Shown here: piece after piece, positions 1-64,000 of the stretch
Layout: each line of letters starts with the position of its first letter
How positions within the stretch are numbered: the first letter of the stretch is position 1
DNA from: Pontiella desulfatans
Lineage (GTDB): Bacteria; Verrucomicrobiota; Kiritimatiellia; Kiritimatiellales; Pontiellaceae
DNA: 64,000 bases
Reading direction: 5' to 3'
NCBI RefSeq assembly: GCF_900890425.1
Contig: NZ_CAAHFG010000004.1
Span: 242,798 to 306,797, forward strand
The notes under the pieces: model-generated
Database searches by the model: none
Told to the model about the DNA's origin: nothing
Seen by the model: only the letters and a program-made list of their open reading frames with translations
Program-made: the position numbers and the translations under genes

Positions 1-234
1 GATTCGGCCATGACCCACTGCCTGTTCCACCGCAAGGTGCGGGCGGTGACCGGTGACCTTCAAATCCGCTACAAGCACTCCATCCCCTGCAACTCAACGG
101 TCGATGTGCAGGCCAAGCTGGTGGAGAGCCACCCTCCGCTCCACCGCCTCAAGGCCCGAATCCTGATGGGCCGCAAAACCATGGCGCGGGGCGAGGCGCG
201 ATTCATGGAAATCGACAAGAAAGCAGCGCCATGA
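1..234 (+). CDS. PaaI/4HBT-type hotdog thioesterase, C-terminal part
   Basis: The frame is open from the first base and ends at 234, so only the C-terminal 77 residues are visible. The segment DSAMTHCLF followed by RAVTGDLQIRY and the alternating basic/hydrophobic strand ARILMGRKTMARGEARF fit the second half of a hotdog-fold acyl-CoA thioesterase of the PaaI/4HBT superfamily. The catalytic helix start lies off the window. Its stop overlaps the ATG of the next gene by four bases, so the two are probably cotranscribed. The substrate cannot be read from this fragment. Confidence 0.6.
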   Translation, partial: DSAMTHCLFHRKVRAVTGDLQIRYKHSIPCNSTVDVQAKLVESHPPLHRLKARILMGRKTMARGEARFMEIDKKAAP

Positions 235-1073
235 CTACCGTCCTGAAAATCATCGTCGATAACCATGCGGCAAAGGGCCTGGCCGCTGAGCATGGGCTTT
301 CCATGCTGATCGAATCCGGTGGCAGGAGAATCCTTTTCGATGCCGGCCAGGGGGATGCGCTGGAAAACAATTCGAGGCAGCTGGGGCTCGACCTCAAACA
401 CATCGATGCCCTGGTGCTGAGCCACGGCCACTACGACCATACCGGGGCCGTCGATTTCGTGATGCAGGAGAATCCGGAAGTGCAGGTCTACGCGCACCCG
501 GCCATCTTTAGCGAACGCTACAGCATTTATCCGGGCAAGGATGCCAAGGATATCTCGATGCCTTCGGAAGAGCGGCTCATTGTGGGCAACCTGCCCGATT
601 CGCAGCTCAACTGGGTCAAGGCACCGACGCAAATCGCCCCCGGCGTCTGGCTGACTGGCCCCATTCCGCGCCTGCATCCGCTCGAAGACACCGGCGGCCC
701 CTTCTTCGAGGATCCTGAAGGGCAAATCCCCGACCCAATCGCCGACGACATGGCCATGTGGATCGAAACCAAAGCAGGCCTGGTGGTCGTTTGCGGGTGT
801 TGCCATTCGGGAATCATCAACACGCTCGGCCATATCCTCGCCGCGAGTGGCTCAAGCCGGATCCGGGGCATCATCGGCGGGCTTCACCTGCGAAACTCTT
901 CCGACGAGCGGTTGCATGCCACCGTTGATGTGCTCCGTGCGTATGCGCCCGAATTCATGGTGCCGTGCCACTGCACCGGCACCCTCGCCACCGATTTTTT
1001 CAAGCAAAACCTAAAAACCGAAATACACCCCGGCTACGCCGGATTTGAACTTAAGACAGGAGAACCATCATGA
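231..1073 (+). CDS. MBL-fold metallo-hydrolase (MJ0301/DHPP-synthase-like)
   Basis: This is a 280-residue metallo-beta-lactamase-fold protein. The metal motif HGHYDHTG lies near residues 65-72, and later ligands are suggested by VVCGCCHSGI and by HCTGT near the C terminus. Length and motif order match the family annotated as 7,8-dihydropterin-6-methyl-4-(beta-D-ribofuranosyl)aminobenzene 5'-phosphate synthase-like hydrolases, common in anaerobes. The start overlaps the preceding stop and the stop overlaps the following Mrp gene (ATGA), so it forms a translationally coupled unit with the Mrp protein. No signal peptide is visible, so it is probably cytoplasmic. Pterin chemistry is inferred from the family only; a redox or Fe-S-related role would fit the neighbour. 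Confidence 0.8.
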   Translation: MTTVLKIIVDNHAAKGLAAEHGLSMLIESGGRRILFDAGQGDALENNSRQLGLDLKHIDALVLSHGHYDHTGAVDFVMQENPEVQVYAHPAIFSERYSIYPGKDAKDISMPSEERLIVGNLPDSQLNWVKAPTQIAPGVWLTGPIPRLHPLEDTGGPFFEDPEGQIPDPIADDMAMWIETKAGLVVVCGCCHSGIINTLGHILAASGSSRIRGIIGGLHLRNSSDERLHATVDVLRAYAPEFMVPCHCTGTLATDFFKQNLKTEIHPGYAGFELKTGEPS

Positions 1074-2257
1074 GCGAATGTGCAGCCCACCCCCCGGTGA
1101 ATCCGGAAGAGGACCAGAAAAAAATCAATGCGCGGATGGCGCAGGTGAAACATAAGATATGCGTACTGTCCGGCAAGGGCGGCGTTGGCAAGAGCACCGT
1201 GGCCGTCAACCTCGCTACGGCACTGGCGGATGCAGGGAAGCAGGTTGGTCTGTTGGATATCGATATCCACGGCCCGAGCGTCCCGACCATGCTCGGCCTC
1301 GGCACCACCCCGCTGGTTTCGAATGCGGATTCGGTCGATCCGATCCATGTCGGCAACCTGAAGGTGATGTCGGTCGGCTTCCTTTCCCAGAACGAAGACG
1401 AAGCGTTCATCTGGCGCGGCCCGATGAAGATGGGCGTCATCAAGCAGTTCCTCGGCGACGTTGAATGGGGCGAACTGGACTACCTGATCGTCGACTGCCC
1501 TCCCGGCACGGGCGACGAACCGCTTTCGATCTGCCAGTTGATCGAAGAGCCCGACGGCGCGGTGATTGTGACCACCCCGCAGCAGGTGGCGACGGTTGAC
1601 GTTCGGAAATCCCTGACCTTCTGCAACAAGCTATCGATGCCGGTGCTGGGCATTGTGGAAAACATGAGCGGCTTCGCCTGCCCGAAATGCGGCGAGGTGG
1701 TGGAGATCTTCAACACCGGCGGCGGCGAAAAGATGGCCGCCGACTTCCGCGTCCCGTTCCTCGGCAAGCTGCCGATCGATCCCGCCATTGGCAAGGCGTG
1801 CGATGCCGGCCTGCCCTTCATCCAGAGCCACGCCGCCACCGAAACCGCGCACATGCTGCGCGAGATCATCAGACCCTTTCTTGAAACCGATAAACCCCAA
1901 CCCAAGGAAACCGAAACCATGAAAATCGCCATCCCAACCGCCGACGGAAAGTTAAACCTGCACTTTGGCCACTGCGCTGCATTCACCCTGCTGGACATCG
2001 ATCCAGGTAGCAAAACCATCACCGCCTCCACCGAAATCGAGGCCCCGCCGCATGAACCGGGCCTGCTTCCGCCCTGGCTCGCGGAACGCGGCGTGAACCT
2101 GATTATCGCCGGGGGCATGGGCCAACGGGCGCAATCGCTGTTCACCGCGCAGAATATCGAGGTCATCGTCGGAGCCCCGTCCGAAACCCCGGAAACACTG
2201 GTGAAGGCCTACATGGCCGGTGCGCTCGAAACCGGCACCAATGCCTGCGACCACTAG
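1070..2257 (+). CDS. Mrp/NBP35-type Fe-S carrier ATPase fused to NifX-like domain
   Basis: This 395-residue protein has two parts. Residues 1-270 are an Mrp/ApbC/NBP35 P-loop ATPase, with the deviant Walker A SGKGGVGKST at 34-43, DCPPGTGDE near 142-150, and the Fe-S-binding CPKC pair at 204-207. From residue 284 (MKIAIPTADGK, then HFGHCAAFTLLDID) comes a dinitrogenase iron-molybdenum-cofactor (NifX/NifB C-terminal) domain. The family loads or carries Fe-S clusters in the cytoplasm. The fusion is known in anaerobes and is not by itself evidence of nitrogen fixation, since no nif genes are visible here. An internal ATG at 1919 with AAGGAA upstream could give a separate NifX-like chain. A hairpin terminator follows at 2317. 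Confidence 0.9.
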   Translation: MSECAAHPPVNPEEDQKKINARMAQVKHKICVLSGKGGVGKSTVAVNLATALADAGKQVGLLDIDIHGPSVPTMLGLGTTPLVSNADSVDPIHVGNLKVMSVGFLSQNEDEAFIWRGPMKMGVIKQFLGDVEWGELDYLIVDCPPGTGDEPLSICQLIEEPDGAVIVTTPQQVATVDVRKSLTFCNKLSMPVLGIVENMSGFACPKCGEVVEIFNTGGGEKMAADFRVPFLGKLPIDPAIGKACDAGLPFIQSHAATETAHMLREIIRPFLETDKPQPKETETMKIAIPTADGKLNLHFGHCAAFTLLDIDPGSKTITASTEIEAPPHEPGLLPPWLAERGVNLIIAGGMGQRAQSLFTAQNIEVIVGAPSETPETLVKAYMAGALETGTNACDH

Positions 2258-2316
2258 GCCGCTATTTTTTACAGACCCTTGAAAAATCTTATGGGTCGAC
2301 CTAGGCAGGATTGTCC

Positions 2317-2345
2317 AAACGCCCATTATTTGGGCGTTTCTTTGC
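2317..2345 (+). terminator. Rho-independent terminator after the Mrp gene
   Basis: AAACGCCCA (2317-2325), loop TTATT, and TGGGCGTTT (2331-2339) form a perfect 9-bp stem followed by a T-rich tract. It lies 60 bases after the Mrp stop and before moxR, separating the two transcription units. Confidence 0.85.
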
Positions 2346-2400
2346 TGTTTCCAGTCCAGAACGGCGTTAGGATTATCGCTCCTACTAAAAAGGCACTATT

Positions 2401-3390
<990 letters not shown>

Positions 3391-3412
3391 GAATGAAGAA
3401 TTCTTAATTTCG

Positions 3413-4303
3413 ATGCCCGATCCCAAGTCACAGAATCTCCTGAAAAAGGTCCGCGAAATCCAGATCGTCAGCCGCAAGGTGGTGAACGAGCTGCTGGGCG
3501 GGGAATATAAGAGCGCCTTCAAGGGGCGCGGCATGGAGTTCGACGAAGTGCGCGAATACATGCCCGGCGACGAGGTGCGGACGATCGACTGGAACGTGAC
3601 CGCCCGCACCGGCAAGCCGTTCGTCAAGCGCTTCATCGAAGAACGCGAACAGGCGCTCTTTTTCCTGGTCGACATGTCGGCATCGGGTTCGTTCGGTTCA
3701 ACCCCCAAATCGAAGAACGAAATCGCCGCCGAGTTGTGCGGGCTGCTGGCGTTTTCCGCCATCAAGAACAACGACAAGGTGGGGCTGATCATCTTCACCG
3801 ACGAGATCGAACTGTTTGTTCCGCCCGACAAGGGGCAGCTGCACGTGCTGCACCTGATCCGCGAAATCCTCAGCTTCGAGCCCAAGCGAAAGGGAACCTG
3901 CATTGCCTGCGCGCTCGACTATCTCGGCAAGATGGTTAAAAAGAAGTGCGTGACATTCTTGATTTCAGATTTCCAGGACGCGGATTACGACAAGCAGCTC
4001 AAGCTTGCCGCCCTCCACTACGACCTGGTGGCCATCACCATCACCGATCCGCGCGAGCTGGAGCTGCCCAACGCCGGACTGGTGGAACTGACCGACGCCG
4101 AAACCGGCGAGCAGATCCTGGTCGATACCGCCAGCAGCACCGCCCGTAAAAAATTCAACGTGGCGGCCCGCGCGCGCCATCTCGAAATCAAGGATTCGCT
4201 CACGCGGCTCAACATCGACCAGATCGACGTGCAGACCAACCAGGACTACATGCGCAGTCTCATCCGCTTTTTCCAGACCCGCGACCGGAGGCAGACGCTG
4301 TGA
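3413..4303 (+). CDS. DUF58 domain protein (Bat operon)
   Basis: This 296-residue protein carries the DUF58 signature EVREYMPGDEVRTIDW near residues 45-60. A degenerate VWA metal site (DMSASGS, 87-93) follows after FFLV. DUF58 proteins are regular partners of MoxR and form part of the Bat system at the inner face of the membrane; no membrane segment is seen here. It starts 22 bases after moxR. Its ATG has no strong Shine-Dalgarno sequence, which suggests dependence on upstream translation. The stop overlaps the GTG start of the next gene. Confidence 0.9.
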   Translation: MPDPKSQNLLKKVREIQIVSRKVVNELLGGEYKSAFKGRGMEFDEVREYMPGDEVRTIDWNVTARTGKPFVKRFIEEREQALFFLVDMSASGSFGSTPKSKNEIAAELCGLLAFSAIKNNDKVGLIIFTDEIELFVPPDKGQLHVLHLIREILSFEPKRKGTCIACALDYLGKMVKKKCVTFLISDFQDADYDKQLKLAALHYDLVAITITDPRELELPNAGLVELTDAETGEQILVDTASSTARKKFNVAARARHLEIKDSLTRLNIDQIDVQTNQDYMRSLIRFFQTRDRRQTL

Positions 4304-5286
4304 CGTTTTGGAAGGTCAAAGGTCGGACGGTCGAAGGTCGAAGGTCGGCGAAGGGGTCGGCCCTATATTTTAATGTTTTATGGCTGATGGCTTTGTTCCT
4401 GTTGGCGGGTTGCAAGGAGGAGGCGGTTCGGCAGGAATTCTCGGAGCCGGTCTATTCGGCGCAATACCGCCAGGCCTCGACCACCGTGATTGTTTCGTTG
4501 AGCGCGACGAATATTGCGAGCTCCGGGCAAATCCGGATGATGATCGATGTGCATGCGCCGGAGGGATCCGACGTGGTGGTTCCCGAGCTCGGCGGCCTGG
4601 TTGTACCGTTTAGCGTGGGCGATGGCTATTCCGAACCTGTCCAGTTCCTGCCGAATGGAAAGTTGCTGCACCGCCGGGTCTGGATACTGCTGCCCGGATT
4701 GCCCGGCGAGACGGTTTTCCAACCGGTCGAAATCCAGGTGGGAAGCGACGCGGTGAAAACCAAGGCGGTCAATGTTTCGGTTTCCTCGCTGCTGCCGGCG
4801 GGGATCGAAAAGCCGGAGATCAAGGATATCGTCGCGCCGGTGGAATTGTTGCCGGAGGAAAAGAAGCGGCAGCAGATTAAATATATCCTGCTTGCGTTTT
4901 CGGGAAGCGTGGCGTTTCTGGCGCTGGTTCTGCACTGGATGAGCCGTCCGAAAAGGAGGGTTGTTCTGGCACCCGACGAGGCGGCGCTGCAGGCGCTTGG
5001 CACGCTACCAGAGGATGCGCTCGCGCGGATCGACGAAACCCGGCGCATCCTAATCGAATACCTTGAACGCCAGTTCGAGATTCGGACCGCCGGGAAAACC
5101 ACCGGTGAAATCATTCGCAACATTCCAAAATACCCCTTGCTCGGACGCCGCATCAGGCTGGTCAACGAGCTGACCACCAACGACCTCATCCGTTTTTCGA
5201 ACCGGATTCCGGAGCGATATACGGAGGAGTTCGCGGACTATGTGCGCTGGTTCGTTGAGGAAACAACGGAGGCCTTGTGCGAATAG
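4300..5286 (+). CDS. DUF4381-like membrane lipoprotein of the Bat operon
   Basis: This 328-residue protein is read from a GTG that overlaps the DUF58 stop. A basic N-terminal stretch, a hydrophobic segment and a lipobox LLAGC (Cys 38) predict a lipoprotein or signal-anchored protein. A second membrane segment lies near residues 193-213 (ILLAFSGSVAFLALVLHWM), followed by a basic cytoplasmic tail of about 110 residues. The position between DUF58 and BatA and this layout match the DUF4381-type proteins of Bat operons. The first 20 residues are encoded by a GGTCGAA-type repeat (4312-4349) that also forms the start of the TPR gene at 7413. The function is unknown beyond membership of the complex. 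Confidence 0.7.
   Translation: MTFWKVKGRTVEGRRSAKGSALYFNVLWLMALFLLAGCKEEAVRQEFSEPVYSAQYRQASTTVIVSLSATNIASSGQIRMMIDVHAPEGSDVVVPELGGLVVPFSVGDGYSEPVQFLPNGKLLHRRVWILLPGLPGETVFQPVEIQVGSDAVKTKAVNVSVSSLLPAGIEKPEIKDIVAPVELLPEEKKRQQIKYILLAFSGSVAFLALVLHWMSRPKRRVVLAPDEAALQALGTLPEDALARIDETRRILIEYLERQFEIRTAGKTTGEIIRNIPKYPLLGRRIRLVNELTTNDLIRFSNRIPERYTEEFADYVRWFVEETTEALCE
4312..4349 (+). repeat. GGTCGAA-word repeat, copy 1 (inside coding start)
   Basis: Five near-copies of the word GGTCGAA or GGTCAAA stand in tandem just after the GTG start of the gene at 4300. A second copy with the same word order lies at 7416-7450. Both begin within 15 bases of a start codon, and their translations share the pattern VKGRxVExRRS. 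Confidence 0.8.
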
Positions 5287-6311
5287 CACTACCATGGGCG
5301 TTGCTGTTCCTGTTGCCGGTTCTGAAAATGATAATCGATCATTTCCGGAAATCCGGGGGGGAGGGCGTGCAGTTTTCTTCGCTCTCCTCGTTCAAGAAGG
5401 TTCCGCAAACCACCCGACAGCGGTTCATGCCGCTGCTCTTCTGGCTACAGGTACTGGCCCTGGTGCTGCTCACGTTTGCCTGCGCCAAGCCGCAGGTGAA
5501 GGACATGACCCAGGGCATCCCCAAGGAGGGGGTCGCGATCGAGATGGTGGTGGACATTTCGAGCTCTATGGATATCTCGATGCCTTTCCAGGACACCACC
5601 ATGAGCCGCATGGAAGTCACCAAGAAGGTCGTGGAGCAATTCGCCTCCGAGCGCCCGAACGACCTGCTCGGCCTCATCACCTTCGCGCGCTACGCCGACA
5701 CCGTCTGTCCATTGACGCTCAGCCACGATTCGCTGCTCTACTTCATCCAAGACCTTGAAATCGAATCGCGCCCGAACGAGGATGGCACCGCCTTCGGCGA
5801 CGCGGTCACGCTGGCCGCCGCGCGCCTGAAAACCGCGGAGGAGCGCTATGTTGCCGAAGCGAACGAGGAGGCCGGCTACGAGATCAAGAGCAAGGTGATC
5901 ATCCTGCTGACCGACGGCAACAACAACTGCGGCCGACACTTGCCGATGGAGGGCGCGGCGCTGGCCGAACACTGGGGCATCCGCCTGCATACGATCGCCA
6001 TCACCGATCCTCCGGAAATGAAAACCATCCAGACGCCGGAAGGCCCGGTGCAAATCGAGGAGGAGCCGCTGGTGCAGGAGCGCATCCTGGAAAAGATGGC
6101 CGAAACCACCGGCGGCATCTACCGCCGCGCCACCGACGAAGCCTCGCTGCGCGATGTCTATGAAGAGATCAACGCCATGGAAACCTCCGAGATCGAGTCG
6201 GACTGCTACCATACCTATAAGGACGTGTTCCAGCCCTTCGCCGCATTGGGGCTCTTGCTGCTGGTCGGACACTCCGTGCTGACCACCACGTGGTTGAGGA
6301 GGATTCCATGA
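5277..6311 (+). CDS. BatA-like VWA membrane protein
   Basis: This 344-residue protein has an N-terminal membrane segment, another near 52-72, a VWA domain with the metal-ion-dependent adhesion site DISSS (93-97), and a C-terminal membrane segment (FAALGLLLLVGHSVL). This is the BatA architecture, with the VWA domain exposed to the periplasm. It starts at GTG 5277 inside the end of the preceding gene. BatA pairs with BatB just downstream and is thought to be remodelled by MoxR. In Bacteroides the Bat system was linked to oxygen tolerance; elsewhere it is tied to envelope stress. The precise role here is unknown. Confidence 0.9.
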   Translation: MRIALPWALLFLLPVLKMIIDHFRKSGGEGVQFSSLSSFKKVPQTTRQRFMPLLFWLQVLALVLLTFACAKPQVKDMTQGIPKEGVAIEMVVDISSSMDISMPFQDTTMSRMEVTKKVVEQFASERPNDLLGLITFARYADTVCPLTLSHDSLLYFIQDLEIESRPNEDGTAFGDAVTLAAARLKTAEERYVAEANEEAGYEIKSKVIILLTDGNNNCGRHLPMEGAALAEHWGIRLHTIAITDPPEMKTIQTPEGPVQIEEEPLVQERILEKMAETTGGIYRRATDEASLRDVYEEINAMETSEIESDCYHTYKDVFQPFAALGLLLLVGHSVLTTTWLRRIP

Positions 6312-6413
6312 GTGCGTATTGCATATTACGTATTTCGTATTGCTTGCAGGGAACGGAAGCAACCGAAGTCCCACGCACTTGCAATACGCAATACGCAATA
6401 CGGAATAGCAAGG
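6312..6413. repeat. Palindromic CGTATTGC-word element between batA and batB
   Basis: The left arm (6312-6350) holds tandem variants of CGTATTGC/CGTATTAC. The right arm (6374-6413) holds the inverse words GCAATACG. The arms can pair over about 30 bases with mismatches around a 23-base loop. A related element with the same words lies at 34093-34162. Immediately downstream, AGGAGG and CCTCCT flank a TTT loop just before the batB start. Confidence 0.85.
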
Positions 6414-6426
6414 AGGTTTCCTCCTA
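6411..6426 (+). promoter_or_regulatory. Shine-Dalgarno of batB inside a perfect mini-hairpin
   Basis: AGGAGG (6411-6416), TTT, CCTCCT (6420-6425) forms a 6-bp perfect hairpin one base before the ATG at 6427. AGGAGG is the only good ribosome-binding site for this gene and its full complement masks it. The sequence is clear; the regulatory meaning is inferred. Confidence 0.6.
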
Positions 6427-7416
6427 ATGCCGATCTATTTCTATAATCCCAACGTGCTGCTTTGGCTTTGGTTGGTTCCGGCCGCGGCCGGGCTGTTCAT
6501 CTATGCCGCGGTGAAGCGGAAGCAGGCCATCCGGGCCTTCGGCGCGGGCGCCCTGTTCATTAGCCGCAAGCGCGAGGCGGCGGGCAGCTGCCTGGCCATC
6601 GCCTTGGTGGTGTTCGCGCTCGCCCAACCCGCCTGGAACCTGCAGGAGCAGGAACTGCAGGAGAGCGGGCGCGATGTGGTTTTCCTGCTCGACGTTTCGC
6701 GCAGCATGCTGGCCGAAGACATGCACCCCAACCGGCTGGAAAATGCCAAGACCGCCATCCTTGATTGTGTCGAAGGGTTGTCGGGCGACCGCGTGGGGCT
6801 GGTGCTGTTCGCCGGATCGGCCGAAATCCGCTGCCCGTTGACGGTGGACTACGACTATTTCCGCATGGCGCTGCGGCAGGCCTCGCCCAACAGCGTTTCG
6901 GCGGGCGGCACGATGATCGGGCACGCCGTGGAACGCACGCTCGAAAAGCTGCTCGATCCGGAGAAGGCCGGCATGCAGGATTTGATTTTGATTACCGACG
7001 GGGAAGACCTGGTGGATGGCCCCGATGAGGTTGAGGCGGTCAAGAAGCTGGAGGAGGCCGGCGTGCGGCTCATTGCCATCGGCATTGGCGACCGTTCGCG
7101 CGGTAGCCGCATTGCGCTGGAGGACGAAGAGAGCGGCACCCGGTCCTATATGAAGCACGGCAAGACCGAGGTCTGGACCAAGCTGCACTCGGAGACCCTC
7201 CGCCAAATGACCGCCGCCGTTGCGGACGGCATCTATTTCGATGTGGCCAACGGCCCGTTCGACCTGGCGCGCATCTACCGCCAGATCATGGAGCACGCCC
7301 AGCTCTCCTCCACCGATTCCCAGGTAATGGAACGCTACGAGGAACAGTTCCACCTCTTTCTCGGGTCCGCCGTCATCGTTCTACTCGCCTCGAACCGATG
7401 GAGGAAAAAACGATGA
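6427..7416 (+). CDS. BatB-like VWA membrane protein
   Basis: This 329-residue protein has N-terminal membrane segments (about 8-28 and 52-68), a VWA domain with the metal site DVSRS (89-93), LVLFAGSA and the ITDGED strand, and a C-terminal hydrophobic anchor (LFLGSAVIVLLA). It is the second VWA protein of the Bat operon and is expected to interact with BatA in the periplasm. The start ATG at 6427 follows the hairpin-embedded Shine-Dalgarno described above. Its stop overlaps the start of the TPR gene as ATGA. Confidence 0.9.
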   Translation: MPIYFYNPNVLLWLWLVPAAAGLFIYAAVKRKQAIRAFGAGALFISRKREAAGSCLAIALVVFALAQPAWNLQEQELQESGRDVVFLLDVSRSMLAEDMHPNRLENAKTAILDCVEGLSGDRVGLVLFAGSAEIRCPLTVDYDYFRMALRQASPNSVSAGGTMIGHAVERTLEKLLDPEKAGMQDLILITDGEDLVDGPDEVEAVKKLEEAGVRLIAIGIGDRSRGSRIALEDEESGTRSYMKHGKTEVWTKLHSETLRQMTAAVADGIYFDVANGPFDLARIYRQIMEHAQLSSTDSQVMERYEEQFHLFLGSAVIVLLASNRWRKKR

Positions 7417-8549
7417 GGGTCAAAGGTCGAAAGGTCGAAAGTCGAAGGTCACCCCGACCGTTCGTGCGGCGGCCCGGGAGGAACCGGGCCCTCCAACTTT
7501 TCTTGCTACTCGTTGCCGCAACAGCCAACGCCAACCCGGCGAAGCTGTTCACGGCGGGGAACGCGGCGCTGGCGGAGAGCCGGTTCGAAGATGCAATCAA
7601 CGCCTATCAAGAGGCGCTGGCCGAGGCGCCAGAGTCGGCCGAGATTGTGTTCAACCTCGGCACGGCGCAGTATCGGGCGGGAACGTTCGAGGAGGCGGTG
7701 GTGTCGTTCGAATATGCCGCATCGATGGCGGAAACCGACGCGATGCGCAGCCAGTGCTGGTATAACATCGGCAACTGCATGGTGAAGACCGGCGAGGGCC
7801 TGCGCGAGATGGACCCGCATGCCATGGTGGGCTATTGCCAGCAGGCGGCGTGGTTCTACCGCATGGCGCTGGGCTACGACATCAACTTTGAAAACGCGGC
7901 CTACAACCTGGAGATCTCCCAGCTGATTGCGGCGGAGATCGAGGAGGAGATCCGCGAGCAGGAAGAGAAGGAACAGCAGGAAAACGAGCTGATCACCTAC
8001 ATCCGCGAAAAACTGCAGGAGTTCATCGGGCGCCAAACGCAATTGCTTGAAACCCAGGATACCGGCGAACCGCAAACGCGTCTCGCAGCGGAGACGCGCG
8101 AGCTGGCGAAGGTGATGGAGGCTTCCGGCCTGCATGCGGACATCCCGATGCCGGATGGAGCAACGGTGCCGGGGCCGCTGAAGGAAACCTGGGAACATAC
8201 GCTCAAGGCGGCGGGCGCCATGGCCCTGCCGGACCAGCCGACGGCGTTGGCCGAGCTGGTTGCCGCGCTCGGCGCCGCACCCGAAGACCCGAACCAGCAG
8301 GACGGCGAATCGGATGAGGAGGGCGAGGACTACGAAGACTACGACATGGAGTATGAGGAGTCGGACGAGGATGCGGACATGTATGAGGAGGCCGACCCGT
8401 TCGGCGACTTCTCGGAATACGAGGAAATCCGCGGCGTGCCGCCCCCGAACCAGACCGAGATGGACATCCTTGCGGAGGAAGTGCGCAACCAGGAACGGCG
8501 CAAGGAAAAGAAGGCCGGCGAATACAAAGCGGTCGAGAAGGATTGGTAA
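7413..8549 (+). CDS. TPR protein of the Bat operon (BatC-like)
   Basis: This 378-residue protein is read from ATG 7413, preferred over ATG 7398 because GGAGG lies at the correct distance and the start forms an ATGA overlap with batB. After a basic N terminus and a hydrophobic signal segment (LFLLLVAATANANP) come tetratricopeptide repeats (PAKLFTAGNAALAESRFEDA, then YNIGNCMVKTGEG). A helical middle and a very acidic tail (about residues 300-350, rich in Asp, Glu and Tyr) follow. BatC-like TPR proteins are periplasmic scaffolds of the complex. The first residues MRVKGRKVESRRS derive from a repeat shared with the gene at 4300. Confidence 0.85.
   Translation: MRVKGRKVESRRSPRPFVRRPGRNRALQLFLLLVAATANANPAKLFTAGNAALAESRFEDAINAYQEALAEAPESAEIVFNLGTAQYRAGTFEEAVVSFEYAASMAETDAMRSQCWYNIGNCMVKTGEGLREMDPHAMVGYCQQAAWFYRMALGYDINFENAAYNLEISQLIAAEIEEEIREQEEKEQQENELITYIREKLQEFIGRQTQLLETQDTGEPQTRLAAETRELAKVMEASGLHADIPMPDGATVPGPLKETWEHTLKAAGAMALPDQPTALAELVAALGAAPEDPNQQDGESDEEGEDYEDYDMEYEESDEDADMYEEADPFGDFSEYEEIRGVPPPNQTEMDILAEEVRNQERRKEKKAGEYKAVEKDW
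7416..7450 (+). repeat. GGTCGAA-word repeat, copy 2 (inside coding start)
   Basis: This is a tandem of GGTCAAA, GGTCGAA, AGGTCGAAA and GTCGAAGGTC words directly after the start ATG at 7413. It aligns closely, in the same orientation, with 4312-4349. Confidence 0.8.
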
Positions 8550-8550
8550 A

Positions 8551-10428
8551 ATGAAGCAGAGGAAACGACGGATTGATTGCCACAAGAGAACGCAAAGACC
8601 GCAGAGCCTTTACATGCTGCTCTTTGGTGTTTTCTGTGCTCTTTCGTGGCCAACCAAAGCGGGGGCGGAAACCAATTCCTATGCCCAGGCAACGGCGACG
8701 GAAACGAACGTTTTCCTGGGGCAGGTATTCAACCTGGATGTGATCGTGAAGGCCGGGGAAAAGCCGGATGCGCCGGATGTGGGGAGCATCGCCGATTTCA
8801 ATGCAACCGTACTGGATGCCGGTAAACCCACCAGCACAACCAACACCTGGCTCTACCGCTTCGCCCTGCGCGCCAAGCGCGAGGGCGAGCTCTCGGTTCC
8901 GGCGCTGCGCTTTGGCAGCGTTTATACGAAGCCTGTCGGCATTAGGGCCAACAAACCCGAAGCCACCGACCGGATGAGGCTTGAGCAACAACTCTCGGCC
9001 AAGGCCGTCTATGTGGGTGAACCGGTCCTGCTGACCACCACCTGGGACAGCACCTACCAGTTCGGAGCGATCAAGGCGGTGGATTTCCACTTCCCGATTC
9101 TGAACGACAAACGGTTCCAGACGCTGGAGCTCCACGAACCGGACAAGGAAAAGCAGGCCAACGCCACCGGCCTCCCGGTGCACGGCACGCGCGTGCTGGC
9201 CACCCGCAACAGCTATCAGGCCGAGGGCGCGCAGCACCAGGCGCTTTCGTTCAGCAAGGTTTTGATTCCGAAGAAGAGCGGCACGATGGCCATTCCCCCG
9301 GCCACCCTGCTCTGCGCGGCGGAAAAGGAGAAGGATACGAACAATCCGAAAACACGCCGCTCGGCCTTCCAATATCCGGCCTACTTCGACAACACCTTCT
9401 TCGACCAGAACGTGACGGGCCAGAGCTGGACGCGGATCTTCACCGAATCGGAGCCGCTGGAGCTGGAGGTTAAGCCGTTGCCCGCCGAGGGGCGGCCCGA
9501 CCTGTTCAACGGCATGGTCGGCGAGTATGGAATCGAGGTTGAGGCGGAACCGACTGACGTGCGCGTGGGTGAGCCGATTACCCTGACGATCAAGGTGACG
9601 GCCACCCACTTCATGGAGAACATTTTCCTGCAGCCGTTGCGCTACCAGCCCTACCTCGTTAACCGCTTCGAGATTCCGACCGACCGCTCCCTGCCGCAGC
9701 TCATTGGGAAATCGAAAATCTACACGCAGACCATCCGCCCGCTTTCCACCAGCAACACCGAAATCCCGCCGATTCAACTGGCCTACTTCAGCCCCGCTTC
9801 GAACGCCTACCTGACGGCGCAGTCCGCCACGATCCCGATCCGCGTTTCGCCCGCGGAGGAGATCGGCGTGTTTGGCCGGGGCAACTTCCAAAACCGGTTG
9901 CGTGCGGTGGAAGAGGGCATCCGGCACAACTATGAAAACCCGGACATGCTGAAGAGCAAGCGGCTCCCGCTGCTGGGCTGGGCGCATGCCTATGCCGTCC
10001 TGGGGATCCTCCTCCTGCCCCCGCTGCTCCTTGGCGGAGCATCGCTGGTTTCGTTGTTTGGCGAAAAGCGGCACCACATCCACCGTACGGCCAAGGCGGC
10101 CCGCGCCTACAAGGTGTTCCGGAAAAACGCGGCGCACATCCGCACCCACAAGATGAAAACCGAAATCTACGGGGATCTCGACCGGGTGTTGCGCGCCTAT
10201 CTCGGCGACCGCCTGCACCTCAACCCCGGCGCGCTCTCCTTCCGCGATGCAGAGATGCGTTTGATGGATGCCGGCGCCGATATCCAAACGCTGGAAGAGC
10301 TTAAGAACCTGTTTGCCCTTTGCGAAGCCTATCGCTTCACCAACGAGTATGACGAGCAAGGCGATAGCAAGCAGATCATCCGCGAAGCAAACCGTATTGT
10401 TAAGACGGTTGAGAGGAATTTAAAATGA
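8551..10428 (+). CDS. BatD-like membrane protein
   Basis: The 625-residue protein starts at ATG 8551, just after the TPR gene; the open frame upstream of that ATG is antisense-like low-complexity sequence. An N-terminal signal (MLLFGVFCALSW, cleavage after KAGA) leads to a long beta-rich extracytoplasmic BatD region with repeated Ig-like segments. A membrane helix follows (about residues 475-500, AVLGILLLPPLLLGGASLV), then a cytoplasmic C-terminal helical domain. This is the usual BatD layout. The signal region is encoded by an imperfect palindrome (8577-8652), so its first 30 residues are atypically basic and repeat-derived. Confidence 0.88.
   Translation: MKQRKRRIDCHKRTQRPQSLYMLLFGVFCALSWPTKAGAETNSYAQATATETNVFLGQVFNLDVIVKAGEKPDAPDVGSIADFNATVLDAGKPTSTTNTWLYRFALRAKREGELSVPALRFGSVYTKPVGIRANKPEATDRMRLEQQLSAKAVYVGEPVLLTTTWDSTYQFGAIKAVDFHFPILNDKRFQTLELHEPDKEKQANATGLPVHGTRVLATRNSYQAEGAQHQALSFSKVLIPKKSGTMAIPPATLLCAAEKEKDTNNPKTRRSAFQYPAYFDNTFFDQNVTGQSWTRIFTESEPLELEVKPLPAEGRPDLFNGMVGEYGIEVEAEPTDVRVGEPITLTIKVTATHFMENIFLQPLRYQPYLVNRFEIPTDRSLPQLIGKSKIYTQTIRPLSTSNTEIPPIQLAYFSPASNAYLTAQSATIPIRVSPAEEIGVFGRGNFQNRLRAVEEGIRHNYENPDMLKSKRLPLLGWAHAYAVLGILLLPPLLLGGASLVSLFGEKRHHIHRTAKAARAYKVFRKNAAHIRTHKMKTEIYGDLDRVLRAYLGDRLHLNPGALSFRDAEMRLMDAGADIQTLEELKNLFALCEAYRFTNEYDEQGDSKQIIREANRIVKTVERNLK
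8577..8652. repeat. Palindromic CACAAGAG/CGCAAAG-word element inside batD start
   Basis: The left arm (8577-8607) and right arm (8619-8652) are imperfect inverted repeats. The left reads GCCACAAGAGAACGCAAAG and the complement of the right reads GGCCACGAAAGAGCACAG. The class is the same as the elements at 24760, 26588, 28861 and 56384. The element is translated as part of the BatD signal region. Confidence 0.75.
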
Positions 10429-10433
10429 TATTC

Positions 10434-10457
10434 GAAATTGGAAATTGGAAATTTGGA
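10434..10457. repeat. Left inverted repeat of the four-helix-bundle cassette
   Basis: This 24-base arm of GGAAATT words starts six bases after the batD stop. It matches the reverse complement of 10823-10846 at 23 of 24 positions. Confidence 0.85.
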
Positions 10458-10465
10458 GAATAGTC

Positions 10466-10816
10466 ATGATGCCGGTCTACGAACTCGATGTTTATCAGCT
10501 TTCAGAAAAACTATCCGACATGGTCTGGTTCGATTTCGACGGGTGGGCGCCCAAGGCACAGAAAACCATCGGCTATCAAGTGATCCGGTCTTCTGACAGC
10601 ATTGCGGCCAATCTGGCGGAAGGCTATGGCAGGTACACGCCGGCAGACCGGAAAAAGTTCTACCGCTATTCCAGAGGTTCACTGGAAGAGACTAAGGCAT
10701 GGCTGCGCAAAGCCACTCGGAGAACGGTCATCTCGAAAGAACGAGCAAACGAGTACAAGCCCATTATTGATGAACTTGGCCCAAAATTGAACGCATTCAT
10801 AAAGAGTACAAAGTAG
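10466..10816 (+). CDS. Four-helix-bundle protein (23S rRNA intervening-sequence family)
   Basis: This is a 116-residue helical protein of the TIGR02436 type. The hallmark segment VIRSSDSIAANLAEGYGR is followed by KKFYRYSRGSLEETKAWL. ATG 10466 is preferred because GGAGAA lies eight bases upstream; the frame also extends into the left repeat from a TTG. Relatives are encoded inside intervening sequences of 23S rRNA genes, and a relative (Avd) serves diversity-generating retroelements, but no reverse transcriptase is present here. The gene is held between near-perfect inverted repeats and inserted between batD and batE. Its TAG directly abuts the batE ATG. The biochemical role is unknown. Confidence 0.85.
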   Translation: MMPVYELDVYQLSEKLSDMVWFDFDGWAPKAQKTIGYQVIRSSDSIAANLAEGYGRYTPADRKKFYRYSRGSLEETKAWLRKATRRTVISKERANEYKPIIDELGPKLNAFIKSTK

Positions 10817-11611
10817 ATGAAATCCAAATTTCCAATTTCCATTTTCAAATTTCTGGCGTTGCTGACTCTTGGATCTCAAACAGCTCTTGCAATCGATTAT
10901 CGCCTAACCACCCTCGAAACGGCGCAAGGCATGTTCCGCTCGGCGACGAACTCGGCGATGTATGCCGAGGCGGCCCGGCAGTTTGATTTCCTGGTCCATG
11001 AGGAGGGCATCCGCAATGGGCACCTGTTCTACACCGTGGGCAATTGCTGGTTCATGGCGAACGATGTCGGCCGGGCGATCCTGAACTATCGGCGGGCGGA
11101 ACAATACATGCCGAACCATGCAGACCTGAAGCACAACCTGATGTCGGCGCTGGAGCTGCGCACCGACCTGATTCCGGAAAAGGAACCGCACCCGCTCGCG
11201 GCCAACCTGCTGGGCTGGCACATCAACACCCCGACCACGCTGCGCTGGTGGCTGTTCGCGTTTTGCTGGCTGCTGTTCTGGGGGGCGTGGTTCTGGATGG
11301 AGCGCTCCACCAAAAAGGAAGCCCGCGTGACGGCACTGGCCACCGGCCTCCTTTCGGCCATCCTGCTGGCCTCGTTGTTGACGGAAACCTTCGTGGAACG
11401 CCGGGCCAAACCGGGCGTTGTGGTGGCGAAGGAAGTGCTGGCGCGAAAGGGCGACGGCAACATGTACGCCCCCGCCTTCCTGGAGCCCTTGCATTCAGGC
11501 ACCGAGTTCAAGGTGGTTGAAGACCGCCAGAAATGGTGGCACATCCAACTGGCCGACGGACAAACCTGCTGGATTCCCGCCAACGCGGCGGAGACGGTCG
11601 CGCTGAAGTAG
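10817..11611 (+). CDS. BatE-like TPR/SH3 membrane protein
   Basis: This 264-residue protein has a signal peptide (residues 1-25) and a TPR-type helical region (YAEAARQFDFLV, YTVGNCWFMANDVGRAILNYRRAEQ). Two membrane helices follow (about 138-155 and 170-188, LFAFCWLLFWGAW and LLSAILLASLL), then a C-terminal bacterial SH3-like domain (VVVAKEVLARKGDGN to WIPANAAETV). This is the BatE layout and closes the operon. The start ATG follows the four-helix-bundle stop without a gap. The first residues are encoded by the right inverted repeat. Confidence 0.85.
   Translation: MKSKFPISIFKFLALLTLGSQTALAIDYRLTTLETAQGMFRSATNSAMYAEAARQFDFLVHEEGIRNGHLFYTVGNCWFMANDVGRAILNYRRAEQYMPNHADLKHNLMSALELRTDLIPEKEPHPLAANLLGWHINTPTTLRWWLFAFCWLLFWGAWFWMERSTKKEARVTALATGLLSAILLASLLTETFVERRAKPGVVVAKEVLARKGDGNMYAPAFLEPLHSGTEFKVVEDRQKWWHIQLADGQTCWIPANAAETVALK
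10823..10846. repeat. Right inverted repeat of the four-helix-bundle cassette
   Basis: This is the 24-base inverse of 10434-10457 with one mismatch. It lies within codons 3-10 of batE, so it also encodes the start of that protein's signal peptide (SKFPISIF). Confidence 0.85.
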
Positions 11612-11634
11612 GCTGAAACGCTCCGCACGCGCGC

Positions 11635-13104
11635 CTACGACAGCAGCTCGCGAACCTTGGCGACCACCTTGTCGGGCGTGAAGGGTTTTTCCAGCACGGC
11701 GGCATCCGCCGGAACGCCTTCTTCCACCAGCTGGGAGCGGGAGTAGCCGGACATGAAGAGCACTTCGATTTCCGGATAGAGTTCCTTCGCGGCAACGGCC
11801 AGCTCGGCGCCGCCGAGACCGGGCATCACGACATCGGTGAACAGCAGGTCGATCTTCCCCTTGTACTGGCGGGCCACCTTTACGCCTTCCCAGCCCTCTT
11901 CGGCCAGCAATACGGTGAAGTCCTGCATTTCCAGGGTTTGGGCAACGAGCGTGCGGATCATGGGATCGTCTTCAACGAGCAGGATGGTTGCACCGCCAAC
12001 CGGTTCGGCAGAGGTCTGCGGCTCCTTTTTCTCTTTTGGAGCTTCCTCCGGGGTTCCGGTACAAAGCTTATCCTTGTGGTAAATGTCGTCGGCAAGGTTC
12101 ATGACGGGGAGATAGATGAAGAAGGTGGTTCCGCTACCCACCTTGCTGGCGACTTCGATGAAGCCATCGTTTTCCTTCATGATGCTTTTGACGATGGAGA
12201 GGCCCAAGCCCGTCCCCTTGCCGGATTCCTTGGTGGTGAAGAAGGCCTCGAAGATTTTGCCGATGATTTCTTCGTCAATGCCAACGCCGGTGTCGTGCAC
12301 GGAGATCTCGGCATACGGCCCGGCGGATAGCTTGCCGGGCTTGTTGCACTCGCCGTCCTCGACCTGCCGACTGCCCACCTTGATGGTGATGCGCCCGCCG
12401 TTGGGCATGGCATCGCGCGCATTGACGGCCAGGTTCATGAGCACCTGGCCCATCTGGACGGGGTCGGCCTTGACGTAGATCGGCTCATGGTAGGACTTGG
12501 TGACGAGCGTGATTCTCTCGCCAATCAGGCGGTTGAGCATTTTGTCGGTATCCTGCAAGGTGCTGTTCAAGTCCAGGGTAACGGGTTCGGTTTTTTCCTT
12601 TTGGCTGAAGCTGAGCAATTTTCGGGTGATGAAGGAGGCCTTGCGCGCGGCATCGATGACCTCCTTGGCATACTGCCCGGTTTCTTCCCCGCGGGGGTCG
12701 GCGACAATAAGGCTGGAGTAACCATCGATGATGGTGAGCAGGTTGTTGAAGTCGTGCGCAATGCTGCCAGCGAGCCGGCCAACCGCTTCCATTTTCTGGG
12801 AATGGTGCAGCTGTTCGTTGAGCATCGCGCGCTCGTTCTCGAGCATTTCGCGCTCGACGGCGGGCATGATGATGTTCTTTCCCAGCAGAATGTTGAGCAG
12901 GACTAGCAAGAACAGGACGCTCAGCATATAGAGCGCGATTGCAAAAGAAACCGATGCCGTGATTCCGGCGTCGCCAAAGGATACATGCCCCATCATCTTC
13001 AAGAGAAAGATCAGCAGGCCCCCGGTCGCGATCGCCGAAACGATTGAAGCAACAAACAGGATGAGTAGTATTTTGCTTTTCAGGCTCTTGCTGTTGAGTG
13101 GCAT
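11635..13104 (-). CDS. Hybrid sensor histidine kinase/response regulator
   Basis: This 489-residue protein starts at the ATG ending at 13104, chosen for the GGGGG stretch upstream; a longer frame reaches 13188. Two membrane segments (about 10-32 and 45-70) precede a HisKA domain with H-box [16 protein letters not shown]. The HATPase follows with N-box [14 protein letters not shown] and G-boxes DTGVGID and GKGTGLGLS. The C-terminal receiver domain has the phospho-acceptor Asp in LLFTDVVMP. There is almost no periplasmic loop, so sensing is probably membrane-internal or cytoplasmic. No partner regulator is adjacent. It is convergent with the Bat operon, 23 bases apart. Confidence 0.92.
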
Positions 13105-13200
13105 GTTTCCCCCGCAATAATGATGCATTGCAAGCAAGATAGCATCTCGCGTTGGCGGCACACGTCTAAAATGCGTTGAATCCAACAACGAATGGATGAA

Positions 13201-13821
13201 TTATTGCACCTCTGCCCAGTTCCAGAAGTTCTTCAACATGCACAAGCCAACCGCCTGCGATTTTTCCGGATGGAACTGGGTGGCGAACACGTTGTCTTTC
13301 CAAACACTGGTGCAGTATTCAATGCCGTATTCGGTTTTTCCGGCAACGATCGATTCGTCTTGGGGGCAGACATAGAACGAGTGGACGAGATAGAAAAAGG
13401 AACCATTGTCGATGCCCTCGAACATGGGGCAATCCGGCTGGGTTTCTTCCATGCGGTTCCACCCGATCTGAGGAACCTTCAGCTCCTTTGGCAGGTCGAA
13501 CCGCTTAACCGTGCCAGCGAAAATGCCAAGGCCTTCAACGCCTGGGGATTCCTCGGAGCTTTCGAACAAGGCTTGAAGTCCCAGGCAAATGCCCATCATG
13601 GGCTTGCCGGCCTGCACCCAGCCTTCTATGGCATCGACGAAATCGTGCTCGACCAAATGCGCCATGCAATCGCCGAACGCCCCCACCCCCGGCAGGATGA
13701 GCGCCCGGCAGTCGGCCAGCTCCTGGTTGCGTGTTACGATCTTCGCGTCGAGTTCGAGGAAACGGAAGGCGTTCGTGACGCTTCCGAGGTTTCCCATGCC
13801 ATAGTCGATAATGCCAATCAT
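13201..13821 (-). CDS. hisH: Imidazole glycerol phosphate synthase, glutaminase subunit
   Basis: This 206-residue class-I glutamine amidotransferase starts at MIGIIDYGMGN (ATG ending 13821, AAGGAAAC upstream). The oxyanion motif PGVGAFGD, nucleophile Cys 79 in GICLGLQ, and the His-Glu pair in FHPEKSQ are intact. HisH supplies ammonia to HisF for imidazole glycerol phosphate in histidine synthesis. hisF is not adjacent. hisB lies 7 kb away at 21207, so the pathway genes are scattered, as in many PVC genomes. Confidence 0.95.
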   Translation of the reverse strand: MIGIIDYGMGNLGSVTNAFRFLELDAKIVTRNQELADCRALILPGVGAFGDCMAHLVEHDFVDAIEGWVQAGKPMMGICLGLQALFESSEESPGVEGLGIFAGTVKRFDLPKELKVPQIGWNRMEETQPDCPMFEGIDNGSFFYLVHSFYVCPQDESIVAGKTEYGIEYCTSVWKDNVFATQFHPEKSQAVGLCMLKNFWNWAEVQ

Positions 13822-14003
13822 ATTCCGTTTCCTTTTAAAAGAGCGAACAGTGTATCCACCGCACCCGCCATGGGAACACAAAAAAGCCGGGAATTCACCG
13901 CGGCAACCGGCAAGACTTAAAATAGTATTTTTTGCTAGGAAATTTTTGTGGCGAGTTTATGTCCATGCATCTATCATTGCAGCGTTCATTAAGTGAGGAC
14001 ACC

Positions 14004-14240
14004 ATGGAAGCAAACGTACCACTCGACACGCTGAACAAAGCCACCAAATGCAAACACAACTGTGTTTGCCAGACGGAGGGCGGCAAACCGTATTGCCAAA
14101 TCAGCGAGACGGTCAACGGTACTGTTTTCTTTGTGAATTCCCGCCATCCAAACGGGTGCTCCTACCAGCATGCGTTCGGCAGCGTGTTCATGTGCACCTG
14201 CCCCGTGCGGCAGGAAATCTATACCAAGCTGCACATCTGA
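14004..14240 (+). CDS. Small cysteine-rich orphan protein
   Basis: This 78-residue protein starts at ATG 14004 with GTGAGGA seven bases upstream; a longer frame to 13932 is less likely. It has seven cysteines, spaced as CKHNCVC, YC, GC and CTC. The region between is beta-rich (NGTVFFVNSRHPNGCSY). This could be a small metal-binding or Fe-S protein, but no known domain is recognised. It stands alone between the divergent hisH and the next orphan. TAGTAT at 13921 could be a promoter -10 element. Confidence 0.55.
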   Translation: MEANVPLDTLNKATKCKHNCVCQTEGGKPYCQISETVNGTVFFVNSRHPNGCSYQHAFGSVFMCTCPVRQEIYTKLHI

Positions 14241-14411
14241 TCCGGGGGGCCCGCCATCAACGCAGCGTTTTATTATTCCCCCCTTGCGGCCGATGTATTA
14301 AGACGGTAGGCGCTTTGCGCAATGAATCCGTTGCACGGACATGGTTCGGGTGTATTCGTTGCATTGCATAAAATGCATAACCATAGATAATGGATTGAAG
14401 GAGAAAACAAC

Positions 14412-15380
14412 ATGACCAAGCAAATACCTGCCATCGTACTCGCCATAGCCTGCCTCGCCCTGGTCTTCGGGCTCTACGGATCCAAGAAGGAAAACGCCAA
14501 TCTCCGGCAGCAAATAGCCGAGTTGGCCACCGGTATCGAAGCGTGGGCACTCGACGATTTCGCCGCCGGGATGCCTCCCGAAACGGAACCGGCCATGGTT
14601 GTGCAAAACCCGGCACAACTTGACGTTGTGGCTCCGGAGGTTCCGGAAGCACCCGAAGAGAAGGAACCCGCCAGCCAGCGGATGATGAGCAGCCTTTCCA
14701 AGATGATGGAAAACCCCACCATGAACAAGGTGATGGTGGCCAGCCAGCGCGGGGCGGTGGGCGCGCTCTATTCCGACTTGGTCGAATATCTCGGCCTCAA
14801 CAAGGAAGAGACCGACTATTTCATGGACTTGCTGATGTTCCGCCAAATGAAGCAGATGGACCTCGGAATGAAAATGATGGCCGGCGACCTGGACGAGGAG
14901 CAGAAGCAACAAATGGGGAAAGAGCTGCAGGAGGCCGGGGAAACCGTTAAAACCGAAATGGAAAAGTTCCTCAACAACCCGGACGACTTTGCCGAATTCG
15001 AATTCTATGAAAAAACCATGGGCGAACGCATGATGCTTTCGCAGATGGATCAGAAACTGTCCTCAACGGAAACCGCGCTTCCCGACGAAACCTACCGCGA
15101 GCTACTGGGCATGATGAGCGACGAAAAGAAAAACTATGATTTCAGCTCCGACCTGCACGACGAAAAGAACATGGACATGAGCCCGGAACGCTTTTCCAAG
15201 GATAACATCCAGAAGTTTTCCGCCGACATGGATGCCCTCAACGGGAACATCATCGCAAAAGCGGAAGGCATGCTGACCCCCGAACAGTTCGAAGCCTTCA
15301 AAGACGCCATCAAAACCACGGCGGAACTGCAGAAGTCGCAGTTGGAGATGGCCTCGCAAATGTTCGGCGGCGGCAAATAA
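14412..15380 (+). CDS. Methionine-rich membrane-anchored orphan protein
   Basis: This 322-residue protein has one N-terminal membrane anchor (residues 5-23, IPAIVLAIACLALVFGLYG). A short coiled coil (ENANLRQQIAELATGIEAW) and a Pro/Glu-rich linker follow, then a long, highly charged, Met-rich helical domain (MMSSLSKMMENPTMNKVM, LDLGMKMMAGDLDEEQKQQM). The ribosome-binding site GAAGGAG precedes ATG 14412. No known family is recognised. The LTPEQFEAFKDAI segment near the C terminus resembles helical Spy/CpxP-like periplasmic proteins, a weak analogy only. Confidence 0.7.
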   Translation: MTKQIPAIVLAIACLALVFGLYGSKKENANLRQQIAELATGIEAWALDDFAAGMPPETEPAMVVQNPAQLDVVAPEVPEAPEEKEPASQRMMSSLSKMMENPTMNKVMVASQRGAVGALYSDLVEYLGLNKEETDYFMDLLMFRQMKQMDLGMKMMAGDLDEEQKQQMGKELQEAGETVKTEMEKFLNNPDDFAEFEFYEKTMGERMMLSQMDQKLSSTETALPDETYRELLGMMSDEKKNYDFSSDLHDEKNMDMSPERFSKDNIQKFSADMDALNGNIIAKAEGMLTPEQFEAFKDAIKTTAELQKSQLEMASQMFGGGK

Positions 15381-15560
15381 TCCGATCCGGCGGAAGCGAA
15401 ACCATGCTGGGGTAAAATAGGCAAAATGATTGGGGCAGAATCTTGTCCCCATTTAGTTCCGGCTTTGCCGGGGCGGGGCAACATGGTGGAAAGAAAATTT
15501 GAGAAAACTATGAATATTTCCATGGGCCGGGTGTTTAGTAGGCATGAATGGAGATAGGAA

Positions 15561-16082
15561 ATGACTGAAACAGCCCAACAGAAGTTTGTCGATCATCCTG
15601 CGCCCAGCACAGGGCTCTTCTCTATCTTTCTTTTCAGCATTGCCGCCCTTCTTGCCAGCCTTCCGCTTGTAGCCGCAGACCTACCTCCAGACGAGATAGG
15701 AAGAAACATATCCATTGGTGCATTTGCCACCATAGGCATATCAATCGCTATTCTGTGTTTCTACTTCTGGCCCCTCTTCACAACGTACTACACGATGGAT
15801 GCCCATGGCATCGTGGTGAAGTATGGCCCATGGATCCGTAGGTTCCCATGGGATGAGTTTACAACTGCCTATTGGCAGAAGGGAATGTTCGCGACCCGTA
15901 TCGGGTGGCCATCCACCACACCATGTGTACGGCTGTCAAATGGCGTAGTCCTGAAGAGAAAGAAGAAATGGGGATTGTACCTGACCCCAAATTCTCCCGA
16001 AGCATTCCTTCAGAAGCTCGATATGCTTGCGCCGGAATTGACCCATGAAATGATAAAAGAGCATTGTGCAAACGGCGGTTGA
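15561..16082 (+). CDS. Membrane protein with bacterial PH-like domain
   Basis: This 173-residue protein has two membrane helices (about 20-40 and 50-72). A soluble beta-rich domain of about 95 residues follows, beginning TTYYTMDAHGIVVKYGPWIRR, which resembles bPH/DUF304-type domains. Its codon use looks less GC-rich than that of the flanking operons. It sits 56 bases upstream of an SdpI-like gene and may share its transcript. Confidence 0.6.
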   Translation: MTETAQQKFVDHPAPSTGLFSIFLFSIAALLASLPLVAADLPPDEIGRNISIGAFATIGISIAILCFYFWPLFTTYYTMDAHGIVVKYGPWIRRFPWDEFTTAYWQKGMFATRIGWPSTTPCVRLSNGVVLKRKKKWGLYLTPNSPEAFLQKLDMLAPELTHEMIKEHCANGG

Positions 16083-16137
16083 AAAGGGGCGGGGCGTTTC
16101 AGGCTCCGCATGCATGGCGTAAATAAGGAGAAATGCA

Positions 16138-16476
16138 ATGGAATCAAGCCTCGCTCTTGGCATAAGCAATATAGCCGTTGGCACAATGTTCATGCTCCTG
16201 AGCATACCGCTGATCCAATGCAAGGTATCCATGAACAAGGTCTATGGTGTACGAATCAGGAAGGCCTTCGAATCGGAAGATCTTTGGTACAAGATCAATG
16301 CATATGGAGGGCGGCAGCTCATGCTATGGTCTATTCTTCTTGTCTTGATAGGGATCGCAACCTTCTTCCTATCTCTCGCCGGCAATGGTCCTCTGATCAT
16401 GGTAATGGCTTGTATGCCGCTAATCATCCTCATTCCGGCACTTGTGGCCATCTTGCGATTTGCCAAGAAACTATAG
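16138..16476 (+). CDS. SdpI-family membrane protein
   Basis: This 112-residue protein has three membrane helices (about 6-27, 62-80 and 86-106). The cytoplasmic loop motif VYGVRIRKAFESEDLWYKIN is typical of SdpI/YhfL-type proteins (VGiRtp..l.s...W...n). Members give immunity to the SdpC toxin in Bacillus; most are uncharacterised. GGAGAAATGCA precedes the start. It may be cotranscribed with the upstream PH-like membrane gene. Confidence 0.7.
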   Translation: MESSLALGISNIAVGTMFMLLSIPLIQCKVSMNKVYGVRIRKAFESEDLWYKINAYGGRQLMLWSILLVLIGIATFFLSLAGNGPLIMVMACMPLIILIPALVAILRFAKKL

Positions 16477-16569
16477 GAAGCAAACTCATCGTTGAAGCAT
16501 ACACTGAAAACACCGGGCGATGATCAAAGCCAATCTGCACCGCCGCCCACGCTTAAGGTATAAGAACCG

Positions 16570-17145
16570 ATGAATGAAAGCCGCGCCATAGAATTGTGCA
16601 TCAAGCATCGTGATCCCGCCGGATTTGAATATCTTTTCAAACAATTCCGGAGGGAAGCCTATGGTCACGCTTTTGCGTTCCTCAACAACCATGATGAAGC
16701 GATGGATGCTTGCCAGGAATGCTTCAGTAAGGCCTATGGATCGATGCCGCGCCTAAAAGAGCTGAAGAGCTTTTATCCTTGGTTCTACAGCATCCTGCGC
16801 AACCATTGCATGAACGTTCTACGAAAACAGAAAAGGGTTCGCCAGCATCTCGATAACGAGGTGGCAGACCCCGTTAGGCAGGTCGAAACAGCGACGCCCG
16901 AATTTCTTGCGGTAAAGCATGAAGAATACCTGCAGACATGGAAAACGTTGGAACAACTGGATGTCGCTTTCCGCGAGATCCTTCAGCTCAAATATGTTGA
17001 AGACAAAAGCTACAATGAAATCGCGGCGCTCTTGGCCCTACCCCGGGGAACCGTGATGAGCCGGCTGTATCACGCCCGCAAGGCGTTTCGCGCAGAATAC
17101 ATTAAACGGGAGTCCGGGAAAGGAGGCTGCCATGGATCGCTGTGA
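16570..17145 (+). CDS. ECF-type RNA polymerase sigma factor
   Basis: This 191-residue protein has sigma region 2 (FEYLFKQFRREAYGHAF, then EAMDACQECFSKAY) and region 4 (LDVAFREILQLKYVEDKSY, with the helix-turn-helix NEIAALLALPRGTVMSRLYHARKAF). It is of the RpoE/ECF class. The 3' end overlaps the anti-sigma gene by 14 bases, a usual coupled arrangement. The third gene of this operon (YbjQ) is split by an insertion sequence. Confidence 0.93.
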   Translation: MNESRAIELCIKHRDPAGFEYLFKQFRREAYGHAFAFLNNHDEAMDACQECFSKAYGSMPRLKELKSFYPWFYSILRNHCMNVLRKQKRVRQHLDNEVADPVRQVETATPEFLAVKHEEYLQTWKTLEQLDVAFREILQLKYVEDKSYNEIAALLALPRGTVMSRLYHARKAFRAEYIKRESGKGGCHGSL

Positions 17146-17569
17146 AGAGTTTCATCCATTGATTGTCGGCTTGCTTGATGGGGAGCTTACGCCAGAGGAA
17201 ACCCAGAGGATAAACACCCATCTTAGCCGTTGCGAACATTGCAGAAAGGAGTTCGATGAAATGAGGGAAATAACCGGGAAATTAAAAGTACCCCCGTTCC
17301 ATGAAGTTGAAGACGAAGAGCTTGAACGCATCTGGAATAGTCCGCATAGCCGGTTGGTTCGGAACAGTGGTCTCGTGATGATGGTTGGCGGGTATCTTAC
17401 GCTCATCCTATTCGCCCTGTACGAATTCTTCATGAGCAACGACGACGAAGTCCTTCCAAAGTTCGCTGTGGCAGCAATGATTATTGGTTTCGGCATCACG
17501 CTTGGTGCCGTGATTCTAGCGCGGCTGAAATCCTACAAACACGATAAATATACGGAGGTCGAACGATGA
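17132..17569 (+). CDS. Zinc-finger (zf-HC2) anti-sigma factor
   Basis: This 145-residue protein has an N-terminal zinc-binding anti-sigma domain (CEEFHPLIVGLLDGELTPEE, then HLSRCEHCRKEF, the HxxxCxxC motif). Two membrane helices follow near 78-98 and 108-130. It should hold the upstream ECF sigma factor at the membrane until a signal releases it. No extended periplasmic sensor domain is present. ATGA overlap with the YbjQ gene. Confidence 0.9.
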   Translation: MDRCEEFHPLIVGLLDGELTPEETQRINTHLSRCEHCRKEFDEMREITGKLKVPPFHEVEDEELERIWNSPHSRLVRNSGLVMMVGGYLTLILFALYEFFMSNDDEVLPKFAVAAMIIGFGITLGAVILARLKSYKHDKYTEVER

Positions 17570-17784
17570 ACGTTTTTACGAGTGAAGCCATTGCAGGCAA
17601 GAAGGTCATCAAAACCTTTGGGCTGGTTCGGGGCAATACCATCCGGGCTCGCCATATTGGCCACGATATCGTTGCTGGGTTGAAAAACCTAGTGGGCGGC
17701 GAGATTAGTGAATACACAAAGCTAATGGCTCAATCGCGCGAACAGGCGCTCGATCGCATGATTGACGAGGCGGATCGGTTGGGG
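17566..17784 (+). pseudogene. YbjQ/UPF0145 gene, 5' part, interrupted by IS21-family element
   Basis: Codons 1-73 of a YbjQ-family protein (GKKVIKTFGLVRGNTIRARHIGHDI, GLKNLVGGEISEYTKLM) run to ...DEADRLG and are then cut by the insertion at 17785. The remaining 38 codons resume in frame at 20302 after the element and one copy of its 7-bp target duplication. The restored protein would have 111 residues, the normal length. YbjQ proteins are pentamer-forming heavy-metal-binding-like domains of unknown role. The readthrough frame into the IS would add CKRRLKSAPGGGAV. Confidence 0.93.
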
Positions 17785-17918
17785 TGTAAACGCCGGTTGA
17801 AAAGTGCACCGGGCGGCGGGGCGGTCTAAAAGTGTAACACTCCAACTAAAACTTCCGGATTTCCGGACGGATCGGGCAACGTGGTTGCCTAACCGTTTCG
17901 GAACCGGGAGGTAAAGGA

Positions 17919-19421
17919 GTGTACATAGACATGCAATGGTGGACCGATATCAGACGAAAGGTGCTTGTTGAAGGCGTCAGCAAGCGACAGGTTAAGGCCG
18001 AGTACAGGATTCACACCAAGACGCTGGAGAAGATTCTGGCGCACCCCAAGCCTCCGGGATACCGGATGGCCCAGCCGAGGCCGAAGCCCATGATCGGGCC
18101 GTTTCTCGGTCGGATCGACGAGATTCTCCGGCAGGACCGGGAGTTGCCAAAAAAGCAACGGCATACGGCCAAGCGGATTTTTGATCGCCTGAAAGAGGAA
18201 GGATACACCGGCGGGTATACGCAGGTGAAAGATGCCGTGCGCAACGCCCGGGTGCGTCTGAAGGATGTCTACATTCCGCTGGCCCATCGGCCCGGAGAGG
18301 CGCAGATGGATTTCGGCTATGCCCTCGCTAAAATAAACGGCCAGCTTCGGAAGGTCGCATTTTTTGTGATGAGCCTGCCGTATTCGGATGCGGTTTATGT
18401 GCAGGCCTACGAAAAGATCTGCACGGAGGTTTTCTGGGATGGGCATGTGAGGGCCTTCACCTTTTTCGATGGCGTACCCTGCCGTATCAGCTACGACAAC
18501 GAGCGGGTGATGGTGGCCAAGGTGATGAAGCGCCACCAACGCAAGCTCACCGACGGGTTCCTCCAGCTCCAGAGCCACTATCTGTTCAAGGAACACTTCT
18601 GCAACGTGGCCCGAGGTAACGAAAAGGGCGTGGTCGAATCGATGGTGCGCTATACTCGTTCCAACTTCATGGTTCCGGTGCCGGAGGTTCGTAGCTTTGA
18701 TGAGCTCAACCGCATGCTTGAAGAGCGTTGCCGGGAGGAGCTTGGGCGTAAACTGCGGGGCAAGGACGGAACGAAGGGGCAGTTGCTGGCCGATGAGCGT
18801 GGCCGTTTTATTGATCTGCCGGTCGTGCCGTTCGAGTCCTGCCGGGTGCGAACCTGCACCGCCAGCTCCTTGTCGCTCGTGCGTTTCGACGGCAACGATT
18901 ATTCGGTGCCCGTGCGCTACGCCCACTACGAAACGGTGGTCAAGGGCTATATCGACCGGATTGTGGTCTGCCGGGGCGATGAATGCATCGCCGAACATCC
19001 CCGGTTGTGGGGCAAGGCCGGCGTCCATTTCAACCCCGTGCACTATCTCGCACTGCTCGAACGCAAGCCCGGCGGGCTCGACCACGCCCGGCCATTGGAA
19101 GACTGGAAACTGCCATCCTGCTTTCGGGATCTGCGCAGCAGGCTGGAGGCCGATCTCGATGGCGAAGGAACCCGGGAGTACATCAAGGTGCTGCGTCTGC
19201 TCGAAAAGCATTCACCCAAGGAACTGGCCCGGGCCGTTGAGCAGGGGCTGCGTTGCGGGGCCTCCTCCCGAGACGCCATTGCCCAGTTCCTCATTCCCCG
19301 GCCGGAATGGCGATGCACCCGGTTCAACCTGGATGGACACGAGCATCTACGCCACGTGCAGGTCGCCAGCGCAGATGTGGCCGATTACAATCGCCTGCTC
19401 GGACAGGAGGTGGGCGCATGA
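17919..19421 (+). CDS. istA: IS21-family transposase IstA
   Basis: This 500-residue DDE transposase is read from GTG 17919 behind GGGAGG (ATG 17931 is an alternative). An N-terminal helix-turn-helix (VSKRQVKAEYRIHTKTLEKIL) precedes the rve-type catalytic core with Asp 131 (QMDFGY), Asp 193 (SYDNERV) and Glu 240 (NEKGVVES). A C-terminal beta-barrel region follows (NDYSVPVRYA). All three catalytic residues are present. The stop overlaps istB. Confidence 0.95.
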   Translation: MYIDMQWWTDIRRKVLVEGVSKRQVKAEYRIHTKTLEKILAHPKPPGYRMAQPRPKPMIGPFLGRIDEILRQDRELPKKQRHTAKRIFDRLKEEGYTGGYTQVKDAVRNARVRLKDVYIPLAHRPGEAQMDFGYALAKINGQLRKVAFFVMSLPYSDAVYVQAYEKICTEVFWDGHVRAFTFFDGVPCRISYDNERVMVAKVMKRHQRKLTDGFLQLQSHYLFKEHFCNVARGNEKGVVESMVRYTRSNFMVPVPEVRSFDELNRMLEERCREELGRKLRGKDGTKGQLLADERGRFIDLPVVPFESCRVRTCTASSLSLVRFDGNDYSVPVRYAHYETVVKGYIDRIVVCRGDECIAEHPRLWGKAGVHFNPVHYLALLERKPGGLDHARPLEDWKLPSCFRDLRSRLEADLDGEGTREYIKVLRLLEKHSPKELARAVEQGLRCGASSRDAIAQFLIPRPEWRCTRFNLDGHEHLRHVQVASADVADYNRLLGQEVGA

Positions 19422-20200
19422 GTGCACAGACCTCGTCACACGTACTGCTGGAGCACTACCTCAAAACGCTCAAGCTGCCGAGTATCCTGCGGGAGCACCG
19501 CAAGATGGCCTCGGTCTGCCAGGCCGAAGGGGCCGACTACTCGACCTACCTGCTGCGGCTCATCGAACAGGAGATTCATGACCGGGAACAACGGGCCGCC
19601 GAACGCCGGCTCAAGTCCGCCCGTTTCCCCGTCGTGAAAACCCTCGATAGCTTCCGGTTCGAGGAGCAGCCATCGATCAACCAGCCGCTAGTGCGGGAGC
19701 TTGCCCACGGCGAGTTTATCAAGGAGCGGGAGAACGTATTGCTGATCGGCAACAGCGGAACCGGAAAAACCCACCTCGCCACCGCCTTGGCGTTCGCCGC
19801 CTGCCAGATGGGCTTCAAGGTGCGGTTCTTCGGCGTCACCGCCCTGGTCACGCAGTTGCTCGAACGCCGGGAGGAAAGGCAGCTTGACCGGTTCTTCAAG
19901 CAACTCGAGCGCTCCGACCTGCTCGTTCTCGATGAACTCGGCTACGTTCCGTTCTCCAAGCTGGGGGCTGAACTGCTTTTCGAAGTCGTCAGCCGGGCCT
20001 ACGAACGCACCAGCCTCGTGGTGACCACGAACCTGCCCTTCGAATCATGGACGGAGGTGCTGGGCTCCCAGCGGCTTACCGGAGCCTTGCTCGACCGCCT
20101 GACCCACCGGGTCCATATCCTCGAGGCCAATGGTGAAAGCTTCAGGTTGCAGGACTCATTGCGCCGCCGGGGACAGCGGCAGAAAACAAAGAAACCGTAG
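19418..20200 (+). CDS. istB: IS21-family helper ATPase IstB
   Basis: This 260-residue AAA+ ATPase starts at ATG 19418, overlapping the istA stop, with GGAGG upstream. Walker A is GNSGTGKT (111-118) and Walker B LLVLDELGY is near 173-181. The sensor region VVTTNLPFESW is also present. IstB, a DnaC-like ATPase, loads target DNA for IstA. A frame extending to 19253 is only overlap with istA. Confidence 0.95.
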   Translation: MSAQTSSHVLLEHYLKTLKLPSILREHRKMASVCQAEGADYSTYLLRLIEQEIHDREQRAAERRLKSARFPVVKTLDSFRFEEQPSINQPLVRELAHGEFIKERENVLLIGNSGTGKTHLATALAFAACQMGFKVRFFGVTALVTQLLERREERQLDRFFKQLERSDLLVLDELGYVPFSKLGAELLFEVVSRAYERTSLVVTTNLPFESWTEVLGSQRLTGALLDRLTHRVHILEANGESFRLQDSLRRRGQRQKTKKP

Positions 20201-20301
20201 GAGCAATTGACACCCGCAAGGAAGCGGGGTAATTAACGAAAAAGTGTTACACTTTTGGGCCGCCGCCCGGTGCACTTTTCAACCGGCGTTTACAGTTGGG
20301 G

Positions 20302-20418
20302 GCAAATGCCATCGTATCCGTGCGCTTTACCACTTCAATGCTGATGGGTGGTGCCGCCGAGCTACTGGTTTATGGTACGGCGGTCGTTGTTGAAGACGAA
20401 GAACAGCAACTCTCCTAA
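20302..20418 (+). pseudogene. YbjQ/UPF0145 gene, 3' part, after the IS element
   Basis: The frame ANAIVSVRFTTSMLMGGAAE, then LLVYGTAVVVEDEEQQLS and TAA at 20416-20418, completes the YbjQ protein begun at 17566. It continues exactly in frame once the IS and one duplication copy are removed. Its last four bases overlap the end of the convergent TauE gene. Confidence 0.93.
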
Positions 20419-21203
20419 AGCGCCTTGAGGATCAGGGTGACCGAGGTGATCAGCAGCACGGCATAGATCAGGATCGTGTAGTGCTTCTGTTCCGTTTTAT
20501 GGGTGAGCCACCAGCCCAGCGCCACCCCCAGCGGAACCACCGGCAGCAACACGCCGCCCAGCTTCAGGTTGTCGGGTTGGATTCGGCCGAGCATGGCGAA
20601 CGGGATTAGCTTGATCAGGTTGAGCATCCAGAAAAAGGCACAGCTGGTTCCGGCGAACTTTTTCTTCTCCAGCTGCTGGGGCAGCAAATACATCTGCATC
20701 ACCGGCCCGGCGGCATGCGCCAGGGTGGAGGTGATGCCCGCCGCGAATCCGAACACCGCCCCCTTGCCCCACGTGGGTTCCGAGGCATGGATGTGCCGCA
20801 GAATCCATTTCTTGGTCGCGAAGTAGATCACAAAAACAATGCCCAGCGCGCCGATCAGGATTTTCAGCGCCTTGTCGGATACCGCAATCATGGCGGAATC
20901 CGAAACAAACAGGTAGCTCGCCACCACCACGCCCAGAACCGTGGCAGGCATCAGGTAGACCAAACGTCCCCATTGCACCTTGCGCCAATAGAAGAATAGC
21001 GCCACGAGATCCATCAGGCACAGCATCGGAAGCATGAACCCAACGGCGGCACGCGCCGCCTGCGCCTGAGCCGGCCAAACCAGGATCAGGATCGGCAGGG
21101 CCACCGCCCCGACCGGAAACCCGCCCTTGCTCATCCCAATGAGAAAGAGACTCAGCCCGATCCAGAACAGGTCGAGGAAACTGTAGGCATTCAGGAATTC
21201 CAT
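20415..21203 (-). CDS. TauE/SafE-family membrane exporter
   Basis: This 262-residue protein has about eight hydrophobic helices and the family's GMSKGGFPVGAVALPIL motif near the N terminus. The repeat GKGAVFGFAAGITSTLAHAAGPVMQMYLLP lies in the second half. TauE/SafE proteins export sulfite, sulfoacetate or related organosulfur anions; sulfite export would suit a sulfated-glycan degrader, but the substrate is inferred. It lies three bases downstream of hisB on the same strand and probably shares its transcript. Confidence 0.88.
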   Translation of the reverse strand: MEFLNAYSFLDLFWIGLSLFLIGMSKGGFPVGAVALPILILVWPAQAQAARAAVGFMLPMLCLMDLVALFFYWRKVQWGRLVYLMPATVLGVVVASYLFVSDSAMIAVSDKALKILIGALGIVFVIYFATKKWILRHIHASEPTWGKGAVFGFAAGITSTLAHAAGPVMQMYLLPQQLEKKKFAGTSCAFFWMLNLIKLIPFAMLGRIQPDNLKLGGVLLPVVPLGVALGWWLTHKTEQKHYTILIYAVLLITSVTLILKAL

Positions 21204-21206
21204 GGA

Positions 21207-21815
21207 TCAAGCCCCGATGCGGCCTTTGCTCGACGGGATGAGGTCGAGGGCGCGGGGATCGGAATCGCACGCGACGCGCAGGGCGCGGGCGGCGGACTTG
21301 AAGACAGCCTCGATGCAGTGGTGCAGGTCTTCACCGAACTTGAGTTCAATGTGCAGGTTCATTTTGGCGGAGTCGCAGAACGAGCGCCAGAAATGCTTGA
21401 TGATGGTAACATCGAAATCGCGGATATATTTTTGCTCGTGCTCCATCTTGTAGACGAAGAAGGGGCGTCCGCCCAGATCGAGGCAGACCTCGGCCTGGGC
21501 CTGTGCCTCATCCATCGGCAGCACCCAGAAGCCGTAGCGGTTGATGCCCTTGCGGTCGCCGAGCGCTTCGTTGAAGGCTTCGCCCAGAACAATGCCGACG
21601 TCTTCGACCAGATGGTGGTAGTCCACGTCGATGTCGCCGGTGGCCTTGATCTTGAGGTCGAGCAGGGCATGCTTGGCCAGCAGGTCGAGCATGTGGTCGA
21701 AAAACGGAACCCCGGTGGAAATGTCATAGTTCGCCTTCCCGTCGATGTTCAACGAGAGGTCGATCTGCGTTTCCTTGGTGTTGCGTTCAATGTGGGAGGT
21801 GCGGGACTGTTCCAT
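21207..21815 (-). CDS. hisB: Imidazoleglycerol-phosphate dehydratase
   Basis: This 202-residue enzyme starts at MEQSRTSHIERNTKE. The repeated metal-binding motifs DHMLDLLAKHALLDL, DYHHLVEDVGI and FGEDLHHCIEAVFKS are complete. It is the monofunctional HisB of histidine synthesis. The open frame continues upstream to 21995 without homology, so the ATG ending at 21815 is preferred. It is followed without a gap by the TauE gene. Confidence 0.95.
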   Translation of the reverse strand: MEQSRTSHIERNTKETQIDLSLNIDGKANYDISTGVPFFDHMLDLLAKHALLDLKIKATGDIDVDYHHLVEDVGIVLGEAFNEALGDRKGINRYGFWVLPMDEAQAQAEVCLDLGGRPFFVYKMEHEQKYIRDFDVTIIKHFWRSFCDSAKMNLHIELKFGEDLHHCIEAVFKSAARALRVACDSDPRALDLIPSSKGRIGA

Positions 21816-21870
21816 CTTGGTTCCTTTGGTTCGCGATAACCTAAAGGTGCGCCCAAGCCCCATCAAGCCA

Positions 21871-21905
21871 GAAAACAAAACACCCCCATCCAAAGGATGC
21901 GGGTG
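21871..21905 (-). terminator. Terminator of the coiled-coil lipoprotein gene
   Basis: On the minus strand CACCCGCATCC, loop TTT, GGATGGGGGTG forms an 11-bp stem with one mismatch, followed by TTTTGTTTTC. It lies 23 bases after the lipoprotein stop at 21928. Confidence 0.85.
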
Positions 21906-21927
21906 CCACGCTGTTCTACGCCAGAGG

Positions 21928-22506
21928 CTATTCGGCAACCGGCGTGTTGATGCCTGTTGCGGAGGTGTCGGGTGCAAGAATTTCGATCGGCTCATCCAGG
22001 TTGACCGGGGCGTTCGAGGTTGAATGCCAGCCGCCGTTCTTCAGCGATTCGATCGCCGCGTTGGCGCTGTCGGCAATCGTCTGGTAGTGGGCAATCATGA
22101 CGCCTTCGTAGAGCTTGTCGAATTTCATCAAGAGCTCCATAGCGGCCGCATCCGCCTCGGTGTTTTTCTGAACCTGCACGTCGAGATCCGCCACTTTCAC
22201 GGTATTGGCCGCGCTCATCACCTTGGAGGCTTCGGCATACCCCTTGATAATTTTGAGCTGTGTAATGATGTCGCCAAGCTGCACCTCTAGACTCGCCAGG
22301 GCTTCTCCGTTGGTCTTGCTTTTTTCAAGGCCGGTCATGGCGGATTTCTTGAGCACCTCGATGGAGGCATCGTGCGATTCCGCCTTGGTTAAATAGTCTT
22401 GGTGGGAGGCATCGATCATCTCCTGAACCTGCGACGACGTTGCGCACCCGGCCAGCACTGCGGCCAGGCCCAAGAATAGTAGCGTATTTCCTGTTTTCAT
22501 TTTCAT
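21928..22506 (-). CDS. Coiled-coil lipoprotein of unknown function
   Basis: This 192-residue protein has a lipoprotein signal (LLFLGLAAVLAGC, Cys at about residue 21). A long helical region with heptad character follows (about 28-150, DASIEVLKKSAMTGLEK, LASLEVQLGDIITQLKII), then a Pro/Thr-rich tail. The layout resembles Lpp-like or fibre-forming envelope lipoproteins, but no family is recognised. GGAGG precedes its start. It is flanked by its own terminator and by a divergent gene, so it is monocistronic. Confidence 0.75.
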   Translation of the reverse strand: MKMKTGNTLLFLGLAAVLAGCATSSQVQEMIDASHQDYLTKAESHDASIEVLKKSAMTGLEKSKTNGEALASLEVQLGDIITQLKIIKGYAEASKVMSAANTVKVADLDVQVQKNTEADAAAMELLMKFDKLYEGVMIAHYQTIADSANAAIESLKNGGWHSTSNAPVNLDEPIEILAPDTSATGINTPVAE

Positions 22507-22661
22507 GCCTCCTTCTGTTGGCTATTCCCATCCTCCAAGCCGGTTGAACGCTAGAACCTCCAACCAGCCCGGTCAATGCATATATCTATCAGTATTCATG
22601 CCATGAGGTTGCCATTCTCCGACAATTCGCTACCTTTTGCTTCCCCAACAGGACTGGAACC

Positions 22662-23045
22662 ATGAACAACGAATTCAAAGTGCTGCCGAAATGGCTCATC
22701 AACCTCTTTTTATGGATCGGGCTTTGCGCCGGCATTGCCGTACGATCCCTGATGCTTCTCAACCGCGCAAATCCCGAAGCCGCCGTCTGGGTGTGGCGCT
22801 TCGCGATGTTCAGCTACTTCATCTTTTTCGCCTACCGCTACATCATCGGGCGCCGTCGCAAGGGCGTTGTTACACGCCATGGCTTGATCGAAAAAATCCA
22901 GGCCGCGGAACAACTGGACGAAACCACGCGCGATGCAACCACCTACATCCTGCGCTCCATCGTCCGCTCCAAGGAGCTGTTCAACTACGCATTCATCTGT
23001 GCGCTCAGTTTGATCGCCTTGGTCCTCGATTTTTTTGCCGACTAA
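22662..23045 (+). CDS. Small membrane protein, unknown family
   Basis: This 127-residue protein has three hydrophobic helices (about 10-32, 42-60 and 105-124). A basic loop RYIIGRRRKGVVTRHGLI and a helical segment AEQLDETTRDATTYILRSIVR lie between the second and third. It starts at ATG 22662 after CAGGACTGGAACC. No homology is recognised. It stands alone ahead of tpx. Confidence 0.6.
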   Translation: MNNEFKVLPKWLINLFLWIGLCAGIAVRSLMLLNRANPEAAVWVWRFAMFSYFIFFAYRYIIGRRRKGVVTRHGLIEKIQAAEQLDETTRDATTYILRSIVRSKELFNYAFICALSLIALVLDFFAD

Positions 23046-23160
23046 AAATCGTGGTTTTACTGGGTTTTTTTAGCTTCGCCCCATTTAGGACTATTTTTGT
23101 CCTTGATTAATTCCAGTCCGTCCCTACACTCGCGGCAGTTTTTAAAACAAAGGAAAAAAA

Positions 23161-23658
23161 ATGGCTTCAATCACTTTAAAGGGAAATCCGTTCAGCACCG
23201 TTGGCGACCTGCCTGCTGTTGGTAGCGCTGCTCCGGCCTTCACCGCAGTAAAAACCGATCTTTCCGAATGTGACCTGTCCGATCTGGCGGGCAAGAAAGT
23301 TGTTCTGAACATTTTCCCCAGCATCGATACCGGTGTATGCGCCGCCTCCACCCACCGCTTCAACAAAGAAGCCGGCGCGCTGGAAAACACGGTGGTCGTC
23401 TGCGTATCGGTCGACCTCCCCTTTGCCCTGGGGCGCTTCTGCGGAGCAGAAGGTCTTGAGGATGTTGTTCCCGTCTCCGTTTTCCGCAACCCGGAATTTG
23501 GAAGCGGCTATGGCGTAACCATAGCCGACGGCCCCTTGGCCGGCCTGCTTTCCCGCTCGGTCGTCGTCATCGACGAAGCCGGCAAAGTGGTCTACACCGA
23601 ACAGGTGCCCGAAACCACCGACGAACCCAACTACGAGGCCGCACTGGCAGCGTTATAA
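23161..23658 (+). CDS. tpx: Thiol peroxidase (atypical 2-Cys peroxiredoxin)
   Basis: This 165-residue protein matches Tpx in full length. Peroxidatic Cys 60 lies in SIDTGVCAAS and resolving Cys 94 in ALGRFCGAEG. The core VVLNIFPSIDTGVC and the dimer strand SVVVIDEAGKVVYTE are intact. It reduces peroxides with thioredoxin in the cytoplasm, a fitting defence for an anaerobe. AAAGGAAAAAAA precedes the start, and two hairpin terminators follow. Confidence 0.95.
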   Translation: MASITLKGNPFSTVGDLPAVGSAAPAFTAVKTDLSECDLSDLAGKKVVLNIFPSIDTGVCAASTHRFNKEAGALENTVVVCVSVDLPFALGRFCGAEGLEDVVPVSVFRNPEFGSGYGVTIADGPLAGLLSRSVVVIDEAGKVVYTEQVPETTDEPNYEAALAAL

Positions 23659-23693
23659 ACAGTTTCCCCTAGAAACACACCCCACCCCAACAG

Positions 23694-23730
23694 AACGGGC
23701 CGCCTCTTCCCCCTTGGCGGCCCGTTCACC
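23694..23730 (+). terminator. Terminator after tpx
   Basis: AACGGGCCGCC (23694-23704) and GGCGGCCCGTT (23716-23726) form a perfect 11-bp stem around an 11-base loop, followed by a weak T tract (CACCTTTTC). Confidence 0.8.
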
Positions 23731-23735
23731 TTTTC

Positions 23736-23766
23736 AAACGGCGCTCCATCCGGAGCGCCGTTTTTC
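23736..23766 (+). terminator. 31-bp hairpin terminator, copy 1
   Basis: AAACGGCGCTCC, loop ATCC-like, GGAGCGCCGTTT with a T5 tail. Exactly the same 31 bases recur at 24662-24692, after the next gene. Confidence 0.9.
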
Positions 23767-23825
23767 TTTCCAATTGTGTTCATCCATTTAAATGCCTATG
23801 CTCTTCCCATATTTCAGGCGGGGTG

Positions 23826-24659
23826 ATGGAAATGGAGTACTTGGATGATCTGGGCATACTGCTCTACGGGGCAACCATTCTTTTCGCACTGGCGATCTAT
23901 TTCGTCAAAAGAAGAAAACCCGGTCGGACGATTCTAAAAATAAACCTCGGATTGCTTGTCATCGCCAGCGTGCTGACGATCGGCGGAAACCATTACATAT
24001 ATTTCGGATCTACCGATCCCTCCTCCTGGAAATACTATCTTCGGTCTTTCATCTATGAATCCGTAGATACGCTTCTCTTTTCAACAGGCATGTTGGTCTT
24101 TATCTGTACTGGGTTTCTGATCTCGAAAAGAAGGTCGCTGGCCTCGGAAACACCGGCTCGTCGTGAATTCAAGGGTTGGATTCCATCAGAAGCCGTTGAT
24201 CCGGGCCCAGCGTTCAACCTTATGAGAGTATCCTGTATTTTTCTGATCAGTTGTCTGTGCATCGCTGTGATTGCCTTTGGAAAGGGTGTTACCGAGGAAC
24301 GCTATTGGCACGGGCCACCCATCCAGCTGGCGGAAGCCTGGTATGGTGCAAGTGTAAGCTATTACTGTGAAAACATGATGATCACGTTGGACGAGGATGG
24401 GAGTCTATACACTAGGTCAGGAAAAGTCAGCTTATCTCAGTTAGACACAGTCATCGCCAACCGCACTGCGGATAAGCCCCGTTCCATTGAAGACCGTATT
24501 AATGCCGAAGGGCAAATATCCAAAGTGGAATTTATCCACGACATGGTCGTCCATTTACGCGTGAACGAACACTGCCGTTTTGAACAGGTGCGGGAACTTC
24601 TGCGACTGCTGGAGAAACACAAAATTCAACATGGTTATTTCAGTGTCGCGGATTATTAG
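23826..24659 (+). CDS. Membrane protein with C-terminal ExbD-like segment, unknown family
   Basis: This protein of about 277 residues starts at ATG 23826 (GTG 23823 possible, GGCGGGG upstream). It has four hydrophobic helices (near 10-28, 40-58, 75-100 and 132-155). A soluble C-terminal domain of about 115 residues follows, ending VVHLRVNEHCRFEQVRELL, which recalls the periplasmic end of ExbD/TolR-type proteins, a weak analogy. It is bracketed by identical hairpin terminators at 23736 and 24662, as if it were a self-contained cassette. Its codon use is less GC-rich than that of its neighbours. Confidence 0.6.
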   Translation: MEMEYLDDLGILLYGATILFALAIYFVKRRKPGRTILKINLGLLVIASVLTIGGNHYIYFGSTDPSSWKYYLRSFIYESVDTLLFSTGMLVFICTGFLISKRRSLASETPARREFKGWIPSEAVDPGPAFNLMRVSCIFLISCLCIAVIAFGKGVTEERYWHGPPIQLAEAWYGASVSYYCENMMITLDEDGSLYTRSGKVSLSQLDTVIANRTADKPRSIEDRINAEGQISKVEFIHDMVVHLRVNEHCRFEQVRELLRLLEKHKIQHGYFSVADY

Positions 24660-24661
24660 CA

Positions 24662-24692
24662 AAACGGCGCTCCATCCGGAGCGCCGTTTTTC
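24662..24692 (+). terminator. 31-bp hairpin terminator, copy 2
   Basis: This sequence is identical over 31 bases to 23736-23766 and starts two bases after the stop of the membrane gene. Confidence 0.9.
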
Positions 24693-24759
24693 GTGCTTGT
24701 TTAGGAGTTGGGTGCTTAACGCCTAGTGCTCCGTATTACCTAAAACTTCGGTAAGATTT

Positions 24760-24833
24760 ACCACAGAGGGCACGGAGGCACAGAGCACTATGACCTCTGT
24801 GTCTCTGTGCGCTCTAACGAAGTGGGTGGTTAA
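24760..24833. repeat. Palindromic CACAGAGG-word element
   Basis: The left arm (24760-24786) has tandem CACAGAGG/CACGGAGG words. The right arm (24792-24833) carries the inverse words CCTCTGTG/TCTCTGTG and ends in GGTGGTTAA. The two arms are separated by five bases. It lies between the membrane gene and convergent hsp20. Confidence 0.8.
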
Positions 24834-24873
24834 ATATTCCTTTAGCATGCGAAGGTTTATGTTTTTCACTGTA

Positions 24874-25314
24874 CTAGGCTTTCACCTCGATTCTTCGAGG
24901 TTCCGGTTTCTTGGCCTCGGGTTTTTTCGGCAGGGTGAGGGTCAGCACGCCGTTTTCATAACCGGCCTTGATCGCTTCCTGATCCACCGTATCCGGCAGC
25001 TTGAACTTGCGCTCGAACGAACCGTAGCGGCGCTCGCTGAAGAGATAGCTCTTTTCTTCCGTCCTCTCTTCGGCCTTCTTTTCGCCCTTGACCGTCAGGA
25101 CATTCTCGTCCACCACGATCTCGACGTTTTCCTTGCCGATGCCCGGCAGCTCCGCAACCACCGTGTAGTGATCGTCCGTCTCCACAATCTCAAACTGCGG
25201 TGCAAGCCTGGCCGGCGCCGGCTTGCAGCGGTTGGCATCTCCGAAAAAGGATTCGAAGATATGGTTGAACGGATCGGCGTAGACCACGTTGTTTCTTTTA
25301 ACCGGTGTGAACAT
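24874..25314 (-). CDS. Small heat shock protein Hsp20
   Basis: This 146-residue protein has a central alpha-crystallin domain (about 40-135). Motifs include AELPGIGKENVEIVVDENVLTVKGE and the conserved YENGVLTLTLPK. The N terminus (FNHIFESFFG) and the basic C-terminal tail are typical. It is an ATP-independent holdase. GGAGG precedes the start. No ROSE-type thermometer was recognised in the 5' region. Confidence 0.95.
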   Translation of the reverse strand: MFTPVKRNNVVYADPFNHIFESFFGDANRCKPAPARLAPQFEIVETDDHYTVVAELPGIGKENVEIVVDENVLTVKGEKKAEERTEEKSYLFSERRYGSFERKFKLPDTVDQEAIKAGYENGVLTLTLPKKPEAKKPEPRRIEVKA

Positions 25315-25436
25315 TTCATACCTCCATGTGTTTGATGTTTAGTTCATTCAGTTAACGCCACCCCTTATTGCAACGACCATGCCATCGCCATAACCCGTTC
25401 ATGGGCAACGAATGCAAGTTTTTCGGCCCCGGAAAC

Positions 25437-25466
25437 TGCGCCACTCCTGCCCGATTCCGTGGCGCA
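25437..25466. other. Perfect 8-bp hairpin upstream of hsp20
   Basis: TGCGCCAC (25437-25444) and GTGGCGCA (25459-25466) flank a 14-base loop. There is no T tract on either strand. It lies between divergent genes in the 248-base gap 25315-25562. Confidence 0.5.
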
Positions 25467-25494
25467 GATGGGACAGATGCGCACGCTCCAATTA

Positions 25495-25525
25495 ATCGGT
25501 GTTTATCCGTGTTGTTCCGTGGCTC
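25495..25525. repeat. Single-arm CCACGGAACA-word element
   Basis: The complement reads GAGCCACGGAACAACACGG followed by ATAAACACCGAT, one arm of the CCACGAA word class. The partner arm is missing. It sits upstream of the gene at 25563. Confidence 0.55.
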
Positions 25526-25562
25526 ATTTTCTATTTTGGGTTTTTGAAGTTGGAGAAACCCA

Positions 25563-26009
25563 ATGACGCGATGCAAACATTGCCAGACCAAGGCGGAACC
25601 TCTGAAGGGATTGTGCCCGGTTTGCGGGATCGTGCAGGACAAACCATTTGGCAACCTGTCGCCCGCTGAAAAAAGGATACGCTTCCATGCGCACGGCATC
25701 CGGCTGGTGGCCATGTTCCACTTGATTGGCGCCGGGGCGGGGCTCGTCATGCTTCCCTACTATCCCACGCCCGCCGCCCTCGCCGTGCTGGCGCTGATCA
25801 ATATCCTGCTGGCCTTCGGGCTCTCGAACTATTCGCTCATCGCCTACAAAGGGGCCACGGTCTACTATTTCCTGATCGGGATGGTGAACGTGATTTCCGT
25901 TCAGCAGGGGGTCGAGCATCTCGGGGGAATCGCCCTCGCGCTCATTGCCCTCTACCTCATCGGCAACGGCACGTCCAAGGCGATCTTTGAGCGCAGGTTG
26001 CCGGAATAA
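25563..26009 (+). CDS. Zinc-ribbon membrane protein, unknown family
   Basis: This 148-residue protein has an N-terminal zinc ribbon (CKHC, then CPVC at about 19-22) followed by three or four membrane helices (about 48-68, 70-88, 97-115 and 118-138). GGAGAAACCC precedes ATG 25563. Membrane proteins with cytoplasmic zinc ribbons are common and mostly uncharacterised; no function can be assigned. Confidence 0.65.
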   Translation: MTRCKHCQTKAEPLKGLCPVCGIVQDKPFGNLSPAEKRIRFHAHGIRLVAMFHLIGAGAGLVMLPYYPTPAALAVLALINILLAFGLSNYSLIAYKGATVYYFLIGMVNVISVQQGVEHLGGIALALIALYLIGNGTSKAIFERRLPE

Positions 26010-26076
26010 GGTTCTGGAGTGCACCGGGAACTGAAAGGCCACGGCGCCCTTCGGTTGCGACCGCACTCCATATTTT

Positions 26077-26583
26077 TCAAAAGCGCCGGCTGTCGTAGGC
26101 CCAGTGCAGCAGCGCCTGCCGCTGCTTCGGGCGGCAACTCAAATCCCCGCGTTCGCAATTCTTCACCACCTGCGCAATGTGGCGGGTCATGTTTTTCCAA
26201 CGCTTGATCTGGCGCTCGTCGTCCGGGTGGCGCCGCCCCATGTGGTAGCGGCAATACCATTGGAACCAGCCGCGCGGGTCGTCGGGGTGGATCCAATCCT
26301 TCTCGATCCAATAGCTGAGCGGCTTGGAGGCGTTGATGCCGAAAAAATTTAGTTTCGGATCATGCCGTTCCGGACAGAGCTTGGCGTTCTTGAACCAACT
26401 GGCCGGAAACTCGTTCCGGCAATCGGTCATGTACCTGCCACCGAAGACGCCCATTTCAAGCATTTGCTTCGGCGACAGCTCCGGATCGAAATCCGGATGG
26501 AAGTTGCGACCGGACGGTTCCGTCAGCAGGTAGGTGTAGCCCTGCTGCATCCGGTCGTTAACGATGATTTCCTTCGGTTTCAT
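26077..26583 (-). CDS. Conserved hypothetical protein
   Basis: This 168-residue soluble protein has several conserved-looking aromatic/charged motifs: GQ-type start GYTYLLTEPSGRNFHPDF, GVFGGRYMTDCRNEFPASWF, and GWFQWYCRYHMGRRHPDDERQIKRW. The composition (many Trp, Tyr, His, Arg) suggests a widespread conserved family without a known function. It lies downstream of gltA on the same strand, separated by a palindromic element, and could be the last gene of that operon. Confidence 0.7.
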   Translation of the reverse strand: MKPKEIIVNDRMQQGYTYLLTEPSGRNFHPDFDPELSPKQMLEMGVFGGRYMTDCRNEFPASWFKNAKLCPERHDPKLNFFGINASKPLSYWIEKDWIHPDDPRGWFQWYCRYHMGRRHPDDERQIKRWKNMTRHIAQVVKNCERGDLSCRPKQRQALLHWAYDSRRF

Positions 26584-26587
26584 TATT

Positions 26588-26654
26588 TAACAGAAGAGCG
26601 CAAAGGTCGCGAAGCATCTGCCCCACCTTTGCGCTCTTTGCGTCCTTCTGTTGG
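26588..26654. repeat. Palindromic CGCAAAG-word element after gltA
   Basis: The left arm AACAGAAGAGCGCAAAGG (26588-26614) and right arm CCTTTGCGCTCTTTGCG with CTTCTGTTGG (26625-26654) are imperfect inverted copies around a ten-base centre. It fills the whole gap between gltA and the downstream gene. Confidence 0.85.
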
Positions 26655-26660
26655 AATAAA

Positions 26661-27943
26661 CTATCTCTGATCCATCGGCGTGTAGGCGCGGAGCGTTTCG
26701 CCGGTGTAGATCTGGCGCGGGCGGCTGATGCGCAGGCTCTGCTGATGCATCTCGCGCCAGTTGGCGATCCAGCCCGGCATGCGGCCAATGGCAAAAAGCA
26801 CGGTGAACATGTCCACCGGAATGCCGATCGCGCGCAGCAGGATGCCGCTGTAGAAATCGACGTTGGGGTAGAGGTTGCGTTCCTTGAAGTAGTCCTCGGA
26901 ACGCGCCATCTCCTCAAGTTCGTAGGCAATGTCGAGCAATGGATCGCTGACGTTCAGTGCCTTGAGCACGTTGTCGACCTGCCCCTTCAGGATCTTGGCG
27001 CGGGGGTCGAAACTCTTGTAGACGCGGTGGCCGAAACCCATCAGCTTTTCAGGCGAGTTTTTGTCCTTCGCCTTTTCCACAAAGTCGTGCGGGCTGATGC
27101 CGTCCTGATGGATATGGGTCAGCATCTTGATCACTTCGCAGTTGGCGCCGCCGTGCAGCGGGCCCCATAGCGCACCGACCCCGGCGGAAACCGCGCTGAA
27201 CAGACTGGCGTGCGAGCTGCCGACCATGCGCACGGTGGAGGTGGAGCAGTTTTGCTCGTGGTCGGCGTGCAGGATCAGGAAGAGATCGAGCGCGCGCTCC
27301 ACTTCGGGCAACGGCTCATACATGTCGAACGTCTGCGAAAACATCAGGTGCAGGAAGTTGCCGCTGTAGCTGAGGTCGGGGCGCGGCGGCATGAAGGGCT
27401 TGCCCTTCGACGTGCGGTAGGCCCAGGCCGCGATCGCCCGCACCTTGGAGATGATCTTCGCCGCGGGCTCGGTGAACTTCGGCCCCTCCGTGGCGGTGGT
27501 CAGCAGGTCGGTGTTGTAGCACGAAAGAATGTTGAGCATGGCCGAAAGCACGGCCATCGGCGGCGCATTGTCCGGGAACCCTTCGAAGTGGCTCTTCATG
27601 CCGTAGTGCAGATACGCCTCGCCCGAGATCTCTTTTTCGAAGGCGGACAGCTGCGCCTGGGTCGGCAACTGGCCATACAGCACGAGGTAGGCGGTTTCCA
27701 TGAAGGTCGATTTCTCGGCCAGCTCCTCGATCGCATAGCCGCGGTATTGCAGAATGCCTTTTTCACCATTGATGAAGGTGATGTCGGACGTGCACGACCC
27801 GGTGTTGCCATAGCCCGGATCCAGCGTGATCATGCCGGTCTTCGCGCGCAACTGGGTGATGTCGATCCCCACTTCGCCTTCGCTACCGGTGATTGTATCC
27901 AGTTCCAGTTCCTTGCCGTTGTATTTCAGGATTGCTTTTTCAT

Positions 27944-27947
<4 letters not shown>
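26661..27947 (-). CDS. gltA: Citrate synthase (type II)
   Basis: This 428-residue enzyme has the N-terminal beta domain ([14 protein letters not shown]) and the catalytic residues in [25 protein letters not shown] and [14 protein letters not shown]. It condenses acetyl-CoA and oxaloacetate. It is the last TCA gene of a nine-gene minus-strand operon, with its ATG overlapping the sucD stop. Length and motifs are normal. Presence with a ferredoxin-linked 2-oxoglutarate oxidoreductase suggests a TCA segment that can run in either direction. Confidence 0.96.
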
Positions 27948-28843
<896 letters not shown>

Positions 28844-28860
28844 AACCCAATCCTTTTTCT

Positions 28861-28931
28861 TCAACCACGAAATACACGAAGGAAATGCCCCACTTCTGGT
28901 TTTCGTGTGTTACGTGTATTTCGTGGTTCAA
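28861..28931. repeat. Palindromic CCACGAAATACACGAA element between sucC and sucD
   Basis: TCAACCACGAAATACACG (28861-28878) pairs with CGTGTATTTCGTGGTTCA (28913-28930) at 17 of 18 positions, with further partial pairing inward. It occupies almost the whole 90-base gap. Confidence 0.9.
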
Positions 28932-28933
28932 TT

Positions 28934-30109
28934 TTATCCTTTTGCGGCTTCCACAACCTTGATGGCGGCATCTTCGAACGAGTCCGCCGAAATGAGATCC
29001 ACCCCCGACTTCGCCAGCAACTCTTTCGCCACCTCGGCATTGGTGCCGGCGAGACGAACCACCACCGGCACATTCAGGTCGAGCTCCTTGACCGCCTCGA
29101 TGATGCCGTTGGCGATGCGGTCGCAGCGGACGATGCCGCCGAAAATATTGATCAGCACGGCCTTCACATTCGGGTCGGAGAGGATGATGCGGAACCCGTT
29201 TTTCACGGTCTCGACATTCGCGCCGCCGCCGACATCCAGGAAGTTGGCCGGCGATCCGCCGCGCTGCTTGATGATGTCCATGGTCGCCATTGCAAGTCCG
29301 GCGCCGTTAACCATGCAGCCGACGTTGCCATCGAGTTTGATATAGTTGAGGTTGGATTCCGCGGCTTCCACTTCGGAAGGGTCCTCTTCGTCGAGGTCGC
29401 GCATTGCGGCAACCTCCTTGTGCAGGTAGAGCGCGTTGTCGTCGAAGTTGATCTTGGCATCGAGCGCAACCAGGTCGCCCTGCCCGGTCACCACCAGCGG
29501 ATTGATTTCCACAATGGAGCAGTCGAGCTCGCGGTAAAGCTTGTAGAGTTTCTGGAACATGCCGATCGCCTGCTTGGCGGCGTTGCCTTCCAGCCCCAGC
29601 GCCATCACCAGCGCCCTGGCTTGGAATGGACGGAGGCCGAAACCGGGAACCACCCATTCCTTTACAATCTTTTCCGGCGACGTCCTGGCAACCTCTTCGA
29701 TCTCCATGCCGCCCTCGGACGAAACCATGAAGACATCCATGCCCTTGGCGCGGTCGAGCGTGATCGCCGCATAGAATTCCTTGGCGATGTCGAGCGCCTG
29801 CGCAACCAACACCTTCTTGACCAACCGCCCTTCGGCGCCGGTCTGGTGGGTGATGAGCGTCATGCCCAGAATGTTCTGGATGTTTTCGAGCGCGGTCTCG
29901 CGGTTGGCCGAAAACTTGACGCCGCCACCTTTTCCGCGCCCACCCGCATGGATCTGCGCCTTGATGACAAACTGTTCGGCGCCGAGCTCGGCGCCGACTT
30001 GGTCGACCGCGGCTTCGGCCTGCGCCACATCCTCGATGGTCACGCCATCCTGAATCGGGATGCCGTAACCCTTCAGAAGCTCCTTGGCTTGGTATTCATG
30101 TATTTTCAT
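28934..30109 (-). CDS. sucC: Succinyl-CoA synthetase, beta subunit
   Basis: This 391-residue protein starts MKIHEYQAKELLKGYGIP. It has the ATP-grasp fold with IKAQIHAGGRGKGGGVKF, VEINPLVVT and the glycine-rich FLDVGGGANVE near residue 270. The C-terminal NIFGGIVRCDRIANGI segment is also intact. It forms the enzyme with sucD. It follows korB across a 67-base palindromic element. Confidence 0.96.
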   Translation of the reverse strand: MKIHEYQAKELLKGYGIPIQDGVTIEDVAQAEAAVDQVGAELGAEQFVIKAQIHAGGRGKGGGVKFSANRETALENIQNILGMTLITHQTGAEGRLVKKVLVAQALDIAKEFYAAITLDRAKGMDVFMVSSEGGMEIEEVARTSPEKIVKEWVVPGFGLRPFQARALVMALGLEGNAAKQAIGMFQKLYKLYRELDCSIVEINPLVVTGQGDLVALDAKINFDDNALYLHKEVAAMRDLDEEDPSEVEAAESNLNYIKLDGNVGCMVNGAGLAMATMDIIKQRGGSPANFLDVGGGANVETVKNGFRIILSDPNVKAVLINIFGGIVRCDRIANGIIEAVKELDLNVPVVVRLAGTNAEVAKELLAKSGVDLISADSFEDAAIKVVEAAKG

Positions 30110-30112
30110 AGT

Positions 30113-30180
30113 GTGTAATCCGTAATTCGCAATTTCATACTTCCTGTTCCTAATTCACCAACGAGCAATTACGCATTACT
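30113..30180. repeat. Palindromic TAATTCGCAATT-word element between korB and sucC
   Basis: GTAATCCGTAATTCGCAATT (30117-30136) faces GCAATTACGCATTACTCG and CGCGTTACG (30163-30194) in inverse orientation, with mismatches. The right arm runs into the 3' end of korB. Confidence 0.7.
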
Positions 30181-31747
30181 CGTCACGCGTTACGTCTTTC
30201 TTTTTTTCAACCTGTTCCACGGTATCGTGGATAAAGCGCAGGATCTGGCGGATGGTCACCAACCCAAAGCCGCCGTCCTTCAACCGGATCGGCACATGCC
30301 GGTGCCCGCTGATCGAGAGAATGTTGATGACGTCGCCGATTGAATTCGACTCGTCCATGATCTCATAGACCGGCCGCATGATCGCGGAGATCGGCATGCG
30401 GTCGCGGTCGATGGAGGTGAGCACGACGTTCTGGATGATGTCGCGTTCGGAGAGAATGCCGTAGAGACGCTTGGCATCGCCAACGAGGATGCACTCGATT
30501 CGCGCCGCCTTGAAGTGGGCGATGGCCGTGGCGATGCTGTCGCGCGGGGAAAGCATTTTCGAACGCTTGTAGTCGTAGTCGTAGAAAATCCTGCCGACGG
30601 TGGTCTTCAGGCTGGCGGTCAGCGGGTCGGTGGACTTGAGCAGCGTGTGGATCTGCTCGTCCATCACCTGCGACTCATCATTGTCCAGCGAGCTAATGCT
30701 ACTGGAGCGCTTGATGGTTTTGCCCTGGCTCGAAACCGTCCAATATTCGGACCCGCGCAAGAGCGCCTGAAGGTTGCGCCGCCCCTTGAGCGCGGTCACT
30801 TCCTTGATCTGCTGCTCGAGCTCCTCTTCATAGACCGGCTTCTTGACCGCGTGGAAGATGCCGACCGGCAGCGGGAAGTCGGGATAGTCCATCTTGGTCA
30901 GCATCGAGGCATAGACCGGGTCTTCGCGGAACATGTCGTGCTTCACCAGATCCTTCTTGGTGATCCCCTGCTCGCCGATCGTGACGACAACGGGATCGGT
31001 GCCGCGCAGGACGATGCCCTTGTTGCGCTTTTCGCCGAAGATCAGCGGCTTGCCCTGCTCCAGGTAGAGCAGGCGGTCTTCGCGGGTGGATCGGTCGGAA
31101 ATTTCCGCCCAGGCCTTCTTGTTGAAGATCACGCAGCTTTGCAGGATTTCCGTGAACGCCGTGCCCGAATGCTCCGCTCCGGCCTTGAGCACTTCGCTCA
31201 TATGCTTCGGGTCGGTGTCGAGCGCGCGGGCAATGAAGGTCGCCTCGGAAGCCAGCGCAATGCGCAGCGGATTGATCGGCTCGTCGATCACGCCGTATGG
31301 ACTGGTCTTGGTGATCTGCCCCTTCACCGACGTGGGGCTGTACTGCCCCTTGGTCAAGCCGTAGATGCGGTTGTTGAGCAGGATAATGTTCATGTCGAGA
31401 TTGCGGCGCAACGCGTGGATCAGGTGGTTTCCGCCAATGCTCAGTCCATCGCCATCGCCGGTGATCACCCAGACCGACAGCTCGGGATTCGCCACCTTGA
31501 TGCCGGTGGCGATGGTCGGCGCGCGGCCGTGGATCGAGTGGAAGCCGAACGTATCCATGTAGTACGGGAAGCGGCTGGAGCAGCCAATGCCGCTGACGAA
31601 CACAAACTTTTCCTTCGGGATGCCCAGTTGCGGCAGAACGGTCTGCACCGAGTTGAGCACGGCATAGTCGCCACAACCGGGGCACCAGCGCACCTCGGAG
31701 GAGGAGACGAAATCCTTACGGGTCAAATATTCCTTCAAACCTTCCAT
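30176..31747 (-). CDS. korB: 2-Oxoglutarate:ferredoxin oxidoreductase beta subunit fused to CBS pair
   Basis: This protein of about 523 residues starts at MEGLKEYLTRKDF. Residues 1-290 are a KorB/OorB-type thiamine-diphosphate subunit, with CPGCG near residue 20, GIGCSSRFPYYM, GHR-type HSIHGRAPTIATGIK, and the cofactor motif GDGDGLSIGGNH to NN. The C-terminal third (from about 380) is a CBS domain pair (MLSPRDSIATAIAHFKAARI, LYGILSERDIIQNVV, ISAIMRPVYEIMDESNSI, GHRHVPIRL), which usual KorB proteins (about 280-340 residues) lack. It oxidises 2-oxoglutarate to succinyl-CoA with korA. The CBS tail suggests allosteric control by adenine nucleotides. Confidence 0.92.
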   Translation of the reverse strand: MEGLKEYLTRKDFVSSSEVRWCPGCGDYAVLNSVQTVLPQLGIPKEKFVFVSGIGCSSRFPYYMDTFGFHSIHGRAPTIATGIKVANPELSVWVITGDGDGLSIGGNHLIHALRRNLDMNIILLNNRIYGLTKGQYSPTSVKGQITKTSPYGVIDEPINPLRIALASEATFIARALDTDPKHMSEVLKAGAEHSGTAFTEILQSCVIFNKKAWAEISDRSTREDRLLYLEQGKPLIFGEKRNKGIVLRGTDPVVVTIGEQGITKKDLVKHDMFREDPVYASMLTKMDYPDFPLPVGIFHAVKKPVYEEELEQQIKEVTALKGRRNLQALLRGSEYWTVSSQGKTIKRSSSISSLDNDESQVMDEQIHTLLKSTDPLTASLKTTVGRIFYDYDYKRSKMLSPRDSIATAIAHFKAARIECILVGDAKRLYGILSERDIIQNVVLTSIDRDRMPISAIMRPVYEIMDESNSIGDVINILSISGHRHVPIRLKDGGFGLVTIRQILRFIHDTVEQVEKKKDVTRDE

Positions 31748-31760
31748 CGTTCCCTCCTTC

Positions 31761-33599
31761 CTACAAATAGTCCGAGATGGCTTCAACGAGTTCCGCGATT
31801 TGGAACATGCGCCCCTGCACCTTGCTGATCGACTTCACATCGACCAAAAATTCGGCGCGGAGCACCAGCGAGAGTTGCCCGAGGTTCATTTCGGGGACCA
31901 CGACGGTTTCAAATTGCTTCATCAGATCGCCGAGGCCGTGCGGCAACGGGTTGAGGTGGCGCAGGTGGATATAGCCCACGGCCTTCCCCTCCTTCCGGAG
32001 CCGCTCGACCGCCATGCTGATGGCGCCGCGCGTACTGCCCCAGCCAACCACGAGCACCTTGCCACGTTGTTCGCCGAGCACGTCCGGCAACGCAATGTCG
32101 TTGGCGATGCCCTTCACCTTTTGCGCGCGCAGGCGGCACATCTTTTCATGGTTTTCGGCATCGTAGCTAACGAGGCCCACCTCGGTTTTTTCCAGTCCGC
32201 CGATGCGGTGCTCGAAGCCGGGGCGGCCCGGCACGGCCAGCCGGCGGGCGAGCGTTTTGGGATCGCGCTGGTAGGGAACATAGTTCTCGCCATGCTTGAT
32301 CGGCTCCACGGAAATATCGGGGATATCGGTCACTTCCGGAACCTTCCACGGTTCGGAGCCGTTGGCCAGGTAGGTGTCGGTGAGCATGACGACCGGGGTG
32401 CGGTATTTCAGCGCAATGCGCGCCGCCTCGATGGCGCAGTTGAAACAATCTGAAGGCGAGTCCGCGGCGATGGCCACCACCGGCGATTCCCCGTTGCGGC
32501 CATAGAGGGTTTGCAGCAGGTCGGCCTGTTCGGTCTTGGTCGGCAGGCCGGTGCTCGGCCCGGCGCGCTGCACGTTCACCACCACCAGCGGAAGCTCGGT
32601 GATGACCGCCAGCCCGAGCGCCTCGGATTTGAGGCAAAGGCCGGGGCCGCTGGTGGTTGTTACGGCCAGCGCCCCGGCGAAGGCCGCTCCGATCGCGACG
32701 CCGATCGCCGCAATCTCATCCTCGGCCTGCACCGTCTTGACGTTGAAGTTGCGGTGCTTGGAAAGCGTTTCCAGGATGGGCGTGGCCGGGGTGATGGGAT
32801 AGCTGCCCAGCACGAGATCGCGCCAGCTGTTTTCCGCGGCGGCGATCAGCCCCAGCGCCGTGGCTTCGTTGCCGGTGATCTTGCGGTAGATGCCGTCTTC
32901 GAGCATGCGCTTGTGAACGGTGTACTGCGGTATGTCGACGTCCTTGTTTTCGCCGACGATGTAGCCGGTCTTCAGCGCCAGGCTGTTGGCATCGGCCATC
33001 ATCGGCAGGTGCTCGCGCCACTTGGTTTCGATCCACTCCAGCGTCATGTCGAGCGGGCGCGAAAAGACCCAGTAGGTGATGCCCAGCGCAAAGAAGTTCT
33101 TGCAGCGGGCGCGCAGGGCCGGCTTGAGCGGCATCTCCTTGAGCGCCTCGTTGGTCAGGGCGTTGATGTCGACCTTGATCAGGCGGAACTCCTCTTCCAG
33201 CGCGGGATCGTCGAGTGGATTGGTTTCGTAGTTCGCCTTTTTCAGGTTGGCCGCCGTGAACGAACCGGTGTTGACGATCAGCAGCCCCTTGGGTTCGAGC
33301 TCGCGCAGGTTGACCTTCAGCGCGGCGGGATTCATCACCACCAGGGCATCGGCCTTGTCGCCGGGCGTCATCACGCTGGTTGCCCCGAAATGAACCTGGA
33401 ACCCCGACACGCCCGGCAATGAACCGGCCGGCGCGCGAATTTCGGAGGGGTAGTCCGGGAAGGTGACGATCGCATCGCCCAGCAGGGCGCTCGCATCGGC
33501 AAACAACTCGCCGACCGTCTGCATGCCATCGCCGGAGTCGCCCGCAAAACGCACGACGACCGAGTCTTTTTCCATGAGGGTGTTGGTGGATTCGGCCAT
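31761..33599 (-). CDS. korA: 2-Oxoglutarate:ferredoxin oxidoreductase alpha subunit (gamma-alpha fusion)
   Basis: This 612-residue protein has an N-terminal gamma-type domain (VVVRFAGDSGDGMQTVGELF, 15-34) fused to the alpha pyrimidine-binding domain (GSYPITPATPILETLSKH, then EDEIAAIGVAIGAAFAGALAVTTTSGPGL). This is the KorA/OorA-like two-subunit type. It partners korB 13 bases downstream. No separate ferredoxin-like delta subunit is encoded nearby, so electrons probably pass directly to a free ferredoxin. Confidence 0.94.
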   Translation of the reverse strand: MAESTNTLMEKDSVVVRFAGDSGDGMQTVGELFADASALLGDAIVTFPDYPSEIRAPAGSLPGVSGFQVHFGATSVMTPGDKADALVVMNPAALKVNLRELEPKGLLIVNTGSFTAANLKKANYETNPLDDPALEEEFRLIKVDINALTNEALKEMPLKPALRARCKNFFALGITYWVFSRPLDMTLEWIETKWREHLPMMADANSLALKTGYIVGENKDVDIPQYTVHKRMLEDGIYRKITGNEATALGLIAAAENSWRDLVLGSYPITPATPILETLSKHRNFNVKTVQAEDEIAAIGVAIGAAFAGALAVTTTSGPGLCLKSEALGLAVITELPLVVVNVQRAGPSTGLPTKTEQADLLQTLYGRNGESPVVAIAADSPSDCFNCAIEAARIALKYRTPVVMLTDTYLANGSEPWKVPEVTDIPDISVEPIKHGENYVPYQRDPKTLARRLAVPGRPGFEHRIGGLEKTEVGLVSYDAENHEKMCRLRAQKVKGIANDIALPDVLGEQRGKVLVVGWGSTRGAISMAVERLRKEGKAVGYIHLRHLNPLPHGLGDLMKQFETVVVPEMNLGQLSLVLRAEFLVDVKSISKVQGRMFQIAELVEAISDYL

Positions 33600-33602
33600 G
33601 GC

Positions 33603-34079
33603 TTATTCCCCCGAAGCCCTGGATGCAATCAAGCTGCTGTCCGGCGGAAGATTCATGACTTCCAGCGGCAGGTGCTCGCTGATGAAGGTCATGAGCCCGC
33701 GGATCGAAAGAATGCCATCCACTTTGCCGGCGTTGAGAATCGGCATGTGGCGGAACGGGTTGGAGTGAAAGATTTCCAGCGCTTCCTTCACGGTCAGCTC
33801 GGGCGAACCCGTGAAAGGATTCTGGGTCATGATGACATCGACGGTGGTATCGCCGGGCAGCGTCGAGCCGACAAACTCGTGCATCAGGTCGCCGTTGCTG
33901 AGGATGCCGATGAGCTCGCGCTGGGCGTTTTCCACCAATACGCAACCGATCTGGTTGTATTTCATCTCCTTGACCGCATCGATGATCGCGGTGCCCGAGG
34001 GAACCACCGCCACACGCTGCAGATCGACCTTGCCGATCGGCTCAGACCAGAACGATTCAACTTTCCTTGCTGCTGCCAT
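33603..34079 (-). CDS. Stand-alone CBS-domain protein of the TCA operon
   Basis: This 158-residue protein consists of two CBS motifs (VVPSGTAIIDAVKEMKYNQIG, LIGILSNGDLMHEF and VIMTQNPFTGSPELTVKEAL, VDGILSIRGLMTFI). It lies only three bases upstream of korA on the same strand, so it is almost certainly cotranslated. CBS pairs bind AMP, ATP or related ligands. With the CBS tail of KorB, the complex may contain two nucleotide-sensing modules. It is cytoplasmic, and its function is inferred from context. Confidence 0.88.
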   Translation of the reverse strand: MAAARKVESFWSEPIGKVDLQRVAVVPSGTAIIDAVKEMKYNQIGCVLVENAQRELIGILSNGDLMHEFVGSTLPGDTTVDVIMTQNPFTGSPELTVKEALEIFHSNPFRHMPILNAGKVDGILSIRGLMTFISEHLPLEVMNLPPDSSLIASRASGE

Positions 34080-34092
34080 GGGGGGCTCCCTT

Positions 34093-34162
34093 CGTATTGC
34101 GTACTACGTATTTCGTATTGCCTGTTCTGGAATACGCAATACGCAGTACGTAGTACGCATCA
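34093..34162. repeat. Palindromic CGTATTGCGTACTACG-word element
   Basis: The left arm (34093-34122) and right arm (34130-34162) are inverse copies of CGTATTGCGTA/CTACGTA words with few mismatches and a seven-base centre. The words match those of the batA-batB element at 6312. It fills the gap between sdhB and the CBS gene. Confidence 0.9.
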
Positions 34163-34918
34163 CTTTTCACTCATCATGCTCGCTTTAATGAACTCCCGGT
34201 TCAGCCGTGCGATATTCTTCACGTCGATGCCCTTGGGGCAGGCGACGGCGCATTCGTATTCGTTGGAGCAATTGCCGAAGCCGAGCTCGTCCATCTTCGA
34301 AACCATGTTCTTGACGCGCTGGGCGCGTTCGGGGTGGCCTTGCGGCAACAGCGCATATTGCGAAACCTTGGCGGAGGTGAAGAGCATCGCCGCGCCGTTC
34401 GGGCAGGCCGCCACGCAGGCGCCGCAGCCGATGCACTCGGCCGCATCCATGGCCGCTTCGGCCATTTCCTTTTTGATCGGCGTGGTCGAGGCTTCCGGCG
34501 CATTGCCGGTCTTAACGGAAACATAGCCGCCTTCGGCAATGATGGCGTCGAGGCCGGAGCGGTCGACGATCAGGTCCTTGATGACCGGGAAGGCCGTGGC
34601 GCGGAAGGGCTCGATCACCACCGTTTGGCCATTTTCGAAGTGGCGCATGTGCAGCTGGCAAAGCGTGGTGCGTTCGTGCGAGCCGTGGGTCTTGCCGTTC
34701 ACCGTGGAGCCGCAGCACCCGCAGATGCCCTCGCGGCAGTCGTGCTCGAACGCGATGGGTTCAACGCCCTTGAGCGTCAGCTCGTCGTTGACGATGTCGA
34801 GCATTTCGAGGAACGACGCATCGGTGTCGATGTTGTTCGCCTCGTAGTCCTCGAAGCGCCCCGCTTCGCCCCGGTTCTGGCGCCATACTTTCAACGTTAG
34901 ATTGATCTGCTTCGACAT
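34160..34918 (-). CDS. sdhB: Succinate dehydrogenase/fumarate reductase iron-sulfur subunit
   Basis: This 252-residue protein carries a 2Fe-2S plant-ferredoxin-type N-terminal domain (CREGICGCCGSTVNG, then C in TLCQLHMR). The C-terminal domain binds 4Fe-4S (CIGCGACVAACPNG) and a 3Fe-4S-type site (CSNEYECAVACPKGI). It links the flavoprotein to the b-type membrane anchor on the cytoplasmic side. The gene order sdhC-sdhA-sdhB is that of the b558-type enzymes of Bacteroidetes and epsilon-type bacteria. Confidence 0.95.
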   Translation of the reverse strand: MSKQINLTLKVWRQNRGEAGRFEDYEANNIDTDASFLEMLDIVNDELTLKGVEPIAFEHDCREGICGCCGSTVNGKTHGSHERTTLCQLHMRHFENGQTVVIEPFRATAFPVIKDLIVDRSGLDAIIAEGGYVSVKTGNAPEASTTPIKKEMAEAAMDAAECIGCGACVAACPNGAAMLFTSAKVSQYALLPQGHPERAQRVKNMVSKMDELGFGNCSNEYECAVACPKGIDVKNIARLNREFIKASMMSEK

Positions 34919-34935
34919 GCCTGTTTTCCTTTTTT

Positions 34936-35009
34936 AACAGGACTATTGATGACAGGACTATTTTCCTTCCGACGGTAAAACAAGTGTCCTGTTATAAATC
35001 GTCCTGTGA
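34936..35009. repeat. Palindromic CAGGACTATTGATGACAGGAC-type element (two words)
   Basis: AACAGGACTATTGATGACAG (34936-34955) plus GACTATTT faces TGTCCTGTTATAAATCG and TCCTGTGA (34985-35009), that is, two CAGGAC words on each arm in inverse order. It lies between sdhA and sdhB. Confidence 0.75.
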
Positions 35010-35012
35010 ATC

Positions 35013-36926
35013 CTATTTGTATGACCGTTGTGAAAGGTGGACTTCCTCGAACTCGAGCTCTTCCTTGTGGAGCACCGGCTCGTTTTCCAACCCCGTGAAT
35101 TCCCAGGCGGCGACATGGCAGAACGCGTCGTCCTTGCGCAGGGCTTCGCCCTCCTCCGTCTGGCTCTCCTCGCGGAAATGGCCGCCGCAGGATTCCGCGC
35201 GCTCGAGCGCGTCCTTCACCATCAGCTCGGCGAACTCCATGAAGTCGGCCACGCGGTTGGCCTTTTCGAGCGCCTGGTTCAAGTCGTCGGCGGAGCCGGG
35301 CACATTCACATCGCGCCAGAATTCCTCGCGGATTTTCGGAATCGTTTCGAGCGCTTCCTTTAGGCCCTTCTCGTTGCGCGCCATGCCGCAGTTTTCCCAC
35401 AGCAGGTGGCCGAGCTCCTTGTGGAAGTCGTCGACGGTGCGGCTGCCGTTGACGGCGAGCAGGCGGTCGAGCTTGTCCTTGGCGGCGTTCTCCGCTTCGG
35501 CAAACGCTTCGTGGTCGGTCGAGACCTTCTCCAGCTTGTTGGAGGCGAGGTAGTCGTTGATGGTGTTGGGGATGACGAAGTAGCCATCGGCCAACCCCTG
35601 CATGAGGGCGGAGGCGCCAAGGCGGTTGGCGCCGTGGTCGGAAAAGTTGCACTCGCCGATGGCGTAGAGGCCGGGCAGCGTGGTCATCAGGTTATAGTCC
35701 ACCCAAAGGCCGCCCATGGTGTAGTGGACGGCGGGATAGATCATCATGGGCGTCGTGTAGGGATCTTCGTCGGTGATGCGGTTGTACATCTCGAACAGGT
35801 TGCCATATTTCGCTTCGATGTTGTCGCGCCCGAGGCGCCCGATGGCTTCGGCAAAGTCGAGGTAGACGGCGTTGCCGGTCGGGCCGACGCCGCGTCCTTC
35901 GTCGCAGACCTGCTTGGCGTTGCGTGAGGCGAGGTCGCGCGGGACGAGGTTGCCGAAGCTCGGATATTTGCGCTCGAGATAATAGTCGCGCTCGTCTTCC
36001 GGAATGTCGTTGGCGGGTCGTTTGTCGCCCACCTTCTTGGGCACCCAGATGCGGCCGTCGTTGCGGAGCGATTCGGACATGAGGGTGAGCTTGGATTGGT
36101 ATTCGCCGTGCACCGGGATGCAGGTCGGGTGGATCTGCGTGTAGCAGGGGTTGGCGAAGGCCGCACCCTTTTTATAGGCGCGCCATGCGGCGCTGGCGTT
36201 GCAGTTCATGGCGTTGGTGGAGAGGAAAAAGACGTTGCCGTAGCCGCCGGTGGCGAGCACGACGGCATCGGCCTCGTGGCGGGTCAGCTCGCCTGTGACG
36301 AGGTTGCGGGAAATGATGCCGCGCGCCTGGCCTTCGATCACGACGACATCGATGACCTCCTCGCGGGTGTACATCTTGACTCCGCCCGTTTTGATCTCTT
36401 TGGAGAGTGCGCCATAGGCGCCGAGCAGCAGCTGCTGGCCGGTTTGGCCGCGGGCGTAGAAGGTGCGCGAAACCTGGGCGCCGCCGAACGAGCGGTTGTC
36501 GAGGTAGCCGCCGTATTCGCGGGCGAAGGGAATGCCCTGCGCAACGCAGTGGTCGATGATCAGGTTGGAGCATTCCGCCAAGCGATGCACGTTGGCCTCG
36601 CGGGAACGGAAGTCGCCGCCCTTGACGGTATCGTAGAAGAGGCGGTAGACGGAGTCGCCGTCGTTGGGATAGTTCTTGGCGGCGTTGATGCCGCCCTGCG
36701 CGGCGATGGAGTGCGCGCGGCGCGGGGAATCGGAATAGGTGAAGCAGTGCACCTTGTAGCCGAGCTCCGACATCGTTGCGGCGGCGGAGGCGCCGGCGAG
36801 ACCGGAACCGACCACGATCACCTTGTGTTTGCGTTTGTTGGCCGGATTGACCAGCTTGACCTTGAACTTGTGGTTCGTCCACTTTTCGGCCATCGGGCCT
36901 TCGGGAATCTTGGCGTCGAGTTTCAT
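35013..36926 (-). CDS. sdhA: Succinate dehydrogenase/fumarate reductase flavoprotein subunit
   Basis: This 637-residue protein has the FAD dinucleotide motif [15 protein letters not shown] near 36-50. The covalent-FAD histidine lies in [18 protein letters not shown]. The active-site region ([33 protein letters not shown]) and [21 protein letters not shown] are present. Length is normal for the b558 type. It oxidises succinate or reduces fumarate at the cytoplasmic face. sdhC begins 21 bases upstream. Confidence 0.96.
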
Positions 36927-36947
36927 TTTTCTATTCCTTAAAGGCGG

Positions 36948-37610
36948 TTAACGGATGAAGGCAACGATGGGAATAATGGCGAAGGTGGCGGCCATGCCCC
37001 AGCCCACCACGGCGGAGACCCGCTTGATCCGGCTGCCTTCGCGCGGAACATGGAGACCGTAGGTCTGCAGCGAGCTTTGCAGCGCGTGGCTGAGGTGCAG
37101 GCCGACGGCAAGCATGAAGCCGACATAGAAGAGGAGATGGACGGGATCGCCCTGGAAACGCGCGAGCACCATGGCGTAGACATCGTAGGTTTCCACGCCG
37201 TGCAGCGTGGTGGTCGACTTTTCATAAAACTTGAAATCGAGCAGGTGCTTGACGATGAAGAGGAAGATCATGGCGCCAGAAACGGGCATCAGCTTGGCCG
37301 CCAGCGTGCGCTCTTTCGACGATTTCAGCGTATGGCGCTTGTCGGCCGCCTTTTTATTCTCCAGCACGACCTTGAAGGCCATGGCCATGTGGACCGTGAT
37401 GGAGGCCAGCATCAATAGCTCGATGCCGATCACGACCGGAACCAGCTGGTGCAGATGGTGGGCGTAGGAGTTAAAGAGGTCGGGGCCGAATAAAAAAAGC
37501 ACATTCCCGCCCATGTGCGGGATCAGGAACAGCAAAAACATGATCAGTCCTGACGTAGCCAGCAGTAGTTTTTTGCCGATTGAAGACAACAGTGTTTGCT
37601 TAATACTCAT
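36948..37610 (-). CDS. sdhC: Succinate dehydrogenase cytochrome b558 subunit
   Basis: This 220-residue protein has five membrane helices (about 17-38, 55-80, 105-130, 145-170 and 195-218). Heme-ligand candidate histidines appear in IPHMGGNVL, HHLHQLVPV, SITVHMAMAF, VKHLLDF and LHLSHALQSS. It fits the single-subunit di-heme b558 family (TIGR02046). It is the first gene of the TCA operon, with an AT-rich promoter-like region upstream (37611-37690). Confidence 0.92.
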   Translation of the reverse strand: MSIKQTLLSSIGKKLLLATSGLIMFLLFLIPHMGGNVLFLFGPDLFNSYAHHLHQLVPVVIGIELLMLASITVHMAMAFKVVLENKKAADKRHTLKSSKERTLAAKLMPVSGAMIFLFIVKHLLDFKFYEKSTTTLHGVETYDVYAMVLARFQGDPVHLLFYVGFMLAVGLHLSHALQSSLQTYGLHVPREGSRIKRVSAVVGWGMAATFAIIPIVAFIR

Positions 37611-37832
37611 AAACCATTCACCTAATATAGGACTAATTTAATACTCTATGCTAAGTACACCTATAATATTTTCAGCTATTTGAAAACAGGTTTGTTTGTT
37701 TTTCTTGGGTGTCTTTCCCGGAATCCACCGTGCCCGATGCGGGTTTTGTACCATTGCGGGCGGAAACAGTGCTAGACGCCCCACGGTGCCCCCTGTAGCA
37801 TTTCGGGCTTCAAATCGAGAAAGGGTGTACAG

Positions 37833-38666
37833 ATGAAAAAGATTGTTTCGATACTGGTGGTTGGCGTTCTGGCCGCAGCGGGCTCCAAGGCGGCAGACCC
37901 GAAAAAACCCAATTGGGGCTATACCGATACCCCAAAACTGCCCTCCGGATGGTGCGTGCACGACATCGACCGTCCGCAACCCGAGGTGGTCACGCCCGGC
38001 GACACCCCGTGTGCGCCGCCATCCGATGCCATTGTGCTCTTCGACGGCACGGATCTATCCAATTGGGTCGGCAGCAAGCAAGACGACCCCAAGAAGAAAA
38101 AATACAATCCGAAGGGTGAGGCGCTATGGAAGGTCGAGAACGGCTATATGGAATGCACCCCGACCGGCACCATCAAGACCAAGCAAAAGTTCGGCGACTG
38201 CCAGTTCCATATCGAATGGCAGACGGCCAACCCGCGCCAGGGCGATTCCCAGGGAGCGGGCAACAGCGGCGTCTTCATGCAAGGCCGCTATGAAACGCAG
38301 GTGCTCGACAACTTTGAAAACCGCACCTATGCCGACGGCATGGCCGGCTGTGTCTATGGCCAAAAACCCCCGATGGTCAACGCCTGCAAGAAGCCGGGCG
38401 AGTGGCAGAAATACGACATCATCTTCCAGGCCCCGCGCTTTGAAGGCGAAAAGCTGGTTTCCCCCGCCTATGTGACGGTCTTCCTCAACGGCGTGCTGGT
38501 GCAGCACAAAACCGAAATCCTGGGGCCAACCACGCACAAGAAGCTACCGGTCTACAAGCCGCACGGCAACGATTCCATCGCCCTGCAGGATCACAACAAC
38601 AACACCCGCTTCCGCAACATCTGGATCCGCGAACTCGACCTGATGAAGGACGACAGCCGGAAATAG
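37833..38666 (+). CDS. DUF1080 secreted glycoside-hydrolase-like protein
   Basis: This 277-residue protein has a signal peptide (residues 1-20, cleavage after GSKA) and one DUF1080 (3-keto-disaccharide hydrolase) lectin-like fold. Motifs are VLFDGTDLSNWVG, ALWKVENGYMEC, FHIEWQT, GNSGVFMQGRYETQVLD and the closing LQDHNNNTRFRNIWIREL. The family is expanded in PVC bacteria, and some members act on 3-keto-glycosides. The neighbouring Gfo/Idh/MocA enzyme fits that chemistry. It is transcribed divergently from the TCA operon. Confidence 0.88.
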   Translation: MKKIVSILVVGVLAAAGSKAADPKKPNWGYTDTPKLPSGWCVHDIDRPQPEVVTPGDTPCAPPSDAIVLFDGTDLSNWVGSKQDDPKKKKYNPKGEALWKVENGYMECTPTGTIKTKQKFGDCQFHIEWQTANPRQGDSQGAGNSGVFMQGRYETQVLDNFENRTYADGMAGCVYGQKPPMVNACKKPGEWQKYDIIFQAPRFEGEKLVSPAYVTVFLNGVLVQHKTEILGPTTHKKLPVYKPHGNDSIALQDHNNNTRFRNIWIRELDLMKDDSRK

Positions 38667-38693
38667 CCGGATGGCGGCGGGGCTTGCGAAAGA

Positions 38694-39689
38694 CTATTCG
38701 CCGGCGTATTTCAAGCCCCACTGCTCGCGCAGGGCGTCCATGGTCTGCATGATGGCGAGGGTTTTGGAGAGCGGCAGCACATCGCTTTCCAGCTGGCCGG
38801 CCGCGATGCATTCCATGGCGTGGGCGATCTCGAACTTAAAGTTTTCCCCTTCGCCATAAGGCGCGGAAACGTGGCGAGGCTGCTCCTCGCCATTGAGCTT
38901 GATCTCGAAGCCGTGCGCTCCCCAGAACTCGGATACACGAATGAAGCCTTTGGAGCCGAAAAGAACACCTTCGTTCGGTGCCGTATCCGAAAGCGACGAG
39001 GAGAGGAGGGCGCGGCATCCATCCGCGTATTCGAGCAGGTAGAACGAACTTTCGTCCACGTCGGTATCCGTCATGACGACGCTGCTCTGGATGCGCTCGG
39101 GGGTTTTGTTGAACACGATGTCGGCGAAGGTGATGGGGTAGATGCCCAGATCGAGCAGGGCGCCGCCTGCCAGCGCCTTGTTTTTCAGGCGGTGCGCATT
39201 GGCGAACGCATCCCCGGTAAAACCGAGGCAAAAGTTTGCGGTAACGGTTTTCACTTCCCCAATCATTCCCTCGGCCAACAGCTCCTGCAGTTTAACGATG
39301 GCCGGCAGGAAGCGCGTCCAAACCGCCTCCATCATGAAAAGCTTCCTTTCGCGCGCGAGCTCCATCACCTCCGCCGTCTGCGCGGCATTGATGGTGAAGG
39401 GCTTTTCGCAAAGCACATGCTTGCCGTGTTCCAGGCAGAGCTTGATGTTTTCGTAGTGGAAGTTGTGCGTGGTGGCAATGTAGACCGCATCGATTTCAGG
39501 ATCGGCCACGAGCGACTCATAGTCGGTGTAGGCCCGTTCCATTCCATGTTTGTCGGCAAACTCCCGCCCCCGTCCCGGCGTACGCGACGCGACCGCCCAA
39601 AGGCTACCGGTCTCCAACGCATTCAAACTGGTTGCAAACACGTGCGCAATGCCGCCACACCCGATGATTCCCCACTTAAGATCCTTCAT
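38694..39689 (-). CDS. Gfo/Idh/MocA-family oxidoreductase
   Basis: This 331-residue protein has the N-terminal Rossmann motif WGIIGCGGIAHVFATSL and the family's EKP motif (GKHVLCEKPFTINAAQ) near residue 95. The C-terminal domain has a candidate catalytic region (GGALLDLGIYPITFADIVF). It is an NAD(P)-dependent sugar or cyclitol dehydrogenase of unknown substrate, related to trans-dihydrodiol dehydrogenases by the MMEAVWTRFLP segment. No signal peptide, so cytoplasmic. It is convergent with the DUF1080 gene. Confidence 0.9.
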   Translation of the reverse strand: MKDLKWGIIGCGGIAHVFATSLNALETGSLWAVASRTPGRGREFADKHGMERAYTDYESLVADPEIDAVYIATTHNFHYENIKLCLEHGKHVLCEKPFTINAAQTAEVMELARERKLFMMEAVWTRFLPAIVKLQELLAEGMIGEVKTVTANFCLGFTGDAFANAHRLKNKALAGGALLDLGIYPITFADIVFNKTPERIQSSVVMTDTDVDESSFYLLEYADGCRALLSSSLSDTAPNEGVLFGSKGFIRVSEFWGAHGFEIKLNGEEQPRHVSAPYGEGENFKFEIAHAMECIAAGQLESDVLPLSKTLAIMQTMDALREQWGLKYAGE

Positions 39690-39780
39690 GATCCGCTCCT
39701 TTCAATGAAATGCGAGAATGGCTGGTTTCCCCCGGATTGGCAAGAAAAGGTCAGTGGCAGGCCTTAAATCAGCTTTCATC

Positions 39781-39879
39781 CATTTTTTTTTGCTCATGAA
39801 CAACCGCTTAAAACACCTACCTTCAAGCACTTCCGCAACTTAATACACAAACATCCCGCTTCCGCGCATTTTTTTTTGC
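39781..39879. repeat. Direct repeat of CATTTTTTTTTGC in the gap before the VC0807-like gene
   Basis: CATTTTTTTTTGC occurs at 39781-39793 and 39867-39879, each followed shortly by ATGAA. The gap 39690-40045 contains no gene. It holds these two T-tracts and the candidate short transcript described next. Confidence 0.6.
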
Positions 39880-39904
39880 ATGAAAATCCGATTGGGAGGC
39901 GTTT

Positions 39905-39987
39905 AGTATTCAGAACCTACAGGTTTGGGGTTCACTTGGGCTGCGTGAGGTTTCCCTCCTCTTTTCCTCACGCAGTCCTCTTTTTTT
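39905..39987 (+). ncRNA. Candidate small RNA ending in a strong terminator
   Basis: TAGTATT at 39904 could be a -10 element. A small palindrome AACCTACAGGTT (39914-39925) follows, then a perfect 10-bp stem CTGCGTGAGG/CCTCACGCAG (39941-39950 and 39966-39975) with the tail TCCTCTTTTTTT. No open frame of note leads into this terminator: the nearest upstream gene is on the other strand. A short independent transcript is therefore plausible. No known RNA family was recognised. Confidence 0.4.
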
Positions 39988-40045
39988 GTCTGAACCATTG
40001 CCTTGAGCCACCCAACGCGTAAAGTGATTCCCTTTTGGAGGTTTC

Positions 40046-40810
40046 ATGGACAACAGCAAGCACAAGCAAGAGAATCCGCTGATCAGCATTCTGGTGAACG
40101 TCGTAATACCCGTCGCCATTCTCAGCCTACTGAGCGACAAGGAAAAATCATTGGGTCCGATCCCGGGGCTGGGTCCGGTCTGGGCCCTGGTGGTCGGGCT
40201 GGCTTTCCCCATCACCTTCGGCTTGCGTACGCTCATCCGGAGCCGAAAACCCGACTTCATGTCGATCATCGGCATTGTCAGTGTCTCGCTCACGGGGATC
40301 TTCGGGATTCTGGAACTTCCGAGAATGGCCCTGGCCATCAAAGAAGCCGCCATTCCCCTACTCCTTGGGTTGGCGATTGTTGTGTCGCTCAAGACCCCGT
40401 TTCCGCTCATCAAGAAAATCCTGATGACCGAATCGCTGTTCGATGTCGAGCGGTTGACTTCCGCGCTTAAGGAGAAGGGGAATGAAGCGGTGTTCGAAAA
40501 ACGGCTGGTGGGCCTCACCTGGGGATTTGCTTCTTCCATGTTTCTCTCGTCCGTTTTAAATTTTTTCATGGTGATGACCCTGGTCCACAGCGACCCCGTC
40601 ACAGAAAAGTCGGCCTATGTTGCTGAAATCGGCAAGATGACCGGCTGGAGCCATGTCGTCATACTGGTTCCCTGCCTGGTCATCATGTTTTTTGTCATGA
40701 ACAAACTCTTCAACACGCTCACCGAGCTCACCGGCTGCAAGCTCGACGACCTCCTCGCCGCCCACCATCGGGAAAAGGAAGCGCTTGCCGCAGACCCCTC
40801 CTCGGAATAG
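40046..40810 (+). CDS. VC0807-like membrane protein
   Basis: This 254-residue protein has about six membrane helices and the family pattern NPLISILVNVVIPVAIL, GPVWALVVGLAFPITFGL. The C-terminal half (VLNFFMVMTLVHSDP, GWSHVVILVPCLVIMFFVM) is also typical of VC0807-type proteins. These are inner-membrane proteins of unknown function. GGAGGTTTC precedes the ATG. UbiD follows 12 bases later, so the two are cotranscribed. Confidence 0.75.
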   Translation: MDNSKHKQENPLISILVNVVIPVAILSLLSDKEKSLGPIPGLGPVWALVVGLAFPITFGLRTLIRSRKPDFMSIIGIVSVSLTGIFGILELPRMALAIKEAAIPLLLGLAIVVSLKTPFPLIKKILMTESLFDVERLTSALKEKGNEAVFEKRLVGLTWGFASSMFLSSVLNFFMVMTLVHSDPVTEKSAYVAEIGKMTGWSHVVILVPCLVIMFFVMNKLFNTLTELTGCKLDDLLAAHHREKEALAADPSSE

Positions 40811-40822
40811 TCTCTCTGGGCA

Positions 40823-42610
40823 ATGGGATACCGAAGCACCAGGGAATGCATCGAGGCGCTCGAAAAGCACGGGCAGTTGCTGCGTATTGCCGACGAGGTC
40901 GATCCGCATCTCGAAATGGCCGAAATCCAGCGCCGGGTCTATGCGGCCAAGGGGCCGGCCCTCCTTTTTGAAAACGTCAAAGGCTGCAAATTCCCGTGCG
41001 TCTCCAACCTCTTCGGCACCCCCGAACGAACGCGGCTCATCTTTGCCGACACCTACGACCAGGTTGCGGCACTCGTTGCCTCCAAGGCCGACCCACTCAA
41101 CCTGCTGAAGAAGCCGGGGCACGCCCTGCGCGCCGGGCTGTCGGCGCTCCATGCCTTGCCGAAGCGGGTTTCGGCGAGCAGCGCGCCGGTGTTCGAATGC
41201 CGGGGCACGATCAGCGACCTGCCGCCCATTGTCAGCTGGCCGGACGACGGCGGCGCATTCATCACCCTGCCGCAGGTCTATAGCGAACATCCCGACCATC
41301 CCGGCAAGCCGCTCAAGAGCAACCTCGGCATGTACCGCATCCAGTTGAACGGAAACGAATATGTGACCGACAAAGAGGTTGGCCTGCACTACCAAATCCA
41401 CCGCGGCATCGGCGTCCACCAAAAGCTGCACCAGGATCAGGGCAAGCCCTTCCGCGTCGCCATCTTTATCGGCGGCCCGCCGGCCATGAGCTTTTCCGCC
41501 GTCATGCCATTGCCCGAGGGCATGCCCGAAGTGGCCTTTGCCGGGCTGCTGGCCGGCCGGCGCTTCCGCTACGCGCGCCACAAGGAATGGACGGTCGCCG
41601 CCGAGGCCGACTTTTGCATCATCGGCACCATCAAGCAGGAACTGAAGCGCGAAGGGCCGTTCGGCGACCACCTCGGCTACTATAGCCTCGCCCACCCCTT
41701 CCCCTGCCTCGAAGTCGAAGAGTTATTCCACCGCAAGGATGCCGTCTGGCCGTTCACGGTCGTCGGCCGCCCGCCGCAGGAGGACACCACCTTTGGCGAA
41801 GTGATCCACGATATGACCGGCGCCGTGATCCCCACCGAAATCCCCGGCCTGAAGGCGGTGCATGCCGTCGATGCCGCCGGCGTGCACCCGTTGCTGCTCG
41901 CCATCGGGCAGGAGCGCTACACGCCCTATGTGAAAACCATCCGCCCCTCCGAAATGCTCACCATGGCCAACGCCGTGCTCGGCAAGGGCCAGCTTTCGCT
42001 TGCCAAATACCTCTTCATCACGAACGAAGCCGATGCGCCCGGGCTCGACATCCACGACATCCCGGCCTTTTTCAAGCATGTGCTCGAACGCATCCGCTGG
42101 GAGCGCGACCTCCATTTCCAGACCGAAACCAGCATCGACACGCTCGACTATTCCGGCGACGCCCTCAACCACGGCTCCAAGGTGGTCTTCGCCGCCAATG
42201 GCGATGCCATTCGCGGACTCGGAACCGAAAAACCGGATCTCGACTGCACCGTGGTGGCGCCCGGCATCCTGGCCCTTGCCTCCACCTTCGAACTCGAAAC
42301 CTTCGCCAAACAATTGGAAGGCCTCGTGCCGGTTGAGCGGTTCCCCCTGGTGGTGCTCTGCGACGATCCCGAATTCCTGGCCGCCGATTTCAGCAACTTC
42401 CTGTGGGTCACCTTCACCCGCTCGAATCCGGCGCGCGACATCCACGGGGTCGGGGCCAAGACCGAGTTCAAGCATTGGGGCTGCACCGGCCCGCTCATCA
42501 TCGATGCCCGCCTCAAGCCGCACCACGCCCCGCCGCTGATCGAAGACCCCGCCGTCACTGAAAAGGTCGACGCCCTCTTCGTAACCGATGGATCGCTCGC
42601 CATGCTTTAA
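40823..42610 (+). CDS. UbiD-family decarboxylase
   Basis: This 595-residue protein has the UbiD N-terminal fold (STRECIEALEKHGQLLRI) and an FMN/prenyl-FMN region (GMYRIQLNGN, YQIHRGIGVHQ). The active-site stretch KREGPFGDHLGYYS supplies the conserved Glu/Arg. It is longer than E. coli UbiD by about 100 residues, like many PVC homologues. UbiD enzymes remove aromatic carboxylates in ubiquinone or menaquinone synthesis using prenylated FMN; menaquinone is more likely in an anaerobe with b558 Sdh. No UbiX is visible. Confidence 0.88.
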   Translation: MGYRSTRECIEALEKHGQLLRIADEVDPHLEMAEIQRRVYAAKGPALLFENVKGCKFPCVSNLFGTPERTRLIFADTYDQVAALVASKADPLNLLKKPGHALRAGLSALHALPKRVSASSAPVFECRGTISDLPPIVSWPDDGGAFITLPQVYSEHPDHPGKPLKSNLGMYRIQLNGNEYVTDKEVGLHYQIHRGIGVHQKLHQDQGKPFRVAIFIGGPPAMSFSAVMPLPEGMPEVAFAGLLAGRRFRYARHKEWTVAAEADFCIIGTIKQELKREGPFGDHLGYYSLAHPFPCLEVEELFHRKDAVWPFTVVGRPPQEDTTFGEVIHDMTGAVIPTEIPGLKAVHAVDAAGVHPLLLAIGQERYTPYVKTIRPSEMLTMANAVLGKGQLSLAKYLFITNEADAPGLDIHDIPAFFKHVLERIRWERDLHFQTETSIDTLDYSGDALNHGSKVVFAANGDAIRGLGTEKPDLDCTVVAPGILALASTFELETFAKQLEGLVPVERFPLVVLCDDPEFLAADFSNFLWVTFTRSNPARDIHGVGAKTEFKHWGCTGPLIIDARLKPHHAPPLIEDPAVTEKVDALFVTDGSLAML

Positions 42611-42780
42611 CGTCGAACGCTTGCGGGAAAGTCATTTCAAGGAGAAGGGTCTTCACTTTTCAAAAGAATCTTCGGCAGAACAGTTGCAAGATATCGCCAA
42701 AGCCATTACAACGCTTAAAAGAATGAATTAGAATGGCTAATTCAGTAATTGATGTTCGAAACAATGGTGGGGGAACATAC

Positions 42781-43221
42781 ATGAAAGTAAATAAATGGTC
42801 GGAGTTTTCACGACGGGCTCTGCTGTTGCTCTTGGCTGGATGCACGGTGGTTGCGTTGACTGGTTGCGGTGGCGACGATAGTGGCGACGGCGATAATTCA
42901 GATGGTAGCTCCACAGGTGCATGGACGTCCTACATCGGGGTTTGGAAAGGCTCAGGAACGAGTGATGATGGCTATGCAACCGAGGTCATCATCACCATTC
43001 AAACCGATGGCTTCGTTATTCGGGAGGTCATCAACACGGTCGGACATTCCTATGCCGAAAATCCCGGGGATTCCACAAAGTGGTCGGATGACACCTTGTC
43101 CTTCGATATCGGCTACGCATCGACAACCGTCACGTTTACGAGCGATAACAAAGCCTGGTTTAAGAATGTAAACCGATCCTATGCATTCTATACCTTGGAA
43201 TGCGAGCTGACTCGCCAGTAG
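42781..43221 (+). CDS. Small lipoprotein, paralogue 1
   Basis: This 146-residue protein starts at MKVNKWSEFSRRALLLLLAG, preferred over ATG 42733 because of the GGGGG upstream. The signal ends in lipobox LTGC (Cys about 29), then an Asp/Ser-rich linker GGDDSGDGDNSDG and a beta-rich domain (WKGSGTSDDGYATEVIITI). It shares this organisation and the ALTGC/GLTGC plus acidic-linker start with the gene at 44465. Unknown function; outer-membrane or surface location inferred. Confidence 0.7.
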   Translation: MKVNKWSEFSRRALLLLLAGCTVVALTGCGGDDSGDGDNSDGSSTGAWTSYIGVWKGSGTSDDGYATEVIITIQTDGFVIREVINTVGHSYAENPGDSTKWSDDTLSFDIGYASTTVTFTSDNKAWFKNVNRSYAFYTLECELTRQ

Positions 43222-43261
43222 AAGACCATACCGTCCGCACAAACCCGCCTTCAGCCGCACC

Positions 43262-43292
43262 GCGGAATGATTCCGTCATTCGATCATTCCGC
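43262..43292. other. Perfect 10-bp hairpin between convergent genes
   Basis: GCGGAATGAT (43262-43271) and ATCATTCCGC (43283-43292) flank an 11-base loop. It sits between the stops of the lipoprotein (+) and NIPSNAP (-) genes, so a bidirectional terminator is plausible, although no T tract follows. Confidence 0.6.
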
Positions 43293-43348
43293 TCTATTCC
43301 AACTATGTGATCGATTTGAAGCGCGACTCGCCCTGGCTTTCCGATGGC

Positions 43349-44113
43349 TTAGATTTGGGAGTAGTCCGTGGCTTTCAGGAAGGTCTTGGTGATGTTCGAA
43401 ACGGTGCCTTTGTATTGCGGGAGCGCCTTGATGCGGTTCCATTCGGGATGTTGCTTGAACGCATCCCAGTTGGCATCGTGGGCGGCCATGTCGTCGAACG
43501 AAAGCATATAGGTGAGATTGGGCAGCCGGGCCCCGGAGAGGCTTCTTCCAAAAAAAACGGGATCGAGCCCGGTCTCCAGGAAAATGTCGATTTCGCCGCC
43601 GCTGTTGAACATTTCCACCTTGCTTTGCGCGTGGGTGAAGCTGGCGCTTTCATACTGGCGGAGTTCGTAGATCCGGCCGTCCTTCTTTTGCGGAACCCGC
43701 AGCGTCGGCAAGCGGTCGAACGCTTCCATCAGGGTGCTTTCCATCCGCAGGAAGGGTGCGTTCTTCTTTCCGGCGTCCAGGATCGCCGCGCCATCGGTGC
43801 GGTATGTGGTATCGGCCGCCAGCCGCCCGGAGAGCGAGGCAAACGCATCCAGCGAATCGAAGGGCAGCAGCAGGTAAAGATCAAGCCCCTCGCCTTCCAG
43901 CTCCTTGAACACGCCGACCGACCGGATGCCCGCCCGGTTGAACGCGGGAATCCCAACATCCTTGAAAAAGGTTTCGAGGGCCTTCTGCCCATCGGCGCTA
44001 TCGAGCAAATAGCGCCTGAGTTCATAGAATTGCCTGTGGGCCTTGGGCCCGGCGCCGGCGGTTGCGGCGATGCAGGCCAGCAGGCTGGTTGCGGAAAAAC
44101 TTCTTCTTTTCAT
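43349..44113 (-). CDS. NIPSNAP-domain secreted protein
   Basis: This 254-residue protein starts at MKRRSFSATSLLACIAATAG, a Tat-like or ordinary signal peptide; the frame continues upstream to 44278 without homology. Two ferredoxin-like NIPSNAP repeats follow: QFYELRRYLLDSADGQKAL to LPFDSLDAFASL, and RIYELRQYESASFTHAQSK to LSFDDMAAHDANWDAF. PVC bacteria have many exported NIPSNAP proteins of unknown function. It lies between two paralogous lipoprotein genes. Confidence 0.85.
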   Translation of the reverse strand: MKRRSFSATSLLACIAATAGAGPKAHRQFYELRRYLLDSADGQKALETFFKDVGIPAFNRAGIRSVGVFKELEGEGLDLYLLLPFDSLDAFASLSGRLAADTTYRTDGAAILDAGKKNAPFLRMESTLMEAFDRLPTLRVPQKKDGRIYELRQYESASFTHAQSKVEMFNSGGEIDIFLETGLDPVFFGRSLSGARLPNLTYMLSFDDMAAHDANWDAFKQHPEWNRIKALPQYKGTVSNITKTFLKATDYSQI

Positions 44114-44270
44114 AATCAGTCCAATACGTTCACCATGATAGTGCGGCAGTCTACAGGTCCTGGATGCACGAAGGCAAGATCCGATACAAGAGCGCCCGAA
44201 CCCCCAAGGGAAGCCTCCGGCAGATGCAATGGAAAAAGGAAGCATCGCATCTCGCAGGTCTCCGCAGCCA

Positions 44271-44412
44271 GGTGACATCCATTTGCACGATCGTCAATTT
44301 GGATGTCACCTTCCAGCCACAGCCGACGGCGCCGATTCTCTGGAGTTCCCCATTCTACGGGGCCGCAAAAATGACAAACAATTCATTCCAGCCCCTGCCG
44401 ACTTGTCATTTT
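44271..44412. other. Two consecutive stem-loops in the gap 44114-44464
   Basis: Hairpin 1: GGTGACATCCA (44271-44281) with TGGATGTCACC (44300-44310), a perfect 11-bp stem with an 18-base loop. Hairpin 2: AAAATGACAA (44368-44377) with TTGTCATTTT (44403-44412), a perfect 10-bp stem with a 25-base loop. The rest of this 351-base gap shows no gene. Both lie upstream of the lipoprotein at 44465 and could be operators, leader structures or repeat arms. Confidence 0.65.
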
Positions 44413-44464
44413 CCTCGGTTTAAGTTGTTGGCCTCATCAGGAACAACCCAAGAAAGGAATGAGA

Positions 44465-44902
44465 ATGAAAATTGAATGGTGGAAATGGGCAAGGCGTGGA
44501 GCCCTTGCAGCGATCGCGGCTTTTTGCGTTATTGGCTTAACGGGATGCGATGAAGACAGCGAAGATAGCGACGACTCCGAGGTGGAGGTGGTTGGCACGT
44601 GGTACATCACGACCGATGGCTCGTCCTCGCAATCAATCGTTTTCAACTATGACGGCAGTATTTCAATGCCGGGCGACGACGAGTTTGTTTCGGGAACCTA
44701 TCTATTCACAGAAGATGACGATGAATATTCCATAACCATCTTTTGGACGCGCCAGGAGGAGGATGACGATGGGGATGTCGAGGCCACCTATACCATGACC
44801 TGCATCGGAGCGGTGACCGACGGTTACATGTACGGCTCCTGGTCTGAACTCGAAGACGACGGCAGCACCTCGAGCGGTAGCTGGGAGGCTACGGAGGCAT
44901 AA
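44465..44902 (+). CDS. Small acidic lipoprotein, paralogue 2
   Basis: This 145-residue protein starts at ATG 44465 (AAAGGA six bases upstream; ATG 44459 is too close). The signal AAIAAFCVIGLTGC has its Cys at about 28. A very acidic linker DEDSEDSDDSEVEV and a beta-rich domain rich in Asp, Glu, Thr and Tyr follow (VGTWYITTDGSSSQSIVFNYDG). This pattern, a lipocalin-like or beta-sandwich fold behind an acidic linker, resembles the gene at 42781. Unknown function. Confidence 0.72.
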   Translation: MKIEWWKWARRGALAAIAAFCVIGLTGCDEDSEDSDDSEVEVVGTWYITTDGSSSQSIVFNYDGSISMPGDDEFVSGTYLFTEDDDEYSITIFWTRQEEDDDGDVEATYTMTCIGAVTDGYMYGSWSELEDDGSTSSGSWEATEA

Positions 44903-44923
44903 GCCTGTAACCGGGAATGCAAT

Positions 44924-45820
44924 TCAAGACTCGTGCTTGAACTTGTCCCAACGCGCTTGCTCGCGGTGCAGCAATGCGCCGAATTTGTGCGGGATCTCCA
45001 TGGCGATCTTCATTTCCTGCTGCGTTGCGGGGTGCGGGAAGCGCAGCTCGACCGCGGCGAGGAACAGCCCTTTGCCTTTGAGGATGTTGCCGGCCTCCCC
45101 ATATTTTTGGTCGCCGACGATCGGGTGCCCGATGGAGGCCATGTGGATGCGAAGCTGGTGGGTGCGGCCTGTCTCGGGAAACAGGTTCACCCGTGTGAGG
45201 TGGCCGCTTTGCAGGGAGGAGACGGTTTCGAGCGGCTCGTATCGGCTCTCGGCCGGCAGGCCGTTGATGGGTTCCGCGATCCGCCCGGGCGACGGCAGCG
45301 GCCCCATCACCACGGCGCAATAGCATTTGTGGATGCGGCGTTGCTCGAAGCAGTGCCCGAGGAAGCATTGCGCGCCGGCGGTTTTTGCCACGAGCAGGAG
45401 TCCGCTGGTGGAATAGTCGAGCCGGTGTACCGGCCGCGGCCACGGGAGGGCGTCGGCGCGGGGCGAAGGCGCCAGGTTTGCGGCCAGGGCGTTTTCGATG
45501 GTCTTGAATTTGTTCCCGCTCACTTCGATGCCCGGCGGCTTGTTGATGACCGCGAGATGGTCGTCCTCGCAAACCACCTCCAACGGCATCCGGTAGGTTT
45601 TGGGGATTCGTTGCTGGAGATCCACCAGCTCCAGGGTCTGCCCGGCCTGGATCCAGTCGCCGCTTTGCCCGGGCGCGCCGTCGATATGGATTTCGCCGCG
45701 CTTGATCGCCTTGGCGATGCCCTTGCGCGACGGGATGGCTTGGAAGGCGGTCCGCGCATAGTCGGACAAGCGCATGGCCTGCACGCCTTGGGGAACGAGA
45801 TGGGTTTCGCGGACGATCAT
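44924..45820 (-). CDS. RluA-family pseudouridine synthase
   Basis: This 298-residue protein has an N-terminal S4-like RNA-binding domain (MRLSDYARTAFQAIPSRKGIAKAIKRGEIHIDG). The RluA catalytic domain follows, with the nucleophile Asp in HRLDYSTSGLLLVAKT and the later motifs GRTHQLRIHMASIGHPIVGD. It converts uridine to pseudouridine in rRNA or tRNA; the target is not predictable. The start overlaps the stop of the upstream AspT-type gene. Confidence 0.92.
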   Translation of the reverse strand: MIVRETHLVPQGVQAMRLSDYARTAFQAIPSRKGIAKAIKRGEIHIDGAPGQSGDWIQAGQTLELVDLQQRIPKTYRMPLEVVCEDDHLAVINKPPGIEVSGNKFKTIENALAANLAPSPRADALPWPRPVHRLDYSTSGLLLVAKTAGAQCFLGHCFEQRRIHKCYCAVVMGPLPSPGRIAEPINGLPAESRYEPLETVSSLQSGHLTRVNLFPETGRTHQLRIHMASIGHPIVGDQKYGEAGNILKGKGLFLAAVELRFPHPATQQEMKIAMEIPHKFGALLHREQARWDKFKHES

Positions 45821-47439
45821 CCAATCAGCTTAATCAGCACCTTGGAGATGATGATCATGAAGATGAGGGCCACGGGATAGGCGGAGACATAGCTGATGAC
45901 CGGGGTCTGGGAATCGGTCTTGGCCGTGATGGCGCCGAGCGCCGGGGTGGAGGTCATGCCGCCGCAGATGCCGCCGAGGGCCTGCAGCGGATTCATCTTG
46001 AAATGGCGGATGGCCACCGGCCAGGCGACGATCAGCGGCAAAACGGATACGCCGACGCCCAGGGCAAAGAGCATGAAGCCGTGCTCCTGCAGGGTGCTCA
46101 CGAGCGCGCCGCCGCCGCGCACGCCGGCGTTGGCCAAAAAGAAGACGAGGCCCAGCTCCTGCAGCAGCAAGCGCGTCTGGCGCGGAATGAAGCCGACGAT
46201 GGGGCCGATCTTGCCGAAGTGGCCGAGGATGAGCGCCACGAACAAGGGGCCGCCCGCCAGGCCGAGGGTGACCGGCGTTCCCCCCGGCAGCCCGAAGGGC
46301 AGCATGCCAAGGAGGATGCCGAAGGTGAGGCCGACGGAAAGCGACAGCAGGCAGGTGGCATCGACGGCGCTGCTCCGGTGCCCGGCGGCAACGGAAAACT
46401 TTTTCAGGTCGTCGGCGCGCCCGACGCAGGTGAAATGGTCGTGCCGCTCGATCACCGTGTTGGCGTTGGGCACAAAGGTGAGCCCGAGGCGGGTGATGCG
46501 GGCGATCACCACGCCATAGTTGCGCAACGGGGCAACATCGCCGAGTTTCTGGCCAATGAAGGCGGTGGAGGTGACCACCAGCTGTTGCCGTTCGTTCTCG
46601 ATATCCTGCGGGAGTTTGCGGTCGCTGCGTTTGCCGATCATGTCGATGGCAATCTTCAGTTCGCAGCTTCGGCCGACGAGCAGCAGGATCTGGTTTTCTT
46701 CGAACTGGTCGTCGTATTTCAAGGGAACGAGGCTGCCGCCGGAATAGATGCGGCAGATCTGGCAGGCGTTGAAGTTGGTGACGCCGGATTCGGAGATGCG
46801 CTGGCCGTAGAGGTTGGGGTTGTTGACCTCCACCAAAACATTTTCCACGCGGTTGCCGCAGGTGGTGTCGGGTTTGTCGGCGATGGAGTCGAGGTCGAGC
46901 TTCAGGATGCGCGGCAGGATCTGCACGAAGAGCACGACGCCGATGACGCCGAAGGGATAGGCGATGCCGTAGCCGATGCTGACGGCATCGGCGCCGCCCT
47001 TGGCGGCCATGGCCATGCCTTCGGTCGCGGCGGCCAGCGCGGGGGTGCTGGTGAGCGAACCGGCGAAGATGCCCGCCGCCAGACCGGTTGGAATATCGAG
47101 CAGGGTTGCCCCGGCCCAGGTCATGGCCGCACCGAGCGCCACGATCAAGACCGCCAGCTTGGCCAGTGCGGTCCCCTCGCGAACGAGCGAGGCAAAGAAG
47201 CGGTCGCCCGCGCCAATGCCGACGCAATAGACGAATAGCACCAGGCCGAGGGTGCCGACGCCCGAGGGAATGGAATAGCCCAGGTGGCCTGCCAGCAGGG
47301 CGGAGAACAGCACGCCCGAGCTACCGAGGTTGATGCCTTTGAACTTCACGCCACCCAACAGCAGCCCGGTCGCGATCAGTGCAAACAGCACGATCAGCGG
47401 CTGGTTCAGCAATAGGTTGTGCAGCGCTTCCAAACTCAT
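45817..47439 (-). CDS. AspT/YidE/YbjL-type anion exporter with RCK_C domains
   Basis: This 540-residue protein starts at MSLEALHNLLLNQ. It has two membrane halves (about 15-180 and 360-540) of the aspartate:alanine antiporter fold, with the repeated signature GIFAGSLTSTPALAAATE and GGICGGMTSTPALGAITA. A cytoplasmic pair of TrkA-C (RCK_C) domains lies between (NPNLYGQRISESG, IGQKLGDVAPLRNYGVVI). Related proteins exchange aspartate/alanine or export succinate; a dicarboxylate exporter would suit the fermentative TCA genes here, but this is inference. It is coupled to the rluA gene by ATGA overlap. Confidence 0.88.
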   Translation of the reverse strand: MSLEALHNLLLNQPLIVLFALIATGLLLGGVKFKGINLGSSGVLFSALLAGHLGYSIPSGVGTLGLVLFVYCVGIGAGDRFFASLVREGTALAKLAVLIVALGAAMTWAGATLLDIPTGLAAGIFAGSLTSTPALAAATEGMAMAAKGGADAVSIGYGIAYPFGVIGVVLFVQILPRILKLDLDSIADKPDTTCGNRVENVLVEVNNPNLYGQRISESGVTNFNACQICRIYSGGSLVPLKYDDQFEENQILLLVGRSCELKIAIDMIGKRSDRKLPQDIENERQQLVVTSTAFIGQKLGDVAPLRNYGVVIARITRLGLTFVPNANTVIERHDHFTCVGRADDLKKFSVAAGHRSSAVDATCLLSLSVGLTFGILLGMLPFGLPGGTPVTLGLAGGPLFVALILGHFGKIGPIVGFIPRQTRLLLQELGLVFFLANAGVRGGGALVSTLQEHGFMLFALGVGVSVLPLIVAWPVAIRHFKMNPLQALGGICGGMTSTPALGAITAKTDSQTPVISYVSAYPVALIFMIIISKVLIKLIG

Positions 47440-47592
47440 GGCGTCGGTTTTACGGGTTAAATGGTGAAGGCGGGGACTATACCCGCGAATACCCATGTTT
47501 CAACCCCTGTTTTTCGCTCGAAGCAAACCAGGCAACCCTTGACGAAGCCCGAAATGCGCGACCTCTCGTTCGTCACGGTGCTATAACCGCTT

Positions 47593-47650
47593 AAGGACGC
47601 TTCCCCGTAAAATGTCCCGGTGTCAAAAATCCGGAACGGGAAACGTCCTT
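47593..47650. promoter_or_regulatory. Inverted repeat in the leader of the PQQ-propeller gene
   Basis: AAGGACGCTTCCC (47593-47605) and GGGAAACGTCCTT (47638-47650) pair at 12 of 13 positions (the exception is a G-U in RNA). CCGG words occur inside the 32-base loop. It lies 20 bases before the start at 47670 and just upstream of the CAAGGAG ribosome-binding site. Confidence 0.5.
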
Positions 47651-47669
47651 TGCCCAAGGAGATTGAACT

Positions 47670-48974
47670 ATGGATAAAAAACCGGGTTTATGGACGATGG
47701 GCGCCGTGGCACTGGCGGGCATGTTGACGACGTTGATGGCAGAAGGGAACGACTGGACGCAGTTCCGGGGCCCGGGCGGTCTGGGCATTGCGGAAGCGGC
47801 CTCGGGCCTGCCCGCAACGTGGGGTTCGAAGGAAAACATCGTGTGGAAGCGCGACCTTCCAGGGCCGGGCACCTCCAGCCCCATTGTCGTCGGCAACAAA
47901 ATCTTCGTCACCTGCTATTCCGGCTACGGTGAATCGATCGACGAGCCCGGCGAAATGGAAGACCTCAAGCGGCACTTGGTTTGCGCCGACCGCTCCTCCG
48001 GGAAAATCCTCTGGCAAAAGGAGTTCAAGGCGGAACAGCCGGAATCCAAATATTCCGGCGCAAACAATACCCGCCATGGCTATGCCTCGAGCACGCCCGT
48101 CACCGATGGCAAGCAGGTCTATGTCTTTTTCGGCATCTCGGGGGTCTATGCCTTCGATCTCAACGGCAAGCAGCTTTGGAAAACCAACGTCGGCTCCAAA
48201 ACCCACGGGTGGGGTTGCGCAACCTCGCTGCTTCTGCACGAAAGGCGGCTGATTGTGAATGCCAGCACGGAAAGCGAGTCGGTCGTGGCGCTCGATGTGA
48301 AAACCGGCAAACAGGCCTGGAAGATCGATGGGGTTCCCAAGTGCTGGAGCTCCCCCATGCTGGTGGATGTTGGCGGCAAAAAGGAACTGGTCATGAGCAT
48401 TCCCGATGGCGGGAAAGCAAAAACCTCGAAAATCAAGGGCTTCGACCCGGCGACGGGCCAGGAGCTTTGGCAGTGCGACGGCCCGCCGGACAGCTATCTC
48501 TGCCCCAGCGTGGTTTCGCACGACGGGGTCGTCTACTCCATTGGGGCCCGCAAAAACACGGCCGTTGCCGTACGCGCCGGCGGCAAGGGGAACGTCACCG
48601 ACAGCCACCTGGTCTGGACGGTGGGCGAGGGATCGAATGTCACCTCGCCGGTTTATCTGGACGGACACCTCTATATCTTCCACGAAAAAGGGAAAGTCGT
48701 CTGCCTCGATGCCAAGAGCGGCGAAACCGTGTTCGAGGAATCGCTCAGCCCCTCCCCCGGCCTGGTCTACGCCTCGCCGCTGGCCGCCGACGGCAAACTC
48801 TATGCCTCCTCGCAGGACAACGGCACCTACGTCATCGAAGCCAAGCCCAAGTTCAAGCAGCTGGCCGTGAACACCTTCAAGGACGACCCCTCCCGCGTCA
48901 ACGCCTGCATCGCCGTCTCAAAAAACCAGCTCATCTTGCGCACCGACAAAGCCCTCTACTGCATCGGGAAATAA
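47670..48974 (+). CDS. Secreted PQQ-like beta-propeller protein
   Basis: This 434-residue protein has a signal peptide (residues 1-25). Tandem PQQ/WD-like blades follow: DWTQFRGPGGLGIAEAA, HLVCADRSSGKILWQKEF, GVYAFDLNGKQLWKTNVG, VVALDVKTGKQAWKIDG, IKGFDPATGQELWQCDG, KVVCLDAKSGETVFEESL. The WxQFRGP opening and ANNTRHGYASSTPVTDG stretch are typical of the expanded PVC family of outer-membrane or periplasmic propellers. Enzyme activity is not implied. CAAGGAG precedes the ATG. Confidence 0.88.
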   Translation: MDKKPGLWTMGAVALAGMLTTLMAEGNDWTQFRGPGGLGIAEAASGLPATWGSKENIVWKRDLPGPGTSSPIVVGNKIFVTCYSGYGESIDEPGEMEDLKRHLVCADRSSGKILWQKEFKAEQPESKYSGANNTRHGYASSTPVTDGKQVYVFFGISGVYAFDLNGKQLWKTNVGSKTHGWGCATSLLLHERRLIVNASTESESVVALDVKTGKQAWKIDGVPKCWSSPMLVDVGGKKELVMSIPDGGKAKTSKIKGFDPATGQELWQCDGPPDSYLCPSVVSHDGVVYSIGARKNTAVAVRAGGKGNVTDSHLVWTVGEGSNVTSPVYLDGHLYIFHEKGKVVCLDAKSGETVFEESLSPSPGLVYASPLAADGKLYASSQDNGTYVIEAKPKFKQLAVNTFKDDPSRVNACIAVSKNQLILRTDKALYCIGK

Positions 48975-49108
48975 CGCGCCGCAAAAGTGCTTATAATTTA
49001 ACCCGACGCATCGCGCATGTTTTCCATCTCAACCGCGTTCATGTGGCCGGCACCGGCGGTATAATCCCGGACTTCCATTTCGTGAGGGCCAAATAGTACA
49101 AACCACCC

Positions 49109-49738
49109 ATGCAACTAAAACTTCAGGGAAAAATCACGGCATGGAACGATGAAAAGGGCTTCGGCTTCATCACCCCCGTATCGGGAGGCGACCGGATCTT
49201 CGTCCACATCAAAGCCTTCCAAAAACGGCATCGGCGTCCGCAGGTAAACCAGCAAATATCCTACACCCTTTCAACCGACAAGCAGGGGCGTGCCTGCGCG
49301 GCCGACGTGACCTGTGTCGGCAAAGGGCACGTCGATCCAAAACGCCTGATGCAGCAAAGCGCGGCCGTAGTTGCAATGGCCCTTTTTTTTGCCGCGCTCG
49401 GCGTTTTGACCTTGGCCATCCCGATCATCCCGAAATACATCATCGGTTGGTACGCCATCGCCAGTGCCATTACCTTCATGGCGTATGCGGCCGACAAATC
49501 CGCCGCCCAAAACGGACAATGGCGCATTTCGGAAGCGACGCTGCATACCCTGGCGCTCGCCGGTGGCTGGCCCGGGGCACTCCTCGCCCAACAGATGCTC
49601 CGCCACAAATCCCGTAAACCGGGATTCCAGTGGACCTACAAATTCACCGTTGTTTTAAATATCGTCGTCACGGCTTGGTTGCTCACCCCCCGCGGCTCCA
49701 AACTCACGATGGAATGGCTGCATGAGGCCTTCAAATAA
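49109..49738 (+). CDS. Cold-shock domain/DUF1294 membrane fusion protein
   Basis: This 209-residue protein has an N-terminal cold-shock domain (GKITAWNDEKGFGFITPVSGG, RIFVHIKAF), with both RNA-binding motifs. A linker, two membrane helices and the DUF1294 segment follow (YAADKSAAQNGQWRISEATLH, LAGGWPGALLAQQMLRHKSRK, FQWTYKFTVVLN). This fusion is widespread in bacteria, and its role is unknown. It ends the plus-strand genes before the minus-strand defence cluster. Confidence 0.92.
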   Translation: MQLKLQGKITAWNDEKGFGFITPVSGGDRIFVHIKAFQKRHRRPQVNQQISYTLSTDKQGRACAADVTCVGKGHVDPKRLMQQSAAVVAMALFFAALGVLTLAIPIIPKYIIGWYAIASAITFMAYAADKSAAQNGQWRISEATLHTLALAGGWPGALLAQQMLRHKSRKPGFQWTYKFTVVLNIVVTAWLLTPRGSKLTMEWLHEAFK

Positions 49739-49760
49739 TATGAAATAAGCACAACCCCTA

Positions 49761-49801
49761 CCTTCTGGGTCTTCGTGCATTTTGGGCCTCTTTGTGGCAC
49801 T
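49761..49801. repeat. Single-arm CACGAAGACCC-word element
   Basis: The complement reads AGTGCCACAAAGAGGCCC, then AAAATGCACGAAGACCC, one arm of the CCACGAAG word class. No partner arm is found in the 114-base gap 49739-49852. Confidence 0.6.
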
Positions 49802-49852
49802 GAAGTCCAGTCGGGTTAAGTTCGTATAATTACCGAAAAAACCGCCCAAACA

Positions 49853-52108
49853 TTATTTCATGGGACTCACCGCGGCCCCCATCAGATCCGCGAGTTTTAC
49901 CGCAAACGGAACCTTCGAGGCATAGCCGGTTTTCCAACCGGGAATGTCTGATAGCGCCCACTCATAAGCGTTCAGCGGATTTTTGACTCCAATTTCTGAA
50001 ATCTCATAAATCAGGTAATATGGGCGGCTGGGTTCCGACGGATATCCCCAGCCCACCAACGTTTCTTTCGAATACACTTTCGGCCCTTTGCTGACGATGC
50101 GGAACATCCGGCCCGACCGTTCATCGCCTTTCGTATGCAGGAGCAGATAGGAGGCTCCAACAACGTCCTGCTCCAGCAACAGAGAGCCGGATCCTTTATC
50201 TGCACGGCAGTTATACAGGCTGTTGCGGAAAATCCAGTCGAGATGATCCTGATCGCGGAAAGACGCGACCAGCACCGACGCTTCGGAAGGAGATGCCTGC
50301 CTTTCCGACGATCCATCATGTTGCTCGGGCAACGCTTCGCGCACGGCATCCGGCGGCTCATCCTTGTAGATGCGATAGGTATGATAGGTATGCTGTTCCC
50401 GCTGGGTCGCCCGGTTGCAGACGTGAGCCACCACCTCGTTCAGAAACCGCTCCAGTGCCGCCGATCCATCGTCCGAATCGTTGGGCCGCAGCGGAAACGC
50501 GCCGAGGCCGGGCAGTAGCTCATGGAAACCGCGAAACGGCATCTGTTCCTTTTCATTTCCAGGATAAAGCACATAGGCGCCCGCCGACCGGCGGATCGCA
50601 TCGCGATAGGCATGCATTTTTAGCAAGTCGGCGCGTTTATAGTTTCCGGTGCGTTGGGCGGCCTTTTCCTCGTCGAGGTTTTCGTCCACGGCACCGAAGA
50701 GTTTAACGAGACGGTCCACCTTGTATTTCGCATCGAAATGAACATGCGTGATCAGTTCCTGCTCTTCGGCCTGTGCCTGGGAAAAGCCCTCCGGCCAGAG
50801 CGACAGCGTATAATCCGGGCGCATCTGACGACTCCACGAACCCTGAGCCGGATATTGACTCGCACTGTTGAACGTCCGGTTATAGCTGAACTCGACCGAA
50901 AGCGGGCGGCCTGCGCCTCGGTAAATCCCTTCGATGGGCAGCTGCTTTCCTGCCTTCAGCTTCAGCACCAGATCCTTGTCGTTAATCAAATCTTCAACCG
51001 TTGGGTTTTTGAGCTCAAACAAACCAGACACCAGATCCAACAGCTTGAAAAACACCCAATATTCATAAAGCGCCGCCACATCGCGCTTGCCGCCTTCATA
51101 CACATCGTCGCCGCCGTCCCAGCTCAGCCGAGCCGCCAGCTCGAACAACATCCAGGCCCGCAGTACCTGGCGGTATCCCTCCTTGCGCTGAAGCACCGGA
51201 CTGTTAAGCGGCAGCAGCTCGGGTTGCGAAACCTGCTTGAACACATCGTGGGAAAGCGTTTCCTCCAGATCATCCATCAGCCCGTTGATTTCAGAACGGA
51301 GCCCCGGATATTTCTCGTCGCCCGCCGCGGAAAGCCTCGCGAGCAATTCTTCCAAGGTCTGGAGAAACAGGTTCAGTGCGTGTTTCACGAATCGGTTTTC
51401 CGGCGTATCCACCGTATCGCGCTTATCGCGGATTTCAATCCGCTCGGGAATCGTTTTCAGCGTATCGCGCAACGGATGCCCTGCGGGTACTTCCATGCGC
51501 CGCCCGTCCGCAGCAAACTGCCTCACCTCGTAACGACCGAGCCGACGGCTTTGCCGCACATCGATGGTCCGGAACTCCTCGCGCCACTGCGTATTCGGCT
51601 GGGAAACGATCCGCTGAACCGCCTGCTGGAAATCTTCGCCGCCCAGCAGGCTCTTCAGGAAATAGAGCCGTTGCGCCAGCGTGGCCTCCGTCAGGCCATC
51701 GGGAATCAGCGGCTGGTCCACCGGCGATTCCAGCTGCAGCAGAAAATCGGCGCAACGATCCGCAATGTTCTCCAGCATCGAGCGATATTCATCTTCATAG
51801 CCCAGCTTCGTCGAGCGGACATCGATGTGCATTCCGGAAACGGTTTCGCCGGTTGCCTGTTCTTCCAGCTCCAGCTTCAGCAAGCCGACATAATTGCCCG
51901 GCTCAATCAGACCGCGCTCGCTATCGTGCGCAATGCGGCTGTGAGACAAAACTCCGGCGATTTCTTTCACTGAATAGGAGGCCGAATCCAACTCATATTC
52001 GTATCGCCCGTTTTCGGTTAGCGATACAACCGGTTCGCCCGTTCGCGCCGAAACGATCCTCAGCCCAACGGGGGTGCCTGGAAAAACAACTGCCGCTTTA
52101 TTCACCAT
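49853..52108 (-). CDS. McrC-like DUF2357/PD-(D/E)XK nuclease subunit
   Basis: This 751-residue protein has a beta-rich N-terminal DUF2357-type region (1-120), a helical middle and a nuclease core. VAALYEYWVFFKL (345-357), RPDYTLSLWP (430-439) and HFDAKYKVD (457-465) supply the Asp...Asp-x-Lys signature of PD-(D/E)XK nucleases. LKMHAYRDAIR (496-506) is also typical. The C-terminal 140 residues (from about 610; ASYLLLHTKGDERSGRMFRI, YYLIYEISEI) form a separate domain that may read modified bases, an inference. The family pairs with McrB-like GTPases/ATPases in type IV-like restriction. It is the third gene of an operon with the McrB-like and RAYT-Smf genes. Confidence 0.85.
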   Translation of the reverse strand: MVNKAAVVFPGTPVGLRIVSARTGEPVVSLTENGRYEYELDSASYSVKEIAGVLSHSRIAHDSERGLIEPGNYVGLLKLELEEQATGETVSGMHIDVRSTKLGYEDEYRSMLENIADRCADFLLQLESPVDQPLIPDGLTEATLAQRLYFLKSLLGGEDFQQAVQRIVSQPNTQWREEFRTIDVRQSRRLGRYEVRQFAADGRRMEVPAGHPLRDTLKTIPERIEIRDKRDTVDTPENRFVKHALNLFLQTLEELLARLSAAGDEKYPGLRSEINGLMDDLEETLSHDVFKQVSQPELLPLNSPVLQRKEGYRQVLRAWMLFELAARLSWDGGDDVYEGGKRDVAALYEYWVFFKLLDLVSGLFELKNPTVEDLINDKDLVLKLKAGKQLPIEGIYRGAGRPLSVEFSYNRTFNSASQYPAQGSWSRQMRPDYTLSLWPEGFSQAQAEEQELITHVHFDAKYKVDRLVKLFGAVDENLDEEKAAQRTGNYKRADLLKMHAYRDAIRRSAGAYVLYPGNEKEQMPFRGFHELLPGLGAFPLRPNDSDDGSAALERFLNEVVAHVCNRATQREQHTYHTYRIYKDEPPDAVREALPEQHDGSSERQASPSEASVLVASFRDQDHLDWIFRNSLYNCRADKGSGSLLLEQDVVGASYLLLHTKGDERSGRMFRIVSKGPKVYSKETLVGWGYPSEPSRPYYLIYEISEIGVKNPLNAYEWALSDIPGWKTGYASKVPFAVKLADLMGAAVSPMK

Positions 52109-52147
52109 CCGTCAACGCACCCTTCATTTTTGCTGTTCGGCATAGAT

Positions 52148-53083
52148 TCACGCTTTGATTTTCTCCCACACACTCAACTCGTGGATCAAACGATCCAGCA
52201 TTCCGCCCGGCGTCACATGCGGTAGCCAAAGTTCATCCGCAGACTCCATCACAAACCGGTTCCGTTGCTCTGCCGCCGCCAAATCGCCATCCTGGTTGCG
52301 CATTTCCAGAATCAGCAGCCGATTCTCTTCCAGCGCCTCCCGCACCGCCGGCCGCTGTGCCGCCCGCTCCAAACCCCACGCCGGGCACCAGATAACCCGT
52401 TTTTTGCACGCCAGAAGCTTTTCAAACATCTCCTGCTCAAGCGGAGAATGGAATCCACTGAAATAGGTACTTGCCCCGGGGATGCTTTCCGGGCGCAGCG
52501 CACTCCGGCTGCACAAAACCCCCAGCTTCTTCGCATTCCACAGCACCGGATTCCCCAGCCCGCGCAAGCCGTTTCCAAAATCTGTGACACAACACCACGG
52601 ATTCATACGGATATACCCGGCAATCGCCTGCTCCGCCTCCGGCGTGCGCACGATCATCTCATAATAGTTGCGATGCCAGATGCGCATTTTTTCCGGCGCA
52701 CGCTCTCCATTCCGGGCGACAAGAATATCGCCCCTAGCCCGCAATGTGCGGGATACCCCCGCCTTAAACCCAGTGATCACATCCCCCAAACGGCCATAAC
52801 CACCCTCGATACGTATGATGGCATGAAAATGATCCGGCATAATCGCTCGCTCGCCCCACTCCATCCACGGCAAAAGACGTGCCGTCTTTTGCATTTCCTC
52901 TTCCATAATTTCCCGCACGGGCGGCATTATTGCCGCCCCGGTCGCCCCAAAAGGAAGCCTATTGGCCCACTCGACAAACTCCCGATGCGCGCATAGCGTC
53001 ACGAAATACACCCCGCCGCCGGCATAATCATGCCCCTTCAGCCGGATTGATCGCCGGTGATGAATTTCAGGATCGTAGCCCAC
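52148..53083 (-). CDS. REP-associated tyrosine transposase (RAYT) fused to DprA/Smf-like domain
   Basis: This 311-residue protein has two domains. Residues 1-180 are an IS200/RAYT-type Y1 transposase, with HRRSIRLKGHDYAGGGVYFVT, HUH motif MPDHFHA (His 85, His 87), and catalytic Tyr 140 in WHRNYYEMIVR. From about 190 (GVLCSR) a Rossmann-like domain follows with SGFHSPLEQEMFEKLLACKK, VIWCPAWGLE and AEQRNRFVMESADELWLPHV, which resembles the DprA/Smf/LOG nucleotide- or ssDNA-binding fold. It sits between the McrB- and McrC-like genes with gaps of only 36 and 39 bases, so it is part of the operon. Both catalytic motifs look intact. Confidence 0.8.
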   Translation of the reverse strand: MGYDPEIHHRRSIRLKGHDYAGGGVYFVTLCAHREFVEWANRLPFGATGAAIMPPVREIMEEEMQKTARLLPWMEWGERAIMPDHFHAIIRIEGGYGRLGDVITGFKAGVSRTLRARGDILVARNGERAPEKMRIWHRNYYEMIVRTPEAEQAIAGYIRMNPWCCVTDFGNGLRGLGNPVLWNAKKLGVLCSRSALRPESIPGASTYFSGFHSPLEQEMFEKLLACKKRVIWCPAWGLERAAQRPAVREALEENRLLILEMRNQDGDLAAAEQRNRFVMESADELWLPHVTPGGMLDRLIHELSVWEKIKA

Positions 53084-53119
53084 GCCGTTCCTCAGTCCTC
53101 TGTCTTCCGACCTCCGCCC

Positions 53120-55288
53120 CTACGCCTCCGCAAAGCTGGTGAAACCGTGCTCGGCCAGCCGCCTGCGCATGCGGGCCAGTTTTTCCAGCGAGCCCGGATA
53201 GAGGGCGTTTTCTGCCACCAGCACTTCATCCTTGATCGGATCGTTTTCCGGACGGGCGTCCTCCTTCAAGCAAAGCCGGATCAGGGCCGCCAAGACCGGA
53301 CCGAGCTTCTTTTTAGAGCCGTGCAACTTGGGCAGCAGCTTCTGCATGATCGCCGCATCCATGGCGGATTCCATTTTCCAATCCTTGGAAGAAAGCTCTT
53401 TGTGGAAATAGACTAAGCGGCAGATTTCATGCGCCGTGCGGTAACCGAATTCCGCGCCGGCTTCTTTCAGCTGCGGGAAAAACTCCATCAGCACCTTCGA
53501 CACCGCCTCACGGGTAGCGTCATCTAAAGGAACATCCTTCTGCTTCGCCGCCGCCACAAATGCTTTGGCATATTGCGCACCCTGCCCCTCTAGTTCTTTC
53601 AGATTGGGCTTCACCGGATTTTCAAGGAACGACTTCATTTCGTCGTCCGAAACCCGAAACTCAATCACATTGGCGCGATCCAGCACCTTCGGGCTGAACA
53701 TGTAGGTCGTTTCATCGACGTTAACCGTACCGATCACAAACAGGTTTTTCGGAATCTTCAGCTTCGCCGGAACCCCGTTCCAATCCTCGCCGGTATCATC
53801 ATGCAGACTAATCGCCTCGCCCGACTCCATCGCCGACAGAAAGTCCGCGAAATACCGTTCGACGTGCGACAGGTTCATCTCATCCAGAATCAGGAAATAA
53901 GGATGCTCCGGATCGGCCTGCGCCCGCAGAATCAAATCCAGCGCCCCGTTGTCCGGCTTGCGATAATGCCCGGGATTCAGCGCATCCGGATAGCCCAGCA
54001 GATTTTCATTGCTCGTCCAGTCCGCGCCGACAGAGATCAGTTCATATTTAGATTCTATTTTTTCCAGTGTTGCGTTTTCAATCCAGTGACATGCCAGCGC
54101 TTTTAGCGGAGCATGAAACGAATTAAGGGTTGGGCTATATTCCAAGCCTGTCTCTATAACCTTCCGCTGAATCTCTTGTGATGGTGTTGCAAGGTCAAAG
54201 CCATTTTCCTTAATGGACTCAACCCACTTCTCAACCAAATCAAAGGGTAAAAATGTATTGGAACTACTGCCGCTCTGCCCGACCTTAACCCCTAAACGAT
54301 CAACATCTAAAACTGTATATATTGATCTGGCGGCATTCACCTCCATTCCTTTAAGAAAAGGGTTACGCACACCTCTCCTTCCAGTAATCCATTTTGAAAG
54401 TGCCTGCGCCAACTGCGTTTTCCCTGAACCCGACAGGCCGGTGAGAATAAGAAACGGTTTTGCGTGAAGAGCCGAACAAACCATCGTCGGCAACGAGGCA
54501 TTTACCGCTAGCCCCGCACCATCGAGTGCAGTAGAAAATGCATCCATAGAAAACGGCATTGATTTAATGGAGGTAGATAATGCCTTTCCCTGTTGTATGC
54601 TCATTTTATTCTGCTGATGTTCCATGTATTCAAAAAGCAACCATGGGAAAAGACTAAGCCATCCTTCGGGGAGACCTCCCCGGTCAATATTATACAGCTC
54701 TTTCATTAAAAAGATGTTGCGTGACAGCCAAGAATCCCCCGAGTGCGGCGGCTCATACTTCGCTATTATCTGTTCACTCTGGAGCCATGCAAAAAGCCTA
54801 TTAAACTTTCCTTCGTCCACCACCGTAGACAGCTCTGCGGGGGCACATGCGGCAAAAATTCGATTAATCAGAACCCGGTTATGCTTCACACTTGGCTGAT
54901 TTACCCACCATTCATTGAATCTGAAAAACAGCTCATTATTCAGTGGGTTAACTATGATTTCCCTGAGAAACTTTTCAAACTGTGGAGCTTCCCTAAATTG
55001 AGCTAAATGCTCTCGGCTGATAACAGACTGCCCCCGAGAGGCTATTCCATTTAGAAGTTCTCCAACTAGCTTCCAAACGAAGCCCTCGAATGACTGGTCA
55101 GACAAAGATTCCAATCCGGCATACAAGCGATAGTCTGACAACTTGCCCGCCTTAAGCTGGAGCCTTTCCCTAATTTCCTGAATGTCTTTAGTAAAGTGAT
55201 TGTAATTCTCAAACCACTCCGACACCCGGTCTTCAGGAGTAGCCAACAGTTCATCAAACAGCTTTTGACGCATCTCTTTCATAATCAT
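53120..55288 (-). CDS. McrB-like AAA+ NTPase
   Basis: This protein is 722 residues long. A helical N-terminal region (1-260) without recognised motifs probably binds target or partner. The AAA+ core has Walker A GLSGSGKT (284-291), a long insert, Walker B FLILDEMN (465-472), then the McrB signature TVNVDETTYMFSPKVLDRAN (521-540, sensor and NxxD-type element). The insert carries VGADWTSNENLLGYPDALNP, typical of McrB-like partners of DUF2357 nucleases. It should power translocation or assembly of the nuclease at foreign or modified nucleic acid. It is the first gene of the operon. A second ATG two codons later is an equal start candidate. Confidence 0.9.
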   Translation of the reverse strand: MIMKEMRQKLFDELLATPEDRVSEWFENYNHFTKDIQEIRERLQLKAGKLSDYRLYAGLESLSDQSFEGFVWKLVGELLNGIASRGQSVISREHLAQFREAPQFEKFLREIIVNPLNNELFFRFNEWWVNQPSVKHNRVLINRIFAACAPAELSTVVDEGKFNRLFAWLQSEQIIAKYEPPHSGDSWLSRNIFLMKELYNIDRGGLPEGWLSLFPWLLFEYMEHQQNKMSIQQGKALSTSIKSMPFSMDAFSTALDGAGLAVNASLPTMVCSALHAKPFLILTGLSGSGKTQLAQALSKWITGRRGVRNPFLKGMEVNAARSIYTVLDVDRLGVKVGQSGSSSNTFLPFDLVEKWVESIKENGFDLATPSQEIQRKVIETGLEYSPTLNSFHAPLKALACHWIENATLEKIESKYELISVGADWTSNENLLGYPDALNPGHYRKPDNGALDLILRAQADPEHPYFLILDEMNLSHVERYFADFLSAMESGEAISLHDDTGEDWNGVPAKLKIPKNLFVIGTVNVDETTYMFSPKVLDRANVIEFRVSDDEMKSFLENPVKPNLKELEGQGAQYAKAFVAAAKQKDVPLDDATREAVSKVLMEFFPQLKEAGAEFGYRTAHEICRLVYFHKELSSKDWKMESAMDAAIMQKLLPKLHGSKKKLGPVLAALIRLCLKEDARPENDPIKDEVLVAENALYPGSLEKLARMRRRLAEHGFTSFAEA

Positions 55289-55319
55289 TTTGCCACCAAT
55301 TTTCCCCGTTGTTTTCTAA

Positions 55320-55490
55320 AAGCCCTTCCCCGATCCAGAATTTTACTTCCAGAACTGCTTCCCGCTCTTTCCTGCAATTGAAATCAATGACCCTGACATC
55401 AACGAATACTTCTGCGGGTTCAACACCGCTATACCCACGCTCCTATACTCTGAATTTGAATCCCGCCTGATCGGCCTTTCCCCGGCTTGA
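55320..55490 (+). pseudogene. Possible C-terminal remnant of an unknown gene
   Basis: In the 239-base gap between the McrB-like gene and VapC, a plus-strand frame without start reads ...PDPEFYFQNCFPLFPAIEIN, DPDINEYFCGFNTAIPTLLY and SEFESRLIGLSPA, then TGA at 55488. The amino-acid composition looks protein-like. An upstream in-frame stop and the lack of a start suggest a decayed fragment. No family is recognised. Confidence 0.3.
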
Positions 55491-55527
55491 ACCGAGCTTC
55501 GAGGCCCCTGTATTTTTTTTCAGTAAC

Positions 55528-55935
55528 CTATTGCTTCAGCCAAACGATCGCCTTCAACGAGACTTCCAACGGCTGGAACTCCGGATCGCCGGTAACCAGC
55601 TCGGCTTTTTTTATTTGGGTTAGTGACGCGGCGTAGGCATCGGCCAATGACATTCTGTATGCCGCCTTGAATTCGGCCGCCTGCTCGGTAAGCACCGGAT
55701 CGGTTTCAACAATTTCAATGGGGAAATCCTTTAGCGACGTCTGAACCTGCTTCCATGCGGCAAGGTTCCGTTTACGGATCACCTTGTATCCCACCTCAGC
55801 CCAATTCACAGAACAGATGAAGAGCCGTTTTTTATCTTCGAGTGATTTCGCAAAATAGTCCCGGACGATATCCGCACCGGCTTCATTCCGAAGAAATGAG
55901 ATGATTGCAAAACTGTCGAGCACTGCATTCTTCAT
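55528..55935 (-). CDS. PIN-domain toxin (VapC-like)
   Basis: This 135-residue protein starts at MKNAVLDSFAIISFLRNEAG, one base after the antitoxin stop, with GGAGGGG upstream. PIN-domain acidic residues are visible in VLDSFAI (Asp), VNWAEVGY (Glu) and MSLADAYAASL (Asp). The final motif VTGDPEFQPLE supplies the last Asp. VapC-type toxins are RNases that cleave tRNA or rRNA when the antitoxin is lost. Length is typical (about 130). An in-frame extension to 56085 overlaps the antitoxin and is rejected. Confidence 0.9.
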   Translation of the reverse strand: MKNAVLDSFAIISFLRNEAGADIVRDYFAKSLEDKKRLFICSVNWAEVGYKVIRKRNLAAWKQVQTSLKDFPIEIVETDPVLTEQAAEFKAAYRMSLADAYAASLTQIKKAELVTGDPEFQPLEVSLKAIVWLKQ

Positions 55936-55936
55936 C

Positions 55937-56179
55937 CTACCCCTCCTTCGCAACTTCCTCTGCGTGCTCCTGCACAATCTCTTCCGACCAGTTTTCACCG
56001 TCATCTCCGGAAAGCATGCCCTGGAGCGATCCGATATAGGCTTCTGTGATCGGGCGGATAACAATCGTGTTGTTCTTTTCATCAAACACCAGACGGGTAC
56101 CCGGCTTGATCCCTAGCTTCCTCCGGAGTTTAGCAGGAATAACCACCTGCCCTTTTGTCGTTACGATTCCAGTATCCAT
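55937..56179 (-). CDS. AbrB/SpoVT-family antitoxin (VapB-like)
   Basis: This 80-residue protein has an N-terminal AbrB/MazE-type swapped-hairpin DNA-binding domain (GIVTTKGQVVIPAKLRRKLG, IKPGTRLVFDEKNNTIVIRP). A C-terminal helix rich in Glu probably wraps the toxin. It is translated just ahead of the PIN toxin and should repress the pair's own promoter, which lies in the AT-rich region 56180-56280. GGAGG is placed correctly before the ATG. Confidence 0.9.
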   Translation of the reverse strand: MDTGIVTTKGQVVIPAKLRRKLGIKPGTRLVFDEKNNTIVIRPITEAYIGSLQGMLSGDDGENWSEEIVQEHAEEVAKEG

Positions 56180-56383
56180 TTTCGCCTCCTTGAACCACTT
56201 AAACCTACTATGTATTTATGGTGCGTCAATTTAAATTTGGCTTACTTTTTATTTTTGCCTTACATTAGTATTTTTTACTACTGATGGAAGGCGATGCACG
56301 GATGCCTTTCAATCTCGCCCCGAGGCCTGTGGTTATTGCGAAACCCAGGGTTATGGATCCGGCCGCTAAATGGGGGGAGGATA

Positions 56384-56466
56384 GCCACGAAGAGGCGCAC
56401 GCGAAGCGGGACGAAGTCAACCAACACAAAGCCCCGAACCTCTGGGGTTTCGTGCCTCTTTGTGGC
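56384..56466. repeat. Palindromic GCCACGAAGAGGC element
   Basis: GCCACGAAGAGGC (56384-56396) pairs with GCCTCTTTGTGGC (56454-56466) at 12 of 13 positions. Inside, AAAGCCCC and GGGGTTTC form a second stem. It lies in the 694-base non-coding stretch 56180-56873, which otherwise holds GC-rich hairpins, a tRNA terminator and a tRNA fragment but no convincing gene. Confidence 0.85.
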
Positions 56467-56520
56467 CATTAATCAGTCGCATGGGATGCTCAATATGTAA
56501 TCGCCGGAGCCATAATACCC

Positions 56521-56597
56521 CGCTGCTTGCAGCGATTTGTGGAGGGTCGACGGCCTCGGCGACTTCCGAGGGCAAGGCTTGGCTCGGCGGCCCGAGC
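56521..56597. repeat. Cluster of three GC-rich hairpins (REP/BIME-like)
   Basis: Three perfect short palindromes stand in a row: CGCTGC-TT-GCAGCG (56521-56534), CCTCGG-CGACTT-CCGAGG (56554-56571) and GCTCGG-CGGC-CCGAGC (56582-56597). Clusters of GC-rich imperfect palindromes are the form of REP/BIME sequences, the substrates of RAYT proteins. A RAYT gene lies 3.4 kb away. Whether these are its substrate is not shown. Confidence 0.5.
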
Positions 56598-56643
56598 TCC
56601 CGCGCGCCACCATGGAAGCGGCCAACCTAGCCGAAAACAAGAA

Positions 56644-56675
56644 AACCCCCGCCAGCATTGACTGGAACGGGGGTT
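56644..56675 (-). terminator. Terminator downstream of the tRNA-Lys site
   Basis: Read on the minus strand, AACCCCCG and CGGGGGTT flank a loop and are followed by TTC TTG. It lies ten bases beyond the CCA end of the tRNA fragment, so it is the original tRNA transcript terminator. Confidence 0.75.
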
Positions 56676-56685
56676 ATTTTGAAAA

Positions 56686-56734
56686 TGGTAGAAGCGCAGG
56701 GGCTCGAACCCTGGACCCGCTGATTAAGAGTCAG
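56686..56734 (-). other. 3' half of a tRNA-Lys(CTT) gene; attachment site of an integrated element
   Basis: On the minus strand the segment reads from the anticodon stem, with loop CTCTTAA (anticodon CTT), through the T arm CAGGG-TTCGAGC-CCCTG to acceptor strand CGCTTCT, A and CCA. The 5' half (acceptor, D arm) is absent: upstream sequence does not pair. Only four of five anticodon-stem pairs remain. A tyrosine integrase gene starts 140 bases away. This is the pattern left when an element integrates in a tRNA 3' end, with the intact tRNA restored at the far end, outside this window. Confidence 0.85.
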
Positions 56735-56873
56735 AGCACCTACATTTGGAACACTGTTCTAAACACGATACTTACGATATTTTAGGCAACTATATATGCA
56801 ACCATTATGCAACGGATCTTGATTTTCAACTGACACCCCTATACGTTGGTTGGACTTTTCAAGGAGCATTATT

Positions 56874-58172
56874 ATGAGTAAAGAGAAGCCGAATATCAAA
56901 AATGATGGATATGAAATCCATGCCGGATATCGTATCAGGTTACTGAACTCCAAATCCGGAAAAAGGTACCAGGTAGACCTCGGTCGCTCCACAGGTAAAC
57001 ACATTCGCCTTTCCTTCGAAACACTGAAGGCAGCCCGCAACTGCGCCTTTGAAAAGAGCAATGAGAAGAAAAATCATGGGGTCAAAGTTCTGGGGTTCAC
57101 GGACAAACAGAGGAATGATGCTGTTACCGCCCTTAAGATTTTGAACTCTTTTGGCATAAACCTTCGCGAGGCTGCCAACTTCTATGCAAAGCACAACCAG
57201 ATTGTAGACCATACGAACGGCACAGGACAGCTTGTTAAACGTTACCTTGAATCCCAGAAACAGCGGATGCAGGCTAATGAGTTACGTGAGCGCTCCTACA
57301 ACGAGTGTGAAAAACATCTTAAGAAGTTTCGGGGTTCAATGGAGACAATGGCGGTAGACACCATCACAGCCGACGATATCGATGAATGGCTCGACAGACA
57401 GAACTTCGGTGCTACCAGCCGGAATAATCACCGGCGTTATATCAGTGGCTTCTTTAACTGGTGCCTGGAGCAGAGCAAAATTGCCGCCAACCCCGTTCTA
57501 CGCACTCGGAAGGTTAAGAAGGCCAGCCACACACCAGAAATTTATACAACGAAAGATACTGAGACCATCATGAAGGCGTGCGAACAGTTCGTGGCATCAA
57601 CCGTGAGGGCTGCTGACGGGAAAAAACTCGCTATCCGGAAAGTCAAAGTAGAGGGAAAAATGGTCGTGCCAGACAAGAAAACCCTTATTCCATATATGGC
57701 TCTAGCCTTCTTTGCGGGTATACGCCCCAACGAAATCACTCGACTAAAATGGAAGGATATCGACCTGCAGATGGATGAGATCCATGTAAATGCTGACACC
57801 TCTAAGACTTCAACGGCCCGCATTGTTCATATATCGGCCAATCTCAAGAAGTGGCTCATCCCATATCGGGGTGATAGCTCCATGCTGATATACCCCTATT
57901 CCGACACCGTGCTCCGAAGCTGGCGCCGGGCCATCTTTAAAGAACTCGATATTAAATACATCCAGGATGGTGCCCGGCACTCGTTCGCCACCTACTATCT
58001 GGCCTTAAACTCGATGGACGACACGATTCAGGAGTTGGGACACACGGATACCAAGATGCTGTTTAAGCATTATCGTGGCTTAGCGAAAAACCGGAAAAAT
58101 CAGGCCAAGGAATACTTCAAGATTGCACCCGCGAAGAACGCGAAGGTCATCCAGATCTCAAAAGCGGTCTAG
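56874..58172 (+). CDS. Tyrosine-type site-specific integrase
   Basis: This protein is 432 residues long. ATG 56874 is preferred (AAGGAG nine bases upstream) over TTG 56850. An N-terminal SAM-like core-binding domain is followed by the catalytic domain with Arg in GIRPNEITRLKWKDIDL. GARHSFATYY supplies the second Arg and His, LGHTDTKMLFKHYRG the last His and the nucleophile Tyr. It should integrate and excise its element at the adjacent tRNA-Lys site. The frame ends 28 bases before a convergent helix-turn-helix gene. Confidence 0.93.
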   Translation: MSKEKPNIKNDGYEIHAGYRIRLLNSKSGKRYQVDLGRSTGKHIRLSFETLKAARNCAFEKSNEKKNHGVKVLGFTDKQRNDAVTALKILNSFGINLREAANFYAKHNQIVDHTNGTGQLVKRYLESQKQRMQANELRERSYNECEKHLKKFRGSMETMAVDTITADDIDEWLDRQNFGATSRNNHRRYISGFFNWCLEQSKIAANPVLRTRKVKKASHTPEIYTTKDTETIMKACEQFVASTVRAADGKKLAIRKVKVEGKMVVPDKKTLIPYMALAFFAGIRPNEITRLKWKDIDLQMDEIHVNADTSKTSTARIVHISANLKKWLIPYRGDSSMLIYPYSDTVLRSWRRAIFKELDIKYIQDGARHSFATYYLALNSMDDTIQELGHTDTKMLFKHYRGLAKNRKNQAKEYFKIAPAKNAKVIQISKAV

Positions 58173-58199
58173 ATACCCGCCACATACGGCAATACAAAA

Positions 58200-58763
58200 C
58201 TAAGCGGCCAACTCCCTCAACCATTCCCGCTCAGCCCGTTGCTTTACTCTTTCCGCCTCCGCTCGCCGCTTATCCATATCCACTTCATAAGGATTTTCGG
58301 GAGGATCTTCAGGCAGCTCGAACTCCTTCTTGTTGAAGACGCTATCGATTAGCTTGTCGTACCAATACCTTACAGCGGACATGGACAGATCCAGACCATG
58401 CCTTTCCCTCAGCCACACCTGTATATTTTCACTACCGTTGACCAAGCCAAATGAGAGATGGCCCAGCAGGTCTTCGACAACCTCGGGGGTGAGTGCGGGT
58501 TTGCGGTCGCGCTTGTAGTTATTCTGCACCAGCTCTAGGGGGCCGCCCTCGTTCCATTGCCTAACCCAATTCGTCACACTCGATGCACTACAGCCAACCA
58601 GCTTGGAAATTTCATGGGTTGAGTACTTCCCAGAGAAGGCATACAGGATAACCTGAAGCCTTCGGCGGGCCTTCTTATCCTTCAGGTGATTGGCGTCGTC
58701 AATCATGTCCAGAATGTCTTCACGGGAATAGATAGTGGAGGTAATTTTAAGTCTCGGTCTCAT
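58200..58763 (-). CDS. Helix-turn-helix DNA-binding protein of the integrated element
   Basis: This 187-residue protein has an N-terminal transposase-like helix-turn-helix (RLQVILYAFSGKYSTHEISK, LVGCSASSVTNWVRQW) and a second winged-helix-like part (ALTPEVVEDLLGHLSFG, WLRERHGLDLSMSAVRYWYD), as in IS630 or Tc1-type N termini. The DDE catalytic part is missing. The tail is instead charged and helical (DMDKRRAEAERVKQRAEREW). It is likely a regulator or small DNA-packaging-type protein rather than a transposase. It is divergent from the next gene, whose possible start codon is one base away. Confidence 0.65.
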   Translation of the reverse strand: MRPRLKITSTIYSREDILDMIDDANHLKDKKARRRLQVILYAFSGKYSTHEISKLVGCSASSVTNWVRQWNEGGPLELVQNNYKRDRKPALTPEVVEDLLGHLSFGLVNGSENIQVWLRERHGLDLSMSAVRYWYDKLIDSVFNKKEFELPEDPPENPYEVDMDKRRAEAERVKQRAEREWLRELAA

Positions 58764-58764
58764 A

Positions 58765-59343
58765 ATGGTAAATTATAACAAACCGCAGCTTAAAAAACAC
58801 TGTTTATCCCAGATAATATTAAGTTCTTATCACTTTATCACCAACAGGTTATCTTGCAATAGGCTGGCCGTCGACAACCCCGTAGTTATCGACAATGATG
58901 CTCCAGTGAGATTGGAGTTAACGGAACCAGTTCAAGCTTGCCTTGAAAAGTTAACCTACACACATATATCCTGTGCGCGGCTAGCCGGATACTCACACGA
59001 TTCTGCCGGTGTACGTGCATTGGAAGCCGAACGCTGGCCGCACATCAGGCTGATGCTCACTCGATGCGAATGGAAGCCGCGTGACATTGATGAAGAGGCG
59101 CTTAAGAAAGATATGACCCGCGATGATATCACCCTTTGGCTTTCACGTATGATTCAGGATCCGGCCATTCCGATACGCCAGCAGCTCTCAGCAGCACGAC
59201 AGCTTACGAATCTCAATGGATGGGATGATCCGAAGAAACGGAAGCCGGATGAGAAGTCTATATTCGCAGACATCATGAAATCGATTGACGGTACAAGCAC
59301 AGGCTTACCGGGCAGCGGATCCAATAATTGGGTCAACGACTGA
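58765..59343 (+). CDS. Terminase-small-subunit-like protein
   Basis: This protein is at most 192 residues. The first 45 codons look non-coding, and a start near GTG 58906 is possible. The body (VQACLEKLTYTHISCARLAG, then LWLSRMIQDPAIPIRQQLSA and ARQLTNLNGWDDPKKRKP) resembles the DNA-binding small terminase proteins of prophages by helix pattern only, a weak match. It is carried between the integrase and a strong plus-strand terminator at 59558. No large terminase or structural genes follow, so the element is either not a phage or is badly reduced. Confidence 0.45.
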   Translation: MVNYNKPQLKKHCLSQIILSSYHFITNRLSCNRLAVDNPVVIDNDAPVRLELTEPVQACLEKLTYTHISCARLAGYSHDSAGVRALEAERWPHIRLMLTRCEWKPRDIDEEALKKDMTRDDITLWLSRMIQDPAIPIRQQLSAARQLTNLNGWDDPKKRKPDEKSIFADIMKSIDGTSTGLPGSGSNNWVND

Positions 59344-59557
59344 GTTTATTTCACAGCCAACTCCTGAAATGGACTCAAAAGAGTTGGGTACAGAAATGGG
59401 TTCGACTGAGATGCACCTGCTCCAAACGGAGATCTTTTCAGACCAATCCTCCGGTTACGGTCATTTTTTACAGGTATTTGTACTGCGGATTGGTTTTCGT
59501 AGGGACAGGGTTGATGTAACCGAACTGGCATAATCTACCGCCGCTTCAAGTCACATA

Positions 59558-59592
59558 CCGGAGTTTCCTCTAACGAGGCTCTCCGGTTTTTT
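59558..59592 (+). terminator. Strong terminator closing the integrated segment
   Basis: CCGGAG (59558-59563) pairs with CTCCGG (59581-59586), with inner CCTC/GAGG pairing across TAAC, then T7. The 279 bases 59344-59622 before the AraC fragment hold this and no convincing gene; a short frame ending at 59533 has no recognised homology. Confidence 0.85.
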
Positions 59593-59622
59593 TCGCATAC
59601 CATCTTCGGGATTCCCCTCTCC

Positions 59623-59845
59623 TCACGACCCTTCCCGATATTCGAGCGGCGCAAGGCCGGTCTTCTTTTTGAAAGCCCGGTAAAAATTTGAAAGGTCACT
59701 AAAGCCACATTCATACGCAATGGCTGTTGGACTGTGGTCCGATTTCTTTAACAACCTGCATGCATGCTCAATGCGTAGCGCACGAAGATGATTCAACCAC
59801 GAAGTGCCATTCACATGCCTGAACAACTGAGAAAACCTTCGTTCC
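59623..59845 (-). pseudogene. AraC-family regulator, C-terminal fragment
   Basis: Only the DNA-binding end remains: RRFSQLFRHVNGTSWLNHLR, ALRIEHACRLLKKSDHSPTA and IAYECGFSDLSNFYRAFKKK, ending at PLEYREGS. This includes the full second helix-turn-helix and the PxxYR end. The sensor domain and first helix are lost. Beyond about 59845 the sequence belongs to an oppositely oriented gene fragment, so a deletion or inversion joined two truncated genes. Confidence 0.85.
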
Positions 59846-59886
59846 CTGCCATGGCCGGCCTCCCCTCCTTCATCGGTGATCATGGC

Positions 59887-60660
59887 AACGTACAAAACCC
59901 TACGATGATCTTCCGCCTCATGGGCGTGGACAGTAATACCTTCTGGAACACCTATGGTCCAAATTCAATCATGAATATGCAGATCAGCCAGATGATCGCC
60001 GAAAGCCATGCCAACGGCTCCTATTATCTTCCCCGCAGCAAAGTCTTCCTGTTCCCGGGAACTCATCCGGGAGAAGTTCTCTGCAATTGCACCCGCGTCA
60101 TCGGCAAAGATGGGCGAGAGCTTAATCCGCTGATAAACAAAGACTTCACCGAAGCCGAAACGGAAGGTCGTCGGCAGGCGCGCGAATACGAGCGCTTTTT
60201 CAGGGATCACCTCAAAGGTTTCGAGCATGCACATATCATTGATACCGGCGTACAGGTAGGCGTTCGTCAGACCCGTCAGGGCGTCGGAACCTCGATGCTG
60301 AAAAATGATGATGTTGTTAAAGGAGCAAAATTCAATGACGGCATCGCCCGCTCCGCATGGCCAATCGAACTGCATAGCGGCAGTAAGCCCAAAGTGGAAT
60401 GGTTATTTAACGACTATTACGAAGTTCCATACGGTTGCTTCGTTCCTGAACAGGGAGAAAACCTTTTGTTTGCCGGCCGCTGCCTTTCCGCCGAACACGA
60501 AGCCGTCGCCTCAGCCCGGGTCACCGCTCAATGCTTCTCCTACGGTCATGCAGTCGGCCATGCCGCCGCCCTATGCATCAAGGAAAAACTTACACCTCGG
60601 AACATTGATGGCGAATCACTTCGGGAGATTCTAAACAAGGACAATGCTCGACTGGACTGA
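59887..60660 (+). pseudogene. FAD-dependent oxidoreductase (FAD_oxidored), N-terminally truncated
   Basis: The frame 59788-60660 carries the C-terminal part of a PF12831-type flavoprotein. Recognisable motifs are NPTMIFRLMGVDSNTFW, HAHIIDTGVQVGVRQTRQGVG, EWLFNDYYEVPYGCFVPEQG and ENLLFAGRCLSAEHEAVASA. The N-terminal GxGxxG FAD-binding region is missing, since homology begins only near 59887, next to the AraC fragment. PVC bacteria have many of these enzymes in carbohydrate or sulfatase clusters. It is followed four bases later by a truncated crotonase gene. Confidence 0.85.
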
Positions 60661-60663
60661 AAC

Positions 60664-60774
60664 ATGATTAAGCAGACAACAACATCTGATGGCGTCATAA
60701 TACTCACGTTGAACCGTCCGGAACGACGCAATTGGCTATTGCGAACTGCCACGCGAGAGCGATGGCTAGGCTAA
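60664..60774 (+). pseudogene. Crotonase/enoyl-CoA hydratase, N-terminal stub
   Basis: ATG 60664 begins a typical crotonase N terminus (MIKQTTTSDGVIILTLNRPE, then RRN), which breaks off after codon 23. The frame ends at TAA 60772-60774 with unrelated residues. The normal protein would have about 260 residues. The stretch 60775-61271 that follows holds no recognised gene and precedes a transposase, so an insertion-linked deletion probably removed the rest. Confidence 0.75.
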
Positions 60775-61271
60775 GAATGCAACAGGGCCGATCCGCCCCC
60801 CTTCCAGGGAGGCACTGCTCAAAGGTACTCTGACACGGTTGCGCCTGCGTGCAAAATCGATGTCTCGTCAAACCAGTCTACAGCGGGCGGATCAAAAGAG
60901 CCCGGGATGTCACCACCTGTTTCCAGTCGTTAAAATCCACTCCAAACCCAAAGCCGGAATCCCGCCAAATCCAATCTCGCGAAAAACCGCTTTTCAGCGG
61001 AGCCCGTCCTCTATGCCAAAAACAAAACTCAAAAATCAGGGTTGACAAAAGCTGGTACTCTCAGCCCATTCTCCATCCCCAGTCGCCGAAACATCATTTC
61101 GAATCTCTTCCTCCGGATTTTTCCGGCTCCAGACCCCGCTTTGGGATGGCTCGATAAGCCCGGTTTCGATAGATTTGCGAACTCTTTTACTTCCCGGGGG
61201 GCACGGAAACATATCAGCGCATTTAACGTGTTGATTTTGAGCAGGATTTGATTGATGGGGTTACAAGATAT

Positions 61272-62345
61272 ATGAGCGAATTTTTGAGGGTGTTTCAGGT
61301 GTTTGAGAAGCTTTTTGAGGCGAGGTATCGCAGAAGATATGATGCCCGCCTCCAACTGATGGCCTATCAGATCAGAATGCTTCAGTCCCGAACCGATGCG
61401 GACCGAATTAACACTCGTCCAGAGGAGCGTGCGGAACTTACCCGCCTTGGAGCCGAACTTGACCATGATATCGATGATGTATTGCTTGTGGTAAAACGGG
61501 ACACCTATCGAGGTTGGTTGAGGCCCAAGAAAGGTCCCGAGCCGAAGAAGCCGGGCCGCCCAAGAACGCCACAAGCCACCGTGAATCTGGTCATGCGGTT
61601 TGCTCTTGAAAACCTTACGTGGGGATGCGACCGAATACAGGGAGAGTTGATGAAGCTCGGCATCAGCATCGGAGCCACGACCATCAGTGATATCCTCAAA
61701 CGGGCGGGACACCACCCCATTCCAGACAAAGGTAGCGGACGTCCACCAAGCAACTGGAAGCTGTTTGTCAGTTCCCATATGGACACCTTGGCAGCAACCG
61801 ACTTCTTTTCCAAACCCGTCCTTACCTGGCGCGGATGGGTTGATGCCTACGTACTGGTGTTTATCCACCTCGGAAGCCGTCGGGTTTTCATGAGTCCGGC
61901 GACGTTTAATCCCGATGAGGAATGGGTTCTTCAACAATCCAGAAATGCATCCATGTGGTTTCAGAATTTGGGTATTCAGGTCAGGCACTTGATCCATGAC
62001 CGGGACACCAAATACAGCAGACGGTTCAGGGCGTTCTGGAAGAGTGATAAGGTGAAATGCCTCCGCACACCCGTGCGCTCGCCCATGGCGAATTCTTTTG
62101 CGGAAAATTACATCGGGAAGATAAAACGGGAGTATCTGAACCATTTCTTTTGCGTGAGCCTTGACCAGCTTGACTACATCAACCGGCAGTGGCTGGCGTA
62201 CTATCATGAGCAGAGGCCGCATCAGGGAATGGACATCGGAAACAAGGTTCTCCGTCCGGATTTCACGCCGACAACTGAAGGCGAAATCAAGCGGGAGCAA
62301 CGGCTGGGCGGAGTCATTTCGTACTACTACCGAGATGCCGCTTAA
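61272..62345 (+). CDS. DDE (rve-core) transposase
   Basis: This protein has about 357 residues from ATG 61272 (TTG 61248 also possible). A helix-turn-helix region (WGCDRIQGELMKLGISIGAT, TISDILKRAG) is followed by the integrase core. Catalytic Asp in AATDFFSKPVL and HDRDTKYSRRF and Glu in NSFAENYIGKIKREYLNH are all present, with the end motif YYHEQRPHQGM. It is an IS3/IS481-related enzyme of the type common in PVC genomes. An inverse GCAGGATT pair (61241-61248 and 62344-62351) may belong to the element's ends, but boundaries could not be fixed. Confidence 0.88.
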   Translation: MSEFLRVFQVFEKLFEARYRRRYDARLQLMAYQIRMLQSRTDADRINTRPEERAELTRLGAELDHDIDDVLLVVKRDTYRGWLRPKKGPEPKKPGRPRTPQATVNLVMRFALENLTWGCDRIQGELMKLGISIGATTISDILKRAGHHPIPDKGSGRPPSNWKLFVSSHMDTLAATDFFSKPVLTWRGWVDAYVLVFIHLGSRRVFMSPATFNPDEEWVLQQSRNASMWFQNLGIQVRHLIHDRDTKYSRRFRAFWKSDKVKCLRTPVRSPMANSFAENYIGKIKREYLNHFFCVSLDQLDYINRQWLAYYHEQRPHQGMDIGNKVLRPDFTPTTEGEIKREQRLGGVISYYYRDAA

Positions 62346-62461
62346 TCCTGCCCCGACAAATATCATCAGCACACGCCTCCCCGTTCAGCATGAACGGTTG
62401 CTCCATTATGCCCTGACTTCAAATCTTCGACTGTTATTCGGGTCTCCATCGTTCATTTCTA

Positions 62462-63220
62462 TCACTTTGCTAACGCTATCCGGATATCTTTTCCACCGAA
62501 TTCACTCACTTCGTCCTTTATTTTCAGACCTATTCGCCCCGGACGACTTTCCGTACCGACCAGCCGCGCTACTTTGTAAAAACGTTCCTTAACAAAAAAC
62601 GCCGGAAGCACGCCACTGACAATGAACAGCAACGCCAGCCCCAGCGAAACCCAGCGCATACCTCCGATAGGATCGCGGAACTGCTCCGTGAAAAAAAACA
62701 ACCAGCCCACCAGAATAAACGATGATTTTGCCGCAAACTCGCGCCATGCCGCGATACGCGTCTTCTCATGGTAGTCCGGCGACAATTCCAGGGCCAGGGT
62801 ATGGAACGGGACCGAAAAGAGCGTGTGTGCGGTATAAAACAGCAGGCTGCCCAATAGGAACCAGGTAAAAATACCGTACTCACTCCATCCCCGTTGAAAC
62901 ATCCAGATTAATGGAAAACTGAGGCCGCACAACACCGCGCCAATCAAGATAAAGGGCCGCCGCCGACCCATTCGGGAACGGCTGTTGTCGGACCAGTTCC
63001 CGATGAGCGGATCCAGGCAGGCACCCCACAGCCGCGACAGGGTTCCCGCCAATCCCACCAGCGATGGACGAACGAACAGGTTGACATTCAGAATGATGCC
63101 GGCCATCTCCATGACCACGTGGTCACCGATAACGGCCAGGATCGCCCCCTGCGAATACAGCCACTTCTGCAACACCGGCACCTTGTCGGCTTCCGCAGTC
63201 TGGTAATGTTCTTTTGGCAT
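62462..63220 (-). pseudogene. GPH-type sugar:cation symporter, N-terminal half only
   Basis: This 252-residue frame shows six membrane helices of a GPH/MFS sugar transporter. It has the loop signature GRLW-like TLSRLWGACLDPLIGNWSDN, then SRSRMGRRRPFILIGA, and FYTAHTLFSVPFHTLALELS. Intact family members have about 450-500 residues and twelve helices; this one stops after helix 6 and a short unrelated tail. The truncation point is about 115 bases from the transposase gene. It lies just downstream of the fucosidase gene on the same strand and was probably its sugar importer. Confidence 0.85.
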
Positions 63221-63240
63221 TTAAGCCATGTTGTAAAACA

Positions 63241-64000
63241 TTAGGTGCCGATTTCCAATGCGTAACCCATACCGGTTACCTTCAACTCGGGCAGCTGAAT
63301 TTCGATGGCGCCTCCCTTTTCCGTCCAGTTCACCTTGCCCGATTCGCCAAGCACCTTGATCGCAGTAATGGGGTATCCTTTAAGCGCCTTAATCGAAACC
63401 GTGTTGCCTTCAGGGCGAACGATAGTGCTGACGTATAGCTTATCGCCCTTCTTAGTGAACCAGAAATCCTGCGCGGTATATTCGGCTTTCTTTCCATGCT
63501 TGCTGCGGTGTTCCGTGCCCTTCATCGCAATCTTGGTAGGCCCTTCATGCGTTACCGTCCAGGGCTTCGTGCCATAAATGGCATCGCCGTTCACCTTGAG
63601 CCATTGTCCGACCGCCACGAGGTTTTCAACCGATTTCGGCGGAATGGTTCCGGTCCCGTCGGGGCCGACGTTGAGCAGGAAATTTCCGCCTTTACTGACA
63701 TTTTCGAGCAGCCAGAAAAGGGTCTCTTCCGGAGATTTCCAATCCTCATCGTACGATTTATACCCCCACGAATTATTGGTGGTGGCGATGCCTTCCCAGG
63801 TATTTTCGCTGGCTTCATCCGGTATAACATTGTCGCCCGGAGTCCCGATATCACCAAACCCATTCCCGATCCGCTGACTCACGAGGGTTTCAGGATTCGC
63901 GGCATAGATCGTTTTATAGAATTCAATACTGTGTTTCGGCGGAATATAAATCGGCGTATCCAGCCAGATTTCCTTGAGATCATAGTTGGCCACCAGTTCG
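63241..64000 (-). CDS. Alpha-L-fucosidase (GH29), C-terminal part
   Basis: The frame runs off the right edge and ends at 63241. Visible are the end of the catalytic barrel (NYDLKEIWLDTP, TWEGIATTNNSWGYKSYDED, GGNFLLNVGPDGTGTIPPKS) and the C-terminal beta-sandwich (QDFWFTKKGDKLYVSTIVRP to GYALEIGT), characteristic of GH29 fucosidases. The nucleophile and signal peptide lie outside the window. It releases alpha-L-fucose from glycans such as fucoidan side chains. It marks the start of a glycan-use locus to the right. Confidence 0.88.
   Translation of the reverse strand, partial: ELVANYDLKEIWLDTPIYIPPKHSIEFYKTIYAANPETLVSQRIGNGFGDIGTPGDNVIPDEASENTWEGIATTNNSWGYKSYDEDWKSPEETLFWLLENVSKGGNFLLNVGPDGTGTIPPKSVENLVAVGQWLKVNGDAIYGTKPWTVTHEGPTKIAMKGTEHRSKHGKKAEYTAQDFWFTKKGDKLYVSTIVRPEGNTVSIKALKGYPITAIKVLGESGKVNWTEKGGAIEIQLPELKVTGMGYALEIGT

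Follow-up and report, generated by a model that had tools for sequence, protein, structure and literature searches.

According to earlier reports, REP-associated tyrosine transposases (RAYTs, TnpAREP) occur as single copies, are inherited vertically and have REPs on their flanks (PMC8049555, PMC6006769). Canonical REPs carry a GT[AG]G foot (PMC6006769), and the host role of RAYTs was reported as unknown (PMC8049555). The Y1 classification of Quentin et al. (2018, PMC6006769) contains TnpAY1 subclasses with large C-terminal extensions; these were described as not REP-associated, and neither DprA nor restriction is mentioned in that classification. Type IV restriction systems of the DUF2357 McrBC kind (CoCoNuTs survey, PMC11090510; PADLOC PDC-M26) consist of an AAA+ gene followed by a gene encoding DUF2357 and a PD-(D/E)XK nuclease, and the text of the survey does not mention transposases, DUF1016, AbiE or Schlafen. 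A gene embedded between restriction subunit genes to which it is unrelated is known from the EcoprrI type Ic operon: its product, the anticodon nuclease PrrC, has been shown to act as a guard (PMC3874165).

The locus described here lies in a 64,000-nucleotide stretch of DNA (the window) from an 8.66 Mb genome that is closely related by sequence to Pontiella and other Kiritimatiellota. It shares the gene order of the DUF2357 McrBC systems but differs from them by an extra RAYT gene between the two genes. This gene resembles RAYTs in its HUH/Tyr core, in its match to NF047646 (below the cut-off of this model), in the match of its family profile to 4ER8 and in its GTAG-footed REP hairpins, and resembles the extended TnpAY1 subclasses in combining a Y1 HUH core with a conserved C-terminal domain. 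In contrast to the reported RAYTs, the family to which it belongs is multi-copy and intra-operonic, has a DprA-like domain fused to the transposase and carries its REPs within the gene. The embedded position is reminiscent of PrrC, but the guard function is PrrC's, any function of RAYT-DprA being putative. No description of a RAYT associated with restriction, or of a DprA-transposase fusion, was found in the open-access literature, nor was the repeated settling of RAYT relatives in unrelated defence operons found described as a pattern.

The three-gene locus and its middle protein

According to the original prediction, a RAYT-DprA/Smf fusion gene lies between an McrB-like AAA+ gene and a DUF2357 gene, the three genes being read from the minus strand and separated by 36 and 39 nt. 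Open reading frames and sequence agree exactly with this arrangement (Table 1); the span 52108-53120 that had been given for the fusion gene is that of the inner ends of its neighbours, the placement being right and the gene proper somewhat shorter. An AAA+ motor gene adjoining a DUF2357 plus PD-(D/E)XK nuclease gene identifies an McrBC-like pair, and such pairs were found at 61 loci; the AAA+ protein of the window itself matched the McrB model weakly and AAA_5 below the cut-off. Neither target-site duplications nor terminal repeats were detected at the window junctions of the RAYT-DprA gene. Target duplications are not expected in HUH Y1 transposition, as established for IS200/IS605. The AAA+ gene is directly preceded, in the same orientation, by a pair of genes for a MazE-type antitoxin and a PIN-domain toxin (VapBC-like; 55528-56179), past which a tyrosine recombinase (plus strand) and a helix-turn-helix protein (minus strand) are encoded (56850-58763). 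No tRNA gene was found within the 64-kb window.

Table 1. Position of the genes, junctions, domains and palindromes of the locus (window coordinates)
Feature	Position	Strand	Evidence
McrB-like AAA+ ATPase gene (722 aa)	53120..55288	-	PADLOC candidate PDC-M26A, E=1.6e-41
McrB-RAYT junction, 36 nt	53084..53119		sequence
RAYT-DprA-like fusion gene (311 aa, GTG start)	52148..53083	-	ORF; NF047646 E=7e-13
HUH/Y1 transposase domain (~residues 14-163)	52595..53044	-	alignment; profile vs TnpAREP 4ER8, E=3.7e-7
In-frame REP-like palindrome 1, GGGCGGCAATAATGCCGCCC, residues 49-55	52919..52938	-	perfect match; RNA hairpin centroid -17.5 kcal/mol
HUH motif H85-F86-H87	52823..52831	-	H85 and H87 invariant in 22 homologues
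In-frame REP-like palindrome 2, GGGCGATATTCTTGTCGCCC, residues 117-124	52714..52733	-	one mismatch; hairpin -14.4 kcal/mol
Catalytic Tyr157 (motif YIRMNP)	52613..52615	-	invariant in 22 homologues
DprA/Smf-like domain (~residues 176-303)	52175..52558	-	family profile vs DprA 3UQZ, E=0.0016; stand-alone relative 37% identical
RAYT-McrC junction, 39 nt	52109..52147		sequence
McrC-like gene, DUF2357 + PD-(D/E)XK nuclease (751 aa)	49853..52108	-	PF09823 2.5e-43; PF04411 (PDDEXK_7) 1.3e-26

The HUH motif and the catalytic tyrosine had been predicted to be intact. This was borne out by 22 aligned homologues, in which both histidines, the tyrosine and N161-P162 were invariant and F86 was replaced by V or M in a few cases. 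In having an HUH motif and a single catalytic Tyr in the Y1 fold, the protein conforms to RAYT/TnpAREP. The score of the window protein with the NCBIfam model NF047646 (REP-associated tyrosine transposase) was 48.6 bits, the cut-off being 80, all 22 homologues matched this model at E<=1, and the match of the middle protein to Pfam Y1_Tnp was weak (E=0.011).

A profile built from the 22 homologues matched TnpAREP 4ER8 with its first half and DprA 3UQZ with its second half (profile positions 163-280); it is through this family profile that the DprA match was obtained, the window protein alone being below the Pfam model PF02481 (DprA/Smf). Short stand-alone proteins in related genomes are homologous to residues 206-303 of the fusion. 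One of them was compared directly with these residues, which gave the identity listed in Table 1, and PF02481 was matched by this protein and by three others, one of the four at 3e-12. These matches support the view that the C-terminal half is Smf/DprA-like in kind, and to that extent the predicted fusion was right. In an AlphaFold model made from five sequences (mean pLDDT 52) the HUH core alone was believable, the C-terminal fold being unreliable. Stand-alone DprA-like proteins related to the RAYT C-terminus were seen beside genes for a KAP NTPase (L230, 2846-3460), for DarT-DarG (L232, 2423-2881) and for a type IIG R-M enzyme and Bro-N (L235, 3467-3931).

The two REP-like palindromes of the middle gene are read in frame. 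Homologues have such palindromes at the same places in the protein, for the most part at residues 49-55 and 117-124 (numbered as in the window protein), and in constant frames. RAYT genes totalling 52 kb contained 36 copies of the motif GGGCGRCA-n4-TGYCGCCC and their flanks, 542 kb in all, contained 7, which corresponds to a 54-fold enrichment in the gene. The REP form is GTAG-GGGCGACA-n4-TGTCGCCC-GTAC; in many cases the stem is preceded by GTAG and followed by GTAC. The family is thus associated with GT[AG]G-footed REPs, the hairpins lying mostly within the gene and not flanking it, and the comparison shows that it carries predicted REP hairpins in frame within its own coding region. In the 64 kb no site within one mismatch of the palindrome was detected besides the two in the window gene; the whole genome has six perfect sites, two of them within RAYT genes. 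Compared with shuffled sequences the window hairpins had a z of about -1.5, which makes them just moderately unusual, and many operonic RAYT copies, e.g. L138, L140 and L141, are without REPs. Palindromes inserted in frame into coding sequence are known from the Rickettsia palindromic elements; the palindromes of the fusion genes differ from these in being REPs within the gene of the presumed cognate transposase.

The McrB-McrC junction in related genomes

Scanning genome contigs with the DUF2357 protein yielded 67 loci, 61 of which had an upstream AAA+ partner. About 40 of these pairs were directly adjacent, without a middle gene, and 17 had a middle gene of at least 100 aa. In the close relatives L063 (68% identical) and L064 (65%) the AAA+ and DUF2357 genes are 6 nt apart. 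Elsewhere, according to Pfam, the slot contains DUF3800 (L062), DUF6088 and AbiEii (L065), DUF1016/YhcG (L086, L090) or Schlafen AlbA_2 with HATPase (L087, L094, L113). Genes of the DUF1016/YhcG or Schlafen AlbA_2 type were often seen at Bacteroidales junctions (L086, L087, L090, L091, L094, L095, L097-L099, L104, L108, L110, L113 and L115), DUF1016 being truncated to 122 aa in L097 and L099.

In Pontiella sulfatireligans the same slot is occupied by a distant RAYT, 29% identical to that of the window, and is followed by a second, degraded unit composed of an AAA+ tail, a RAYT and a DUF2357 head. The second RAYT is preceded by the exact AAA+ tail/RAYT start junction in six tandem copies of 121 bp (L060, 13098-13834), each of them containing the palindrome CCCGCTGTAGCGGG. 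Another Pontiellaceae genome, G035, has a complete DUF2357 gene with an AlbA_2-type tail upstream (read by eye) and, downstream, Vsr and the remnants of a second unit (McrB tail/RAYT-A/McrC head). The RAYT in this remnant unit is the closest relative of the window RAYT (74-81% identical); it is broken around codon 116, at a REP site, at two contig ends. Taken together, the alternative middle genes, the empty junctions and the RAYTs of P. sulfatireligans and G035 indicate that the slot is a place for cargo, which RAYTs have entered at least twice. The short gaps, which had been thought to argue against passive insertion, do not speak for a designed three-gene unit, since many relatives of the fusion gene lie no more than 50 nt behind a stop codon, including those of non-defence genes, and since HUH Y1 transposition is not expected to duplicate its target (see above).

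Neighbourhoods and evolution of the fusion family

The fusion family was present in 24 of 40 related genomes and the DUF2357 gene in 5 of the 40. Besides the window copy, the source genome contains two full ones (65-66% identical), which makes three in all, and fragments; with at least 65% identity among full copies and a scattered tree (see below), the family does not conform to the single-copy, vertical inheritance reported for RAYTs. Viral contigs yielded no relative in a single-protein scan and one distant RAYT in a profile scan, and in plasmid records there was one distant partial match.

Ten key neighbours were confirmed by Pfam, including HsdR, HsdM, C5-MTase, AlbA_2, RAMP (Cmr1), Card1, GmrSD and Eco57I; most calls beyond this set were read from sequence by eye, and many of the contigs sampled were MAG fragments. 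The gene orders at type I loci were hsdS-x-RAYT-hsdR (L055, L056), hsdM-hsdS-RAYT-hsdR (L138), hsdR-RAYT-hsdS-hsdM (L140, L141), hsdM-AlbA_2-RAYT-hsdS-hsdR (L177) and AlbA_2-RAYT-hsdS (L127). In a type III-B CRISPR context the order cmr6-cmr1-RAYT-card1 was found in L200, and further cmr1-RAYT junctions in L144, L145 and L204. Other pairs were GmrSD-RAYT (L188), type IIG-RAYT (L190), HNH-RAYT (L052) and RhuM-RAYT (L201). The copies in defence loci were nearly all co-directional with the operon, the one antiparallel case being the RAYT between hsdS and hsdR in L170. About half of the fusion copies adjoin unrelated genes, such as those for an ECF sigma factor, NUDIX, TonB or HAD proteins. As so many copies have no recognised defence neighbour, 'defence' may partly mean 'permissive operon'.

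Some loci had further peculiarities. A diverged hsdS start is duplicated in L127 (2170-3787), one on either side of the RAYT, and a diverged repeat of the HNH tail follows the RAYT in L052. In a type I R-M locus of the source genome (L210, 3732-12980), hsdS is separated from hsdM by patatin-like and metallo-hydrolase-like genes (by eye), and hsdR contains a REP palindrome.

HsdS (PF01420) positions in the 40 genomes were compared with 65 fusion places and, as a control, with 90 places of non-fusion RAYTs in the same genomes. A distance of at most 2.5 kb from HsdS was found for eleven of the 65 fusion places and for none of the 90 non-fusion places (Fisher p=4e-5; 0.41% expected by chance); among the 65 there are fragments, and some places match the C-terminal domain only, by which the fusion rate is diluted, not inflated. 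Expressed the other way, 11 of 70 HsdS clusters contained a fusion RAYT. In a separate sample of the phylum 9/31 loci were at most 2.5 kb from a restriction gene, or 8/30 once L184 and L199, the halves of one gene, were merged; L188 and L190 of this sample were matched by their own sequence as seed, yet their neighbours are Pfam-verified. Both samples bear out the claim that more than random insertion is involved, and the enrichment over the non-fusion RAYT control rejects insertion without preference. Chance insertion had been expected to reveal itself by close relatives in which the AAA+/DUF2357 pair is adjacent without the middle gene, and by fusion copies at random loci. The former was found (see above); the latter was not, because a strong excess of fusion copies was seen in defence operons, and this in many types of them.

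In a tree of 53 copies the defence-associated ones were scattered, with 14 changes between the defence and the non-defence state, at least 11 of which are forced by strongly supported branches. The hsd operons of L140 and L141 are orthologous (HsdR 89% identical, equal dS), yet the RAYTs that they contain at the same site fall into different subclades. As read from these comparisons, the distribution requires that the fusion family entered defence operons many separate times. Pairwise dN/dS was about 0.20 for the C-terminal half of the window and G035 copies and 0.27 for L140/L141; such values mean that the copies are constrained and, by this measure, show them to persist under purifying selection. 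L055 and L056 were also considered as orthologous operons, but the divergence of their RAYTs (69% identity) and HsdRs (94.5%) was too unequal, which makes recombination or replacement likely. Relics and internally deleted RAYT copies occur as well. MITE-like copies reduced to some 36 codons at the N-terminal and 30 at the C-terminal end were seen in two genomes (L207, 5297-5538; L206, 2344-2583).

Possible roles of the middle gene

We consider it probable that the middle gene is operon cargo, recurrent in defence operons, and not an intrinsic McrBC subunit, and we lean towards a mobile hitch-hiker. The multi-copy RAYT-DprA family of Kiritimatiellota and related members of the phylum settles repeatedly directly behind stop codons in co-directional operons, defence operons being strongly over-represented among the settling sites, and the window copy occupies the McrB-McrC cargo slot. 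There the gene would be expressed by read-through from the defence operon. The conserved motifs and the cognate-looking REPs suggest that the HUH/Tyr domain may nick ssDNA at GTAG-tagged REP hairpins, like TnpAREP, and the DprA-like domain may bind ssDNA or a nucleotide. The scattered phylogeny, the replacement at orthologous sites and the relics point to copies that move or are exchanged between operon slots. A hitch-hiker would survive best in defence operons because such operons are often exchanged and tolerate cargo. A point against a pure hitch-hiker is that the copies in defence loci are nearly all co-directional with the operon, which hitch-hiking does not need, and a benefit of RAYT-DprA to defence is possible.

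Rather unlikely, but next in order, is that the gene encodes an accessory effector, an embedded back-up that comes into action upon engagement or inhibition of the host system, for which PrrC in EcoprrI is an established precedent (PMC3874165). Sensing of ssDNA or nucleotides would fall to the DprA-like part, and nicking of replicating phage DNA to the HUH domain. Consistent with this, RAYT-DprA is present in at least five unrelated defence types, slots that it uses also house abortive or toxin-antitoxin genes, known or candidate (AbiEii, DUF1016, AlbA_2, RhuM), stand-alone homologues of its DprA-like part occur beside DarTG, type IIG/Bro-N and KAP NTPase genes, and purifying selection goes together with invariant catalytic residues. 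However, half of the copies lie elsewhere than in defence operons, the multi-copy state, the relics and the turnover of slots resemble a mobile gene, and the phylogeny contains no single domesticated defence clade. The more general proposal, in which RAYT-DprA is a new class of accessory defence effectors, combining an HUH nickase and a DprA-like sensor with REP recognition hairpins within the reading frame and captured many times by type I, IIG and IV restriction and type III CRISPR operons of Kiritimatiellota, is put forward as a doubtful one.

It is improbable that the gene serves as an expression attenuator, in which the in-frame REP hairpins would make the RAYT cistron polar and lower or delay the synthesis of the downstream nuclease, with the RAYT binding its own hairpins in autoregulation. 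The two predicted, moderately unusual hairpins in the transcript between McrB and McrC, the concentration of REPs within RAYT genes and the position of the RAYT ahead of the nuclease or R subunit in several operons would fit such a role, but many operonic copies are without REPs (see above) and gene orders vary. A pure chance insertion into a defence operon, without preference, is highly improbable: the family is dispersed, about half of its copies are elsewhere and L170 is antiparallel, but the association with HsdS far exceeds the expectation and was replicated in the independent set, and almost all copies are co-directional. Least credible is the dedicated third subunit of the original prediction, with RAYT nicking as part of the restriction reaction, which has in its favour the exact placement with short gaps, the two RAYT lineages at the same junction and the related locus that keeps the arrangement as a remnant, but which the comparison of slots rejects, the middle gene not being conserved with the pair: about 40 of 61 pairs, among them the closest outgroups L063 and L064 with their 6-nt junction, are without it, unrelated genes occupy the slot, and RAYTs of P. 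sulfatireligans and G035 have only remnants of McrBC neighbours (the G035 copy being broken at a contig end).

The comparison documents the McrB-McrC junction as a slot for cargo that can be likened to the embedded genes known from type I R-M operons. It also documents the storage of REPs, in frame, within a transposase gene, which is unusual. If RAYT-DprA did prove to be a class of accessory effectors, RAYTs would gain a testable role in phage defence. A RAYT lineage that dwells in restriction and CRISPR operons makes the question whether RAYTs serve defence directly testable.
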